A stretch of DNA of 64,000 bases, from NCBI GenBank assembly GCA_001599295.1, contig BCGN01000002.1, forward strand, positions 1,488,001-1,552,000, written 5' to 3'. The notes beneath the pieces were generated by a model. It did not search any database, was not told the origin of the DNA, and was given only the letters and a program-made list of their open reading frames with translations. Of this stretch, positions 1 to 64,000 are shown one piece after another. Position 1 is the stretch's first letter. Every line of letters starts with the position of its first letter. This stretch comes from Sporopachydermia quercuum (Eukaryota > Ascomycota > Sporopachydermiomycetes > Sporopachydermiales > Sporopachydermiaceae). The translations under genes and the position numbers were made by a program.

Positions 1-1
1 A

Positions 2-457
2 TCAACATTGGGAACAACGTCAATTGAACCGTTGAACACCAATAAGAAATTTTATCATATTCAATTACTGGATTACTGTGGATTTATCCTTGATGGAGCG
101 TCTCATAAGGATTATGAATCAGAAGAGTTTGACATAACATACTCTTGGGGAAAACCATCATTCAAATACTCACAGTTTATTCATAAAAGTGGAGGATACA
201 TTGCTCAGATCCGTGATGATGGTAAGTTTGTTTTGGCACCTAATAATACCTATTTGACACGAGTGAATGTTCCAACAGAGATAACGCACTTACAGCAATC
301 TCAGATCAATGCTGAAATGATTATCCGACAGTTTAAAGAAATATGCAGTGAAAAAGAAAAGCTGAGAACGATTTTCCGCAGTGCTAGAAATGCATGGATA
401 AAAGTTCATGGATACGAAGAGGATGCCGGGTTTGACAGTTTAGATATTTCTGTATGA
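2..457 (+). CDS. IML1: C-terminal end of a large protein, probably Iml1 (GATOR1/SEACIT subunit)
   Basis: The reading frame is open from the left edge, so only the last 151 residues are present and the true start lies outside the window. The fragment is a mixed alpha/beta domain with the segment KSGGYIAQIRDDGKFVLAPN followed by a helical, charged tail. I do not recognise a diagnostic motif. The name rests mainly on context: in S. cerevisiae IML1 (YJR138W) lies convergent with HOM6 (YJR139C), and here the fragment runs convergently into HOM6 with a 312-bp gap. Iml1 (DEPDC5 in animals) is the GTPase-activating subunit of the complex that restrains TORC1 on the vacuole when amino acids are scarce. 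The catalytic region would lie to the left of the window. Confidence 0.6.
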   Translation, partial: STLGTTSIEPLNTNKKFYHIQLLDYCGFILDGASHKDYESEEFDITYSWGKPSFKYSQFIHKSGGYIAQIRDDGKFVLAPNNTYLTRVNVPTEITHLQQSQINAEMIIRQFKEICSEKEKLRTIFRSARNAWIKVHGYEEDAGFDSLDISV

Positions 458-769
458 TATAAGGAAACCGAGAGTGAGAACAGAAGCNGATACTGGGGAA
501 TGTATATAAATAGAGAAGAGTCTGTATAGCTAGATACATAACTGTGTTGATGTATGTGTCAAAAATCGTATGATTGATAGATATCTCATGAGTATCGTAT
601 GAATGTTAGATAGCCTATGAATTAGCATTATCGTAATGCTCTGTTGAATCCAACATAAAAAGAGATAGACATTTCAGACACTTCAGCACTTAGTACATAA
701 ACTGCATTGTATTGTTTATCTTCTATTCAACAATCCAAAGATTACTGTTGAAATAACATAATTACCTAT
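458..769. other. convergent intergenic gap
   Basis: AT-rich spacer between the stop codons of the IML1-like gene and HOM6. It should hold both 3' UTRs and poly(A) sites. No ORF, RNA gene or repeat is visible. Confidence 0.7.
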
Positions 770-2048
770 TTAAACTAATCTTTGGGCAGCCTTAATAGTA
801 TCAGCCAAAACACCAGCAGCAGTAACTTCAGCACCAGCTCCTGCACCTTGAACAATCAAAGGATTAGTGTAACGCTTAGTCTTGATAGAAATAACATTAT
901 CAGAACCTTTTAATGAAGCAAAAGGATGAGATAAGTCATACTTGTTGATACTAACACTTAGCTTGTTGTTCACTAAATCAACGACACCTACAAGTCTCAG
1001 AACCTTCTTTTCAGCAAGTGCTTCTTCCTTCAAATTATCAATTTCACCATCGTACTCAGGAAGCTTTTGCAAGAACTCTTCAGCAGAAACAATTGATTCT
1101 AAAGGCTTTGGAATCAAAGAGTGAACAGGGAAAGATGTTGGTGATTCAACTTCCTTTCCTGCTAATCTAGCAAGAATAGTAACTTTTCTAGCGAAATCCA
1201 AACCGTTCAAATCTTCTCTGGGATCAGGTTCAGTATAACCGGCTTGTTTGGCTTCAGTAACAATATCAGAGAACTTCACACTAGTCTTTTCGGCAGTTGA
1301 GAAAGTATTGAAGATGAATGAAAGAGAACCAGAAAGAATACCCTCAATTTCAGTGATTTCGTCACCAGTTGCAACCAAATCATTGATAGTTCCAATAATA
1401 GGTAAACCAGCTCCAACAGTAGCTTCATGGTAAACTAATCCACCGTTGACAGAAGCTGAAGCATCAAAGATCTTCTTCCATAGGGAAATATCAGATGAGA
1501 ACCCTTTCTTGTTAGGAGTCGCAATTGAAATCCCGTTTTCTAAAAACTGAGGGTAACTTGAGGCTAAATCTCCATCAGAAGTGTTATCAACTAAAATAGC
1601 AGGAAATGGTGATTTAGAGAGGAACGAAACTATCTCAGAAACACTCAATGATGGCTCCTTGTCCTTTTCTTCTTCAGGAGACCAAGTGTTAAGATCCAAA
1701 GGAGTATAATTTCTAGAGATCCAGACGTTCTTTGACTTAGCAATGAGGACAACATGGTAAGCAATGTTTGATTTGATGGCTTTCAATTGGTTTAAATAGG
1801 CAGAGCCAACAAGTCCAGTACCTGTTACATGTATTATGTTAATAACTGTTCTCTAACTCAATGGTCGGCACCAAGTACAGCACATATTTGCTTACTTCTA
1901 AAGGTAAAACAACAAGATNAGTTCCTCAGCCTCAATTTATACCTTTGAAACAATACCAAATCCAATATTTTCAGGCATCGTTTCCATTTATAAGACAATC
2001 TTATCAATAAAACTTACCAATGATAGCTAAGTTAACAGCTTTAGTCAT
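770..2048 (-). CDS. HOM6: homoserine dehydrogenase, two exons
   Basis: Reduces aspartate semialdehyde to homoserine with NAD(P)H, in the shared threonine/methionine pathway. Exon 1 is 2048-2018 (31 nt) and exon 2 is 1821-770, giving 360 residues (359 in S. cerevisiae). The 196-nt intron starts GTAAGT, has a TATTAAC branch site and ends CAG. It splits the glycine codon in the nucleotide-binding loop, and splicing restores MTKAVNLAIIGTGLVGSAY, the expected N-terminal GxGxxG Rossmann motif. The catalytic residues fall at the S. cerevisiae numbers: D219 and K223 in NGLDFARK, with an NKK pair near residue 115. Without exon 1 the frame would lack the dinucleotide-binding loop. Two Gcn4-type sites and an E-box lie upstream. 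The IML1 neighbour is conserved with S. cerevisiae. Confidence 0.96.
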
Positions 2049-2327
2049 TTTCTCTATAATATATGTATATGTATGCTTAATGAAAGAGGATCCTTCCTAA
2101 TCTCCAGATTTTACTACAATCAAATCTAACAAAAAAGTATCTAGATAAGATGAATTTATAGTATAGTTTACGAAATGCCAATAACAAGAAGCTTCTAATG
2201 GTGATAAACAACAGTATCAAGCAGCATCAATTCATTCTAGTTAGAAGGAAGTGTGATGCGCTGAAAAATGTGAAAAATGCTAAAATGACGAAATGGAGCA
2301 CAATGCTCTGAAAGAGGTAAATAATAT

Positions 2328-2333
2328 CACGTG
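2328..2333. promoter_or_regulatory. E-box CACGTG upstream of HOM6
   Basis: CACGTG about 280 bp upstream of the HOM6 ATG. This is the core site for Cbf1-type bHLH factors, which act on methionine-pathway genes in yeasts. Binding is inferred. Confidence 0.4.
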
Positions 2334-2380
2334 CTGAATTTTGAGTATGTACTGAAGTGAGATGTGATATTAGCAAAATA

Positions 2381-2403
2381 GATGAGATGAGATGAGATGA
2401 GAT
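2381..2403. repeat. (GATGA)n microsatellite
   Basis: Four and a half tandem copies of the pentamer GATGA, directly next to the proximal Gcn4-type site upstream of HOM6. Confidence 0.8.
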
Positions 2404-2407
2404 ACTA

Positions 2408-2414
2408 TGAGTCA
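2408..2414. promoter_or_regulatory. Gcn4-type site TGAGTCA (HOM6 proximal)
   Basis: ATGAGTCAA context, about 360 bp upstream of the HOM6 start. It contains the Gcn4 core TGASTCA. HOM6 belongs to a Gcn4-controlled pathway in S. cerevisiae. Function here is inferred. Confidence 0.5.
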
Positions 2415-2521
2415 AGGTTCGGGAGTAGTGGAATGTATTGAAGTACGGTCTAGTAATCGAGTGAAAGAATTATATATTTGCCATTAGAGGAGAATGAGTC
2501 TTGAGGTCAGCTTATATCCAG

Positions 2522-2528
2522 TGACTCA
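2522..2528. promoter_or_regulatory. Gcn4-type site TGACTCA (HOM6 distal)
   Basis: GTGACTCAT is a full match to RTGASTCAY. It lies 114 bp beyond the proximal site. A pair upstream of an amino-acid biosynthesis gene is more convincing than a single 7-mer. Confidence 0.5.
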
Positions 2529-3385
2529 TATGATTGTTTGATGGGAGCCGAGAACTTTATTTCTAATCACGTAGGTTTCTGCAAGTTACTGCAAATTGAA
2601 GTAACTTTATTTTGAAAGAGAANGAGTTGTGAGGAAACTGTATTACAGTCAATTGTATTACCAAAACAGCGGTCAGTAACTGTTGAAGATCGCTAAAATC
2701 CCATATTTTCAGTTCAAGCAATATTTCTTATGCATCATTCTCTCATATGATACCAGACCAACGAAAGCAGATAGCCCAGAAGATGAGGAAATTTCAGAAA
2801 TGACATCCGCNACAGCTATGAGCTGGTAGTGTAACAAGCTAGAATAGAAAACAGTTTATGCTACACAGCAACAGCATGGAATATTCCAGACACTAAAATA
2901 TTTGTTTGATTACTATTCTCTTACCATTTCGCCTTTAAGGTTTTCCATTGAATCAGGTTTATTTTCATCTTTATGGCATATCGGTTCAATTCCAGCTGGT
3001 TTATCATTGTTTCCGCTTCTCTAAACCGGATATAATAGCACCTTTCCAGTATGAGATCAATGACATCAAATTAAGAATGCCAATTGCTATGCAAAACTTC
3101 TCTCTTTCTCTTTTGATTGATTGATTGTTTCGATTTCAACTTACATCAATTATTAAATCTTATCATTGCATTACAAATTTGACTATTCAATTGTAATATC
3201 AGTGATTCTTCCTCCAAATCCTAGTATTTCCTTTTGAACAGTCCGTTGTATCTCTTCTTTATCCTATTGTGAATTACNCTTTTGCTAGATGCACAAGTGC
3301 ATCATGACAAATCACATCTCCTTTGAAAAGTAGATGTATTTATACGTTATTCAAAGTTCGATACGCGCAAGAATCATCAAACTGA

Positions 3386-4573
3386 ATGAAAATGACCTCA
3401 ATTGTTGATATGAAAAGTTATCTCAAGCAAGCAGCCAGCTTGATACCAGAAATCAGGAAAGGTGTTATCCCAGCTAGCCATAATGGCACCTACTCAATTG
3501 TATCTGGGAACCAGTCAGCAGACTTAGATTCAGTCATTGGTTCATTGATTTACGCTACATTTCAAACTATCTATCAGGCGGGAGGAGATCCAAACTCCAA
3601 TCGAATCACTCTGCCGTTTGCCAATATCCCTAGAGAAGATTTAAGCCTCAGAAGAGATATTGTGTATCTGTTATCTAAGTATGATATCAACACCAACGGT
3701 TTCCTTTTTGCTGACGATATACCGGAATCTTTCAAAACAGCAAACCATTTAGATGTCTCTCTTGTAGATCATAACAACCCTCAGGGAAGCTTGAGACAGT
3801 TTCCAAGTACTATTGTCGGTATTATTGATCATCATGAAGATGAAGGATTATTCACTCAAACTGATGGTCCAAGAATTATTCGCCACTGTGGAAGCTGTAC
3901 TAGTCTGGTATTCAACTACTGGTTCANCNTATTCAAAGCCAGTAATAGATTGCCAGAGTTGAAGGAATTTCCGCAATTACCTATACTCTCACTAGGTCCA
4001 ATTCTTATCGATACTAATAATCTGACTACGAAAATAGAAGCTCCTGATATTGAAGCTGTGAAGAACATCCAATCATTAATTCCGGAGTCTTTTATTTTCA
4101 CTGATTTCTATGACCGCATAGAAGACTCGAAGCAGGATTTAACAGGACTGTCTGCTAGGGATATTTTAAAGAAAGACTATAAGGAATTTACACCGGCTTG
4201 TAAAGAATATGGACAAATACGAGTCGGAATCAGCTCAATAATAAAAAGCAGTGAATGGCTGGTTTCCAACGTGACTGATTCTCCTGCGGCAGCCAAAAGT
4301 TGGTCAAAAGAACGTGATTTACATATTTTTATCCTATTATGTGCATTTACTGAATCTGAGGGAAACTTTAGAAGACAATTGGCAATAAGCGTTAAAGACG
4401 AAGCAATAAAATCAGCAACATTCTATGAACCAATGATTAGCGCTTTAAGGACAGAATTAGATTTGCAAAGGAGCGAAAAGCAAGTGATTGATGGCTTTTT
4501 GATATTTGAGCAGAAGAATTTGAAAGCAGGACGAAAAATCGTTGCTCCTTTGATTGTTACATCTATTGTGTGA
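3386..4573 (+). CDS. PPX1: exopolyphosphatase, DHH family
   Basis: Releases terminal phosphate from inorganic polyphosphate chains; the S. cerevisiae enzyme is mainly cytosolic. The product has 395 residues (397 in S. cerevisiae). DHH-phosphoesterase motifs appear in order: GNQSADLDS at 41-49, NIPREDLSLRRD near 88, SLVDHNN near 128, the DHH triad at 148-150 (GIIDHHEDE), GSCTSLVFNYW near 170 and ILIDTNN near 210. Aspartates and histidines in these motifs bind the catalytic metals. ATGAAAATG offers two start choices two codons apart; the first is used here. Two N bases at 3927 and 3929 leave two residues undefined. In S. cerevisiae PPX1 is not next to HOM6 or HIR3, so its place between HOM6 and IPA1 is lineage-specific. 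Confidence 0.95.
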   Translation: MKMTSIVDMKSYLKQAASLIPEIRKGVIPASHNGTYSIVSGNQSADLDSVIGSLIYATFQTIYQAGGDPNSNRITLPFANIPREDLSLRRDIVYLLSKYDINTNGFLFADDIPESFKTANHLDVSLVDHNNPQGSLRQFPSTIVGIIDHHEDEGLFTQTDGPRIIRHCGSCTSLVFNYWFXXFKASNRLPELKEFPQLPILSLGPILIDTNNLTTKIEAPDIEAVKNIQSLIPESFIFTDFYDRIEDSKQDLTGLSARDILKKDYKEFTPACKEYGQIRVGISSIIKSSEWLVSNVTDSPAAAKSWSKERDLHIFILLCAFTESEGNFRRQLAISVKDEAIKSATFYEPMISALRTELDLQRSEKQVIDGFLIFEQKNLKAGRKIVAPLIVTSIV

Positions 4574-4864
4574 GTTCAAGCACCTGAGTGTTGCTTAATA
4601 GGTAGATTAGAAGTGCTGCAGGTTTTGTATTATTTAAGAAATGCAATTGAGATTAATTAATGTGTGATATATTCTATGTGTAAATGTTCTATAGGAGAAA
4701 TTATATCAAAAGGCTATCTAGAACTCTGCCAAAAGTAATACAGCTGTTGAAAANCTCAGAGGAAAAGAAAAATATGAATATATTAACATAATGTATCGAT
4801 CTTGTAATATCTCTGTAGCTATTATCTCCTCTTATCCCTGATAAACCACCATTCTAGGCTTCTA
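4574..4864. other. convergent gap PPX1/IPA1
   Basis: About 290 bp of AT-rich 3' flanking sequence between two stop codons. Nothing else is seen. Confidence 0.6.
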
Positions 4865-6154
4865 TTAACCGGGATTCTCCAAAAACGAAACATTCCAGAC
4901 TCCTTGCTTCCGGAAAGGCTCTGGTAACTGTTGATTCACTATTTCAAGGCTCCCTTTAACTCGCTCATAAACGTCATCTGGTAGTATCACTTCTTCTTCT
5001 TCTACTGAAGTGTTGCTATCAGGCTTAGAAACTCCTGAGGAGTCAGAGAACCTGTATAGTGTTTTAAGTCCTTTCATTACATTCTCGGAACTTCCAGTTA
5101 TAAACTTGGTTCCAATACCTAAACACCAAATAGTAAAAGACTCTTCATTACTATTACCTTTACAGATCTCTACTTTATTAACAGCTTGACCATTAATGAG
5201 ATCCATTAGTTTATGAAATAAATACTTCCTTTCATCATAAGATTCTTTTCTGAATAGGATAATTGTTAGTAATAGTAGATTTTTCATCAACAGNTTAGGA
5301 TATTTTTACCTAATAGGATTGTATATCCGTCAGTCATCACCAATCACTCAATCAACATACTTATCTTCAATCATTAAATTAACAGACCACTTCCAGAATT
5401 TCACTGTTGATGTATTGAATTCCATCCCTAGTAAGGAATGACATTTCTCACACGAATATGAACTACCATTGACCCTAATCTTAGATATATTATTCTTATT
5501 GACAAGTAAATATGTTGAGCTCACTAATACTGTACCTAATCCAGCATCAAAACTAGAAAACTTATCAAGAGTCTTCATTACATTTTCCTGGTTACCAGCA
5601 TCTTCAAGATCAGGCTTATGGCAATGCCAGAAATCCATTAATTCAGACCAAAATTCCGACGGTAGCTCTTTATACTGCTTGATTGACCTTAGGTTCAAAA
5701 CGCAAGATTCGCACTTCCTGCAAACAAACTGATAAGTAACATGATTGTCTTTACTATCTCTCGATAGATCTTTCCCTGACCATTGATAATCCTCGACTTC
5801 ATTCATAAGAGTGCTAGAAGATTCTGGTGCTTGTTTCCGTTGAATATCTGTTTTAAATCTTGCTGTAAATACACCTTTTTCCGTATGAGGTTTCAGCTCT
5901 TGTAGTATACTACCAGATGTGTCATCATTCTGATACGCCGATGCTACTCTCTCAGCTAGTTTCAAAGTATAGTTTCTTTTGATACTGTCATGCACCCCTG
6001 ATTTTTCTACTTCAACTTCGATAGAGCAACATGTATTTGATAGTTTAGCGTGGGTTAAGTTCCAGTCGTTGTCGATCTGTATACAGCAGCTGACAAATCC
6101 TATTCTTGGTAAGCTCTCAGAGTAGTATGTGATACCCAGAATATCATCTGCCAT
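4865..6154 (-). CDS. IPA1: Ipa1 / E3D-type protein (cleavage and polyadenylation factor), two exons
   Basis: Ortholog of YJR141W (IPA1, needed for mRNA cleavage and polyadenylation; UBE3D/E3D family). Exon 1 is 6154-5361 and exon 2 is 5249-4865, together 392 residues (about 347 in S. cerevisiae). The 111-nt intron starts GTATGT, carries a perfect TACTAAC and ends CAG 16 nt later; both junctions are phase 2, so the frame continues as IED-KK-ESYDERK. A naive reading gives two separate ORFs with a stop between them. Visible marks are CRKCESC (C145, C148, C151), the family block LPSEFWSELMDFWHCHKP near 164-181 and CEKC (C235, C238), which could bind zinc. It is divergent from HIR3, as in S. cerevisiae. 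Confidence 0.88.
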
Positions 6155-7068
6155 ATTGATGATTTGTTGTTCTCTGAGTCATATACTTTCTAGTACTTCA
6201 GCTGTCATTTTATGTTGAAAGTTCAATAAATAATTGATTAAAGCCCTTCNAGCCTGTTATCGTCATTAACAGCGTAGCATTCACAACCTGTGTATATCTG
6301 GTGGTTACTTGTGATGAGGATAAGTAACTAGGTGGATGTGGAAGTACCAGGTGCTAGGACAACGATTATGGAGGCTAACTATTCTCTTCCTATAATCTTC
6401 GCAAATCACTTTATAACNTTGAGTAGATCGATCGACCTTCAAAAAGCCATGAGACGTACTGTATGCTTCCCTCATGCAAATACTATCAATAACGATTAAT
6501 CATCAATCAACAGATCAGTCACCTCACAGTCTCAAATTAACCCATGCGATATAGAAGACAAATAATAATGTTTAAAGATTAGCTAATCCTAAAATATTAT
6601 CGACTTCACTTTCGCCTCAGATTATATAATCATTAATCGTATCTTGATCCTATTCTTAATGACATAATCAGAAAACAAATCAGACACATGAAAGAAGTAA
6701 AGACAATACCAATAAGGAGAATGGGAATAACAAATGAATCAACCTACAAATGATTAATGGAAAAGGACAAACAAATAAACAAACAAAAAGATAAATAGCT
6801 GAATAAATGGCAAGCTTGTAACAGATATTTCTATTCTGTTTAACAGTAGTACTGGTGTGCTATCAAACTGGTATTGACGTGTAAAGATAGAAAGGAATGA
6901 ACCACTGTTGGAATACCTATCTATGCCTGGTGATGGATCATAACGCTTAAAGGAATGAGAAAGGAATAGGGAAGAGAAAGCTGATGAAATAAACAGTCTA
7001 ACAGCTGGTTTCTGATATTAAAGCCTTTGTAGGGCTTAATACCAAATCAAATATAAACAAATATCATC
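6155..7068. other. divergent promoter region IPA1/HIR3
   Basis: About 0.9 kb between the two start codons. It is AT-rich, with an adenine-rich stretch near 6690-6800. I see no ORF and no recognised regulatory site. The divergent pair itself is ancestral. Confidence 0.6.
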
Positions 7069-8465
7069 ATGGTATGTAATATTTGAATAACAGCTACGGA
7101 TTGACGAAGATCAATTAGGTACTTGTCAACAGTTTGATCAAAACACTATCATTGGAATTAACTACATACTGACTAGCAATTAATAGTCATCATTTACTGT
7201 TATAAATACAGAGGACACTCCTGTTTTACAGGAAACGGAAGATTACACACGAGAACTTCAAATAGAAGAAGGATTTAAAATATTTCAAGATGCTTTGGAG
7301 AAACAAAAAGTAGGAGATTACGAAGGTGCAGTGAAACACTATCAAGCACTATTCAAAATCAATGCTGTATCCGATAATAAAGCAGCCAAATCTATTTCCT
7401 CTAAAACNTTGAGATATTTAGCTTTCCGTAATAGAGGATTGCTTAAGCTAGAAAAACTGAAACTTCTGGTGAAGGATTTTGAAGTAAGAACAAAAGAAAA
7501 GGAAAGGGAGAAAAAGAAGAGAGAGAAGATAANAAGTAAAGGAGAAGANGGAGATTTTATTTTGTCACAGGACGAAACTGTTAGAGAAACAAGTTCAGTA
7601 GATCTCAGTGTTTCTGCTATATCATCAACGTTAAATAACAATGAACCAACCGAGGACCAAACGGATAAAACAACTACTGAAAAGCAAGCCATTGAGAACC
7701 CAGCAGACATGGTACTTTCACAGCAAAGCCAACAAACAGACAGCATAAATTCTCAGCAAATCCATGACATAGAATCCAATACTGACTTAGAGTCCGACGC
7801 CGATTCCGAATCTGAGTCGGAAGCTGAAAAAGATAGTGAAATGTTTGAAATACTGAAAGAATCCCTGATAGATTTTCTTGAAGCACTGAACTATTTAGAC
7901 GGTGATGGCCCTTTGATGATGTTATTGAATGAAATATTCCATTATTTAGGCTTAACTCGTCTTTCTAGAATGATTCTCGAATACAACCTAGCTGATGAGG
8001 ATTCTCTTACTCTCGATAGCATACTGTCGATATCTCCTGATAAAGCTGATGCTCTAGTATCATTGTCACAGCTTCTAAGAAGAATATCTTTTGGTAGGCG
8101 GTCGAGAATAGTTTCAGGACCTGTAATGTATAAATTTGGTAAGTTGAACTTACTAGCAAAACTACCATCTAACAATGATATGTCATTTCTATCACCTTTA
8201 AAGAAATACTTCACGTTTGATATAAATGAAGATAGTGACGATGATGATGATGAAACAACGCTTGAGATAAAATTACTAGAATTATCGTGGTCAGAATTGT
8301 CTAAACAACTAGTTAATTTTCTTCCAATGCTCGGGCCAAGGTCTAAAGTGAAAGGAATATGGGATCCGTATCAAGCGTTAGAGAAGGGAGTGTATCGAAT
8401 AGAAATTATACAACCCAACGATAGAAAAGATAGTAATGGTGATGATAGTACTAATGGTAAAGGTG

Positions 8466-8508
<43 letters not shown>

Positions 8509-11500
8509 CAAAAATCAGGCAAATAAGCCAATTGAAATAGTCTCTGATGATGGTAACGACAACTGCATAATCTCAGGCTCTAATATCATTAGTAATGACA
8601 GTACTGCCAATACTGAGAATGCTACTAATATATTGCTGGAATCTAACCCGACTAATTCATCTACTACTCAACCAAATAACCAAATAACCTCAAATACTGA
8701 TCAGCTCGTTACAACTTCTTCTACGATCAATACTTCACCAGAATCAACCCAAATCCCAAGCAAAAGACCAATTTCAGCGTCAGGCTCGACAGACGAAAGC
8801 AAAACAAGATCAAGCAAACGTTTACGGCAGCTGGAAAATGAGAAAGACGGGATAAAGGCACCAGAGAAATTCGAATACCGGAAGTTCATTGAACATGTCA
8901 ATCATTTCTTTAAGCTAGTCAACTGTACTTTTGATTTCACATCTCCTTATACAGTTTTGCAAGATGAAGCTAATAAGAAAGCCCATCTTTATATGGAAGA
9001 TTTCCGGGATATAATCAATAACTGGAATGATGACTTTACTGATATTTTCTTCAAACCTGGACAGAATGATGATAAGGATGATCATAGTGATCCATTAATC
9101 GAAGTATTAGATGCAGCGTTGGCTCCCGAGATGAAAACATCAACTTCTAGGCCTTTCATCAAAGATTGGAAACTGCAAGAGTTTATTGGTTTGATTAACA
9201 ACGGTAATTACCATTTTTTCGATTTCCGTGATATTTTTCTTCACTATTTCTTCATTCAGCCTTATAGTGATAACAAATCAACACGATCATTAACGGAATC
9301 ATCAACAGAATCATCAACAGGGCCATCATTACCGTATGCTTGTTCTTGGTTATATGATTATTGGCCTAATGAATTGCTAACTCTGGTAAAGCAACTGCTC
9401 GAAGCTACTGAACCATATGCTTTAGAATATAGTAATCACTGCATTACTACAGTGGATTCAAAGCTTATAGCTAAATGGATCTTGATGACTATTGGCTATT
9501 ATGAGTGTTTTGTCGATAGCTTTATATCTTCGGAGAAAACTGTTCGCAGCAGTAAATTACTACCAACACGAGCTTTAAACGAACTAATCACAGTAAGAAA
9601 CAATTGGCAGAACAAAGTACTGATTTGGGATAACATTATAANTTCAATGATGACTTTAATTGATGTAAGTGAGAAGAATGAAAACGGAGGTTCTTCTGAT
9701 GAGGGTGATTCTCTAAGAATCATAAAATTACGCTATCAATGGGCGAAACTGATGTTTCTGCAAATACACACGGTTCCTTATAAACCAGATCAGATTATGA
9801 AAATCATACCAAATATTGAGAAAACTCTGAAAGAATTAAAACAACCATTGAGCATTCCTTATTATAACTGTCCCGAGATTCCAGGACTGAATGAAAAAGG
9901 GGTTCAAGGACAAATATCGAAGACTCAGCTTGCTTCAAGATTTGCTGGTATTTTTGATAAAACTAACAGTCATATCAGTATTGAAGATAAAATCAGCTTA
10001 CTAGAATCAACATTAAACGGTGATGATGCTAGTAACAATGCTACTAGTACTGCCAATACAGAGATTACTCAGTTTATGAAAAGAGCTCCTTCTGAATTCC
10101 TTATCAGATTATGGCATATTCTACTAGGATATTATCAACAGATCGGTCAAGCCCAAAAAGGTCTGGAAGGCTTCTTAGAAATCCTACAACAAATAGTCAG
10201 AGACTTTACGAGTGATAGCTATTCAAAGGGAACTCCGCAGCAGAGGAAAATTACTCTGCTGCTGTTTCTAAGATCTTATGTTAATTTAGGTGAAGGCTTG
10301 CTGCAATGTGCTATGAATTCTAGACAATCATTAGAGGAACTATCTAAAGAGAAAAGACACAGGGCTTTAATACAATTGTTACAAATAATGAATCTGCTAT
10401 ATGTTTTTATTGTTTACGATGAATGTGTTAGCTCAGGACTGATTCCTGCAGTGAATCATCCAACGTTTGGAATTTTTACCAGTAGAATCAAAAATCTAAT
10501 CACAACTACATGGTCCTTGATATACCTATTCTTTTACTATTCATTATCAGCAAAGGANCGTCGGCCTGACGTCGTGAATGACTTTATTAGTATTATCCAT
10601 GAAGATATGGGATGCGCAGGGTACTGTGGAGCAGCCGATGGGATTTTCTTACAGCTATCACAGGATGAAATGGTGAAACTGAAATGGAATGAATGGGAAG
10701 CAGATTTATTTCAACACTTGGAATGTAGATTTGGTCTTCAGTTGAGTAACGAATGGTATATCCCATTAGATCATCATAATCCACCAAGGGCACTAGATTT
10801 ATCCTCAGCTTTGCAGCTGTCTCATTATTTAGTTGATATGGCGAGAAGAAAGAAGCATCCTTTATTTAATGTACTGAGATCAGATCATAAAATCGTTCTG
10901 GATGAATTCTATCAAGTAATCAGAGATCCTGAAGAGGATAATGAATGGTTCAATAGAAACTCGAGCTTGCTAGATGATTACCTGGAAACCGATATTACAC
11001 CGTTTACTATTCAGCAAGCGTTCAATGGTGGATTATTACTGGAAGTGAATAACAAATGCAATCTAAAGGTCCAAACTGCTATTGATAACAGATTCTATCA
11101 AATCGAAGGTTATTCCATCTTGCATCTATATAGAACAAGGAAGCCTACAAGTCCTGGTAAGACAGGCGANCTTGAAACTGCTATCAAACTGTTCAGAAAT
11201 GATATTGGCGGAGGATCAAATCGTTGGGATACATGGCTTGGTTTAGCAATATGCTTTGAGTTACTAGTCAATGATGAGCTAATATGGAATTCCGATAAGT
11301 TATCAGCCGAAAAGAAACGTCTGCCAGCTTCGTATCAGAGAAAGAGCATATTATGCTATTTGATGGCTGTTTCGACCCTTCAAAATACTGACAGAAATAA
11401 CGCAGATGAAAAAAAAGTGAATAATGAGCCGGCAGTCGCCTATTTATGGTCAAATTTAGGAAAAGCTCTTTATTCGTCTATTGCAATTCCAATGGATATG

Positions 11501-13123
11501 GCAGCTTTCAACATGGATTGCGTACGATTACTATGTAATAACGAAGGAGAGTATATGAAAGTTGAGAATATCAGCATTAAACATGAAACTGTCTTAAAAG
11601 CAGCAAANTCTTCCTTATCACTAGCAATAAAATCTCAACCAAAAGATTGGAGTAACTACTACTACTTATCAAAAGTTCTCTATAGACTCGATTATCGTCT
11701 TGATGACGTTTTACAGCTGCTGATACTGTCTTGTGGGTTGACTAATGATAGGTTTAATGCTTCTCATGGCGAGATAATAGTTGAGCCTCACTACAAGCTA
11801 TTTTCCATGGCTTATAAATACTATAAACTAGGTTATATTTCTGTTGATGCCACTATCAGTTATATGAAGAAATCCTGTTATTTCCCTAGTGATGATGTTA
11901 AAACTCTGGTTAGTACTTTGAATATTTCTGAGGAAGACACCAACAGCACTCACAGCATAACTAGTGATACTCTAAGTAGAATTCTTATTCTATCAATGAA
12001 AAGAATTCTTCACATCGATAAAAGAAAATGGCAGCATAGGCCTAGTTACCGAATAGCGTTAATATACTATGAAGATTTACACGATATTGGTAACAGTATT
12101 GATGAAATGTATACTCTGATCTCTCTGAAATCAAACTCTAAGACTATTGTCAATATATGGAAGCCTGATGCCGAGATCCCTGGTAAGCATTTTGTCTTCG
12201 TTACAAGGTATATCAGGTTTTTCATCAAATTAATGAAAGAGAATAAGAATTTTGGGTCATTGATTTCGCTCTTACGAAAACTAAGAAGATATGGTAGTTC
12301 TATGATAAATCACTGGGAAGTATGGGAAGAAGCAAGTTTATCGGCCTGTGAATTAGCAAGAGAAATTCTTAATATATCTGGGACTTTCACTGAAACTGTT
12401 GTTCCATCATTGAATTACTCTGATTTTAGAGCGGATAGTATTAAATTGAAAGAAACACTAGAAAGGAAGATTAGTCATGGTGAGGAGATTGATGATTGTA
12501 TATTATTGTTATCGGATATAATGGATTTACGGAGACTGAACAATGGGTTTGGATCCACTGCTACAATTGATGATACATTTGTCGCTATTTATTTGAAGTA
12601 CTACTTGCAATGGTTTGATTTGAATAGTGGGAATAACACTAATGGCAATACTTATGGTAGTACTAGTGGTAATAGTAGTAACAGAGATGGTGCTCTGACT
12701 CCCAATAGTAATATACCACCTGTTGCTACTGCTGTCACAACAAATGAAAGACCTCAGACGCCAAAGAAAAACCAGCCTCATCCAAACAATGAACAGAGCT
12801 CGCCAGTAAAGACGAAAGTTGCTAAAAGAGACATTATTGCTGCTGGAGTTAATTTGATTAAGGCAAATCCGCAAATTGGCAAAGCAGCCCAAGACAGATG
12901 GAAAGATATTGTTCAAAATGACAAAGAAAGCTCTGAAGAAAAGGAGAAAGAGAAGGAAAAAGGAAACGTGAAAGAGAAGGAAAATAATGAACCGAAAGAT
13001 GTTGAAGCGCCAGAGAGTAATGCTGCTGTTGATGTTGCTGGTGATGTGAAAATCGAAGAAATCAAGAGAGAAGACAATGAGGAATCAGAAGTCAAAAAGG
13101 AGGAAGAAACTGAAGCTAAATAG
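7069..13123 (+). CDS. HIR3: Hir3, large subunit of the HIR histone chaperone complex, two exons
   Basis: Hir3 (CABIN1 in animals) is a scaffold of the HIR complex, which deposits H3-H4 independently of replication and represses histone genes. The main frame has no ATG at its start. A start codon at 7069-7071 is followed at once by GTATGT. The 115-nt intron has a TACTGAC branch site at 7167-7173 and a TAG acceptor at 7186; exon 2 begins at 7187. Splicing gives MSSFTVINTEDTP, then a helical repeat segment (GFKIFQDALEKQKVGDYEGAVKHYQALF) typical of the TPR-rich N-terminus. Total 1979 residues (1648 in S. cerevisiae). The extra length includes acidic and Asn-rich linkers (polyAsn near 400) and a Lys/Glu-rich tail. 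Several N bases leave single residues undefined. Synteny with IPA1 supports the call. Confidence 0.92.
8466..8506. repeat. (AAT)n coding microsatellite
   Basis: About 13 AAT units encoding a polyasparagine run inside a disordered linker of Hir3. Its length is likely to vary between strains. Confidence 0.85.
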
Positions 13124-13396
13124 CTTCATTCATATTAGTATATTTAATCTTTCTCTATCATTTTCCTCAATAATAATCAATCTTACATATACTGCTTTGC
13201 TATAAATTCATTAATCTTTATATTATTCATAAAATAGTACCACGATATGGCCATTTCATATTCTTCTCTATCCATTCATTCTATGCTGTTCTTATGTTCT
13301 GACATTATTCAAATCTACCTATTACTATATACAATGCTCGCTCAATCTTACACTTGATGCCAGAATCCTTTTCTTTATTTATTAATTATTCATTAC

Positions 13397-16300
13397 TCAC
13401 ATCATGAACTGTTTTGACTTGGATTTGGAGCTTGGATTCACATTTGATTTCAGTTTCTGATTCTGAATTCCTCCTCGTCCTTTAACTCTGATCGTTGAAA
13501 CGTTTCCTTGTTTTGGTTTAGGAATTTGAGCATTTACAGTAGTGAAGTTAGCATGATTATTGGTATGGCTGTTGCCGTTATTGATATTGATATGATTAGC
13601 ATTGTCACTACTCATACTAGATGGATAAGCTCCTGTTGGTAATAATGATTCAATCGATACTGAACGGCTGTTGAAGACATTACCAGCCCCTGCACCTGGA
13701 CCTACATTAGAATGGCTAGCAGTATTAACAACCTTTGACGATNCTCCACTTAAAGGTGTTCCGATTGCTGATGCGGTTACCGACGTGAACTTATCATCAA
13801 GAGATTTCTCCATTAGTTGCTGAATACGCATTTCATTCTTGTCAATAACGGACAACAATATATCAACCTGAGACTGGAGCTGATTTATTTTATTCTGTTG
13901 CTTTTGATTGAAAGTAACTAGCTGATCTTTCAAGGTAAAAACAGGATCATTTAACAGTTCGTCAAGTTGACTTTTCTGTTGAGTCAATTTTTCATTGGCT
14001 GTCAGTTGGAATTCCAGGAATTTCTCTTCTGAATGTTTCAATTCTCGTTGTAGTATTTCTATTCGGAATAATAGCGAGTCTTTCTCATTACCTTCGCCTG
14101 AGGATGATTCCTGTTCTGCTCTTGGCTCATTCTCAATAGAGGTTCCTGTAGTTGATGCTGATTCTATTGCTTTTCCTTCACATTCTGCTTCTATTTCTCC
14201 TTCTCTTTCTCTTCTATCCGTATTGATTGGAATTTGCTGCGGNTGATTACTGATACTATTGAGCCTATCACCATCACCATTTCTACCATTCCTACCATTT
14301 TCTTGTTCTTCATATGCCACATCATCCTCAAACCTAGAAAGTTTTGTTTCTGTTATTCTCAGAGTATGTTTCAATCCCTTTAACTCTTCATTCAAATCCT
14401 TCAGCTCGTCCTCTCGTTGTTCTAATAACCCTGTCAATTCAACCTCTTTGTTCTTAGACGTTCGGTGCCTAGTTATCAGCTTGTCTTCATAACTTATTCT
14501 ATCTTTCTTATATCTATGGAATTCGTCTCTTAGTTTATTATAATCTGTAGATAGTTTGGTAATTTGAGTTTTCAGCAGTCTATTCGATAGAACAGAGTTA
14601 TGAACTAAAGATAATTCACGAGAGTCTTGGATTTGTTGTTCTTTCAGCTTTTTAATGAAATAACGGTTTAGTTGTTTGACATAAGTAGTGAATTCCAGTT
14701 CATTTCGCATTAATAATAGTTCTCGTTGATAGTAAATAACAGATGAGTTGTTGATGCTATCACGTGATGGTTTTATGGATAATTGATGTTGCTGTTGTTG
14801 TTCCTCCTCTATTGTAGCAGGCTTTTCATGGCCAGCATGAAGATTATTCGATGTTGTCCTCCGAACAGTATAGATTGGTGAAGTAGGAGCAGTAACATTA
14901 GTTGAGTTTTCATCATCTAATGAAAGCTTGGTAATTTCTCCTGATAATGAAGATATTTTCTTCAATTGCGGTGGTGGTGAGAGCGATGAATTGTATATAG
15001 GTACTGTATCAGCTTTGGAGAATAGATGACGATGATCTTCAAGCAAAGAGCCTATTTCTTTTGCTATAGAAGGACTTGTTGGATAAGTCAAAGGTTTTGG
15101 TGATAATGGTGATAACAATGATTGGGGTTCAGTTTCGGCTTCAGTTTCAGGTTCATTTCGGGTGTTAGGATGACTAGAATTGTTGTCATTATTAGTAATA
15201 TTAGAAGTGTTGATTGATGAGTAACCTTCATTTTGACGCTGTTGTTGCTGCTGTTGATCCAAGGCAATGGAGGCAAACGAGAATAGATCACCCAAATCCA
15301 AAGCAATACACTCGGCTGCGATGTCGTCGGCAGTTCCTGCATTCTCCCATCGTCTTTGATTGTTTAGCTCCTCTTCCGCATCCATAATTAGAAAATTAGG
15401 ATGGCAAATATGTCGTTTAAGCAGCTCTTTGGATTTTACTTTTATATTGTATGGATCCCATATCCCAAGCGATTCTGTATCTATGCCGTATTCATTCAAT
15501 TTGGTGATTGGGTCTTTCAGAAAGTGAATGAAATTAATAGGAAATAAACCATAGATGAAGGTGAATAATTTAGAGTAATCAGGTGTTGGTAATTCTCTTG
15601 TATCGAAAAATTTAGGCATGATTTCCCAGCCATCAACTGATTTTGTTAATGGTTTAAGTTCACTTGAGGTTACTGATTCGATAGCTGCGTTTGTCGAAAC
15701 TGATGATTTAAGGGAACCAGAAGACAAATGAGACTTAATAGAATCATTTGAATCCTGGGTAAGTCTAATGCTGTTACTATCTTCTTTATCGAAAACAGGA
15801 CTTTCATTTGCTTCTTTCCAGGAGATCATCCGACAATATCCAGCGTAGAATCTCGGTAGATACGTTGATAGTTTATTGCATATATGAGGCATAATCATAA
15901 CTAATGATGAGCTACAAATTTGAACAGCAGAACTACTCAAATCGTAGAGCAAGCATTTCAATAAATCGTCCAACAGATCAGTTTCTATTATTTGATATAT
16001 ATGTGGCGATTGCTTGGAAAGTACTCCCGATAGCAATGTCAATATTGCTAGTCTGTATATTGGCCGTCGTAAGTAAGGTGTAATAACCAAGAAGAAGTCC
16101 TTTGATTTCCGAGATCCAAAAGATACCAGCAGATTTCTTGTATTGAAGACAATGAATCTTTTCTGTTCTTCCAATCTGGAGTTTTCTTCTCCTTTGGCTG
16201 AATTGATTAAATCTGTCTTACTAACGTAAACCTCTAACAATTGTACTGCTACTCTTTCTGCTGCTTGTTTCTTCACTGCNTCGATTCTATCATCACCATA

Positions 16301-16696
16301 ATGTTTGTTATCTAGCAGTAGAGCTGATTGTATATACTGTCGTGAAGCCTCTACAGCGTCGTTTCTTCTCCCTGCTGAATCAACGGCTTTTGGGATAATT
16401 ATAGACGCCCAGTATGTTATTTGACTGATCTTTACAAAACACTTTCCCACTAAAACAAGACATTTGATGAATACAACTTCAAAGTCATAATTCGCTTTCA
16501 CGTATTTTGCATATAGTTTTTCCAGCTCCTCGCTCAATTTTGAGTCAAAACATACATCAAATGTATCATGTTTGTCGGTATATTCTTCAATATGTGACTG
16601 AATCTCTAATGGTATGTCGTTAGGATGGCTCCCTGGTGNGAACGAGGAGAACATGCCATCCAAGGCTCTGATTAAAGCCTTTGTTGACCCCACCAT
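13397..16696 (-). CDS. TSC1: hamartin (TSC1) homolog
   Basis: Hamartin stabilises tuberin (Tsc2), the GTPase-activating protein for Rheb, and so restrains TORC1. The 1099-residue product has the helical N-terminal core: a block around residues 205-300 (ITPYLRRPIYRLAILTLLSG, then LLDDLLKCLLYDLSSSAVQ and MIMPHICNKLSTYLPRF) matches the hamartin pattern of a repeat domain ending in a Trp-containing helix (RMISWKE). A long low-complexity linker (Ser, Asn, Gln, Thr) follows. A coiled coil covers roughly 670-790 and another roughly 885-955, as in other Tsc1 proteins, with a basic Asn/Ser-rich tail. S. cerevisiae has no TSC1, so retention is informative about lineage. It is convergent with HIR3 across 273 bp. 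A different HEAT/coiled-coil protein is the main alternative, but order and motifs fit hamartin. Confidence 0.83.
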   Translation of the reverse strand: MVGSTKALIRALDGMFSSFXPGSHPNDIPLEIQSHIEEYTDKHDTFDVCFDSKLSEELEKLYAKYVKANYDFEVVFIKCLVLVGKCFVKISQITYWASIIIPKAVDSAGRRNDAVEASRQYIQSALLLDNKHYGDDRIXAVKKQAAERVAVQLLEVYVSKTDLINSAKGEENSRLEEQKRFIVFNTRNLLVSFGSRKSKDFFLVITPYLRRPIYRLAILTLLSGVLSKQSPHIYQIIETDLLDDLLKCLLYDLSSSAVQICSSSLVMIMPHICNKLSTYLPRFYAGYCRMISWKEANESPVFDKEDSNSIRLTQDSNDSIKSHLSSGSLKSSVSTNAAIESVTSSELKPLTKSVDGWEIMPKFFDTRELPTPDYSKLFTFIYGLFPINFIHFLKDPITKLNEYGIDTESLGIWDPYNIKVKSKELLKRHICHPNFLIMDAEEELNNQRRWENAGTADDIAAECIALDLGDLFSFASIALDQQQQQQRQNEGYSSINTSNITNNDNNSSHPNTRNEPETEAETEPQSLLSPLSPKPLTYPTSPSIAKEIGSLLEDHRHLFSKADTVPIYNSSLSPPPQLKKISSLSGEITKLSLDDENSTNVTAPTSPIYTVRRTTSNNLHAGHEKPATIEEEQQQQHQLSIKPSRDSINNSSVIYYQRELLLMRNELEFTTYVKQLNRYFIKKLKEQQIQDSRELSLVHNSVLSNRLLKTQITKLSTDYNKLRDEFHRYKKDRISYEDKLITRHRTSKNKEVELTGLLEQREDELKDLNEELKGLKHTLRITETKLSRFEDDVAYEEQENGRNGRNGDGDRLNSISNXPQQIPINTDRREREGEIEAECEGKAIESASTTGTSIENEPRAEQESSSGEGNEKDSLLFRIEILQRELKHSEEKFLEFQLTANEKLTQQKSQLDELLNDPVFTLKDQLVTFNQKQQNKINQLQSQVDILLSVIDKNEMRIQQLMEKSLDDKFTSVTASAIGTPLSGXSSKVVNTASHSNVGPGAGAGNVFNSRSVSIESLLPTGAYPSSMSSDNANHININNGNSHTNNHANFTTVNAQIPKPKQGNVSTIRVKGRGGIQNQKLKSNVNPSSKSKSKQFMM

Positions 16697-18084
16697 TTTC
16701 TGTCAATTGTTACTTTGACTAATGCTTTATGCGTAGAAATAAACAATCGTGGAGATTTGGTATACAGGTTATAATACACATTGTGAGCGATTATAAATAC
16801 ATATATAAATGAATAGAAGGTGATATTTAATGATAGGAAAAAGAGCCGCAAAGATGAAAAAAGAAATGTGAGANGATGAGGAAAGAAGGTGGAGGGGTCT
16901 GATATGGGACTATGGGGATAAGGTTGGAGATGAGAGAAAGTTTATTTGGGAAGAGTGGAGAGGAAATGGAAATGAAAATGGGGATGGGGATGGGAAATTG
17001 AGAAGCATTCTCTTGGTGCTAGCTTGTATTTTGGTGGATAAAGAAATAGAGAAAAGAAAGAAATTGAATATTAAAATTGGAGTCGTTGAGTGACAGCATG
17101 TGAGGTTTCCATTGGTGTTTGGTTTTGATGCTGGTTAGAGTAGAGAATAGAGTTTGTTTGTATGAAGGTACTATGCAGGTTTGATGCAGGAACTGAATAG
17201 CTTAAATGAGGTTACAAAATCGAACAATATGGAGTATTTGATATTCTTTGAATACTGTAAGCATTCTGTTTTATTTTAGTCCCACAGCTTTTAATCNCTC
17301 CTGTTTTCCTTCAAGTGATTGCTCAGTTGAGCATAGTTCTTCTAGTAAATAGAAGATTCTTTTTCATTTTACAATATAGATCATTTATAGTTAGATGCTC
17401 TGCAAATATGTGCATACCACTTTAACCTTATATGCCTCGCTACTCATTNGATCTCGCTTGCAGAATATGACAAGCTTCCCATCTTTATTACTATACGTAA
17501 GATTTAACAACAATTGAGCAAAGATTGTATTCATATGTATTCATATCACATTTTCCAAAATATTCAATATCAGAAATCAATGATAAAATTAAAAGAAAAC
17601 ACCTTATTACATTATAGATATCCCTATACTATATATAGTTTCTATTGACGTTCAGTATTTGCATAGTACNACAGATTCTTGTCTAACTTTAATCCATTAA
17701 TCAGCAACACTCAACTTTGCCTCTGCTGCTTTAGTTGATAGAATGATNTTTCACTCAAGAAGCCCAAGAAACCCAAGACATCCTTCATATGATTGTTCAT
17801 GGTTGAATGAAAAGAAACAATAATAATTGCTCTTCTCGGCAAACTGATGACTCTACACTACACCACTCTACAGTAAACACTCATAGCTAGAACGAAGTTG
17901 CAATGAATTATTTGGAACAAAATATAAAATATAATTCAGTCTTTACAGCTATTAGTGCTAATTCCTCATAAATAAGAATAAATTATAATAATATTATAAC
18001 AAGAATATAGGAATAGGAATAAAAAAATGATAATAAAAATAAGAGTAGTAGTTGCAAAGCAAACCTGAATCGACAGCATCTCCA
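16697..18084. other. intergenic region upstream of TSC1 / downstream of KEL1
   Basis: About 1.4 kb with no coding signal. It contains a purine-rich stretch (about 16840-17000, with GGGGATGGGGATGGG) that probably belongs to the TSC1 promoter, and AT-rich sequence near the KEL1 stop. Confidence 0.6.
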
Positions 18085-21000
18085 TCATTCATTTGATCCA
18101 AGCTTTTCCTTTAATTCACGATTCTCGCCTTCTAAAATAATCAATTGTGATTGCAAGTCTTGAATCTTGATCTTCAATCTACCAGTAGCAGTATTGATAT
18201 CCTCGTCGAGAATAACACTATCATTGCCAGCATTATCATCGTTTGATGTTTGTTCATCCAATTGTGCTTGCAATTTGGAATTAGCCTCCTTCGTTCTATT
18301 CAATTCTTCTCTTGTTAGCATCAGGGCTTTACCGGTATTATTAACTGATGNAACTGTTTCCTTGAATCTTTCTTGTAGTGATGAGATTTCCTCCTTGAGT
18401 TGTTCAACTTCTTCATTATATGTTTGTTCTTTCTCTGAGCTTTCTCTTNCCAATTTTTCTAATTGAGCTTTCAGTTTCTCATTGTCTGAATGTAATGCTT
18501 GAACAGTATCTGATGTTAGAGTCTTTGCTTCTAATAATGAAGATCCTTGTTCACTGATGAGGACTTTCAGTTGTTCAATCTCGGACTGCAATGCTTTGTA
18601 ATCATCATTTGAGTCTTCCTCATCTTCTTCTCCGGCTTCATTATCATCATCATCTTCTTCTTCTTCTTCTTCAGATTCTGTCTCTTCCTCCAAGCCATCT
18701 GTACTCTTATTCTCTCCAATATCAGCATCGTCACCATTGAGTGCAGTTTCGTCTCTGCTNACTGGCTTTTCGTCTTCTCTATCGACTACAATCACGGACT
18801 CTTCTTCTTCTTCTGTTCTATCAATTACATCATTGGCATCCTCAAACTTCTGTTTTTTCACAGCATCAAATTCTTCAGTCTTGCCTGTAGCATCAACCAA
18901 TAGACTATCCACAGCAGCAACACTAGATACCTTCACACTCTTAGTTTTGGTCTTTTTATTCTTGCTTTTCAGCTTTCGTGGCTTACCACCCCATAATCTC
19001 ACAATTTCGTTGATGCCTTCAACTACTGACGTGTTCATTTCTTTACTAGTAGATTCATATAATTCCAAATCATCCTTCTGCTGTAGAAAATTCGTTTCGA
19101 GATCGAAATATCTGGTACGTAGTTCATCGTAGTCTTTCTTGAGAGTATTGAACTTATCATGAGTAAGAACTAGTTCAGACTTAGCAGAAGTGTATTTCAA
19201 CTCGGAGACATCTAAATGATCTCTTAATAGTTTTAATGAATCTATGTTTTCTTGAGCTAAAGGTGTCAGCTTGTCGACTTTACTAGTAGATTCCCTCAAT
19301 TGGCGTTTTAGTAAAGAGACTTCATTCTGTAGAGAAAGCTTCGCAATTTTCTCAGATAAGAAATCACTCTTTAAATCCATCAACTGAATAGGTACTGGTG
19401 TTGTATCAGATCCATTAGCAATAATAGCATCGTTATCATTTATATCCTTTGCATTGATATTCTTTTGACTATCAATATCTAATTTCAAGTTTTGAATATC
19501 TTGTTGAAGTTGATCTATCTGAGCAGTAATGGTATCATCTTCAGATGGTGATGCATTAGAATCAACAGCTCGCACCTTTGGTTGTTGATCTTGTTTTAAT
19601 TGAGATAATTCATCAAGAGCAGCATCACGCTCTTCTGATACTTCATTAATCTTCTCGCTTGCTTCTTTGGCTTGTGTGGACAAATCTTGCTGAAGATCTT
19701 CAAGCTCCTGTTTCATATCTTTGAATGCTGAAAGCAAAGTAGCATAGTTCTCCCCATTTGAAGCTGGGTTGTTCTTGGTTGTTTCTGTTTCGGTCTCTTC
19801 TTTTGGGTTTTGAACAATAATAGGGCTACTTCTGCTCCCCGAAGGCGCTTTACGATGGCCGATGGTTGTTCCACTAGCTGCGACAGCTCCTGCAACAGCA
19901 GCCCCGGCAGCTCCAGCAATTCCAGCGGTAGTCCCAACAGCGGTATTTGCAATTGGAGATACAGATTTCCCATAGCTTCGTTCATTATCTGCTGTCAAAC
20001 CNNNNGGTTTGACAGGTGATCGGACTTTAGGTACTTCTGAAGTATTAGGATCAACATCTAACGGCTTGTCCCTACTTCCATTCCCATCATTGACTGCAAG
20101 AAGATCATCAGCTTCATAAAGTGGTGTGATCTTCTCAACCAATCTAGTTGATTCATCGTTAATATCTAATGGCACATGTGCCGATGAAGGCAATTCAGGA
20201 GTCAATTCATTCTTCTCTGTTTCATCAGAATATACTAATGATTCAGTATCTAGCAGGTAAATAGCAGAACCGTTGATTTGGTTTCCATCGTCACTCTGCT
20301 CGACAGGATCTCCACCCATAATAAGAATCTTATCTTCATCAAAAACAGTAGCGGTATGTCCGGACTTTGGCTGAGGATTATTTGCAAGATTTCTGAATGT
20401 ATGCCAATGTAAAGTATCAAGATTTAAAACAGATAATGTTCCTAATTTAGTCTTTTGAGCAGTGATACCACCAAAGACGAACATTTGGCTGCCAACAACG
20501 CTAGCAGTATGTTCTTCGCAAGGAGGTGGTGGTATACCAATATATTGTAATTCCTCCCATTTGTTCTCACTCAAATCAAAACGCCATAAATCGTCAAAAC
20601 ATTGTTTGCCATCGGTACCGCCAAACAAATAAAACGCGCTTTTGTAAACAACCATACTGTGATTAGCTCTGGGTGGAGGTGACACACCATCTCTAGGAGA
20701 GATCCATTCCCAATGACAGTCTGGTTTTTGATATCTGGTGAGATCAAAAGTAATCAAATCCCCAAATACAGTGTTATCATCTTGGCCACCGAATAAATAA
20801 ATCATTGGATGACCGTTATCCGTTACTGATACTAATGAATGGCCATATCTACCTTCAGGTTTCTTGCCAATGGGATGTGGAATACGCCACACGTGAGTTG
20901 TGGTGTTGAAAAAGTATAGTTCATTGTCTAAGCCATCGGAAGCTCTTTCCTTTACTGTTACACCTCCAAAAACAATGAAAACGTTACCTAGTAAATCAGA

Positions 21001-22134
21001 AGCATGTCCTACTCTTGGAGAAGGTCCTTTCTCTGCAAAAGCGTCAGCTTGAACTTGTTCAATTTCCATAGTTGTGCTGTCTAGATACCAAACATCACCA
21101 CGAACAGTGCCATTGGATAAACCACCAATTAAGAAAATGTCACCTTCCTGCGAGATAGAAGCACAATGGTAAGTACGAGGAAATGGTGATTCTGCTAAGT
21201 GAATGACAGACCAAGCAGAGCTGCGTCCTTCATTTTCATTATTACCAGTCTCAACAGTCGTATGATATTCAGGTGAAATGTGAGGACTCGCTTGATTCAT
21301 ATGATCATTATAATTTGATGAAGCAATTCTAGGACCATATAAACGCGATGGCGATGTGGAAGAATGGTTATAAGTGTTGTAGCCATTGCCGTTGTTGCTG
21401 TTACCATTGTTGTTGTTATTATTATTATTATTATTATTACTTTGATGAACTTGGGACTCTTGAGAAGTAGTACCAGTAATAGCATTATAAGAAGAATTGG
21501 AGACGTAAGAAGCTCTGTAACTATTAGTATCATAATACTGAGTTTGGTCGGCTAATTGAGGAGTCATAGCATATGCACTATGNGGGCCATTTGACACCAT
21601 ATAGGGTGATCTTGTACTAAATGCACTGGATGTTGAAGCTGGTGTAGGAACATTAACGCCTGATTGGGGAGTTGCAATATGGGTGGTGGGATGTTGAGAT
21701 CTAGCACTATTGGTAGGATAAATAGTATCATAACGGAATGCTGGACCCACCTCAATATTGGCCAATTCATTTCTTGATCCTGTTGTTGCTGACGATACTG
21801 AAGTACCTGCTTTAATTCTTTCATCGGTCGTCGTATGAAAATGCTGCAATAAAGGATTATTTCCTGAATTGTTGATTCCTGGTGATTGTCCATTAGGATC
21901 ACTAAAATTGCGACCAGAATTATTATCTATATACGTGTTGGGTTGTCCATATGATACATTAGCATTGCTATCGGAAACATTTGGCAGTGAATTCAGGCTT
22001 GATAATCTCTTGCTCCGATCGGGAATAGAATTGAGATCATTGCTTGAAGAAATTGATTCTGATGTACTATCTTGATAACGATGCTTTTTATCTTTATCCT
22101 TCTTCTTAGACAATAGTTTTCCAAATCCTGCCAT
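18085..22134 (-). CDS. KEL1: kelch-repeat polarity protein Kel1/Kel2
   Basis: Kel1 acts at sites of polarised growth with formins and in mitotic-exit control. The 1349-residue product starts MAGFGKLLSKKKDK, like the S. cerevisiae N-terminus (MAGF, then basic). After about 300 disordered residues (Ser, Asn, Tyr; polyAsn near 235) comes a kelch propeller from about 310 to 650 with repeated GG-hydrophobic blades (FLIGGLSNG, FIVFGGVTV, YLFGGQDD, YLFGGTDGK, FVFGGITA, LIMGGDP). The C-terminal half is acidic linkers and long coiled coils, ending LKEKLGSNE. Divergent partner TDA11 matches S. cerevisiae (YHR158C/YHR159W). A gap of four N at 20002-20005 sits in a linker inside a perfect palindrome and is suspect. 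One ancestral gene corresponds to both Kel1 and Kel2. Confidence 0.92.
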   Translation of the reverse strand: MAGFGKLLSKKKDKDKKHRYQDSTSESISSSNDLNSIPDRSKRLSSLNSLPNVSDSNANVSYGQPNTYIDNNSGRNFSDPNGQSPGINNSGNNPLLQHFHTTTDERIKAGTSVSSATTGSRNELANIEVGPAFRYDTIYPTNSARSQHPTTHIATPQSGVNVPTPASTSSAFSTRSPYMVSNGXHSAYAMTPQLADQTQYYDTNSYRASYVSNSSYNAITGTTSQESQVHQSNNNNNNNNNNNGNSNNGNGYNTYNHSSTSPSRLYGPRIASSNYNDHMNQASPHISPEYHTTVETGNNENEGRSSAWSVIHLAESPFPRTYHCASISQEGDIFLIGGLSNGTVRGDVWYLDSTTMEIEQVQADAFAEKGPSPRVGHASDLLGNVFIVFGGVTVKERASDGLDNELYFFNTTTHVWRIPHPIGKKPEGRYGHSLVSVTDNGHPMIYLFGGQDDNTVFGDLITFDLTRYQKPDCHWEWISPRDGVSPPPRANHSMVVYKSAFYLFGGTDGKQCFDDLWRFDLSENKWEELQYIGIPPPPCEEHTASVVGSQMFVFGGITAQKTKLGTLSVLNLDTLHWHTFRNLANNPQPKSGHTATVFDEDKILIMGGDPVEQSDDGNQINGSAIYLLDTESLVYSDETEKNELTPELPSSAHVPLDINDESTRLVEKITPLYEADDLLAVNDGNGSRDKPLDVDPNTSEVPKVRSPVKXXGLTADNERSYGKSVSPIANTAVGTTAGIAGAAGAAVAGAVAASGTTIGHRKAPSGSRSSPIIVQNPKEETETETTKNNPASNGENYATLLSAFKDMKQELEDLQQDLSTQAKEASEKINEVSEERDAALDELSQLKQDQQPKVRAVDSNASPSEDDTITAQIDQLQQDIQNLKLDIDSQKNINAKDINDNDAIIANGSDTTPVPIQLMDLKSDFLSEKIAKLSLQNEVSLLKRQLRESTSKVDKLTPLAQENIDSLKLLRDHLDVSELKYTSAKSELVLTHDKFNTLKKDYDELRTRYFDLETNFLQQKDDLELYESTSKEMNTSVVEGINEIVRLWGGKPRKLKSKNKKTKTKSVKVSSVAAVDSLLVDATGKTEEFDAVKKQKFEDANDVIDRTEEEEESVIVVDREDEKPXSRDETALNGDDADIGENKSTDGLEEETESEEEEEEDDDDNEAGEEDEEDSNDDYKALQSEIEQLKVLISEQGSSLLEAKTLTSDTVQALHSDNEKLKAQLEKLXRESSEKEQTYNEEVEQLKEEISSLQERFKETVXSVNNTGKALMLTREELNRTKEANSKLQAQLDEQTSNDDNAGNDSVILDEDINTATGRLKIKIQDLQSQLIILEGENRELKEKLGSNE
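19992..20015. repeat. palindrome flanking a 4-N assembly gap in KEL1
   Basis: CTGTCAAACC, then NNNN, then GGTTTGACAG: two perfect 10-bp inverted arms. This is either a real hairpin that blocked sequencing or a joining artefact. Confidence 0.8.
21408..21439. repeat. (ATT/GTT)n coding microsatellite
   Basis: Tandem trinucleotides that encode polyasparagine on the minus strand, in the disordered N-terminal part of Kel1. Confidence 0.8.
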
Positions 22135-23971
22135 GGTTGAAAAGTGATTATCGAGATATCAATGGCCTGATGATTTGATAAATAGTTTTCTTCTCTCCAA
22201 AGCCGCAATTCAATTACTATTGATTGCCTTGATTTTTACTTGATGATTTGGTGTTGAAGCCTGAACAGTGGCCAACTTCCTTCGTGCTTTTCTGTTAATA
22301 CTTTGACTTGAATAATTAGATGTTTCGCTTATTCAATGTTATTAACTGTTTCATCTATCATTACTATTATATTAATTTTTTATTTTTTTTAATTTTGTTA
22401 ATAAGGAAATTTAATTATTCCTTAAAAGGAGACGATAAATATATTATTTTTATAATATCGATCACCATTATACGTTGGCATGATTTTGGTGGATCAAAAA
22501 TCAAAAATAGCAGCAAGGAAGACAATTGGAATTTACGAGTAATATCTATTTGTGGTTTATTAATTAGGCTCAAAGGTTCAGCAGTCGTTTTACCCTTTGG
22601 TTGGGCAGCTTCAGGCGATTTTAGGTTGAAGAAATCAAATGTTAATTTTGGCGAAATTTCCTAAAATGGAAGAAGGTAAAAGTATGGCTCAGTAGTAGAG
22701 GAGACGAATGAAAGGATGTGATGAGGAATAGAACGAACAAGAAGGTTGTGAGCTTGATATGGGAGAAAAGAATAAGATGGTAATTACATTACAATGTGTG
22801 GGAAATATTATTTTGGTGGGTTTAATGTTTTTAATAGGTTTGTTGGTTTTATTCCTTCTTACTGTTGTGTTGTCCAAAATGTGGCTTGGAATAACAGAAG
22901 CGGAAATTGATGCATTGATGGATATTAGGGTTTTGATGCATTGCATTACATTGCAATATATTAACTGTAATTTGATTTTTATTGTGTTAAGAGAATCCAG
23001 GTAGCAGCAAACTTAGTCATAGATACTTACAAAAGAAACCTGGACTTTTTTTTAACCCTTTTCTCAATCGTGATCTATGAATGTTGATGCATTTATATGC
23101 ATGTTTATGTATCCCACTGACTCAATTGGTTCATCGTCCGAAACTGTGACAAACCTCACTCTTTCGCAATTTCTTTATACAACAGAGCTCATTCTGTTCT
23201 CCTTTTCTTCGCTTGTTATTTATCTAGTATACTAATCTACAATACATATAATACGCTCTTACTTAGTCTCCAACATTTATTTGACGTTTGAACCATCAAA
23301 ATACCTTCGAGTACTCAACCTCAAAAACCTATTATACACAAATGAGTAATTAATCACTATTTCCCAATCCAGCAACAAGACGATGCAGAGTAAAAGTCGC
23401 GTTCACTCGCTCATCTGGTACATGTGATCGGATACGATATAAATTCCGATGAAGAGAATCGCGTTCCGACATGGTTCAAGGGATGGCTTATCGACAGTAG
23501 AATTATAATAAGAATGAGTTCGCTTCAGAGCAAAAGAACAGAAAATAAGGTGCGTTGAAGAGAAGATTTTTATTTGAAGAAACGAATATAAATATATTAA
23601 TTGCTTTTTTTTAACTGATACATATTAACGGGAATTTGCTTGGAAACCTTTGTTGTGTTTAGATAGACTTTGGTGTTGATCTGTAAAAGGGGGTCAAATA
23701 TATATGTATGGAAGGGGTTGAGAGAGGGAAGAAATCAGTTAGTTAATCCATTGCTTGCTCGCTTTGCTGAAAGGAAAATAGTTAGATATTTGAAAATCAA
23801 TTGCGGGAGTCTATGCAATATATACAATAACAGAGCTTTTCTGGTTTTGTCGAATAATAGCATTCCATTCTACATTCCACACTTCTCCGCAAGTTGAGAT
23901 AAGAACACTCGGACACCGTTTGATTGTTGTTCCACGAGATATTTGAATTTGAAAGTCAATTGGTCTTAGTG
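22135..23971. other. divergent promoter region KEL1/TDA11
   Basis: About 1.8 kb. Open frames at 22320-22664 and 22759-23004 are rich in Ile, Phe and Leu from AT bias and are not credible genes. One TGACTCA occurs near 23117, which is expected by chance. Confidence 0.6.
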
Positions 23972-25309
23972 ATGGCGGAGAAAGAACCAGAACAACAAAT
24001 GACTAAGGAACAACCAACGAAACAACTACATGGCAAAACCTTTGGTCTGGCATCCGATTCACCATCGGGATGTTCAACCAGTAATTCGAATCTTAATCTG
24101 AATCCGAAAAAGGGACTTGGTTTCAATATTGCTAGCTATAGTTCTCCCAAGAGGTCGCTATCTAGATCACAATCAGTTTCGTTAGGATCGTCTGGTTCTT
24201 ATAGAAGTCTTAATTCCATGCTGAATGAACCAGGAAGTACGCCTATATCACAAAATAGATCAAAAAGAAGGCCATCGTTGGTGCTCTCTGAAGGTTCTTC
24301 ATTAAGTCCGGGAAAATCTCTGGAGAAACCTGTGACGCCAATCTCATCCAAGAAAAATCAGAATGTTACACATTTCCCCTCACCGCCTCTTTCATCACCT
24401 GAGGTGAACGGTAATCTATCTTCGAGAGGTATAGATGTTAATACACCTACTAGTACTAGATTAAGGCCCAAGCCAAGGAAGCTTTCTTCCTCAATATCAA
24501 TGAATAACATATCAGCCGTTACGAAGCCACAGTCAATTGAAACTCCATTACCGGGGCAGCAACCCATAAATGAAGATAAAATAAGAGAGTTAGCTGTTAA
24601 GGAAATGAAAATTTTAGATTTGAAACAACAGATAGAGACGTTGAATGCTCAATTGAAGCAAGAGGAGTTAGAAATGCATGAAATGAAATTAAGTATACGA
24701 CAAACGGTGATGAAGCAAACTTTGCAAATTCAACAACAGCAACAGCAACAGCAACAACAGCAGCAAGCACTAAAAGTAACAGAACCAGAGAAAAGTCCAA
24801 TCAAGTCTTCTGATATTCAATCAACAAATACCGAATCTTCAACAGTGATGGAACCTCTCTTATCACCAGTATCAGATGAAAAGCCTAGAGATAAAAGGTC
24901 CTCTTGGTTGGCTACATTGTCCAATCCTTTACATTTGTTAACTGAATTGGATATCATGTTAACCGACGGATCCGAACCAACACCAACAATCCCTGGTACC
25001 ACTTCGGTTAATACTTCAGACTCGAATCCCTTAACTGAGGAAAGTTATGTTGCCAATAATAATTCAACTAGTGAATCAACCACTAACAATACAGCAAACC
25101 AATCAATACCCAATCAGCAACAGTATCAATCGCTAGCGACAAAGCTTGGTTTCTCCTTAAGGTCTATTTACTCGGATTTGAAATCTTTAACTATTGAAGA
25201 AACTCCTGAACCAAAACCCAACTCTCTGAATAAAGATGGTGTTCCCGGTGTTGTTGCTTCCATGGCTTTAAAGTCTCGTGAGTCGTGTACTCTTCCCATA
25301 GATCCATAG
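23972..25309 (+). CDS. TDA11: Tda11-like coiled-coil protein
   Basis: The frame is open from before 23924, but the first ATG is at 23972, giving 445 residues beginning MAEKEPEQQ. The N-terminal half is disordered and rich in Ser and Pro, with many SP/TP and RS sites that look like kinase targets. A coiled coil covers about residues 200-250 (KEMKILDLKQQIETLNAQLK), ending in a polyglutamine run near 255-266. A conserved-looking patch (SSWLATLSNPLHLLTELDIML) follows. The function of Tda11 is poorly known. The name rests on synteny, because YHR159W is divergent from KEL1 in S. cerevisiae, together with similar architecture. I could not confirm it by direct similarity. Confidence 0.65.
   Translation: MAEKEPEQQMTKEQPTKQLHGKTFGLASDSPSGCSTSNSNLNLNPKKGLGFNIASYSSPKRSLSRSQSVSLGSSGSYRSLNSMLNEPGSTPISQNRSKRRPSLVLSEGSSLSPGKSLEKPVTPISSKKNQNVTHFPSPPLSSPEVNGNLSSRGIDVNTPTSTRLRPKPRKLSSSISMNNISAVTKPQSIETPLPGQQPINEDKIRELAVKEMKILDLKQQIETLNAQLKQEELEMHEMKLSIRQTVMKQTLQIQQQQQQQQQQQQALKVTEPEKSPIKSSDIQSTNTESSTVMEPLLSPVSDEKPRDKRSSWLATLSNPLHLLTELDIMLTDGSEPTPTIPGTTSVNTSDSNPLTEESYVANNNSTSESTTNNTANQSIPNQQQYQSLATKLGFSLRSIYSDLKSLTIEETPEPKPNSLNKDGVPGVVASMALKSRESCTLPIDP
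24731..24768. repeat. CAA/CAG repeat encoding polyglutamine
   Basis: Mixed CAA/CAG triplets at the end of the Tda11 coiled coil, encoding about 12 glutamines. Confidence 0.85.
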
Positions 25310-26545
25310 CTAGTACATACCATTTCCAAATTCATGCATTACATATAACATAGAGAACTTAACAATGGCATTGCATACACAGATAAATTTACATAGGCAA
25401 AAGTTGCATTCATAANATACTTTTCTAGATAAATAAAAACTGGATATTACCTCGATTCAATCACCATTCCATAAATATGAAACGTTTCAGTTTCAATTTA
25501 TCATGTCATTCGTCAAATATTGTAGTATATACCTATAGTATTTCTCCCCTAAGCGAATCATAAGGTGGTTTATAACCCAGCAGCATGAATTATCAAGGGA
25601 CAGAGCGGAGATCTCTGATTGACTCTCTGTTCGGCCATTTATGCCCCAGTACGTTGTTTTCCGCGCAAATAGGCTTGGTATTCCAAACAGATAAATTCTC
25701 CGTGTTAAATATGTATATTTTAGTAAGTAGATCTATGATAACAGCTCACGTATAACGATATCCAGGAAGAAAAGAAACTATTTTCACTTCTTCTTTTTGT
25801 AGGTTTGATACTTCTCTTGTGCAGGGTAACCGTAGGGAGATTTGCTAAACAGTTCGAACAACTCTGTGCAAAGATTCGCATGACTTCTACATGACTTTTG
25901 CATTAAGTTGCATCATCTCTGCATGACTTGTACTTGAACATAAACTGGACATGATAGGCAGCGATCAATGGATAGATTTGAGAATGGATCGTTTAAATTC
26001 ACATCTTGACGTGACTGATTATAAGTAATGAGCTGATTATTTGGTAAGGTAAGCTTCTGGGTCCAGTAGGTTTGTTATTATTAAACCAATTGAACAGGTA
26101 GCTTGTGAGAAACAGAGTTATTTGGATCATGTGATCTACTGGTAATTGTTTGAAAATGGAAGGCTTAGATTAAATTCGCCCTTCATTCACTTCTGATGGA
26201 AAAAAAATAATTAAAAAATAAAAAAAGAGGTAATGAGTCTAAATGTTTACATAATTGATCGCAGAAATATTGTCAGGCTCTCAGTCATTAAACCAAGAGT
26301 GTATCATTTATATATATTGACTAATACATGTAAGAGAAAATGATATAGTTATGAACCTGTAAGCTTCAATTGGTACTTATTTCACTCACTTAATTGACTT
26401 TCATTTGATGTGATGGGAAGATGAAAATAGAAGTCTGATATTGTAGACAAAGAATGGCCATCCTATGCTTAATGGTGGATAACTAAATAATCAAACAAAT
26501 ATATCAGTTGTAGTCTATATAACAATTGATTTTAAAATTAAACAT
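25310..26545. other. convergent intergenic region TDA11/AKR
   Basis: About 1.2 kb, longer than usual between convergent stops. No ORF above background, no tRNA fold and no repeat was recognised. A non-coding RNA cannot be excluded by eye. Confidence 0.5.
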
Positions 26546-27397
26546 CTAAGGCCAATCAGTTACCTCCCAATCAGTTGGTTCATGNACCTCAGGATGTTCG
26601 ATATTTTTCACATCTTCTTCACTTAACTCAAAGTTGTAAACATCAAGATTCTCCTTCATTCTACTAACACTTGAACTTTTTGGTAAAGGGATTCTACCCT
26701 TTTGTAAATTCCATCTAATGAGAACTTGAGCTGGTGATTTGCCATACTTCTTAGCAATACTAACTAATTCAGGACGATCAAGATACATTCCATGGGTCAA
26801 AGGAGAAAATGAACATATTTGAATACCATGCTCGGAATAAAACTCGCATAATTCAGTTCTCATACACCAAGGATGAGTCTCAACTTGATTCACCGCAGGT
26901 TTAATTGTTAATCCATCCCAAGCCAGCAATTCTTTCAAATGCCTGATGCCCCAATTTGATACTCCAATTGAACGAACAATGCCTGCATCGACAGCTTCTT
27001 GAAGTGCTTTCCATGTTCCCAATCTATCAGCAGGAGAACAACAAGGAGAATGCATTAAAATGAGATCAATGTATCCCAATTGTTTCACTTTATCAAAAGC
27101 TTCTTCAATAGCCTCTTTAGCTAATTCATAGGTGAAGTCATCCTGCCATAATTTTGTTGTGTAGAACACATCTTCTCTCTTATTGTCGGGTGCAGATTTG
27201 ATCCAATTATCAACACCTTCCCCAACTTCTTTCTCGTTATAATAAAGCTTAGCTGTGTCAACGTGTCTATATCCAACTTGTAATGCATCAAAAACATTTT
27301 TAGCAGTAACTGGTTTTGGCATTTCCCATGTACCGAAACCAATAGTTGGCATGAGAAAGCCACTGTTTAGCTTATATGCTTTACTAACTGTTACCAT
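26546..27397 (-). CDS. aldo-keto reductase, YJR096W type
   Basis: An NADPH-dependent aldo-keto reductase of 283 residues; the S. cerevisiae YJR096W product has 282 and acts on xylose, arabinose and other aldehydes. The catalytic tetrad is complete: D47, Y52, K82 and H116 (GYRHVDTAKLYYNEKEVG, TTKLW, LILMHSP). The cofactor-binding IPLPKSSS segment lies near residue 235. The C-terminal EPTDWEVTDWP closely matches YJR096W (EPTDWECTDAP), which sets it apart from the Gre3, Ypr1 and Gcy1 types. One N near the C-terminus hides one residue. The enzyme is cytosolic with no targeting signal. A TGACTCA lies 244 bp upstream of the start. Neighbouring genes give no pathway hint. Confidence 0.9.
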   Translation of the reverse strand: MVTVSKAYKLNSGFLMPTIGFGTWEMPKPVTAKNVFDALQVGYRHVDTAKLYYNEKEVGEGVDNWIKSAPDNKREDVFYTTKLWQDDFTYELAKEAIEEAFDKVKQLGYIDLILMHSPCCSPADRLGTWKALQEAVDAGIVRSIGVSNWGIRHLKELLAWDGLTIKPAVNQVETHPWCMRTELCEFYSEHGIQICSFSPLTHGMYLDRPELVSIAKKYGKSPAQVLIRWNLQKGRIPLPKSSSVSRMKENLDVYNFELSEEDVKNIEHPEXHEPTDWEVTDWP

Positions 27398-28589
27398 CTT
27401 GTTTTCTTTGAATACTTCAGCGATTATTGATTAGGAGCTTTCATGTTACGACACCAATTATCAATTGTCCTTCTTGTCAATCGAGAGTACGATTCCTTCT
27501 ATTAATCCAAGTACTCAATTGCTAGTTCAAATGTAATCTTTGCTCAGAACAATTTATCTTCCCACAAGGATTAACCTATCTTTATATACTTTAGCTTGTG
27601 ATAGTTGAAACTTTGAATCGAAACTTTGATTCAATTGCAATGACTCAACTCTAAATAATTTCATAACTCAATCCAATCTAATGCCTTTGTTTCTTTTCTA
27701 TTACTTAACTGTTTGATCAATTACTGATAAGACAGTACTCTTTCCCTCTTTAATGAAAATAAAGCTTGACTGATTGCTTGATAGGGGAGCATCCTGCCTA
27801 TTAAGGAAAGTCTAATAACGGAACTATTTTCCCTTTCTTGGTATAATAGTAATTGTTCCGATAGTTGGGATACTGAGAGTATTTTATTGATTGGAATATT
27901 AAATATTTCGTATAGTATGAAATGCTATGGTGTTCTCATGTCATGTATGTGTGGTCTCGCCATTTAACTGATAGTTGAAGTATATAGCCAGGGAGTAGAA
28001 AAGAAGACCAAGCGGTTGAGTTTCATGATTAGACTGGATGAGTGAAAGAATTGAACAAGAACAATCGTAAAGGTATTATTTGAATTCAGATAAAAAAGAG
28101 AAATTCTGAATGTGGACTGGCAAGTGATGATTAGTTTGGTTTATTCATTGTATTGTTTTGTTGTATGAAAAAGTGATTGTAATTTGAATGCTATGGTTGA
28201 ATTTGGTTTCAGCAATTGAATAAGAGTAAATGATTTGATAAATTAATATTCAATGACGACTGATTATTAGAATTAGTTGATTATTTCATACGAAATTAAA
28301 CCTGCAAAAATGGTTCCATTTACAAGTTCTTTATAAAGAAAAATGGTTTCCCATGGAATCAAGTTTCTGATGAATCTGATCGTTGAGAAAAAAAAGTATA
28401 TTTTATGAATAAAAGTTGATAAAGTACCAGTGAAAAAAGAAAGAAAATATAAGGAAAATAAGACAATTGAAAATGAACCCAAAATAATTTATAGTATGTA
28501 ACCAATCACTAACGAAAGAAAGAATGATGAAATGACGTTTTATCATCAGCATGTTACGAGTTAATTCTTTCAATTGATGAATAAATTGA
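27398..28589. other. intergenic region upstream of the AKR gene
   Basis: About 1.2 kb, with AKR promoter on the left and the 3' flank of the Atg33/Scm4-like gene on the right. A TGACTCA at 27641-27647 could be a Gcn4 or AP-1 type (Yap) half-match. Nothing else is recognised. Confidence 0.5.
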
Positions 28590-29222
28590 CTAGGCAAAGT
28601 CCCCATAAATACCAACCACACCTATAACAAAACCTAAAAATGATAAACTGACAGCACGTTTCAATGTTGTTAATGTTCTGTCAACCTTAGCATTTAGTTC
28701 AACTGAATTAATAAAAGATGTTGGCGTTGATGCTGATGAATCGCTCTTTCCTGAGACTGTAATTGAATCTGAACCTTCGCTTGAATTAACTAAGACAATG
28801 CTAGAGTCAACAGGGAGCTCGTCGTTCTTCTCCGTAGTAGATATGGCATTGACAGCTGAAAAGTCCAAGCTCGAAATCAAGTCAATATATGCAGGGAAAA
28901 TCTTGAAATATCCAATAGCTCCATTAGCTAAAATTGTTGCGATTGAGTAGATGAGATAAGGATGTTTATTTTTTCCAGCAAAGAATGCAAACAATAATGC
29001 ACCAATTGCGATAGATGATGTTCTTGAGATAATCTTGAAAGATTTCTTAGCAATTCCGGTAATTATATTGTACAAATCTGATGTTGTCTTACCAGAAGTC
29101 GCACTATAGTTGATAATATCCTTCACTGTTGGGATAGTGACTTTAGCAGCGGTAAACAAAGACCCTGACATCACTCCAAGAGCCAGGACTCCTATAACTT
29201 TTGCTGGTACTGTAGAAACCAT
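28590..29222 (-). CDS. Atg33/Scm4-family mitochondrial outer-membrane protein (probable)
   Basis: A 210-residue protein with about four hydrophobic segments: near 8-27 (KVIGVLALGVMSGSLFTAAK), 68-82 (SSIAIGALLFAFFAG), 88-105 (YLIYSIATILANGAIGYF) and the C-terminus (LSFLGFVIGVVGIYGDFA). The KHPYLIYS motif after the second segment and the final GFVIGVVGIYGD are features I associate with Scm4 and Atg33, a small yeast family of the outer mitochondrial membrane; Atg33 is required for mitophagy in S. cerevisiae. A Ser/Thr-rich hydrophilic loop separates the third and fourth segments. The length fits (Scm4 187, Atg33 197). The family call is from motif memory only. It is divergent from RDH54. Confidence 0.6.
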   Translation of the reverse strand: MVSTVPAKVIGVLALGVMSGSLFTAAKVTIPTVKDIINYSATSGKTTSDLYNIITGIAKKSFKIISRTSSIAIGALLFAFFAGKNKHPYLIYSIATILANGAIGYFKIFPAYIDLISSLDFSAVNAISTTEKNDELPVDSSIVLVNSSEGSDSITVSGKSDSSASTPTSFINSVELNAKVDRTLTTLKRAVSLSFLGFVIGVVGIYGDFA

Positions 29223-29567
29223 TATTTAAATCCTGAATTATTTAACTGTTAATTTACTGTTTAAATAATCGTAGAAATCCTCATACGTTGATTGATACAA
29301 GGAATAGTAACAAATGAGGTTGATCTATCCTTCTGTGAATCCTTGGCGTCTTAAAACTATTGTTGTCCTGAGCTTCTACAACGACTACTAATAAATTTTA
29401 ATGAAAGTGGGCAAAAAGTTTCAATAAAATACTATCAAACAGATTCAGTATTCACTCTCTCTTACTTTCAAAGAAGAACGCAAAAGAGCCTAGACAAACG
29501 GCACACTCGTTGAAATATAATTAATCAGAAAGACCCAATTTGCAATGACATAGGTGATTTGATGGTC

Positions 29568-29602
29568 TGTGTGGCGTACATAGTTACCATGTACGCCACA
29601 CA
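29568..29602. repeat. perfect inverted repeat, 14-bp arms, 7-bp spacer
   Basis: TGTGTGGCGTACAT, spacer AGTTACC, ATGTACGCCACACA. The GC-rich core GGCGTAC stands out from its AT-rich surroundings. It may be a dimeric transcription-factor site or form a hairpin. Confidence 0.9.
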
Positions 29603-30136
29603 AATCAATTATTTGTCCGATATCTTGGTTGGTTTTATCTGGTAATTACAGTATATAAGTAAATCTTTTATATGTCCTATGGCACTAATTTCAATATACT
29701 AACCGGACACACCTCCTGATAATGGTTTACTGATAAGGTGATAAAGTATTCGATTGGAAGGTAAACTGGTTCATATGATGACCTGTGTCTGAGGCAAGGA
29801 TTATAACAATGACTGAGTAGTGGAAAAATATGAGCATTCTATTACGGTTCTTTCGGTATACTGTGATGACTTCAAAGTTTTTCAGAGAACATTCAATGTA
29901 CTGACTGGTAAGTTTCTGGGTAATCTTTAACTTCATCTGGCGACGTGAGCTAGACTGGAAGCAACGGTGAAACAAACGACGCTGGCTCAAACTGGTTTTA
30001 GTTGATTATCCTCAGGTTAACTGTCATTTAATCCAGCGTAAGGATACCTTTTTTTTGTTATTTTCTTCTTCTATTTCTTTGATTATTCTGCGTTTAATGT
30101 AAATCCTGTCGGGAAGCTGGTTGCAATGAACTTTCA

Positions 30137-30165
30137 TCACGTGAGTATATAGTTTTGTCACGTGA
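30137..30165. promoter_or_regulatory. paired E-boxes TCACGTGA upstream of RDH54
   Basis: Two identical 8-bp palindromes at 30137-30144 and 30158-30165, 21 bp apart (two helical turns), 130-157 bp before the RDH54 start. Likely targets of Cbf1/Tye7-type bHLH factors; the factor is inferred. Confidence 0.55.
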
Positions 30166-30293
30166 ACAAATTTTGTACGCGACGGGATCTTCATTTAAGT
30201 AATCAAATGGTGTTTACTGTTGATCATTCAATACCATTTACACACTTCTACGTGTTATCTGATGCTTTTTACTTTAATGTAGAGTGTAGGACC

Positions 30294-33200
30294 ATGGCAA
30301 GTTTAGGAACTCTTTCCAATAGTGTGAGGAAGCCTTTTAAGCCTCCACGGATGATCCGTGATGGCAATTCAACCTCTGCAGTTCGAGAGCCAGTACTGGA
30401 CTCATCATCACCAACAAGAATAGAAACAGGTATAACAACCACAACAATAGTTACAACTACAGGGCTTGAATCAACTATTTCTAAGAGGTCTAATGTTGAA
30501 GAAAACATATTACTGGTATGGGATAACGAAAATAATGATCCAGCTAACCATAAAGCTACAGAATTGGTCTCATGCTCGAAAAAACGGAAAGTGGTTGGAA
30601 TCCCCAGAGACAGAACAATGGTTAGAAATGTATTNTACGGGGAAAGCAAACCATTAGAAGCAATGGAATCAAATGTTTCTGTCTCGCTAGCTGAAAAATC
30701 AAAGAATCTGTGCACTAACTCGAATAAAGCAGACGGATCGAATGGCTGTAATGATTCACATAAAACTATAACTTACGAAATTATGTATCGAAAACCTAGT
30801 GGGAAGAAGAATAAAACTTGGGATAATGATGGGTTTCTTATCACTGTTGCTGATTCTCGTGATAAGTTTGGTAGGGCAATTGTCAGAAGTCCCAATGGTA
30901 AAGTTATAACGAAAGGGAGATATGATAATCATGGACAGTTTCCTACAGGATCTGAGATAGTGATAGGGAATATGGAAGTTCAGATACAACAAATAGTTGG
31001 AAGTTTCCAACCTACAGCAACAAAGGATAACGACCAACAGCAGCTACAGTTGCAGCCAAAGTTGCAGTTATCTTCTCGTCCAATGTTCAAACAAAAGGCA
31101 AGTGGGCAAAGCCTGCCTGCTCCGAAGAAACTAAAGCCTGCAAGAAATTTGAGCTTACATGACCCAACTGCTCCTGACGCACTAGTTCTATCTAGACCAA
31201 AATTGACAGCCCCTGGAACAAGAATTCGGGATGTAGTAGTAGACCCTTTATTAGCAAAACATCTAAGGCCGCATCAAAAATCTGGTGTACAGTTTTTGTA
31301 TGAATGTGTTATGGGAATGCGTCATCAAGATTGCCATGGTGGCTTATTAGCAGACGAAATGGGATTAGGAAAGACTCTCACAACTATTACCTTAATATGG
31401 ACTCTTTTAAAACAAAATCCTTTAGTTGGGCAACTTCCTGTTGCCAGAAGAGTACTAATCGTATGCCCCGTTACATTAACAAGACAATGGAGACGTGAAT
31501 TCAAAAAATGGCTGGGATCTGATCGAGTTCATGTGTTTCTTGCCGATGGTTCGGCTGATGTCAAGTCATTCACTTATGGCTCTGTTTATAATGTGATGAT
31601 TGTAGGATATGAAAAACTGCTAGGACTTCATAAAGAACTTGTTAAAAGTAGTAATAAGATTGATTTAGTAGTTGTCGATGAAGGTCATCGATTGAAAAGT
31701 TTGAAGAATAAAGTCTCTAAAGCAATATTAGCTTTAGAAGCCGAGAAGAAAGTTCTATTAACAGGAACACCAATTCAGAATGATCTAGGAGAATTTTTCT
31801 CAGTTATGGATCTTCTAAATCCTGGTTTTCTTGGAGCTGCAGCTGATTTTCGTCGTCGATTTGAAATACCTATAATGAGATCTCGTGATACTTGTGCATC
31901 TCCAGACCAAATAGCTCGTGGTGCAGAAGCTTTGAATGAACTATCAGCATTGTCCCAATTGGTGGTCTTAAGACATACAGCTCAAGAGAACCTAAAGCAT
32001 TTACCTCCAAGAACAGATTACGTGTTATTCTTCAAACCTACAAAAAAGCAAATGAAGGTCTACAAGCAATTATTACCTGACTTGAATGAATTAAAGGAAA
32101 ATNTGTCAAGTAATAATCATTTAGTTTTGATAGGTACACTACAAAAACTATGTAATGCTCCTAGCCTATTAAATGATACTGTTGAGAATAAACAGGATAT
32201 CAATGGGCATTCTTCCAAAACGAAATTTCTCTTGAAAATCTTACAGGAAATCTATGAAAATACAGATGAGAAAGTAATAGTAGTTTCTCGATATACCAAA
32301 GCTTTAAATGTACTGGAGAAAGAGTTTCGAAAGGAAGGATTCCCATTGGCACGGCTTGACGGTATAACTGATCACCAAAAGCGGCAAGTAGCAGTGAATC
32401 TATTCAATAACGCTCCGCAGTATAAGTGCTATGTTTTGTTGTTATCGGCTAAGAGTGGAGGTGTAGGATTGAATCTTGTTGGTGGTTCTAGACTTTTCCT
32501 TTATGATACCGATTGGAATCCATCTGTTGATTTACAAGCTATGGCAAGAATACATAGAGAAGGTCAAACAAAGCCAACATTTGTCTATAGAATGTTAACT
32601 AGTGGGACTATTGAAGAGAAGATTTTCCAACGTCAAATAACTAAGACAAGTTTGGCCAACCAATTGATGGGTCAATCTGAAAGTAATAAGAAGAATATCC
32701 AAAGCAAGAATGATAGATCTGACACGAATACTTTCTCTTATTCTGAGTTGAAAGATCTGTTTACTCTGTATGAGAATACAATATCCAATACACATGATTT
32801 ACTGCAATGTGATTGTTTAAGCAGGCCAGAAACTGAAAATGAAAGGAACGCTGGAAGTGTTGAGATAAAGGACAAAAGTTCTGATGGTGATAAGTATAAA
32901 TATGATGAACTAACAGACAAAAGATTTAATGTCATGGCGGATAAGTACACTAGCAAGGAAACTAGGTTGGCAAAAGGTTGGATTTCAGCTGCTAAAGTTG
33001 AAGAATCTATTGAGGAACAAGAACGAGAGAGGAAAAAGAATGCTATGAAGATGCTATTACTGTATAGACATATTGATCCTCAAGAAGCTATAGAGGCATT
33101 CAAGAAACAAGCAGAATTACGTGCTGAAACTGAAAAGGCAGAAAAAGAAAAAGAGGGTCAGAGAGAAAAAACTTGCAGTGAAAATGATATTGATGGTGAT

Positions 33201-33527
33201 TCTGGTGAAAGCCTGTTTTTATCTATTGGTGATGATGAGCAGGAAGAGCTTGACTCAGAAAGAGATCAAACGGTGGAGAGAATTGGTTCTGATACTGAGA
33301 ACACTATTGAGGTTGTTGTGAATACTGAGATTAAGAATGACACAGATGTTAACAGCATTAGCGATAAAATAATAGAACAAATGGAAATAGAAGAAGAGAA
33401 AGAATTATTAGAAGATCAGTTGTTAGAATCAGTAATAAAGAACAATAAGAACCTCTCTTTATCACTAATATTTGAAAAGATGCATAGTAACTGCGACACT
33501 ATAGAAGGTCCCAAGAATAATGAATGA
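30294..33527 (+). CDS. RDH54: Rdh54/Tid1 DNA translocase (Rad54 family)
   Basis: A Swi2/Snf2 ATPase that works with Rad51 and Dmc1 in homologous recombination. The frame is open from 30162 without an ATG at that end; in-frame ATGs are at 30207 and 30294. The second is chosen because it puts the RKPFKPPR motif near the N-terminus, as in S. cerevisiae Rdh54 (NKPFKPPRR). This gives 1077 residues. The helicase core includes DEMGLGKT (motif I), VVVDEGHRLKS (DEGH box of the Rad54 branch), LLTGTPIQND (III), the second lobe from about residue 640 with SGGVGLNLVGGSRL (V) and ARIHREGQ (VI). The KWLGSDR segment resembles RAD54B, which separates it from Rad54. The last 200 residues are charged and probably disordered. 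Two N bases hide single residues. Confidence 0.92.
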   Translation: MASLGTLSNSVRKPFKPPRMIRDGNSTSAVREPVLDSSSPTRIETGITTTTIVTTTGLESTISKRSNVEENILLVWDNENNDPANHKATELVSCSKKRKVVGIPRDRTMVRNVXYGESKPLEAMESNVSVSLAEKSKNLCTNSNKADGSNGCNDSHKTITYEIMYRKPSGKKNKTWDNDGFLITVADSRDKFGRAIVRSPNGKVITKGRYDNHGQFPTGSEIVIGNMEVQIQQIVGSFQPTATKDNDQQQLQLQPKLQLSSRPMFKQKASGQSLPAPKKLKPARNLSLHDPTAPDALVLSRPKLTAPGTRIRDVVVDPLLAKHLRPHQKSGVQFLYECVMGMRHQDCHGGLLADEMGLGKTLTTITLIWTLLKQNPLVGQLPVARRVLIVCPVTLTRQWRREFKKWLGSDRVHVFLADGSADVKSFTYGSVYNVMIVGYEKLLGLHKELVKSSNKIDLVVVDEGHRLKSLKNKVSKAILALEAEKKVLLTGTPIQNDLGEFFSVMDLLNPGFLGAAADFRRRFEIPIMRSRDTCASPDQIARGAEALNELSALSQLVVLRHTAQENLKHLPPRTDYVLFFKPTKKQMKVYKQLLPDLNELKENXSSNNHLVLIGTLQKLCNAPSLLNDTVENKQDINGHSSKTKFLLKILQEIYENTDEKVIVVSRYTKALNVLEKEFRKEGFPLARLDGITDHQKRQVAVNLFNNAPQYKCYVLLLSAKSGGVGLNLVGGSRLFLYDTDWNPSVDLQAMARIHREGQTKPTFVYRMLTSGTIEEKIFQRQITKTSLANQLMGQSESNKKNIQSKNDRSDTNTFSYSELKDLFTLYENTISNTHDLLQCDCLSRPETENERNAGSVEIKDKSSDGDKYKYDELTDKRFNVMADKYTSKETRLAKGWISAAKVEESIEEQERERKKNAMKMLLLYRHIDPQEAIEAFKKQAELRAETEKAEKEKEGQREKTCSENDIDGDSGESLFLSIGDDEQEELDSERDQTVERIGSDTENTIEVVVNTEIKNDTDVNSISDKIIEQMEIEEEKELLEDQLLESVIKNNKNLSLSLIFEKMHSNCDTIEGPKNNE

Positions 33528-33999
33528 GTATAACTCAATGATAAATAATATACACACGAGAGGTTACAATTGGTTTAGAATGAGTTTACTCCGGCTACTT
33601 ATTACGTTTGAGGGTGTTAATGATTACTCTCTGATGAGTAAACGATAGAGCTAGATAGAAAGAAACAGTATGGATGCAGGTAATTGGATGAAGATTGGGG
33701 GCAACTCTCCTCTATAAAGAAGAGAATAGGTTAAATTAAACACAGTTATTAACAGTTATAATTTACCGGTATAATAACTATTAAAATTACAAAAGAAAAG
33801 AATTAAATGAATGACAAAGTCTAGCATGTATGTATCATGCTTACCCTTGAATAATTACTATCAACTTATATAGTAAACATAGAGCTTAACACAGTTATGT
33901 ACATGATCAATATAATGATAAAAGAGCTNATTATTTCCTGTTACCTAACTATTATCATCATTATTACCCACATTTTTTGTATAACAGCAAAGATCACTG
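33528..33999. other. convergent gap RDH54/VMS1
   Basis: About 470 bp of AT-rich 3' flanking sequence. Nothing recognised. Confidence 0.6.
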
Positions 34000-36036
34000 T
34001 TATTTTTTCATGGCTTTCATTCTGGCTTCAGCAGCACGAGCTGCTTGTTCTCCCATTAATCTTCTTCTAACACTATCACTGATACCTGCCATATTCACTT
34101 CTGAACGAAGAGCTGCATCACCACCAACAGCACCACTACTATTGAATCTCATCTTAGCTTTTTCTGCTTTCAGTTTCTCTTCTTCAGCTTCTAATGCCTT
34201 TTTCACTTCATTTTGTAGTAATTGGCGATTCTCATCTAAATCTTTCTTCTTTGCTAATTCTAGTTCTTCATNATCTTGTCTTAATAATTCTTCTACTTCA
34301 GCTCGAGATAAAGGTGGCCCAATCTTAGTTTTTGGCCAGTCCCATGTATTCTTTGCAAGCAAGTCACGGGCTTGTCTAAAAGCATATTCATTTTCTTTTG
34401 ACTTCACCAGTTGGTATGCTGTTCTACCTGAATCATTGGTTAGTTCAGGGTTGGCTCTGATCACAGTCAATAAAGGTGTGATTATATAGGGAGAAGCATG
34501 AGATGCAGCATAAAACAACGGTGTTGGTGTTGATTTGTATAAAGTAGCAGGCTCGAGGGCAAAATCAGGATCAATCTTGTTCTTTTTGAAATAAAGAACC
34601 AACGGCGCAGTTTTATTTCGTTTACATAGTTTGATGAATTGTTGTGTATGTTCTTCGTTTTCTGAAATAGATGGCAATTTTGATACCTTAGATTGATTTG
34701 CTCCAGCCTTAGTTGGTTGGGATGTATTCGTTCTCAGTTTATGTTTGAGCTGTCTATTAGGAATATCAAGGGTAGTCAAATGAGAAAGTAACGTCCATGA
34801 TCGTTTCAATTCACTAGTAGTTGGTCTTGCTGTAGTGAAAGGAAAACCTTTGATTCTTTCATCATTCGAAGATATTGGTGCACCTTCATAGCCAATTAAA
34901 ACTTTTCTATTAGAAGCACCATTTGCTCTTATATAAATGGAGTCTGCTGTACTAATATAGTCTTTCCATGATGCTAATAAATCTCTGATATCTTTGGCTA
35001 GAGCAGCTTCATTATACCTTCTTAAACTAGAGCCAGCAGAATTAGCTTTCCCATGAGCATTATCGCTCGCTGATTGAGATCCACCTTGTTTCCTTCTTGT
35101 TGTGTATCTATGGAAAGTTTTATGTATCAGAAAGTTAACTGTGTTTGATGGATCTTTGTTAGGAGTATGAGAAACCACAGCACCAGCAAAATGACCACCA
35201 CCAATCATCAAAAGAATAGAATGGCTGTTTATCTTTCTCTGCCTATCCCTTAAAGCCAGTACAGGATCGTTCAATTCTTTCTTGCTCAGTATTGATTTGA
35301 ATAAACCAAAACATTTACCTTTTGAGGCCAGGGGACTTCGAAAAAGAATATAAGGAGTATTTGATGCTAACAAAGTAACAAAATCTTGTTCGTGGTGTAG
35401 ATTCTGTTGATCAAAAGATTGTTTTTCCTTCTCTAATTCGTCTTTCAACAGTTCACCTAATTTATCGTCAAAATCATCTGATGAATCTCCATCCTCTTCT
35501 TCTTCTTCTTCTTCTCCTCCGTCCTTCTCATTGTGATCATCAGAAGTGTCTGATTCTGAGTCGGATGACGTTGATATTTTTGAATCCTTTAATTGGCTCA
35601 CCAATTTATCAAATTCTGATTCTGATGCAGAGTCCAATCCATCAAGTCGTCGTTTCATATTATATCTATGAAACTGGCTCTTGAAATGCGAACGATATTC
35701 TATTTTACTGACATCAAATGAAAACTGGATTCCACATTGTGCACATTCTTTATTTTCAATATCAGTTCCCTTTACTTCTTTTGCTTCGTTGCTTTCATCT
35801 GAGGCTTCCAGTGATTCTGTATCGGTTGTAAGTCTTTCAGGTTCGCTTTCATGATTTGAAGCAATTGATGCTTCTTCAGCTACTGAACCATCGACATGAA
35901 AATAGATAGGATCTAGAGAACTGAGCACAGATTCTTGTAAAGAGTATAAATACAGTCTATCAGCTGTTCGACTTGGCTTACTAGCGTTTGGTTTCTCACT
36001 TGCACCTATCTTAGGTGTTTGTGTAGGTGTGGACAT
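34000..36036 (-). CDS. VMS1: Vms1, tRNA hydrolase of ribosome quality control
   Basis: Vms1 (ANKZF1 in animals) releases stalled nascent chains from 60S ribosomes by cleaving peptidyl-tRNA, and binds Cdc48. The product has 678 residues. A C2H2 zinc finger of the 60S-binding type lies at C98, C101, H117 and H123. An acidic linker with a Glu run follows. The VLRF1 release-factor-like domain spans about 220-435 and keeps the GGSQS loop with Q321, equivalent to the catalytic glutamine Q295 of S. cerevisiae. Ankyrin-like helices cover about 480-560, then comes a coiled coil. The extreme C-terminus is an Arg/Ala-rich helix (GEQAARAAEARMKAMKK) where the family carries its Cdc48-binding motif. It lies downstream of HEM12 on the same strand, as in S. 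cerevisiae (YDR047W, YDR049W). Confidence 0.93.
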   Translation of the reverse strand: MSTPTQTPKIGASEKPNASKPSRTADRLYLYSLQESVLSSLDPIYFHVDGSVAEEASIASNHESEPERLTTDTESLEASDESNEAKEVKGTDIENKECAQCGIQFSFDVSKIEYRSHFKSQFHRYNMKRRLDGLDSASESEFDKLVSQLKDSKISTSSDSESDTSDDHNEKDGGEEEEEEEDGDSSDDFDDKLGELLKDELEKEKQSFDQQNLHHEQDFVTLLASNTPYILFRSPLASKGKCFGLFKSILSKKELNDPVLALRDRQRKINSHSILLMIGGGHFAGAVVSHTPNKDPSNTVNFLIHKTFHRYTTRRKQGGSQSASDNAHGKANSAGSSLRRYNEAALAKDIRDLLASWKDYISTADSIYIRANGASNRKVLIGYEGAPISSNDERIKGFPFTTARPTTSELKRSWTLLSHLTTLDIPNRQLKHKLRTNTSQPTKAGANQSKVSKLPSISENEEHTQQFIKLCKRNKTAPLVLYFKKNKIDPDFALEPATLYKSTPTPLFYAASHASPYIITPLLTVIRANPELTNDSGRTAYQLVKSKENEYAFRQARDLLAKNTWDWPKTKIGPPLSRAEVEELLRQDXEELELAKKKDLDENRQLLQNEVKKALEAEEEKLKAEKAKMRFNSSGAVGGDAALRSEVNMAGISDSVRRRLMGEQAARAAEARMKAMKK

Positions 36037-37171
36037 AANAAATGCGAATGCAATTTGTTGACGAACACCGCTGTAGAAGATTTAAGATTATTCTATACAA
36101 CCAATTGATAGCAATAAAGGAAGGTTTGTTGAGAAGTAAAATAAAAAAATACTTCTAGCTAAGCGGTTTACTAGTACTGACAATGAGAGGTTCAAACTGT
36201 CAGTTCTCCTAATGCTAGTTGTTCTTAATGGAAATGAAAGGTCAGTACACGAGATCGATCCAGCGAAATAGCTCAATGTACGGATTCTCTTTCTTTATCA
36301 AGTAGAAGCAGTTTTTGCCACTTGAATTTTCAATAAAACTCAAGAATGAACGAGTACCAATAAAGGACAATTTGTTTTATAACAGCTATAAAGCTACTTG
36401 TTAAAGATGAATTTGCCTATAAGATNCTTCCTTTTTTCTACACAATGAGTGAATTGTTGATCATGTTGAAAACTGCCTTTGGAGGTGATGTATGATTATA
36501 TAATCTATAATTTATTGAGAAAGATGTATGGAAAAGATGATCAATAGGCATGTTTTTGATCATGTAAACATCAATTGAATAAGGTGTAGCTTGATGGACG
36601 AGAAAAAGAGATGAAAGAATAAATGATGGTTAAATATAATAGATTGATTGATAACGTATAGGATTTCATGATTTAATGTTCGAAAATCTGGTTGTGGAAT
36701 ATGCTATAAAGTATCGTAGATTATTTGGTAATTTTCCGGAGTGATTTGTTCGTTCAAATGAGTCATTGAATTAGTAAGTGTTCAGAATAAAAATGTGAGA
36801 GNAGATGTGTGTGGTGCGAAGATATCACGCATGACGAGTCCTTTGTTTCGTAACTGGGCAAGAATTGCAGTTCGATCTCAGAGGAAGAAGGAAAGAGAGA
36901 TTTTGTACTCAGTGTGGGCCTTTATTTATTATAAGTTTGTTTGAACGAGTTTCTAGAAAGTGTATAGGTGAGCTGGACTAAGATTGAATTCGAATTGTAT
37001 AATTTCATTGGAACCAGTGCGGAACATATTAGACTCATGTAGATTATAATGTATATACAAGANAAGCAGAAGAATAAGCATAAGTACTAGCTGAGGTTAA
37101 TTAAATAAAAAAAAGAGCTCGTTTCTTACCAAAAGATGAGGTTGAAGGACTCATCATCAAGTACAGCATTA
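36037..37171. other. region between HEM12 stop and VMS1 start
   Basis: About 1.1 kb holding the VMS1 promoter and HEM12 3' flank. A single TGAGTCA lies at 36759-36765. No coding signal. Confidence 0.6.
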
Positions 37172-38489
37172 TTATTTGCTGCCGACCCTATGACATTCTT
37201 TCAGGAACCAGTCAATCTGATCAGGATCCATTGTCGGATGAGTTCCATGACCAAAATTAATAATATAGTTTTGTTTACCACCACCAAAATCAGAAATCAT
37301 TTTCTCAACTTTCTCTGTAATCAATTCTTTACTGCCGTACATTGCACCTGGGTCAATGTTACCTTGAAGTACAACTCTTCCCTTAGCAATTTCTGTTGCT
37401 TGTTTGGGATCCCACAACCAATCCAACGATACAACATCATATCCTGAGTCGCAAAGCCAATCAAGAGCATACCAAGCACCTTTGGCGAAAACTGTTACGG
37501 GAATCTTTTCTTCAATTCCCAATTCCTTCAATTTTCCAGGGAGCTTTTCTGCAATTTGACGCAAATATGGTAGAGAGTAAGCTCTGAACTCATCTGGTCC
37601 TAATTCACCTGCCCAAGATTCAAAAACTTGTAATATTTGAGCACCAGCTTGGACTTGTAATGCTAAGAATTCTATGGCGACATCAGTAATTCTTTGTAAC
37701 AATTGTTTAGTNTCATTGGGATACTTATACAACCAGGTCTTGGCAAACTTGAACAATTTGGTACCACCACCTTCAATCATATACACCATAAGAGTCCAAG
37801 GAGCCCCNCAGAATCCAAATAATGGAACCCTGCCGTTTAATTTTTCTCTTGTGAGAGTGATAGCATTGAAAGCCCAGTCGAGTTCTTTGGCTACGTTAAC
37901 TGATTTTGATAGTTTTTCTAAATCCTCAGGAACACGAATTGGGTCAGGAAAATGGGGTCCTTGTTTTTCAATCATTTCAACTTTCATGCCCATAGCCTGA
38001 GGAATAACCAAGATATCACTAAAGATGATGGCAGCGTCGATGAGTCCATTGAAATGTTCTATTGGTTGAATTGTGATTTCAGATGCAGTCTCGGCATCTC
38101 TGCAAACTTCAAAAAAATCTTTGCCGTTTTTTACTTGCTCATATTCTGGAAGATATCTACCTGCTTGTCTCTAAATAGTATTTGTTAGTGCCTAGCAGAA
38201 AACTATAATCAAGCTAATACAGTGAGAGTGTTGATCACCNCTTGAATGACATTGGTGACATTAATAGTTTTCGAGTAACGTCTTAGTGTTTGTACGATTC
38301 AATGGCACTTACCATAATCCACATAGGTGGTCGTTCAACCTTTTCTCCTGAATTCTAGTTAGTTCACTACTTTTTACCAATAACTACAGATAGATTATAA
38401 TCATCAGCGGTAATTTGCACAATCCATTGATTCATACCTTTAGCAGCTCGGAGAATGAGGTCATTCCGAAGGGGAGCAAAGTTTGGCAT
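37172..38489 (-). CDS. HEM12: uroporphyrinogen decarboxylase, three exons
   Basis: Decarboxylates uroporphyrinogen III to coproporphyrinogen III, a cytosolic step of heme synthesis. Exon 1 is 38489-38438 (52 nt), exon 2 is 38347-38313 (35 nt) and exon 3 is 38170-37172, giving 361 residues (362 in S. cerevisiae). Intron 1 (90 nt) runs GTATGA to CAG with an AACTAAC branch site; intron 2 (142 nt) runs GTAAGT to TAG with CACTAAC. Splicing restores the signature [17 protein letters not shown] across both joints. [12 protein letters not shown] carries the catalytic aspartate, and the C-terminus [13 protein letters not shown] and CHRVGSK matches the family. Intron 2 falls between Met and Arg of WIMRQ. 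Exon 3 alone would begin inside the active-site region. Two N bases leave residues undefined. VMS1 downstream is syntenic. Confidence 0.96.
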
Positions 38490-39480
38490 AGTTGCGATAT
38501 CAGTCTGTTCTAGTCTTTGAAGTATAGAAGAATCTGAGTAACAATTAGAACAGGTTTCTCATTAATACGCCAATGCTGAAACCAATCAATTAGACATAAG
38601 AATAGCTATCTACTGTTTCTATATTGATGAGATCATTTAGAATGTGAGAGGGAACCTTTGGCACGAGAATAGATGGATTATTTCCGAAATTTTCAGAGTG
38701 TGCAAACTCAAAGCATTCCGGCAATTAAAACCGGAAAAGACAAACGATATATTCTGGGACAAACATCTACGGTAAATAAAGCAAATGGTCCGCGTTAAAT
38801 AGCATAGTAATCATTTATCTTTCATTTCTAGCGTTTTTATTTTGTTTTCGATCTTTTCAACTGCAAATTATATTAAATCACGTTGGTTCTAATAGCTTAT
38901 TAACTGACTCATACTTCATATGCATATGAAAAAATGTACCTCAAGGGTTCAGTGAGAAGACAATTGAGCTCGTTTCCATGTACGAAGAGACATTTCAATT
39001 CACGAATAAGGAAATTTTGAGTCAAGAGCTATCAGCTCAATAGTAAATGAATATGGAACTATTTCTCCAAGATAATTTGAACTTTTATTTGACCATATAT
39101 ATTGTCTTTAGTAACAACAGTGGAGCGATGAAAATCGTCACATCACAGTTAATAAGAAATGTTATTTATGATTACATAATCTCACCACTTAGCAAGATTT
39201 CCTCCTTTAAAGTTGAAGGAGCAATGATTGCTATTTTGTCATAAACCACAAATGATGCTGTTGCAATGATAACATAACTGCATTAGCTGTTAGTGATTAT
39301 GACCTTTTATTGTAAATGTGATCTACTGGACTCATTGAAGATAACACAGGAATTTGTTCGTTAGAAACTTTTATAAGCTGAAGAGTTTGTGTACTATAGA
39401 GAACTCGATATTCATTCATCAGGGACACGCACTCTTGGATCCTACTTAATTACATATTCAATTGCAATTCATCTAAAACA
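38490..39480. other. divergent promoter region HEM12/YSY6
   Basis: About 1 kb. A CTGACTCAT near 38904 fits a Gcn4 core, but single sites are expected by chance. The small frame at 39047-39244 has no coding character. Confidence 0.55.
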
Positions 39481-39828
39481 ATGGTGAGTATTTAGAAAGT
39501 CTGCTTATCTGCTAGAGAAATTTAGAGCTTTTACTCGTGATCAACATATATTAACAAGCAGGTTCAAACATTGAAACAACGAAGAGCAAACAACAAGTTT
39601 GCTCAAAAGGAGTTTAGAAAGATGGGCAAGAAGAGAGTCGTGAAGGAACGAAATGAGCTGCCTATATCCAAAACTTGGATTCGTAAGTCTATACGCTGGG
39701 TTATGGAGTTAAGGGTTTTAAATGATGGTACATTTGCTGTATAGTACTAACATAGAATTGTTATAGTGATATTTGCATTTTTGATTCTTGGAGGTGGTGT
39801 GCTAGAATTGATAAGATTCTTCTTTTAG
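39481..39828 (+). CDS. YSY6: Ysy6/RAMP4 (SERP1) small ER membrane protein, three exons
   Basis: A 61-residue tail-anchored protein of the ER translocon (RAMP4/SERP1 family; S. cerevisiae Ysy6 has 65). Exon 1 is only the ATG (39481-39483), exon 2 is 39562-39682 and exon 3 is 39767-39828. Intron 1 (78 nt) is GTGAGT to CAG with TATTAAC; intron 2 (84 nt) is GTAAGT to TAG with a perfect TACTAAC at 39745-39751. The spliced product begins MVQTLKQRRANNKFAQKEFR, has the basic KKRVVKER segment, then ISKTWILIFAFLILGGGVLE as the start of the membrane anchor and ends LIRFFF. This matches Ysy6 (RQRLANAKFNKN, ISKTWL, LVGGGVLQLI). No single exon is long enough to be seen by ORF length. Confidence 0.93.
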
Positions 39829-40729
39829 ATTTCATCCAAAAGTGAATAGAAAATGGATTAATTGGATAATTAATTCAAAAAGAATATCATTACAGACATA
39901 AGGATTTTGGAAGCGCAATGAATTGATTGTATGGGAAAAGATGTAAACACCAGATCGTAGTCTTCTTTGTTTTTTACAATTGATTGAGAATAAGTTGCTA
40001 TGTATTATTGGATTTCTATTACGAAATCTCTACTTATCAGCGAAAACTAGTCTACATACCATCTTGATTTCCTCACATTTGCTCAGATATTACTTCATAT
40101 CTCCAATGTTACTTGTCAAGTCACCGGTTCAACAAACTCGTTCTTAGTTATTACTCGACTGACCATATGATGATCATCATCACTTTATTGTCCTTAGTTA
40201 GCAATTTATGTATGCCAAGAGAACATCTCAAATGTCCACTTGATCACGGTAGAACCAGTATCAAGAATGCTTTCAATCAATCTTTCATTCTTCCTTCATC
40301 AATTATATAGTCGTTCTATCAATAAGTCATCNTCGTACGAGTCACTCTTCATCTGGTAGAATAGGAAGAAACGGCGAGGATGTTGACAACGTATTGTTTC
40401 CGATATTCAGGTTCCATACTCCATTCATTCACTTTGGATTAGGTAATCCGAAAAATATAACTTGTCCCATATCAGGAGATACACGTCTTCAATATACTTC
40501 TTAACCCAATCAGAAGCATTCATTTTGCATCACCAATATTTCATAGGAGAACGAAAGAATTAAGTACAATAATATAAGAAGGAGTAAAACTATTGATAGA
40601 TTTTGAACGCATNACCATCNCTATATATGTATATCATCACCTTTATGGTCTATTTGAGATAAGCTGATTTCCAAGTAACTAGTAGTTTGGGTGAAGTTAT
40701 AATCTCAAGGGGTAAAACCAATAATCAGA
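39829..40729. other. intergenic region YSY6 to NDUFA9
   Basis: About 900 bp, tandem orientation. The 40113-40310 frame is not credible. Presumably the promoter of the complex I gene; no known site stands out. Confidence 0.55.
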
Positions 40730-41866
40730 ATGTTGAGAAGCAGCAGTATCATCAGAACCCCAAGCCTATTGGGAGCTCGCACTGGGCTAAGGACTTTATA
40801 CACATCAGTTTTAGAGAGCGATATCAACATTACAAAAAGTGGGAAAACAGTTGTGAGCACTGGTAATGGAGGTAGAGCATCAAGAACTGGTTATACCGCA
40901 ACAGTTTTCGGCGCTGCTGGATTCATTGGTAGATATCTAACATCAAAGCTCGCTAGACACGGAACTATTACAATTGTGCCATTCAGAGATGATATGAAAA
41001 AAAGATTTTTGAAAGTTACTGGTGATTTAGGTGTTGTGAATTTTGTGGAATTTGATTTAAGAAACATTGAATCTATAAACGCTGCTGTTCGTCATTCCGA
41101 TATTGTTTACAACTTAATTGGAAGCAATTATGAAACAAAGAATTTTTCTTATCATGATGTTCATGTAGAAGGAGCTAAGAGAATTGCTCAAGCCTGCGTT
41201 GACAACAATGTTGCTAGATTCATTCATGTCTCATCTCANAATGCTGATGTGAACTCACCTTCGAAATTCTTCAGTACTAAAGGAGAAGGTGAACAGGTTG
41301 TGAGAGAAATCTACCCTGAGACTACCATTGTGAGACCTGGTCCAGTCTACGGAAGAGAAGATCAACTGTTAAGATATACTTCAGATAGATTTAGATATTT
41401 CAATGCAAATGGTAACAAAGAAACTTTGAGACCTGTACACAGTTTAGATGTCGCTAAAGCTTTAGAAAAGATTGGTTTTGACGATTCTACTGCCGGTCAA
41501 CTGTTTGAACTATATGGACCGACCGAATACACCAAAGCACAAATTCGATCTTTGGTTCAAGCCGTTACTCTTTATCCATACAAAGATATTACTGTTCCCA
41601 AGCCACTTTTGAAGCTTTGGACTCAAGCCCTCCAATTAGTTTGGTGGCCTATGAGAACTCCAGACTCAGTTGAACGAGAATTCATCAACCACACTATTGA
41701 TGCAACAGCTAAGACATTCACTGATTTAGGTATTCAACCAGAATATTTAGAAGATTTAGTTTTCACTTATGTCTATTATTTGAGAATGCCGGCACATATG
41801 CATGACCTTCCTCCTTCAAAGAGAGACTTGAAAGCAAGAAAGGAATTGATTCACGTTTTCGATTAG
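40730..41866 (+). CDS. NADH:ubiquinone oxidoreductase (complex I) NDUFA9/NUEM subunit
   Basis: A 378-residue accessory subunit of mitochondrial complex I, of the atypical short-chain dehydrogenase type, located where the peripheral arm meets the membrane arm. The N-terminus (MLRSSSIIRTPSLLGARTGLRTLYTS) is basic, free of acidic residues and amphipathic: a matrix-targeting presequence. The nucleotide-binding fold follows, with VFGAAGFIGRYL as the GxxGxxG loop near residue 59. YNLIGSNYETKNFSYHDVHV and RFIHVSS are hallmarks of NDUFA9/NUEM. The bound NADPH is structural in this family. One N hides one residue near 170. The gene implies a complete respiratory complex I, which Saccharomyces and related genera replaced with single-subunit enzymes. 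Confidence 0.93.
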   Translation: MLRSSSIIRTPSLLGARTGLRTLYTSVLESDINITKSGKTVVSTGNGGRASRTGYTATVFGAAGFIGRYLTSKLARHGTITIVPFRDDMKKRFLKVTGDLGVVNFVEFDLRNIESINAAVRHSDIVYNLIGSNYETKNFSYHDVHVEGAKRIAQACVDNNVARFIHVSSXNADVNSPSKFFSTKGEGEQVVREIYPETTIVRPGPVYGREDQLLRYTSDRFRYFNANGNKETLRPVHSLDVAKALEKIGFDDSTAGQLFELYGPTEYTKAQIRSLVQAVTLYPYKDITVPKPLLKLWTQALQLVWWPMRTPDSVEREFINHTIDATAKTFTDLGIQPEYLEDLVFTYVYYLRMPAHMHDLPPSKRDLKARKELIHVFD

Positions 41867-42407
41867 ATTGTTTCATATGTTTGTTGTTGGGAGACATTGG
41901 GAGAGTGTGGATTATGAATGCATGAAAGTTGTTTCATCGGTTTATCTTGTAAGCATTATAAACAAACATCCGAGCTATAGTAACTACCAGATATGGTTTC
42001 TTAGTTACTAACATGTGGCGTAAGTTTCTTGTTTGTATTGTTCATTTATTATTGTTCATTTGGCAGTACNAGTTCTGGTCAGACAATCATCAGAGTTTAT
42101 ACATCTTTTAGCACTAATAATTATGCATTATTGTATCTGAACCGTAGTAATTAATTTGCGTAGAACCAGCAATACTACCTCATAAAGAAACCGGGTTGCG
42201 GTAACCAGCTCTTCAGGACAACCAATCTCCAACTATTTGGGTCCTCCTTAAAGCAGTTTTTGTATTAGAAGTACAAACTCATTTAATATCTGCACAGTCA
42301 ATTCTAATCAACCATTCAATTGATAATTGTATTGTATCTTATCAATATTTCAATATTCTCCGATTTTCACTTTGAAACTCCGCTCACTCGGCATTTGAAA
42401 GCTCGAT

Positions 42408-42414
42408 TGACTCA
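42408..42414. promoter_or_regulatory. Gcn4-type site TGACTCA upstream of CPA1
   Basis: TTGACTCAT, about 690 bp before the leader uORF. CPA1 is under general amino-acid control in S. cerevisiae. A single 7-mer is weak evidence. Confidence 0.3.
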
Positions 42415-42695
42415 TTTCATGCCAGACATTCAGGACTCAATTATCATTGTCAGACACATGATATCTAGGGATCTCCTTGTTTGTCTGGGACAATTGAGAC
42501 AAGATAACCTAAAATTGATAAATAGGTTGACTATGTTGCTTATTCATGCACTGCTTAACAAAGTGTCTATTTAATTGTTCTCTGTTTCAACTAACAATAA
42601 GAAAGTAGATGCTTTNAATATTGACCCCTTGTTCAGAAGTTTTCCAGTAAGAATTTAATTTGAAAGTGTTAGCCTTGAGATCAATCATGTAAAAN

Positions 42696-42703
42696 TCACG
42701 TGA
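42696..42703. promoter_or_regulatory. E-box TCACGTGA upstream of CPA1
   Basis: TCACGTGAC, about 400 bp before the uORF start, the same 8-mer as the RDH54 pair. Candidate Cbf1-type site. Confidence 0.4.
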
Positions 42704-43096
42704 CCTAAACGTGACAAGAAACCCTGACATTTCCTCAACACCGACGAAAATTTTCAGAGTTTAACGACAAAAAATTTTGTGGTACTACAAAACTGGAACA
42801 ATTAATATAAAACTCATTGAGNTGACTGGAAGAAACAATTATAGACGATACTTGATAGATTGCAGATCAACTGTGAATTTTATAGGATTATTATATGCTG
42901 TAGAGCTTGAATTGCTACACCGAATATTTTCAAAAGGACAGTGAACGAACTTCGCTCACTAGTGATAGTGATCCCCACTATTTAGATCAGTCAATCGACT
43001 ATTGGAATCAACTTAGAACGAATTGTCCGAATAAAGGGCAGTAACAAATCTCGAACTGAGAGTATTTTTTTGAAATTGAGGATAGATTCTTCTTGT

Positions 43097-43409
43097 ATGA
43101 GGTTTTATTTCTCTACATTTACTTGTCAAGTAAGTCTTATTTACTAGTTTGCGGTCAATGACAACTGGAATAACAAATTTGAAGATTTGATTGCTGTTGC
43201 TGCGAATAAAGTACTAACCAACTGATAGGACTACATTTCTGGTAAGTGGAGATTTCNAGACGAATGAAAAGATCTGACAGATCTATAAAAATAATTATAC
43301 TTTTACTTCTAGAGGAATTTGAAGCTGTATTTAACGTTGCTCAGTAAACTAACAAACTATAACAGATCACATTTGGAAAACTAGTCGACAGTCAACTACA
43401 ACCTCTTGA
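43097..43409 (+). CDS. arginine attenuator peptide uORF of CPA1, three exons
   Basis: A regulatory upstream ORF in the CPA1 leader. Exon 1 is 43097-43129 (33 nt), exon 2 is 43229-43241 (13 nt) and exon 3 is 43366-43409 (44 nt), encoding 29 residues. Intron 1 (99 nt) is GTAAGT to TAG with TACTAAC at 43212-43218; intron 2 (124 nt) is GTAAGT to CAG with AACTAAC. The spliced core is FTCQDYISDHIWKTS, nearly identical to the S. cerevisiae CPA1 peptide (YTCQDYISDHIWKTS) and close to that of Neurospora arg-2. In those fungi the peptide stalls the ribosome when arginine is high and so reduces CPA1 translation; the aspartate after CQ is essential and is present. If intron 1 is retained, a stop arrives after five extra codons. 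The main ATG is 118 nt downstream. Confidence 0.93.
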
Positions 43410-43527
43410 AATCAATAAAAAGACCTAATAAATCCCAAAAAAAGAAAACAATAAAAATATTAATATAAGAAGTTAGGAAGATTACATTTCTATGCCAATT
43501 TCAACACATTCTGTCCATTGAATCAAA

Positions 43528-44868
43528 ATGAAGACTATTTTCCAATTATTCAGCATCGGATCTCAAACTTTGAGATCTAGGGTCACTACTCAAAGCAAAA
43601 TCGGCGTATCAAGAATCAATGTTAGATTTTTCTCAAATAATGGAGTTCGCTATCAATCAGGTTCAGTTGCCCCNGCTTTAGACAGAGCTACATTTACCAT
43701 CCGAGATGGGCCAGTGTTCCATGGTAAATCTTTCGGAGCTAACAAGAATATATCAGGGGAAGCTGTCTTTTCTACAGCTTTAGTTGGATACCCAGAATCC
43801 ATGACCGATCCTTCTTATAAGGGCCAAATCCTTGTTTTTACGCAACCTCTAATCGGTAACTACGGTGTCCCTTCCGGTAAAGTTAGAGATGAATACAACC
43901 TATTGAAGTATTTTGAGAGTCCTCATATACAATGCATTGGTATCGTTGTCGGTGATGTTGCTATGCAATATTCTCATTGGACTGCCATTGAATCATTGAG
44001 TGAATGGTGCCNAAGAGAAGGTGTTGCTGCAATTACTGGTGTTGATACCAGAGCCATTGTCACTTACTTGAGAGAACAAGGTTCTTCTTTAGCACGTATC
44101 ACTATCGGTGAAGAATACGATGCTGATGAAGACGAAGCGTTTGCTGATCCTGGTGCTATCAATTTAGTTCATAAGGTTACTACCAAGCAACCTTTCCATG
44201 TTTCATCAGCAGGCAACTATCACATTGCTGTTTTGGATTGTGGTGTCAAGGAAAACATTCTCAGATCATTAGTTTCTAGAGGTGCTTCTATCACTGTATT
44301 CCCTTACGATTACCCCATTCACAAGATTGCTCATCATTTTGATGGTATTTTCATTTCAAATGGTCCAGGGGATCCTACTCACTGCTCATCCACAGTTTAT
44401 CATCTGAAGAAGACAATGGAGACTTATCAAGGACCTATTTTCGGTATTTGCTTAGGTCATCAACTTTTAGCTTTGGCCTCTGGTGCTAAGACTATCAAGT
44501 TGAAATACGGTAACAGAGCTCATAATATTCCTGCTTTAGATTTAACCACCGGAAGATGTCACATCACCTCTCAAAACCATGGTTATGCCGTTGATACTGC
44601 TACATTGCCTCCTGAATTCAAAGAATATTTTGTTAATTTGAACGATCAATCTAATGAAGGTATGATACATACTACCAGACCTATTTTCTCAACCCAATTT
44701 CATCCTGAAGCTAAGGGAGGTCCTTTAGATTCTGCCTTCTTGTTCGACAAGTACTTTGATTTGATTAAAGAATATAAGAGTAAGCTAGTTTCTTCACCAG
44801 CAGATAACAGACCAAGTCCATTATTTGTGGATGTTTTAGCCAAGGAAAGAGTTGGGGTTGCTAATTGA
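43528..44868 (+). CDS. CPA1: carbamoyl-phosphate synthase, arginine-specific small (glutaminase) subunit
   Basis: Hydrolyses glutamine and passes ammonia to the large subunit Cpa2 for carbamoyl phosphate, used for citrulline and arginine. It has 446 residues against 411 in S. cerevisiae; the extra length is N-terminal. The first 45 or so residues ([18 protein letters not shown], then NVRFFSNN) are basic with an RFFS cleavage-like site, so mitochondrial import is likely, as for Neurospora ARG-2, while S. cerevisiae Cpa1 is cytosolic. The N-terminal domain ([27 protein letters not shown]) is followed by the class I glutamine amidotransferase domain with C308 (FGICLGHQ), H392 and E394 (QFHPEA). 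Translation is probably controlled by arginine through the upstream peptide ORF. Two N bases hide residues. Confidence 0.96.
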
Positions 44869-46590
44869 GTGAGACCTTAATTTATGAATCGGACTAGTTT
44901 TTTTCAGTGTTATGTAATAAATAAATGTTTAGAATGAATATATATAGACAACTAAGAAGTCAGTCTAGTCATTACAATTGTTCACCACTCACCAAGACAA
45001 AGTGATATTAATAAAAGAATCTAATTTTTCGTAATACCTATAGGACATCTATGAGTTCTGATAGTCTAAAATGTTCTATCTCAAACTGATGAATTTCCAG
45101 ATCAATAATCTCTATTTATATAATCTTCCTTTTCCTTTGTGGAAGTAAGATATTCCGGAAACGATAGTGGATATAGAATTATAACGTAATCGAAAACACA
45201 ATGAAGATTCTACTTGTGATTATGTAATAATTTAATTACCAAATTATCAATCATATATCAACTTCAATAAACTAGAACATATAGAAGCAATCGATACCAA
45301 CTACTTCACATAGTCATATCCATCTCTTTTTGACAAAGGATGAGTAACGTGTATAGCAAAAACGAATAATTATTGCATGAAAACAATTCGAGAATTCNGT
45401 CTTTTCACCCAACCGCACCAAAGATGGTACTTTTATCAGAAGTCTTCCAGTAGTTATTTTACCGGTACAATGTATAGTCATTCGATTGATTCACTAAGTA
45501 GCAGCTGAAACTATCATTTAAATAGCCATTGAAAAATAAAATAAACCGCAAAATGTGTAAATAGTATCTATGATGAAAGTGAAAAAGATGACGAAAGAAA
45601 GTCTCAAGCCTGCTAAATGAACGGCTAAATCCCAAGCATAATAGTAAGTAGATCAATGGTTCAAGTACTAATGGTGGCCTATACGATTGTCTCGGTTATT
45701 TCGACATCATTTTGTTCGCGGAGAATCACAGAATCATCCCGATGTTCTGGTGAGAAGTTGAAAGCTCTGTCAATTAAAGGGCTATTTACCTGGTAAAGCA
45801 CAACACATTTAATTGTTCTTCAACAGAGCACATAGTCTTATATGATATTTGTCAAACGTTCTCCACAANCAGACAAGTAAGTAAAATAATCGGAACAACC
45901 ATTACATTGCTGCATGGATCTTGCATTGATCCAGAATTGCATGTTCTCATCTCACTGAAACAACTGGTGTATGTCTGATCATCTCCACCATATGGCATCT
46001 TAAATCACAATGCATCCATTGAATCATGGTTGTTCCGTATAGGTGTATCTCTCATGTCCTGAGAACGATGAGCGCTGATGACTCCAAAATTTCATTGTCA
46101 TGTTATTGTTTGAATGAGGTGAAGAAGTTGTTTTTCCTTCAACTGTCATGACTACTAAAGTTAATGCCGATTAATTCTTATTTTTATTTTAATTTTTTTA
46201 ATTTCACTACTGTCAATTGATGAATGAACATCGACGAACGGGATTAAATATACTAGGTTGTACATTTTCCCTGTTTTTCTTTGAGTTACTCCGAGCTACC
46301 ATGGATTTGAAGACGAACATGACATAGGTACCGTCAGGATAAAGAGGGGGTGTCATAAGACCACAATGTCATTGAACTTCTTCTGCCTTCTGTGATAATA
46401 AACTTTGATAAATTACACTTGTTTTCAATTAATGTTTGTTTTACATAGGAAAATACAAGCCTAGCTGGTTGTGCTTATTTGATACTATCATCAATTTGAT
46501 TTCAACCTTGACAATTATTCTTGTAGGCGAAATCATTGGGCAAACTTAGCTTTTTAAATCTTTCCGATATATTCCTAACATAATGAATTA

Positions 46591-46635
46591 TATGTCATAC
46601 ATTATGGTGACATATTGTCATGAGACTTTGTCATG
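46591..46635. promoter_or_regulatory. cluster of TGTCAT motifs upstream of FBA1
   Basis: Four TGTCAT or ATGACA-type hexamers in about 45 bp, two of them forming the inverted pair TATGTCA/TGACATA (46591-46597 and 46608-46614). The factor is unknown. Confidence 0.45.
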
Positions 46636-46654
46636 TAAATGTACGTAACTAATA

Positions 46655-46666
46655 CGGACCAAACCG
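46655..46666. promoter_or_regulatory. CGG-N6-CCG site upstream of FBA1
   Basis: CGGACCAAACCG: inverted CGG triplets spaced by six bases, the geometry of a zinc-cluster (Zn2Cys6) dimer site. In S. cerevisiae this spacing is that of Ppr1; the factor here is not known. Confidence 0.4.
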
Positions 46667-46737
46667 GAAATATACTCAACCTTTCAATTGATAGAATCCC
46701 CAATTGCTTGGTCATGGAGATCCCTTGTCCTTCTCCT

Positions 46738-46746
46738 TCATATAAA
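46738..46746 (+). promoter_or_regulatory. TATA box of FBA1
   Basis: TCATATAAAG about 210 bp before the FBA1 start, in a C/T-rich setting typical of strong yeast promoters. Confidence 0.5.
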
Positions 46747-46951
46747 GGGTTTCCTCATGGTNATCGTTCTTCTTCTTTATGAATAAGTATGAACATAAGA
46801 CAGTATTGTGCATTGTTCAGTTGATTCAGTTACAATAATTCATCTAACCGTGTATCATTGATTATTACTGCAAATCACTATTACGTTTACAATTAATTGT
46901 TGATCAATTGTTATATTATATATACTTCTATCGATAAACATAACAGCAAAA

Positions 46952-48034
46952 ATGGGTGTTCTTGATATTCTTCAAAGAAAATCTGGTGTTATCGTTGGTG
47001 ATGATGTAAGAAACTTATTCTTATATGCCCAAGAAAAGCAATTTGCCATTCCAGCTATCAACGTTACTTCATCATCAACCGTTGTTGCTGCTCTTGAAGC
47101 TGCTAGAGATAACAACTCTCCTATCATTTTACAAACATCCCAAGGTGGTGCTGCCTACTTTGCTGGTAAGGGTGTTAGCAACACTGATCAAAAAGCTTCA
47201 ATTGCTGGTGCCGTTGCTGCTGCTAGCTACATCAGAGCCATTGCCCCCACATACGGTATTCCAGTTGTTCTTCACTCTGACCATTGTGCTAAGAAATTAC
47301 TCCCATGGTTAGATGGTATGCTTGAAGCTGATGAAGCTTACTTCAAGGAACATGGTGAACCTTTATTCTCTTCTCACATGATTGATTTATCTGAAGAAAC
47401 TGATGATTACAACATTGCTACTACTGCCGAATATTTCAAGAGAGCTGCCAAAATGAACCAATGGTTAGAAATGGAAATTGGTATCACTGGTGGTGAAGAA
47501 GATGGTGTTAACAATGAACATGTTGAAAAATCATCCCTTTACACTACTCCTGAAACTGTTTTTGCTGTTTACAAGGCTTTAGCTCCTATTTCTCCTAACT
47601 TCTCTATTGCCGCTGCTTTCGGTAACGTTCACGGTGTCTACAAGCCAGGTAATGTTAAGTTGTCTCCAGAAATTTTGGGTGACCATCAAAAGTATGCTAA
47701 GGAACAATTGAAGTCTAAGAGCGACAAGCCAATTTTCTTGGTTTTCCACGGTGGTTCCGGTTCTTCTCAGGAAGAATACAACATTGGTATTAGCAACGGT
47801 GTTGTGAAGGTCAACTTGGATACTGACTGTCAATATGCTTATTTGACCGGTATTAGAGATTACGTTTTGAGCAAGAAAGATTACATCAGCACTATGGTTG
47901 GTAACCCTGAAGGTGACGACAAGCCTAACAAAAAGTACTTCGATCCTAGAGTTTGGGTTAGAGAAGGTGAAAAGACCATGTCTAAGAGAATTACTGAAGC
48001 TCTTGTAACTTTCCATACCAAGGACACTTTGTAA
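46952..48034 (+). CDS. FBA1: fructose-1,6-bisphosphate aldolase, class II
   Basis: Cleaves fructose 1,6-bisphosphate to dihydroxyacetone phosphate and glyceraldehyde 3-phosphate in glycolysis and runs in reverse in gluconeogenesis; cytosolic zinc-dependent homodimer. The 360 residues (359 in S. cerevisiae) align without gaps for long stretches: FAIPAINVTSSST, LHSDHCAKKLLPW with D110 and zinc ligand H111, ITGGEEDGVNN, FGNVHGVY and FHGGSGS carrying the other zinc histidines, and VKVNLDTDCQYAY. Codon choice is strongly biased (GGT, GCT, AAG, GAA, AAC), unlike neighbouring genes, as expected for one of the most abundant proteins. The promoter has a TATA box and clustered motifs. Confidence 0.98.
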   Translation: MGVLDILQRKSGVIVGDDVRNLFLYAQEKQFAIPAINVTSSSTVVAALEAARDNNSPIILQTSQGGAAYFAGKGVSNTDQKASIAGAVAAASYIRAIAPTYGIPVVLHSDHCAKKLLPWLDGMLEADEAYFKEHGEPLFSSHMIDLSEETDDYNIATTAEYFKRAAKMNQWLEMEIGITGGEEDGVNNEHVEKSSLYTTPETVFAVYKALAPISPNFSIAAAFGNVHGVYKPGNVKLSPEILGDHQKYAKEQLKSKSDKPIFLVFHGGSGSSQEEYNIGISNGVVKVNLDTDCQYAYLTGIRDYVLSKKDYISTMVGNPEGDDKPNKKYFDPRVWVREGEKTMSKRITEALVTFHTKDTL

Positions 48035-50505
48035 GTGTTCCTGACTAATCGTTATATACTTTATAGTTTAGTTAAATTTTGCCTATCAAAATTTTAGTTC
48101 TGGTTTGATGCCGAATTATATTTATATGTATTTATTATTTGCAGTGGATTCTACACTGTAATCACTCCAGTAGTGCTGAAAGTAATTAAACTAGTTGGAA
48201 AAATCATCAACGAANAGCATGGCGGAGAAAGACAAGCAATGGAATCAGCATTAACAACTTCTTTCTTTTTCTTCGAAAGAATATTTAAAGAAGATAACAT
48301 TGAATAGCGATGATATGGATACATTGATGCTGATCTCTGTTGGTTCATCTAACAAACTCTTGTTACCCGTCAGCCCGAATTGTGGGGAATGACTGTCTGT
48401 AGAGCCACTAAAACTATCAACCTGGTATGACAATCAAATAGACAAAAAGGACTGTACGTTTCTCCGATTCTATTCAAACACAAGTAGAATGTACTGATGT
48501 ACTCAATTGATAATCATCCTCAAGAATGCATGACATTCTTTTCCAATACTTCAACCCCACAATATCTACCTCATTGCAAAAACCAACCAATCATTTGAAA
48601 CAACTCCTTCCGACAAATTACATATCGGAAGTAAATTCCAAGGAAAAAAGGAGATAATACATTCATATAAACTCCGAAATTGTGAAAGTCAACCGTGGAA
48701 TTCCGATTGCCAGGACATGTAATAGTTATCATAAATAGAATTATACGTCTTTGTTACTTGCTGATTATCTTAATTTATTAAACTTAATAACTTATTTCAT
48801 AAAATCCAATAGATTGATTTAGGATTGAATTAGGGCTTGTAATGTCTATAGAACGAGGAAGAATATCTGCTGAGTGGAGACTAGTCGATAAAGTAAATCA
48901 GTAGAAAGAACAATATGCAATTCATTTCTTTCTCCGCTCTGAGGATACATAGAGATTAGTGAACTCAGTGAGCGTATCTAATTCGAACTCATAGTAATAA
49001 CACCTGTAATTAATAGTTTGTTTCAGCTAATTAGGCCAATCGATAATACTTGTATATCAACCTGCTCGGCTGATTCCCTTTCCCATTATCATACTCAACT
49101 TTTTCGCTTCTCCCCCGAGAGCTCAAATTTCATCATGTGACTTGCTTTCTCTTATTTGGGTTGTCTCACTACAAAAGTTAGGAAACAATAAAACTCATTT
49201 GTCTCAGAGGATGTCCGAAATATTGACTTCCAGCGAATAGAAATTGTGATGCAAGTTAAGTTAAGTTGCTTCCCTAATATGGTAGTACATGATCGAATAT
49301 ACCCGCTTCAACTAAACAACTGACCAGTCAAAAGAGAGAAACGGGCTAAGAGGAAAAAAATTTGACTGACTACATAGTCTAGTATATTCTTTCAAAGTGA
49401 AACAATTACAGAGGATTAGCGTGAGAAGTCTAGATCCAAAGTATATGGGATTCTGAAATGGGTAAAAACTTGCTATGAGATTTTGTAAATTCTACAGTAG
49501 TGAATCGGAGGTTCGAGATGACCTACGGAAAATTTTCTCCCAGCGGCAATACGAATAAATAATAGGAAAGAAATTGTAACCATTAGGATTATTGTAAATC
49601 CACCAAAACGTTTCCATCATTTATTACTGTATATATATATACATTGTATTAATTTTTACCTGTATTGAATACAAACAAAACCGCCTCATTCAAGGTTCGT
49701 CCAACCTAAAAACGACAGTCCATGGATTCGTTCATTTATTTCAACAAGGACAGTTTTGACTACTTTCACCGAAGAATAGAATTATCACGCGTATACATTA
49801 CGAGCATATCAAGCCCTAGGCCATTACTCGAACGAAAACAAAATTTCATCATTGAGAGTTTCTCTAACCTATCATGTTAACAAATCTATTAAACTCCAAT
49901 AACTAAGCCTCTACTATACCTTCCTCCAGCGGCAGAACCCTCCGTCACCAGAGAAAATTTTCACCAGAATAAACTTTTGGCTAAGAAGACTTGTTGATGC
50001 AAAGCAAAAGCCTAAACGCAAACTCTAATCTTCCCTCATGCCCTAAATACCATGCTTTGTTGAGTTGTTTTTTTACCTGCTAACGTGAAACGGGGAGAGA
50101 GGAAGAGTATATATATAGTTACAACGTAATGCCATTTTCATGAAAAGCGGGTTTTCGTCTGGAGGAATACAGAAAATGGGAATAACATTGATATCGTAAC
50201 AAGAAATAAAGATGAACCAACGTATGATACTGCTGGAAATTACGGAGAATAATTGGAATATAGTAAGATCCACGATGGAATAGCATATTATCGTACACTG
50301 AAGAGTAGAAAAGTGAGAAGAGCCATCAGGGGGTTTCAAAAGTCACAGTAATATATTGCTTTGATGTATCAAAAATCCAAGCAGAAATCCAAGTAATAAC
50401 AGAACGAATCTTAATAATCAGACAATAAAGATTCATCTGCGAGGTCAGCAACGTCTCTGAAGAATAAGAACACAAGGACAAAATACACTGTAATATAGTA
50501 CCAAC
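48035..50505. other. long gene-free region FBA1 to kinase
   Basis: About 2.5 kb. FBA1 terminator sequence lies at the left; the rest probably includes a long promoter or leader for the kinase gene. A 52-codon frame at 49722-49880 is the best small ORF, but it has no recognisable homolog. No RNA gene recognised. Confidence 0.5.
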
Positions 50506-51942
50506 ATGATCGATACTAAAAAAATGAACAAATTTGCAAGTCTTTTTAAAGACAAGAAAAGTGGCTCAGAGACGTCATCCCCAACTTCTTCTCCACCTCT
50601 TGAAGTAACTGAAGAAGCTGTAGCTGCTGTCGAAGAATTAGAAAAAACTCTTGCCTGTATGCCATTGTCTCCAAAGTCAATTCATATGTCAGAAATCCAT
50701 CCTGTGAAATCAGTTTCTGCTACTGATTTTACAATTGCTTTAAGCAATTTACAACCCGTGCTATCAGATCCTCAGTCTTTATTTCATACTGAAAGCGTTC
50801 ATAGTGTTTTGAGCAATGAATTGGAATATCCTGGAAAACTTGAAGAATCCGCTAAAGCTGGAACTAGATTCTTTGCAACTAGAGATCATAAATACCATGA
50901 ACACCATTTAAAACCTCTTCGAAGACAAGAAAGATTAAAAAAGATTGTTGCTAATTTATTAAAGGTGAAGTCGGTACATCATGATGCAGTTTCTGTTGTA
51001 ACACCTGGATCTAACTTATCTATGATGTCACAGCTTTTATCAACAATGGATAAGCATGACATAGCAGGCTCATCTGAAAGTTTTCTTAAACGTTATGGAA
51101 AATGTGAGAATGTCATTGGTGAGGGATCTTTTGGTACAGTTCGATTATGTCAAAAGTATGACACTTCGACTTCTAGAGAAACCTTATATGCTGTGAAAGA
51201 ATTCAAACTGAAAGATAATGATGAGAAGACAGTTTCAAAACTAACTTCAGAGTTTTGTATATCTTCTTCGCTTCGTCATCCTAACATCGTCATGACATTT
51301 GATTTACTCAAGGATTCCAAAGGCTTTTTTTCGGTGATGGAGTATTGTTCTGGTGGAGACTTGTACTCTTTGATTTTATCTTCACCATCAGGACTAGATC
51401 CTTTTGAGGCAAACTGCTTTTTCAAGCAATTGATAAGAGGAGTCCGTTATATGCATGATATGGGCATAGCTCATATGGATTTGAAACCTGAAAATCTTTT
51501 ACTTACGCCAGACGGAGCGTTGAAAATATCTGATTTTGGATCGGCTTTTTGTTTCCTTATGGCTTGGGAAAAAGATGTTCATTTATGCACTTCTCCACAA
51601 GGCTCTGCACCTTACATGGCACCTGAAGAGTATTCAAACGTGCCCTTTGATGCTCGCAAATGTGATGTGTGGGCATCGGGTGTTATTTATATGGCGATGC
51701 GTACTGGCCACTATATGTGGTGTAGCGCAAAGAAGTCGGATGAGTTTTTCAAGACTTATATGCAAGCCAGAAAGACAGAAGAGGGATATGAAGTTATTGA
51801 ATCGATTAAAGGCAAACGCATACGTAATGTTGTGTATTCAATGCTTGATCCTGTCCCCAAAAGACGATTAACTGCTAAACAAGTTCTCAAATCTGAATGG
51901 GTTAGAGATATTCATGTTTGCAATGCTGGAAAAGGAAGATAA
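50506..51942 (+). CDS. HAL/NPR-family serine/threonine kinase (Rtk1/Hrk1/Sat4-like)
   Basis: A fungal-specific kinase family that controls plasma-membrane nutrient and ion transporters. The product has 478 residues, short for the family (about 600-850). The first 190 are disordered with Ser/Pro sites. The kinase domain has GEGSFGTV at 205-212, the ATP lysine K231 (YAVKEF), an unusual HMD at 323-325 in place of HRD, LKPEN with N330, DFG at 343-345 and APE at 372-374. MAWEKD after the DFG, GSAPYMAPEEY, CDVWASGVIYMAMRTG and RNVVYSMLDPVPKRRLTAKQ are the family's own signatures. Which paralog it equals cannot be settled here; Rtk1 is plausible because DBP10, nearby in this window, is about five genes from RTK1 in S. 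cerevisiae. A second ATG six codons in is also possible. Confidence 0.85.
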   Translation: MIDTKKMNKFASLFKDKKSGSETSSPTSSPPLEVTEEAVAAVEELEKTLACMPLSPKSIHMSEIHPVKSVSATDFTIALSNLQPVLSDPQSLFHTESVHSVLSNELEYPGKLEESAKAGTRFFATRDHKYHEHHLKPLRRQERLKKIVANLLKVKSVHHDAVSVVTPGSNLSMMSQLLSTMDKHDIAGSSESFLKRYGKCENVIGEGSFGTVRLCQKYDTSTSRETLYAVKEFKLKDNDEKTVSKLTSEFCISSSLRHPNIVMTFDLLKDSKGFFSVMEYCSGGDLYSLILSSPSGLDPFEANCFFKQLIRGVRYMHDMGIAHMDLKPENLLLTPDGALKISDFGSAFCFLMAWEKDVHLCTSPQGSAPYMAPEEYSNVPFDARKCDVWASGVIYMAMRTGHYMWCSAKKSDEFFKTYMQARKTEEGYEVIESIKGKRIRNVVYSMLDPVPKRRLTAKQVLKSEWVRDIHVCNAGKGR

Positions 51943-52266
51943 CCTTTTAAAAAAGATCAAACAAACAGACTATGCATTAATATTGTTACATGCATACAGT
52001 GTAATATAGTTTTTATATAATGGTTTAATGGGAATATTAGAAATATAGAGGGCAATAATTTATCAATTTCAATCAGTAGATCAATCAGTATGAAACATAA
52101 CCAAAGTAGAAGTAAAAACACAGTTTGATATAGATGAAAGAGTTTTGAACACTTATAAAATGACGATGATTGTCACCAAACAAAATATGAAACCAAGAAG
52201 TTTTAGTAACAGAAATAATAATACCATAACGATTAATAGGAAACTATATATATATGAAAAAGAGAC
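51943..52266. other. convergent gap kinase/TPK
   Basis: 324 bp of AT-rich 3' flanking sequence. Nothing recognised. Confidence 0.6.
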
Positions 52267-53574
52267 TCAAAAATCGGTGAAAAATTCAGCATAAGGGTCC
52301 GGACCCACTGCGCCATAATCAAACTTCTCTTCAGGATATCTATCAAATAAGGACGTATCACCAACACCTGATTGAATTGGTGGTTCATAAGGGGTTTCAA
52401 TATCTTTACTTAATAGCTTTTCCCAAACAACCTCAGAGAACCAGGGATGGTTTTTGATATCAGAAGAACCACCTTGTAAATTTCCTAACCTCCGTGTAAG
52501 ATCTTTAGTGATTAATTTTTCTAAGAGGTCTCTTGCATCCGGGTGAAAGAAAGATGGATATTTAACTTTACATACCAAAATGTTTTCATAGGTTTTCATT
52601 GGAGCAGGATCATAAAATGGGGTACAACCAGCAAGCATTTCATAAATAAGAATTCCTAATGACCACCAATCAACTGATTTATTGTATGGTTTAGTCGTAA
52701 CAACCTCAGGTGCAATGTAATCAGGTGTACCGCAAAGAGTCCATGTTACATCTGGAACTTCTTTTGCAAAACCAAAATCTGTTATCTTTATATGGCCCGA
52801 TTTATCCAAAAGAATATTCTCTGGCTTTAAATCTCTGTAGATGATATTATGAGAATGAAGATATTCCAAAGCTAAGGTAACTTCTGATGCGTAGAATTTA
52901 GCAACAGGATTAGGGAATCTCTGAGATTTTCTCAATAAAGAAAATAATTCACCACCTTCAATATAATCCATCACCATAAAAAGGTTTTTAGAGTCTTGGA
53001 AAGTTCCCCACATTCTAATCAAGAACGGATGATCAACCAATTTCAACATTCGTCTTTCGTCATTTGTATGTTCAACTTGTTTCATCTTAACTACCTGTGA
53101 TTTTTTTAGAACTTTTATAGCATAGTATCTACCATTATGAACTGACCTTACAAGATGAACTCTTCCGAATGAACCAGTGCCTAAAGTTCTTTGGATTTGA
53201 AAGTCACCTAAAGAATATTTACCCTTTGATACTGTTGACCTTTGCGGCAATTGAGATTGATGAGTTTCCAATTGTTGAGTCACCTGAGGTACCTGGTTTG
53301 GTACTATTTGGGCCTGCATCCTTGATTGATTAGTCCTCTCTATATTCTCAACAGTAGCTGTGTTATCACTATTCTCTACCAGAGTTGATTGATTTGAAAT
53401 ATGTTGTTCTCGCAGAGATTGAGAATTTGTCTCAGTTGGTTCTGAGTTATAATGTTGTTGGTTTTCAGCTGATTGAGCCGATGAAGCTGAATCGACTTTG
53501 TCAAGTTCTGAATCTTGATTAGGATGAATGGAATGTTGAAGTTTACTTTTCAACTGAGTCCAGGGTTTAACCAT
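52267..53574 (-). CDS. cAMP-dependent protein kinase catalytic subunit (Tpk)
   Basis: PKA catalytic subunit, the output of the Ras/cAMP nutrient pathway, held inactive by the Bcy1 regulatory subunit. It has 435 residues: about 115 N-terminal disordered residues rich in Gln, Ser and Asn, then the AGC kinase domain with GTGSFG at 132-137, K154, E173, YRDLKPEN (R247, D248), DFG at 266-268 and activation-loop T279 in [14 protein letters not shown]. The AGC C-terminal tail ends YAEFFTDF, the FxxF hydrophobic motif that packs against the N-lobe. A Gln-rich extension is reminiscent of Tpk2 or Tpk1 of S. cerevisiae. Those paralogs arose in other lineages, so I give no number. The ATG at 53574 is the first in frame. 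Confidence 0.95.
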
Positions 53575-55143
53575 ATAGAGAAATTAAAACGAGTCAATTG
53601 TGTTATACTGGTGATGTTGTCACTGTTGGCGTCACACCAGTTTTGGCAAGGAGATCAATACTCAATTGCTTTACTTAAATTACAAAGTAAATTTGATGAT
53701 AGTAAATAAACGACACACAATCAGATTTCAAGTCTCAATTGTTGTGTATTTATTCGTTTGTATTGATTGTTTTACTTTCTTTCTTTCTTCTTCTTTCCTG
53801 TCAAGTTCCTTTGCTTATAACCTGATAGCTCTTTCTCTTATTATGCCTTTTGTAGATAAAGGAGACTAGACAAACGGGCTTGTATCCAATTTCCTCACTG
53901 CCAAAGATGGGGATACCTTATGTCTTGGTGATGATATGACAATATAAAGTCACAACTGAACAGAGTTGAGTGGATTATGAAAGAATATGATAAAGTAAAA
54001 TATGTTGTTGCTGATTGCTGTTGGATGTGGATAGCTGATTGTAGAAAGAGAAGGCAAATTTGAATATTGTTAAGTTGAATTGAGGACAGTTGCAAAAGAA
54101 TGACTTCCGATTTAATGGTGAGAGCATCAGTTAGGTAAAGGGGTGTCCAATTGGTGCACCGGGTTAGATTTTCGAGTAAGTAGTGCATTCACTTTGTCTC
54201 TGTACGGTAACACAGACTTACTGTGCGTCTCAAGATATTTTAAAGTTAATGATCAGTACCAATCAATTATCGTATGTTGAAGTTGGATAGATAGTGTGCC
54301 ATAACAAAAAGGTGAAGAAGGCAATATATGTTAATCACAAAGAAAAGGGTGGTTGAAAAAAAAAGGATAATCGGTTTTTCCGAATCAAATTCCTACTTTT
54401 ATAGGATATCTTAGATATTTAGAAACGAATTCAAATGAGTTAAGAGTAATAAACTGGAGCATGTACATAGGGTTTGGGACAAGCATTGTCTTGCATATGA
54501 CTATATATATTCTTGGCTCTGCCCTTCTTTTCTTGTCTTAAGTCTTACTTGTAATGTCGCTTTATCACCGTTGGTTCTTATCTTAATAAAGAAAATTAAT
54601 TCAATTCCTTCAAAGGCGATTGGCGATTACATAGCTCAAAAATATTTACTTCCGATAAGTTCATGCGGTAGAGAGATATTCTTTCCCACACTTCACAAGT
54701 GTGATCTTTGTAGATGAGATGAACTCAATTACTCTGTTCGCTTACTGTTTGTTTGTTTGTTTGTTCTTCCGTTACTTCTATATGTTTAATTTGTCACGAT
54801 GACGGGCAGGTGTTTGTACCTTCGAACTAAAAATTGGCTGCACGAGTATACAAATTGGGAAATCAAAGATCAGATGATCAGAAATTGCATTTCTTTTCTC
54901 CAAGGATCTGGAAGTTCACTTGTCAGGTCCAGAACAACGAAGAGACTTTTCTAGAGGGACTATTATAATGGGGTTGATGGTCATCAGGAATAATAAGTAG
55001 AACCAGTTAGGAAAACAAGCATTAGTAAAAACATAAGAGGAGAATTTATTAGTTATATATGCATTAAGTGGCTACTTTTATTGCTTGCCTTTAGATGCCT
55101 ACATTATGGAATCTTCACCTTTTATTACTATCTAAATAACCAT
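53575..55143. other. TPK promoter and DBP10 3' flank
   Basis: About 1.6 kb. It contains a (GTTT)n tract at 54757-54775 and an imperfect inverted ACTGGTG/CACCAGT pair near 53607-53642. Frames here are short and lack coding bias. No tRNA fold was found. Confidence 0.55.
54757..54775. repeat. (GTTT)n microsatellite
   Basis: Nearly five tandem GTTT units in the TPK-DBP10 intergenic region. Confidence 0.85.
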
Positions 55144-58113
55144 TTATTTCCTCTTACTAGGGCGAGCATTCTTAGCTCTTCTCTTTTCCAGAAGTTGTCT
55201 CTGTTTCATAACATCTTGAACTGAGTTCAGTTGAGTTCTACTATTTCTATCAACTGGGCCACCATTATTCCTAACAAATCTGCCATGCTTATTAGCATTA
55301 ACGCCTTTAACAGCCATACCACTGGCAACAGCTTCCTTAACCCTCTTACGACGTATTTCGTAATCATCTCTAGCCCTATCAGCAGGCTTTGGAGCGACCA
55401 CTTTTGTATGCAACTTCCTCTTCTTTCCAACGTTATTGAGAGCACTTGTATCATTGGCATCTCCAACAGAACTATTACCTTTAACACGATGATTTTGCTT
55501 CCATGATTCAAATCTTCCACTCTTGTAAGAAGCAGGGATCTTTTGACCACCTTCACCACGGATATATTTCTTGGAGATACCATTCTTGTCTGCCACACTC
55601 CCAGAATTAATGAATTTTCCTCTCTTTTTATCCCATTTCATTCCTTGCCTGTGTACTTTTCCTGCATCATTTTCATCTCCAGCGATATCGAATGAAGCTT
55701 CATTTGCAGCTTGAACAAATCCACCATCAGAATCACCAATCTTATACGCACGCTCTTCAACTGCTGAAACACTGGAATAATGTGAAATATAGAACTTATC
55801 ATCACGAAATGACTTTCTTTCTTTCTTTGGTTTTCCCTTATCGCCATCTTCGAACACATTGTACAACTCTTCATCTTCCACAGTCTCCGCTTTGGTATAA
55901 CCGACTTCACCTTCTTGACCTCCAAGCAGTTCTTCGTTTTCACCATGTGCTAATCCAGCTTTTCTTTCCTTCTCACGTAATAGTTTCTGTTCTTGAGCTT
56001 TCTTTTGAATAGGTGCAAGTTGTTTTCTTCTTCTCAGCATTAATAGAGCACTCTCACTGAGACCAGACCCTTGGAGACCTTTCTTGCTTGCTCCAAATTC
56101 AAACACAGTTTCTTTTGTCTTTCTATCTTGCAGTTTTGCTAGGAAATCATTCTTTGCATCTTCAGCTTTTTGCATTTCCATGAAACTATTTTCCACTTTG
56201 TTGAATATTAAATTAACTTCATCCCAGCCACTTTCAATCAGTTCCTTACTACGTTTGAAACTCTCCTTAGAAGCAGAACTTCTGGTTTTCATATACAATC
56301 GTTCACCTTTCACAGCAACATCTTTCAGAAGTTTCAAATCATAGTTCTTATCTAGAATTGATCGGTATGTTTCCTGTGCTAACTCCAAACCAGTTCTAGG
56401 GAATGACCCTACTACTAAACGATCAGTGAAACTCACACTATCGATATCACCAGGATTCACCATTCCGCTTAAAAGAACCTTTTTAGATAAAAAAACTTCG
56501 ATATCAAGTAAATATGGCAAATCAATTTCTTGAACAATGGAGTATGCCCAACCTTTATGTCCAGCTCTTGCAGTACGTCCAACTCTATGGACAAACACTT
56601 TAGGTGATGCTGGTAGAGTATAATTAATAACATTTGCCAGAACAGGGATATCAATACCTCTAGCTGCTACATCAGTAACAACTAGAATTGTTGCGATACC
56701 ACTGCGAAAATGATTCAATTGTTGACGACGAGCATGTTGGTCTAATGAACCGTAGATATATGAAACTGCATAACCTGAATCACGAAGTATACCACTTATA
56801 TACTCAACATGATGTCTAGTAGGCACGAAAATAATACTTGCATTAGGAGAAGGAAGTTCATTTGCAGGAGCAAATCGTCTTACCTTTTTATGATCCTTAT
56901 TAAACCTTCCCTTCTTTTCTGATTTCTTACCATATTCTTCATTCTCATCATCTTCACCTTCGCTTAAACTAGAATCCTTCAAAGTTTTCAGTTGAGATTC
57001 GGTCGCAGCAGGCATTTTTATAACTTCATCTAACAGAAACAGTAAAGCTGCTTCTCTTTCATCCTTCTTGATAGAAAACCATGCCATTTCTAGATTTTCG
57101 GATACTTTAGTATCTACATCTAATCTGATTAACACAGGATTATTTAAACCAACTTTAGCAAAATCAACCAGACTTCTAGGTAAAGTAGCTGAAAACAAAA
57201 GGGTTTGACGGTTTAGTGATAATGAAGCAATCAACTCATTTAACTGTTCTGCAAAACCTAGTTCGAATAATCGATCAGCCTCATCAAAAACAATATACTG
57301 AATAGATTTCAAATCCAATGACATTTCAACTTTCAAATGTAAAAATCTGCCTGGAGTTGCAACAACAATATCTGGGTTTGCCATCATACTACTAAATTGA
57401 TCATCAAGGGAATCACCACCTACTAGACCTAGTACTCTTAAATCAGAACCTTTAGAGAAATCTTTCACGACTTTCATTGTTTGTAAGGCCAATTCTCTAC
57501 TTGGGGATAAAATAAGAGCTCTAATTCCAACTCTAGCAGAATGGGCTTTCAACTGATCGATCAATGGAAGAACAAATGCTGCTGTTTTACCGCTTCCCGT
57601 CCTGGCCATACCAACCACATCTCTACCAGTTAAGATATGAGGAAGCGCTTTACGTTGGATTGGTGTTGGTAATTTAAACCCTTTGCGTTGAATGTTTCTT
57701 AGTAAAAATTTTGAAAGCCCTAACGACTGAAATGTACCACCCGTTTTCAGTTTACTCTGGGGCAATTCTGGATAATTAGAATCTGAATCATCATCTCCTG
57801 GTCCATTCAGCTCTAGTTTCGGAAACGATTTTGTATCTGGTTTAGTTGCTTTTATTTTACCATCTTTCTTTGAATTTTTATTACCTTTCTCTTTTTCTTC
57901 ACCATTTACCTTTACCTTTTCCTCTTCTTGTTCTTCCTCTTCTGAACTTGATAAGATCTCATCTTGTAGTTCTACGTCTTCATTATCACTGTCATCACTA
58001 TCAAACTCATCATTATCATCCGATTCACCATCGCTCACCGCTATAGACTTGGTGATATCAACATGATCAGACTCATCTTCTGAGTCTGAATATTCCGACT
58101 CTTTCCTATTCAT
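55144..58113 (-). CDS. DBP10: Dbp10 DEAD-box RNA helicase (60S ribosome biogenesis)
   Basis: Nucleolar RNA helicase (DDX54 in animals) for 27S rRNA processing. The 989 residues compare with 995 in S. cerevisiae. After an acidic N-terminus, motifs are in order: Q motif PTPIQRKALP near 149-158, ARTGSGKT 170-177, SPSREL 203-208, TPGR 253-256, DEAD 277-280, SAT 308-310, DVAARG 481-486 and HRVGRTARAG 509-518. The charged insert at about 370-420, ending PANELP, and LFSATLPRSLVDF are specific to Dbp10 rather than Drs1 or other DEAD proteins. The C-terminal DBP10CT region includes KQLAPIQKKA and GMKWDKKRGKF and ends RRAKNARPSKRK, as in S. cerevisiae (KKRAKNARPSKKRKF). An RRPE-like element lies upstream. 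Confidence 0.96.
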   Translation of the reverse strand: MNRKESEYSDSEDESDHVDITKSIAVSDGESDDNDEFDSDDSDNEDVELQDEILSSSEEEEQEEEKVKVNGEEKEKGNKNSKKDGKIKATKPDTKSFPKLELNGPGDDDSDSNYPELPQSKLKTGGTFQSLGLSKFLLRNIQRKGFKLPTPIQRKALPHILTGRDVVGMARTGSGKTAAFVLPLIDQLKAHSARVGIRALILSPSRELALQTMKVVKDFSKGSDLRVLGLVGGDSLDDQFSSMMANPDIVVATPGRFLHLKVEMSLDLKSIQYIVFDEADRLFELGFAEQLNELIASLSLNRQTLLFSATLPRSLVDFAKVGLNNPVLIRLDVDTKVSENLEMAWFSIKKDEREAALLFLLDEVIKMPAATESQLKTLKDSSLSEGEDDENEEYGKKSEKKGRFNKDHKKVRRFAPANELPSPNASIIFVPTRHHVEYISGILRDSGYAVSYIYGSLDQHARRQQLNHFRSGIATILVVTDVAARGIDIPVLANVINYTLPASPKVFVHRVGRTARAGHKGWAYSIVQEIDLPYLLDIEVFLSKKVLLSGMVNPGDIDSVSFTDRLVVGSFPRTGLELAQETYRSILDKNYDLKLLKDVAVKGERLYMKTRSSASKESFKRSKELIESGWDEVNLIFNKVENSFMEMQKAEDAKNDFLAKLQDRKTKETVFEFGASKKGLQGSGLSESALLMLRRRKQLAPIQKKAQEQKLLREKERKAGLAHGENEELLGGQEGEVGYTKAETVEDEELYNVFEDGDKGKPKKERKSFRDDKFYISHYSSVSAVEERAYKIGDSDGGFVQAANEASFDIAGDENDAGKVHRQGMKWDKKRGKFINSGSVADKNGISKKYIRGEGGQKIPASYKSGRFESWKQNHRVKGNSSVGDANDTSALNNVGKKRKLHTKVVAPKPADRARDDYEIRRKRVKEAVASGMAVKGVNANKHGRFVRNNGGPVDRNSRTQLNSVQDVMKQRQLLEKRRAKNARPSKRK

Positions 58114-60858
58114 GTTGATGCTAATTTGATTATTAGTTTGATACCAACAACAGAACTTTAGTACAAGTTTCCATCATAGTTAAAAGTACAAATGGTGCTT
58201 GATAATGATATGATTTCTTTAGCAATTTATTTCTGTCTCACTAATAAAATTTTTTTATTTTGTATGGCGCTGTTGGGAGGTTGATTGATGATGAGGTAAT
58301 CATATAAAATATTATTAAGTGCCCAGCAATGGTCAAAGCAAATGATTACATAATCATTAAATTGATTACCCTTAGTACCTGAAAATACTTGAAAAGCAAG
58401 TAAGGTTTGCGCCAATTCAAACTTTAATATTTTATACATTTACTCTACAACAACTCAAATGTAAAGTATCGAGAGAGATAAAAAAAAGTTTCAGCTTTCA
58501 GAGAGCTATCTTAAGAGGAACTTTAGAAATGAGAGAAAAAGGTAAAGTATTAAACGGTTACAGGTAGTCCAATTATTTTTATATAGAGAAAACACGGTAT
58601 ACTGGTATGCTGCTATTTCCTCCCCGAATGGTTTGGTAAACTGCTAAAAATATCACTATGGTTAGCCAATACTTTTGTAAGGGTGACTGACGAAAATCAA
58701 AGTGTACTACTATTATTAATTTGAACTTCAGAAAGTTCAGAAAGATTACAGATCCAGCTCAGAAGTTTCTGATGATGAAAGGAGCATCGTCAAACACTTT
58801 GGAGTTGATGATTTTCGGCCATTGATCGTGATCATGCGTGAAAGTCAATGGTTTAAAGGTAAACTAAACTAATGCAAAATCTCTTAATGTTATCGTTTTA
58901 CTATTACCAAATATTGAAGTTGGAAGGTTTCAGTAAAAAAGAATCTATATTATTTATTTTTTGCAGATTTTCTGAAGATATTCTGTAGATCTGTCAACTT
59001 TTATCAACCTCAATGTTTAGGCTTCCAAGGCATGCTGGGCTCTTGTTCAGTCTTATACCTTCTACCACTTTCCAACATAATCGAGCGTGATTAGGAAGGC
59101 CTTTCTTATTTCTTTCTATTTCTAGTCAGGCAGGGAGTATCATATTCTTAGCAGACCTGAACACTTAACGTTACGGTATATATCATTAATATAGCACATC
59201 TTTTGGTACTAAAAATAAGAGAGGAGAGAGTTGATTTAGTAGAATAAAGGTTTATTAATTGAAATAAAGTTAATTTACTTTGAACTTTAAAAAGTTTATA
59301 TAAGACTGAAAAACATATCGCTTCAATCTAGACCTGATGCCTCACTTAAGAAGATATTAAACTAGTACAAAATTAATACTACAATCAATAGCATTCTTTA
59401 AACTTATTTTTCAATCAAACAATTGGGAAACAAGTATTCTCGAGAATTATCCCATAGCAATTTAAGCTAAAATCATAATATTTGCCGGCTGTCTGATAAT
59501 TACGGGGTCAATTGATCAGTATTTGCTCTCTGCACTAAATATAATTCTAACTCAAAATCCCAAATCCAAATGGAAACTGCATTTAACCATAAGCAGCCAA
59601 GCTATCTAACTTGACAGTTACTCAGAATGCAATAATCAAATGTTCATGCTAATTATAAAAAAAGATCTCTTCACATTTATAGCAGAAGAATGCCATACAT
59701 TTCGCTCCCTTTTATGAAGATTCATCGGGTAAAGTCGGAAAGAATTCTTATAGGGATGTTTTTGATCAGTCTCTTTCCATATACCAAAATCGGGAATAAA
59801 TAATTTTAAGCTTTGAACTCTAAACCCGGAACACTCCATTGAGTAAAAATGAGAAGTATTAAGTTATAGATTCTTTGATGAATTCAACTGATTGTTCGGA
59901 TTATGAAGGGGTTTTAAGCCTCAAGGATGATTGATTATAAGGTAAAGGAAGTTTCAGACTTAGATCACATTTCTGAGATGTAATAATGTTCGGTAATCGA
60001 TATAGCAGAAGATCAAGAGGGTGGTAAATGTAACACAAGTGGTTTGGTCTTAGCTAAAAGTAATCAAAGTCTTGCTTTCTTTAATCTGCTCAACATGGAC
60101 TCATCAAAAAAGAGAAAGTAAAATATGTATCGCAAGTAAATATGGTAAATCGTCGTGCTGAAAATTAATCCTCGTTTCTCCTTTTAGCATACCTTGCTAC
60201 GCTTGCAAGCAAACTGTTCAGTCAGTTTTCAGGACCCATGCATTTAAATCTTCAACTCCTTGCTAAAACAACATCTCATTCCAAGATCCAGATCCACTAG
60301 AATAAGTTTGCCATCCTCAACTCGGAAAACACAGACATTCTACTCTCAGGGTCAATTCGTCCTTTCTTTAGCGATCTAATCCTACAAGCGAAAAGCTGGC
60401 TCAAGTTTCTTTCAATATCTACTCCGCTTAAAGTTTGCTATTTTTCTAAAGTTAAAGTCCTATTCCAACTTTAATTATATTCTTGCATACAATTTAGTTT
60501 TAGTCTTCTTTTCTAACTGAAATGAAAAAGCTAAATCAGCCAGGTTTTCTGTTATTCAAAATACCGCAAGGTATATAACCAGATACACTGCTACCATTAC
60601 ATCTTTTATCCAAACAAAGGTACATTGCAACCGTGAACTACTACGAGGCATTCATCAATCAATTTATGACGTATCATCATTATAAGCAGGTCAATCACCT
60701 TTTGTCAAATGGCTACATGTAGGCCAACACGCATTACATTGATTACGGAACATTGTCATCTATTCTTCATTATTTAATTGATCCTGCATTTCTATCATCA
60801 GAACAGCTAGTAGCACTACTATAAAAACAAAACAACGGACTAATACGCAACAATCAAA
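58114..60858. other. long gene-free region DBP10/SMF1 (divergent)
   Basis: About 2.7 kb, the longest stretch without a recognised gene. Frames such as 59636-59839 are background. Neither strand shows a convincing start, exon and TACTAAC combination. A purine/AT mosaic with GATGATGAAAGG near 58770 is not enough for a box C/D snoRNA, because no D box follows at a fitting distance. Confidence 0.5.
58246..58257. promoter_or_regulatory. RRPE-like element upstream of DBP10
   Basis: AAAATTTTTTT (AAAAATTTT core on the DBP10 strand) about 135 bp before the start. This core is typical of ribosome-biogenesis promoters in yeasts. AT-rich sequence makes chance matches likely. Confidence 0.3.
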
Positions 60859-62691
60859 ATGAGGAGACGCAGATCTGGACTCAATATGAGCTCGCAGGAG
60901 ATTGAAATACACGAACTTCAGGATAATAGTAAGGAGACCAGTGAGAGAACTGAGTTTCTATCAAATGAAACATCATTAAAAACATCTACAAATTTAAATG
61001 AAGACTACGCAGAAAGCAATAACGATAGAAGCGACCGAGGAAATGGTAAAAATCAATTCAGTTTCTTCTCCAATGTTCCTTTACTACAGGATTACTCCCG
61101 AGAAACAGTTCTGGCATTGAAGAAATACGCTAGATTTATTGGCCCTGGTTTAATGGTCTCAGTGGCTTATATGGATCCAGGTAATTATGCAGCAGCAGTT
61201 GATGCAGGTGCAAAGAATCAATTCTCGTTACTTTTCTTCTTATTGCTCTCCAATCTTTTCGCTATTTTTCTTCAATCGCTTTGCATTAAATTAGGAAGCG
61301 TCACAGGTATGGATTTAGCAAGATGTTGTAGAGAGTTTTTACCTAAATGGCTATCAATACTCCTATACATATTAGCAGAAGCTGCAATAATTGCTACCGA
61401 TTTAGCTGAAGTAATTGGTAGTGCTATTGCATTGAACCTTTTATTAAAGATTCCTCTGTGGGCAGGTATTCTTCTAACTGTTTTTGATGTTTTATTAGTA
61501 TTAATGGCCTACAAGCCCGGCTCATCTATGAAACTTGTAAGAACATTTGAATATGTTGTTGCCGCCTTAGTTTTGACTGTAGTTATTTGTTTTTGCATAT
61601 TAATGTCAATGATGCCTTCTGCCGACGTTGGAAGCGTTTTCAGAGGTTATTTACCATCAAAGGAAATGTTTCAGAATGGTGGAGGTTACACTGCTTGTGC
61701 TTTACTAGGTGCTACAGTCATGCCACATTCACTTTTTCTTGGTTCTGGCTTGGTTCAACCTCGGTTGAGAGAATTTGATGTTATGAAAGGAAATGTAGAT
61801 TTACCAGCTGAAGATGACGATGCTGCATCATCATCAGAAGAATCCAACGTCGAAAGACATGAACGACAGCATATTGATAAGGAAGAACTTTATTATGATT
61901 ATCGACCATCTAATGAGGCTATTCATTATGCTCTAAAATACTCAATCATTGAATTGGCAATCACTTTATTTACATTTGCATTATTCGTCAATAGTGCTAT
62001 TTTGGTCGTTGCTGGTATTACCTTATATGAAACCGAAAGTGCTTATGACGCTGATTTATACACAATATATGACTTATTGCAACAATACGTTAGTCCTGCA
62101 GTTGGAACTATTTTTATGGTTGCTCTTCTATTTTCTGGCCAGTCTGCTGGTATTGTTTGCACTATTGCTGGACAAATGGTCTCTGAAGGGTTTTTGAATT
62201 GGACCATTACCCCATGGCTAAGAAGAATCATCACAAGATTGATTGCTATTGTTCCTTGCTTAGGAATTGCTCTTGGTTTGGGTAGAAATGGTCTAGGTGA
62301 TGCATTGACGGCCTCACAAGTATGCTTATCCGTTTTATTACCATTTATTTCTGCACCATTGATTTTCTTCACAGCTAAGAAAAGCATTATGGAAGTCAAG
62401 AATGGTCGAACAACAGATTCTAGGAGAGTGAACCATGGAGATAACAATAATAATAGCAATAATGAAAGTACTGACGGTAATATTTCTATTACTAATAGAT
62501 CTGAGAATCAAGAGGAAGACGTTGCATCAAGAGAAGAGAATCAAGATGAAGAGCAAGCTTCATCCACAGAAGAAGGATACCATAATTATACCAATACTGT
62601 TTTTACGTCAATTGTTGCATTTTGCATTTGGATGTTCATTTCTGGTTTGAATATTTATATGATTGTTGAACTTGGGTTAGGTAATGGCTAA
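60859..62691 (+). CDS. SMF1: Nramp divalent metal transporter Smf1
   Basis: Proton-coupled Mn2+/Fe2+ importer of the plasma membrane or endosomes. It has 610 residues and about 11-12 membrane segments, with hydrophilic N- and C-termini. The metal-site motifs are intact: DPGN at 106-109 in TM1 (VSVAYMDPGNYAAAVDAGA) and MPH at 288-290 in TM6 (GATVMPHSLFLGSGLVQPR). KLGSVTGMDLARCCREFLP and SGQSAGIVCTIAGQMVSEG follow S. cerevisiae Smf1 closely. An acidic loop near 315-345 (AEDDDAASSSEESN) and an Asn/Glu-rich segment before the last membrane span are expected to be cytosolic or luminal linkers. Convergent HRP1 next door is the same arrangement as YOL122C/YOL123W, which supports Smf1 rather than Smf2 or Smf3. 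Confidence 0.95.
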   Translation: MRRRRSGLNMSSQEIEIHELQDNSKETSERTEFLSNETSLKTSTNLNEDYAESNNDRSDRGNGKNQFSFFSNVPLLQDYSRETVLALKKYARFIGPGLMVSVAYMDPGNYAAAVDAGAKNQFSLLFFLLLSNLFAIFLQSLCIKLGSVTGMDLARCCREFLPKWLSILLYILAEAAIIATDLAEVIGSAIALNLLLKIPLWAGILLTVFDVLLVLMAYKPGSSMKLVRTFEYVVAALVLTVVICFCILMSMMPSADVGSVFRGYLPSKEMFQNGGGYTACALLGATVMPHSLFLGSGLVQPRLREFDVMKGNVDLPAEDDDAASSSEESNVERHERQHIDKEELYYDYRPSNEAIHYALKYSIIELAITLFTFALFVNSAILVVAGITLYETESAYDADLYTIYDLLQQYVSPAVGTIFMVALLFSGQSAGIVCTIAGQMVSEGFLNWTITPWLRRIITRLIAIVPCLGIALGLGRNGLGDALTASQVCLSVLLPFISAPLIFFTAKKSIMEVKNGRTTDSRRVNHGDNNNNSNNESTDGNISITNRSENQEEDVASREENQDEEQASSTEEGYHNYTNTVFTSIVAFCIWMFISGLNIYMIVELGLGNG

Positions 62692-62897
62692 TAGAGCATC
62701 ATATAGAAGATATTACTTTCATTTTATATTTATTTCACTCCAATTTTATTTTCGTTTACGAAACACATAAATCACAACTATTACCAATCATTGGAGGCTC
62801 TTTAAGGTAAGAAGCTATCATTCTAATGTTCTGGAAAACTAACGAACAATAAACCCTTCGGATACATAATGTAGATCCATAGTCAATCATCTGCTGT

Positions 62898-64000
62898 CTA
62901 CCTTCGGTACGGATGATAATTCTTCTTTCTATAACCTCTACGTTTCCCGTTGTTATTTCTAGGACCTGTTGGAGCATTCCTTGGCGGAGAACGAGATCTT
63001 GACCTTGATTCTGAACCCGATCTTGAACGACGATAATCACGGTCTCGGTCCCATTCTCTTTCCTTGTATGAGCCTCTTTGCCTATGTTCATTGTAGTTAT
63101 CACCATCATCGTCATCATCTCTATTTCTATCGTCATAATCGTCAGATCGGTTTTTACCGTCATCTTCTCCTCCATAATTGGGGGTATGATCTTGATTACC
63201 AGGTTGATTATTTCCAGGTGCACCGTTGAAATTATTCATTGGATTGAAAGGAGGCATAGGGAAATTAGCATTTGGCATAGGAGGTAAAGATCCTGCACCA
63301 AGGACACCAGGACCCCCGGGACCACCAGGTGGACCATTACCCTCATTTTGACGCATTTTCAACATTCCTTGCATCATACGCATTTGATTTAAATACATTT
63401 GCCACATCTCAGGATTCACCATTGGCATACCAGGCGCACCAGGTTGTGGTGGTAAACCTGGCATACCAGGTAAAGGAGGACCAACACCAGGTTGTGGTGG
63501 AACGAAAGGAAATCCCATAGGACCTCTGTTATGTTGATTATGTCCGCGATTATTGTTATCTTGATCGCCTCGATTTCTCTTATCTTTTCCTCTTGGTTCT
63601 GCCCTTCTAATCTCAATATATTTCCCGTGTAATTCTAAATACTTATTAGCAGTCACAGCGTCTACAGCAGCTTCTGAATCATATGTCACAAATCCAAATC
63701 CGCGGGATCTACCGGAATCTTTGTCCATCATCAGTTGTGCATCAATCACAGTTCCAAACTTTTCAAACAAATCAGAGAACTCTTTTTCAGTAACGTCAGG
63801 TGGGATGCCACCAACGAAGATTTTACCTGTCTTGTCTTGCTCTTCTCTTGGGATTGCACGTTTAGGATCGATGATTTTACCATCTAAAACGTGTTCTTCC
63901 GCCATAACAGCGTTTACAGCATCATTAGTAGCAAATGTCAAAAACCCGAATCCTCTTGATTTCCCGGTTCCATCTTTCATAACAGCACAATCAACTACTT
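62898..64000 (-). CDS. HRP1: Hrp1/Nab4 RNA-binding protein (CF IB), 5' end missing
   Basis: Subunit of cleavage factor IB that binds the polyadenylation efficiency element and shuttles with mRNA. The coding frame runs off the right edge, so the N-terminus and the first half of RRM1 are absent; about 367 residues remain. RRM1 is visible from its RNP1 (KSRGFGFLTF). RRM2 has KIFVGGIPP (RNP2) and RSRGFGFVTYDS (RNP1). The segment between them, ILDGKIIDPKRAIPREEQDK-like, matches the Hrp1/DAZAP1 group. The C-terminal half is rich in Pro, Gly, Met and Asn (GGPGGPG and NQPGNQ repeats), then RS/RGG-type basic, ending RKKNYHPYRR. The ATG at 63980 is an internal methionine within RRM1. It is convergent with SMF1 across 206 bp. 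Confidence 0.93.
   Translation of the reverse strand, partial: VVDCAVMKDGTGKSRGFGFLTFATNDAVNAVMAEEHVLDGKIIDPKRAIPREEQDKTGKIFVGGIPPDVTEKEFSDLFEKFGTVIDAQLMMDKDSGRSRGFGFVTYDSEAAVDAVTANKYLELHGKYIEIRRAEPRGKDKRNRGDQDNNNRGHNQHNRGPMGFPFVPPQPGVGPPLPGMPGLPPQPGAPGMPMVNPEMWQMYLNQMRMMQGMLKMRQNEGNGPPGGPGGPGVLGAGSLPPMPNANFPMPPFNPMNNFNGAPGNNQPGNQDHTPNYGGEDDGKNRSDDYDDRNRDDDDDGDNYNEHRQRGSYKEREWDRDRDYRRSRSGSESRSRSRSPPRNAPTGPRNNNGKRRGYRKKNYHPYRR

Follow-up and report, generated by a model that had tools for sequence, protein, structure and literature searches.

The CPA1 gene of this budding yeast is very probably preceded by the upstream open reading frame (uORF) of the arginine attenuator peptide (AAP), which is split here by two ordinary spliceosomal introns around an internal exon of 13 nt, both introns being probably removed in a constitutive manner. 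The AAP is a classic example of an arrest peptide that senses a metabolite, and in this three-exon version its essential aspartate is carried by the 13-nt exon. The element is a genuine AAP uORF and as such familiar, but its division into three exons is unusual; regulated splicing is conceivable at most. In what follows, the window denotes the whole stretch of DNA that was analysed (64,000 nucleotides), and all positions are counted from its first letter. The uORF and the gene behind it comprise the following features:

43097..43129, + strand: AAP uORF exon 1, 33 nt; ATG and 10 codons, encoding MRFYFSTFTCQ and ending in phase 0
43130..43228, + strand: intron 1, 99 nt; GTAAGT...TACTAAC (43212-43218)...TAG, branch A 11 nt from the exon
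43229..43241, + strand: micro-exon GACTACATTTCTG, 13 nt; codons D12, Y13, I14 and S15 and the first base of D16
43242..43365, + strand: intron 2, 124 nt; GTAAGT...AACTAAC (43347-43353)...CAG, branch A 13 nt from the exon
43366..43409, + strand: AAP uORF exon 3, 44 nt with the stop; remainder of D16, then HIWKTSRQSTTTS and TGA
43492..43521, + strand: candidate second short uORF within the leader predicted for the mature mRNA; encodes MPISTHSVH, has T at -3 and stops 6 nt ahead of the CPA1 start codon
43528..44868, + strand: CPA1/arg-2-type carbamoyl-phosphate synthase (CPS) small subunit, 446 aa; PF00988 at E=4.1e-43 (residues 58-191) and PF00117 at E=1e-52

Joined computationally at their GT...AG boundaries, the three exons (90 nt) encode the 29-residue product MRFYFSTFTCQDYISDHIWKTSRQSTTTS. 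The AAP core, TCQDYISDHIW, occupies residues 9-19 of this spliced product and was recognized with the pattern T-[CS]-Q-D-Y-[IL]-S-D-H-[IL]-W. A single N, at position 43257, lies inside intron 2 and leaves the exons and the splice signals untouched. The preliminary description of this locus had proposed the three-exon layout; its coordinates, splice sites, exon and intron lengths, branch-like boxes and 29-residue peptide were all reproduced. At the level of sequence, the gene structure of the split uORF is firm, and its function we infer from the family to which it belongs.

A chance origin of the split core is excluded. Enumeration of the one- or two-intron GT-AG combinations between 43097 and 43420 (minimum intron length 40 nt) gave 1015, of which a single one yielded the AAP core. 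This result upholds the earlier claim that the regulatory peptide requires the removal of both introns. Furthermore, a window-wide search for the degenerate 33-base core, conducted on both strands and allowing 0, 1 or 2 introns of 40-500 nt, returned a single site, located at the AAP uORF. The same degenerate core gave 0 matches in 300 dinucleotide-preserving shuffles, each examined on 2 strands with N read as A.

The identity of the peptide is supported by comparison with a solved structure. In a Protein Data Bank search with the spliced peptide, the top match was 2xl1_A, an arginine attenuator peptide, at E=3.6e-4; the only other one with an E of 10 or less, a methyltransferase, had E=1.8. 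The database name of 2xl1 says only arginine attenuator peptide, and we take it to be the Neurospora crassa arg-2 peptide. Residues 6-21 align with residues 6-21 of 2xl1, in the same numbering and without gaps, and 10 of these 16 positions are identical. A point against the AAP reading is that the core identity depends on these 16 aligned residues. The Neurospora peptide comprises 24 residues, whereas the one described here comprises 29 residues distributed over three exons. The core that the split AAP has in common with the AAP of Saccharomyces cerevisiae CPA1 is presumably TCQDYISDHIWK; in S. cerevisiae, the uORF has no intron. The preliminary description had already recognized an AAP upstream of CPA1, and the match to 2xl1 together with the CPS small subunit domains downstream bears this out.

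According to PMC7049704 and PMC11550727, N. crassa arg-2 is likewise the CPS small subunit gene. As described in PMC7049704, a conserved AAP uORF also stands before the same gene in Cryptococcus (CND01050, the CPA1 homologue), which is 5-fold up in a upf1 deletion; Cryptococcus, however, is a basidiomycete. In viral and prokaryote sequence collections, the uninterrupted AAP core had 0 and 0 matches, respectively. The degenerate micro-exon pattern hit 5 stretches of the viral collection; a flanking piece at 500 bases or less accompanied 0 of the 5, and they were rejected as chance matches. Candidate relatives of CPA1 in the viral collection (29 stretches found by pattern) were also discarded, 0 being confirmed.

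The CPA1 ATG starts 118 nt after the stop codon of the AAP uORF, and the uORF would be situated in the CPA1 mRNA leader. Upstream of the AAP, an ATG at 42895 (+) opens a two-residue ORF (ML) which would be within the leader if transcription begins before 42895. A Gcn4-like TGACTCA at 42408 was considered as an informative site and dropped, since the window contains 13 such sites on both strands. In the CPA1 protein, 57 residues (43528-43700, +) precede the first conserved domain, and their start is basic and rich in Ser/Thr. This N-terminal segment looks like a mitochondrial presequence, whereas the S. cerevisiae CPA1 enzyme is devoid of one.

The start codon of the AAP uORF has a T at position -3, that of CPA1 an A. 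Within the window, a purine is found at -3 in 13 of 17 ORFs (a pyrimidine in 3, an N in 1), these being predicted starts selected by hand from 24; the seven omitted ORFs include HEM12, where the ORF start is not the gene start, as well as short or overlapping ORFs. The start context of the AAP uORF is thus weak and would fit leaky scanning, a behaviour that is itself expected by analogy with the family. On this model, the weak start would let many scanning ribosomes bypass the AAP uORF, and those translating it would hold the AAP core in their exit tunnel. At high arginine, ribosomes would arrest at the uORF, scanning to CPA1 would be blocked and arginine synthesis would be lowered. Such an arginine-dependent arrest is what other members of the family would lead us to expect.

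What sets this uORF apart is the placement of its introns. The micro-exon opens with the codon for Asp12, a residue which we assume to correspond to D13 of the S. cerevisiae peptide. PMC7969011 states that ribosomes translating fungal AAPs stall at the uORF stop codon when Arg is high, and that the D13N substitution in the S. cerevisiae AAP abolished both arginine regulation and stalling. Leaky scanning, arrest and NMD all contribute to AAP action, as described in PMC11550727.

The C-terminus of the split AAP differs from that of its relative, a feature absent from the preliminary description. Ten residues follow the core Trp, vs five in 2xl1 (24 residues, Trp at 19). Since the numbering of the core is the same, the Neurospora arrest point would lie within the ORF, with five codons left to translate. 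At the equivalent position, the P site is occupied by codon 24 and the A site by a codon for Ser. By analogy, the split AAP may arrest ribosomes that are still elongating, before they reach the stop codon; extended AAPs can reportedly arrest elongation, as attributed to Wang, Fang and Sachs. The longer C-terminus and the second uORF both depart from the textbook AAP leader, and regulation could be altered. A longer-tailed AAP of this type provides a natural test of arrest during elongation.

The introns of the uORF were calibrated against five other introns from three genes of the window, a set found by inspection and not exhaustive:

37172-38489, - strand: HEM12 (uroporphyrinogen decarboxylase); a 35-nt exon between introns of 90 and 142 nt, about 4.6 kb from the AAP
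4865-6154, - strand: HECT_2-domain gene; one 111-nt intron (5250-5360), without which two of the listed ORFs form a continuous frame of 392 residues
39481-39828, + strand: small RAMP4/YSY6-like gene; introns of 78 and 84 nt, the first immediately after the ATG

Compared with these five, the two AAP introns are ordinary in length, 5′ site, branch box and branch-to-acceptor distance. A NACTAAC box is located 11-16 nt before the acceptor in 4 of the five, the exception being the first intron of the RAMP4-like gene (which we take for YSY6/RAMP4). Both AAP introns follow the pattern of the window, with GT...AG ends, NACTAAC 11-16 nt before the acceptor and a length of about 80-140 nt. When the joined N-terminus of HEM12 was aligned with solved UROD chains, the joints were gap-free and the one gap, of 2 residues, was elsewhere. 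A plain ORF scan starts HEM12 at 37993 and misses this N-terminus. The 35-nt internal exon of HEM12 implies that short exons need not be regulatory here. Overall, the comparison suggests that the AAP introns are ordinary in the window and that CPA1 is not alone in having a very short exon. For S. cerevisiae, PMC3226532 gives two coding-region introns in nine genes, of which SUS1 is one.

A riboswitch or a structured intron was also considered. Between 42600 and 43700, no Rfam match was found up to E=1, and unusual folding was absent from intron 1 (z -0.10), from intron 2 after the N (z -0.39) and from the span of exon 1 to exon 2 (z -0.51). The idea was dropped on these grounds.

Judging from their signals, the two AAP introns are most likely spliced constitutively. 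The preliminary description had raised splicing as a second control over arginine synthesis, and this proposal finds no support other than the anatomy itself: the introns are ordinary, unusual folds and Rfam matches were lacking in the region searched, and HEM12 has a short exon as well. A regulated inclusion of the micro-exon is improbable in our judgement. Skipping of exon 2 would remove a single intron of 236 nt that extends from the GTAAGT of intron 1 to the CAG of intron 2. As claimed earlier, this shifts the frame; the outcome is a complete alternative ORF of 31 residues, which ends at 43428 and lacks both Asp12 and the core. Because Asp12 resides on the micro-exon and D13N causes loss of regulation, skipping is expected to leave an arginine-blind uORF. 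CPA1 would then be partly and constitutively repressed, and splicing would set its arginine repressibility. GTAAGT is present at both 5′ sites, and exon 1 could in principle pair with the second acceptor. In addition, the branch A of intron 1 and the donor of intron 2 are 25 nt apart, a spacing at which crowding of U2 and U1 would be expected. A fungal precedent is provided by the Trichoderma virens Xlr2 gene, in which the inclusion of a very short internal exon decides the function of the product (PMC11121469); that exon has 20 nt, belongs to a transcription factor and is glucose-dependent by RNA data, whereas the AAP micro-exon has 13 nt, belongs to a uORF and is known from sequence. Similarly, the leader of N. 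crassa SAM decarboxylase is spliced with or without two uORFs, although its authors left regulation open (PMC5640933). A regulated micro-exon is opposed by the consensus-like signals of introns that are ordinary for the window, by their unremarkable folding and the missing Rfam match, and by the short exon of HEM12. The use of TACTAAC in intron 1 vs AACTAAC in intron 2 would, if anything, favour inclusion. Moreover, skipping of exon 2 in S. cerevisiae SUS1 is minimal, even in a splicing mutant (PMC12192654), which puts a low prior on regulated skipping. A more elaborate scheme, which we find quite doubtful, would turn the micro-exon into a splice-controlled arginine sensor cassette, its inclusion depending on spliceosome crowding over the 25 nt and perhaps on growth or nitrogen state and determining the arginine repressibility of CPA1 mRNA, with the extended C-terminus converting a termination-arrest into an elongation-arrest peptide.

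Intron retention could act as a control in a different manner, if exported unspliced CPA1 RNA were repressed or sent to NMD and splicing efficiency tuned CPA1; we hold this to be rather unlikely as well. From 43097 onward, four ATGs of the unspliced RNA precede that of CPA1 (43097, 43158, 43264 and 43492). Translation reproduced the product of 16 residues without the core that had been predicted for retention of intron 1, and intron 2 retained alone gives a product of 23 residues without the full core. According to PMC7049704, CPA1-type mRNAs are subject to NMD in both S. cerevisiae and N. crassa. Furthermore, multi-intron yeast genes can splice incompletely, as SUS1 intron 1 is retained at 14.67% in wild-type S. 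cerevisiae (PMC12192654). SUS1 is a two-intron gene with non-consensus sites, and its incomplete splicing argues against efficient constitutive splicing as a general rule. The AAP introns, unlike SUS1 intron 1, have consensus-like signals. With both introns retained, the four upstream ATGs predict stronger repression or NMD, not release of CPA1. Any unspliced RNA would share this outcome by default, and the sequence bears no sign of regulation. The least credible of the explanations, and a very improbable one, is that the exons are a decayed relic, CPA1 starting downstream of 43366 or the introns being left unremoved, so that the AAP is not made. The short second uORF closer to CPA1 would be consistent with such decay. 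However, the three pieces have preserved the frame, the splice signals and the core residues, of which a relic should lack one or more.

The preferred reading, a constitutively spliced AAP uORF in three exons, has a practical side. A split uORF can escape ORF scans of genomic DNA, and the absence of an AAP from a genome is therefore not to be read as loss. The split AAP also offers a natural test of a possible coupling between splicing and nascent-peptide sensing. Introns in AAP uORFs may already be described in the most relevant survey, that of Hood, Spevak and Sachs (2007, Fungal Genet Biol), which covers the gene of the CPS small subunit together with its uORF. Among the literature matches listed, there was no report of an intron within an AAP uORF, and a literature search on introns in uORFs returned 0 papers.

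Several observations concern the window as a whole. ARAGORN detected no tRNA in it. The four best matches of FBA1, with E below 1e-190, are aldolase chains, one of which (7yva) is labelled Candida albicans. An assignment to the CUG-Ser clade was rejected: within those regions of the RAD54-like protein and VMS1 that were aligned, 12 CTG codons, paired by eye, fell on Leu (5), Phe (3), Glu (2), Tyr (1), a gap (1) and Ser (0). With no CTG on Ser and 5 on Leu, this budding yeast was taken as lying outside that clade. The window also contains 63 ambiguous bases (N), of which 59 are single and the others form one run of four. Within the 17 examined ORFs, 25 N are found, distributed over first (6), second (6) and third (13) codon positions. 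The N bases of the window may be masked heterozygous sites.
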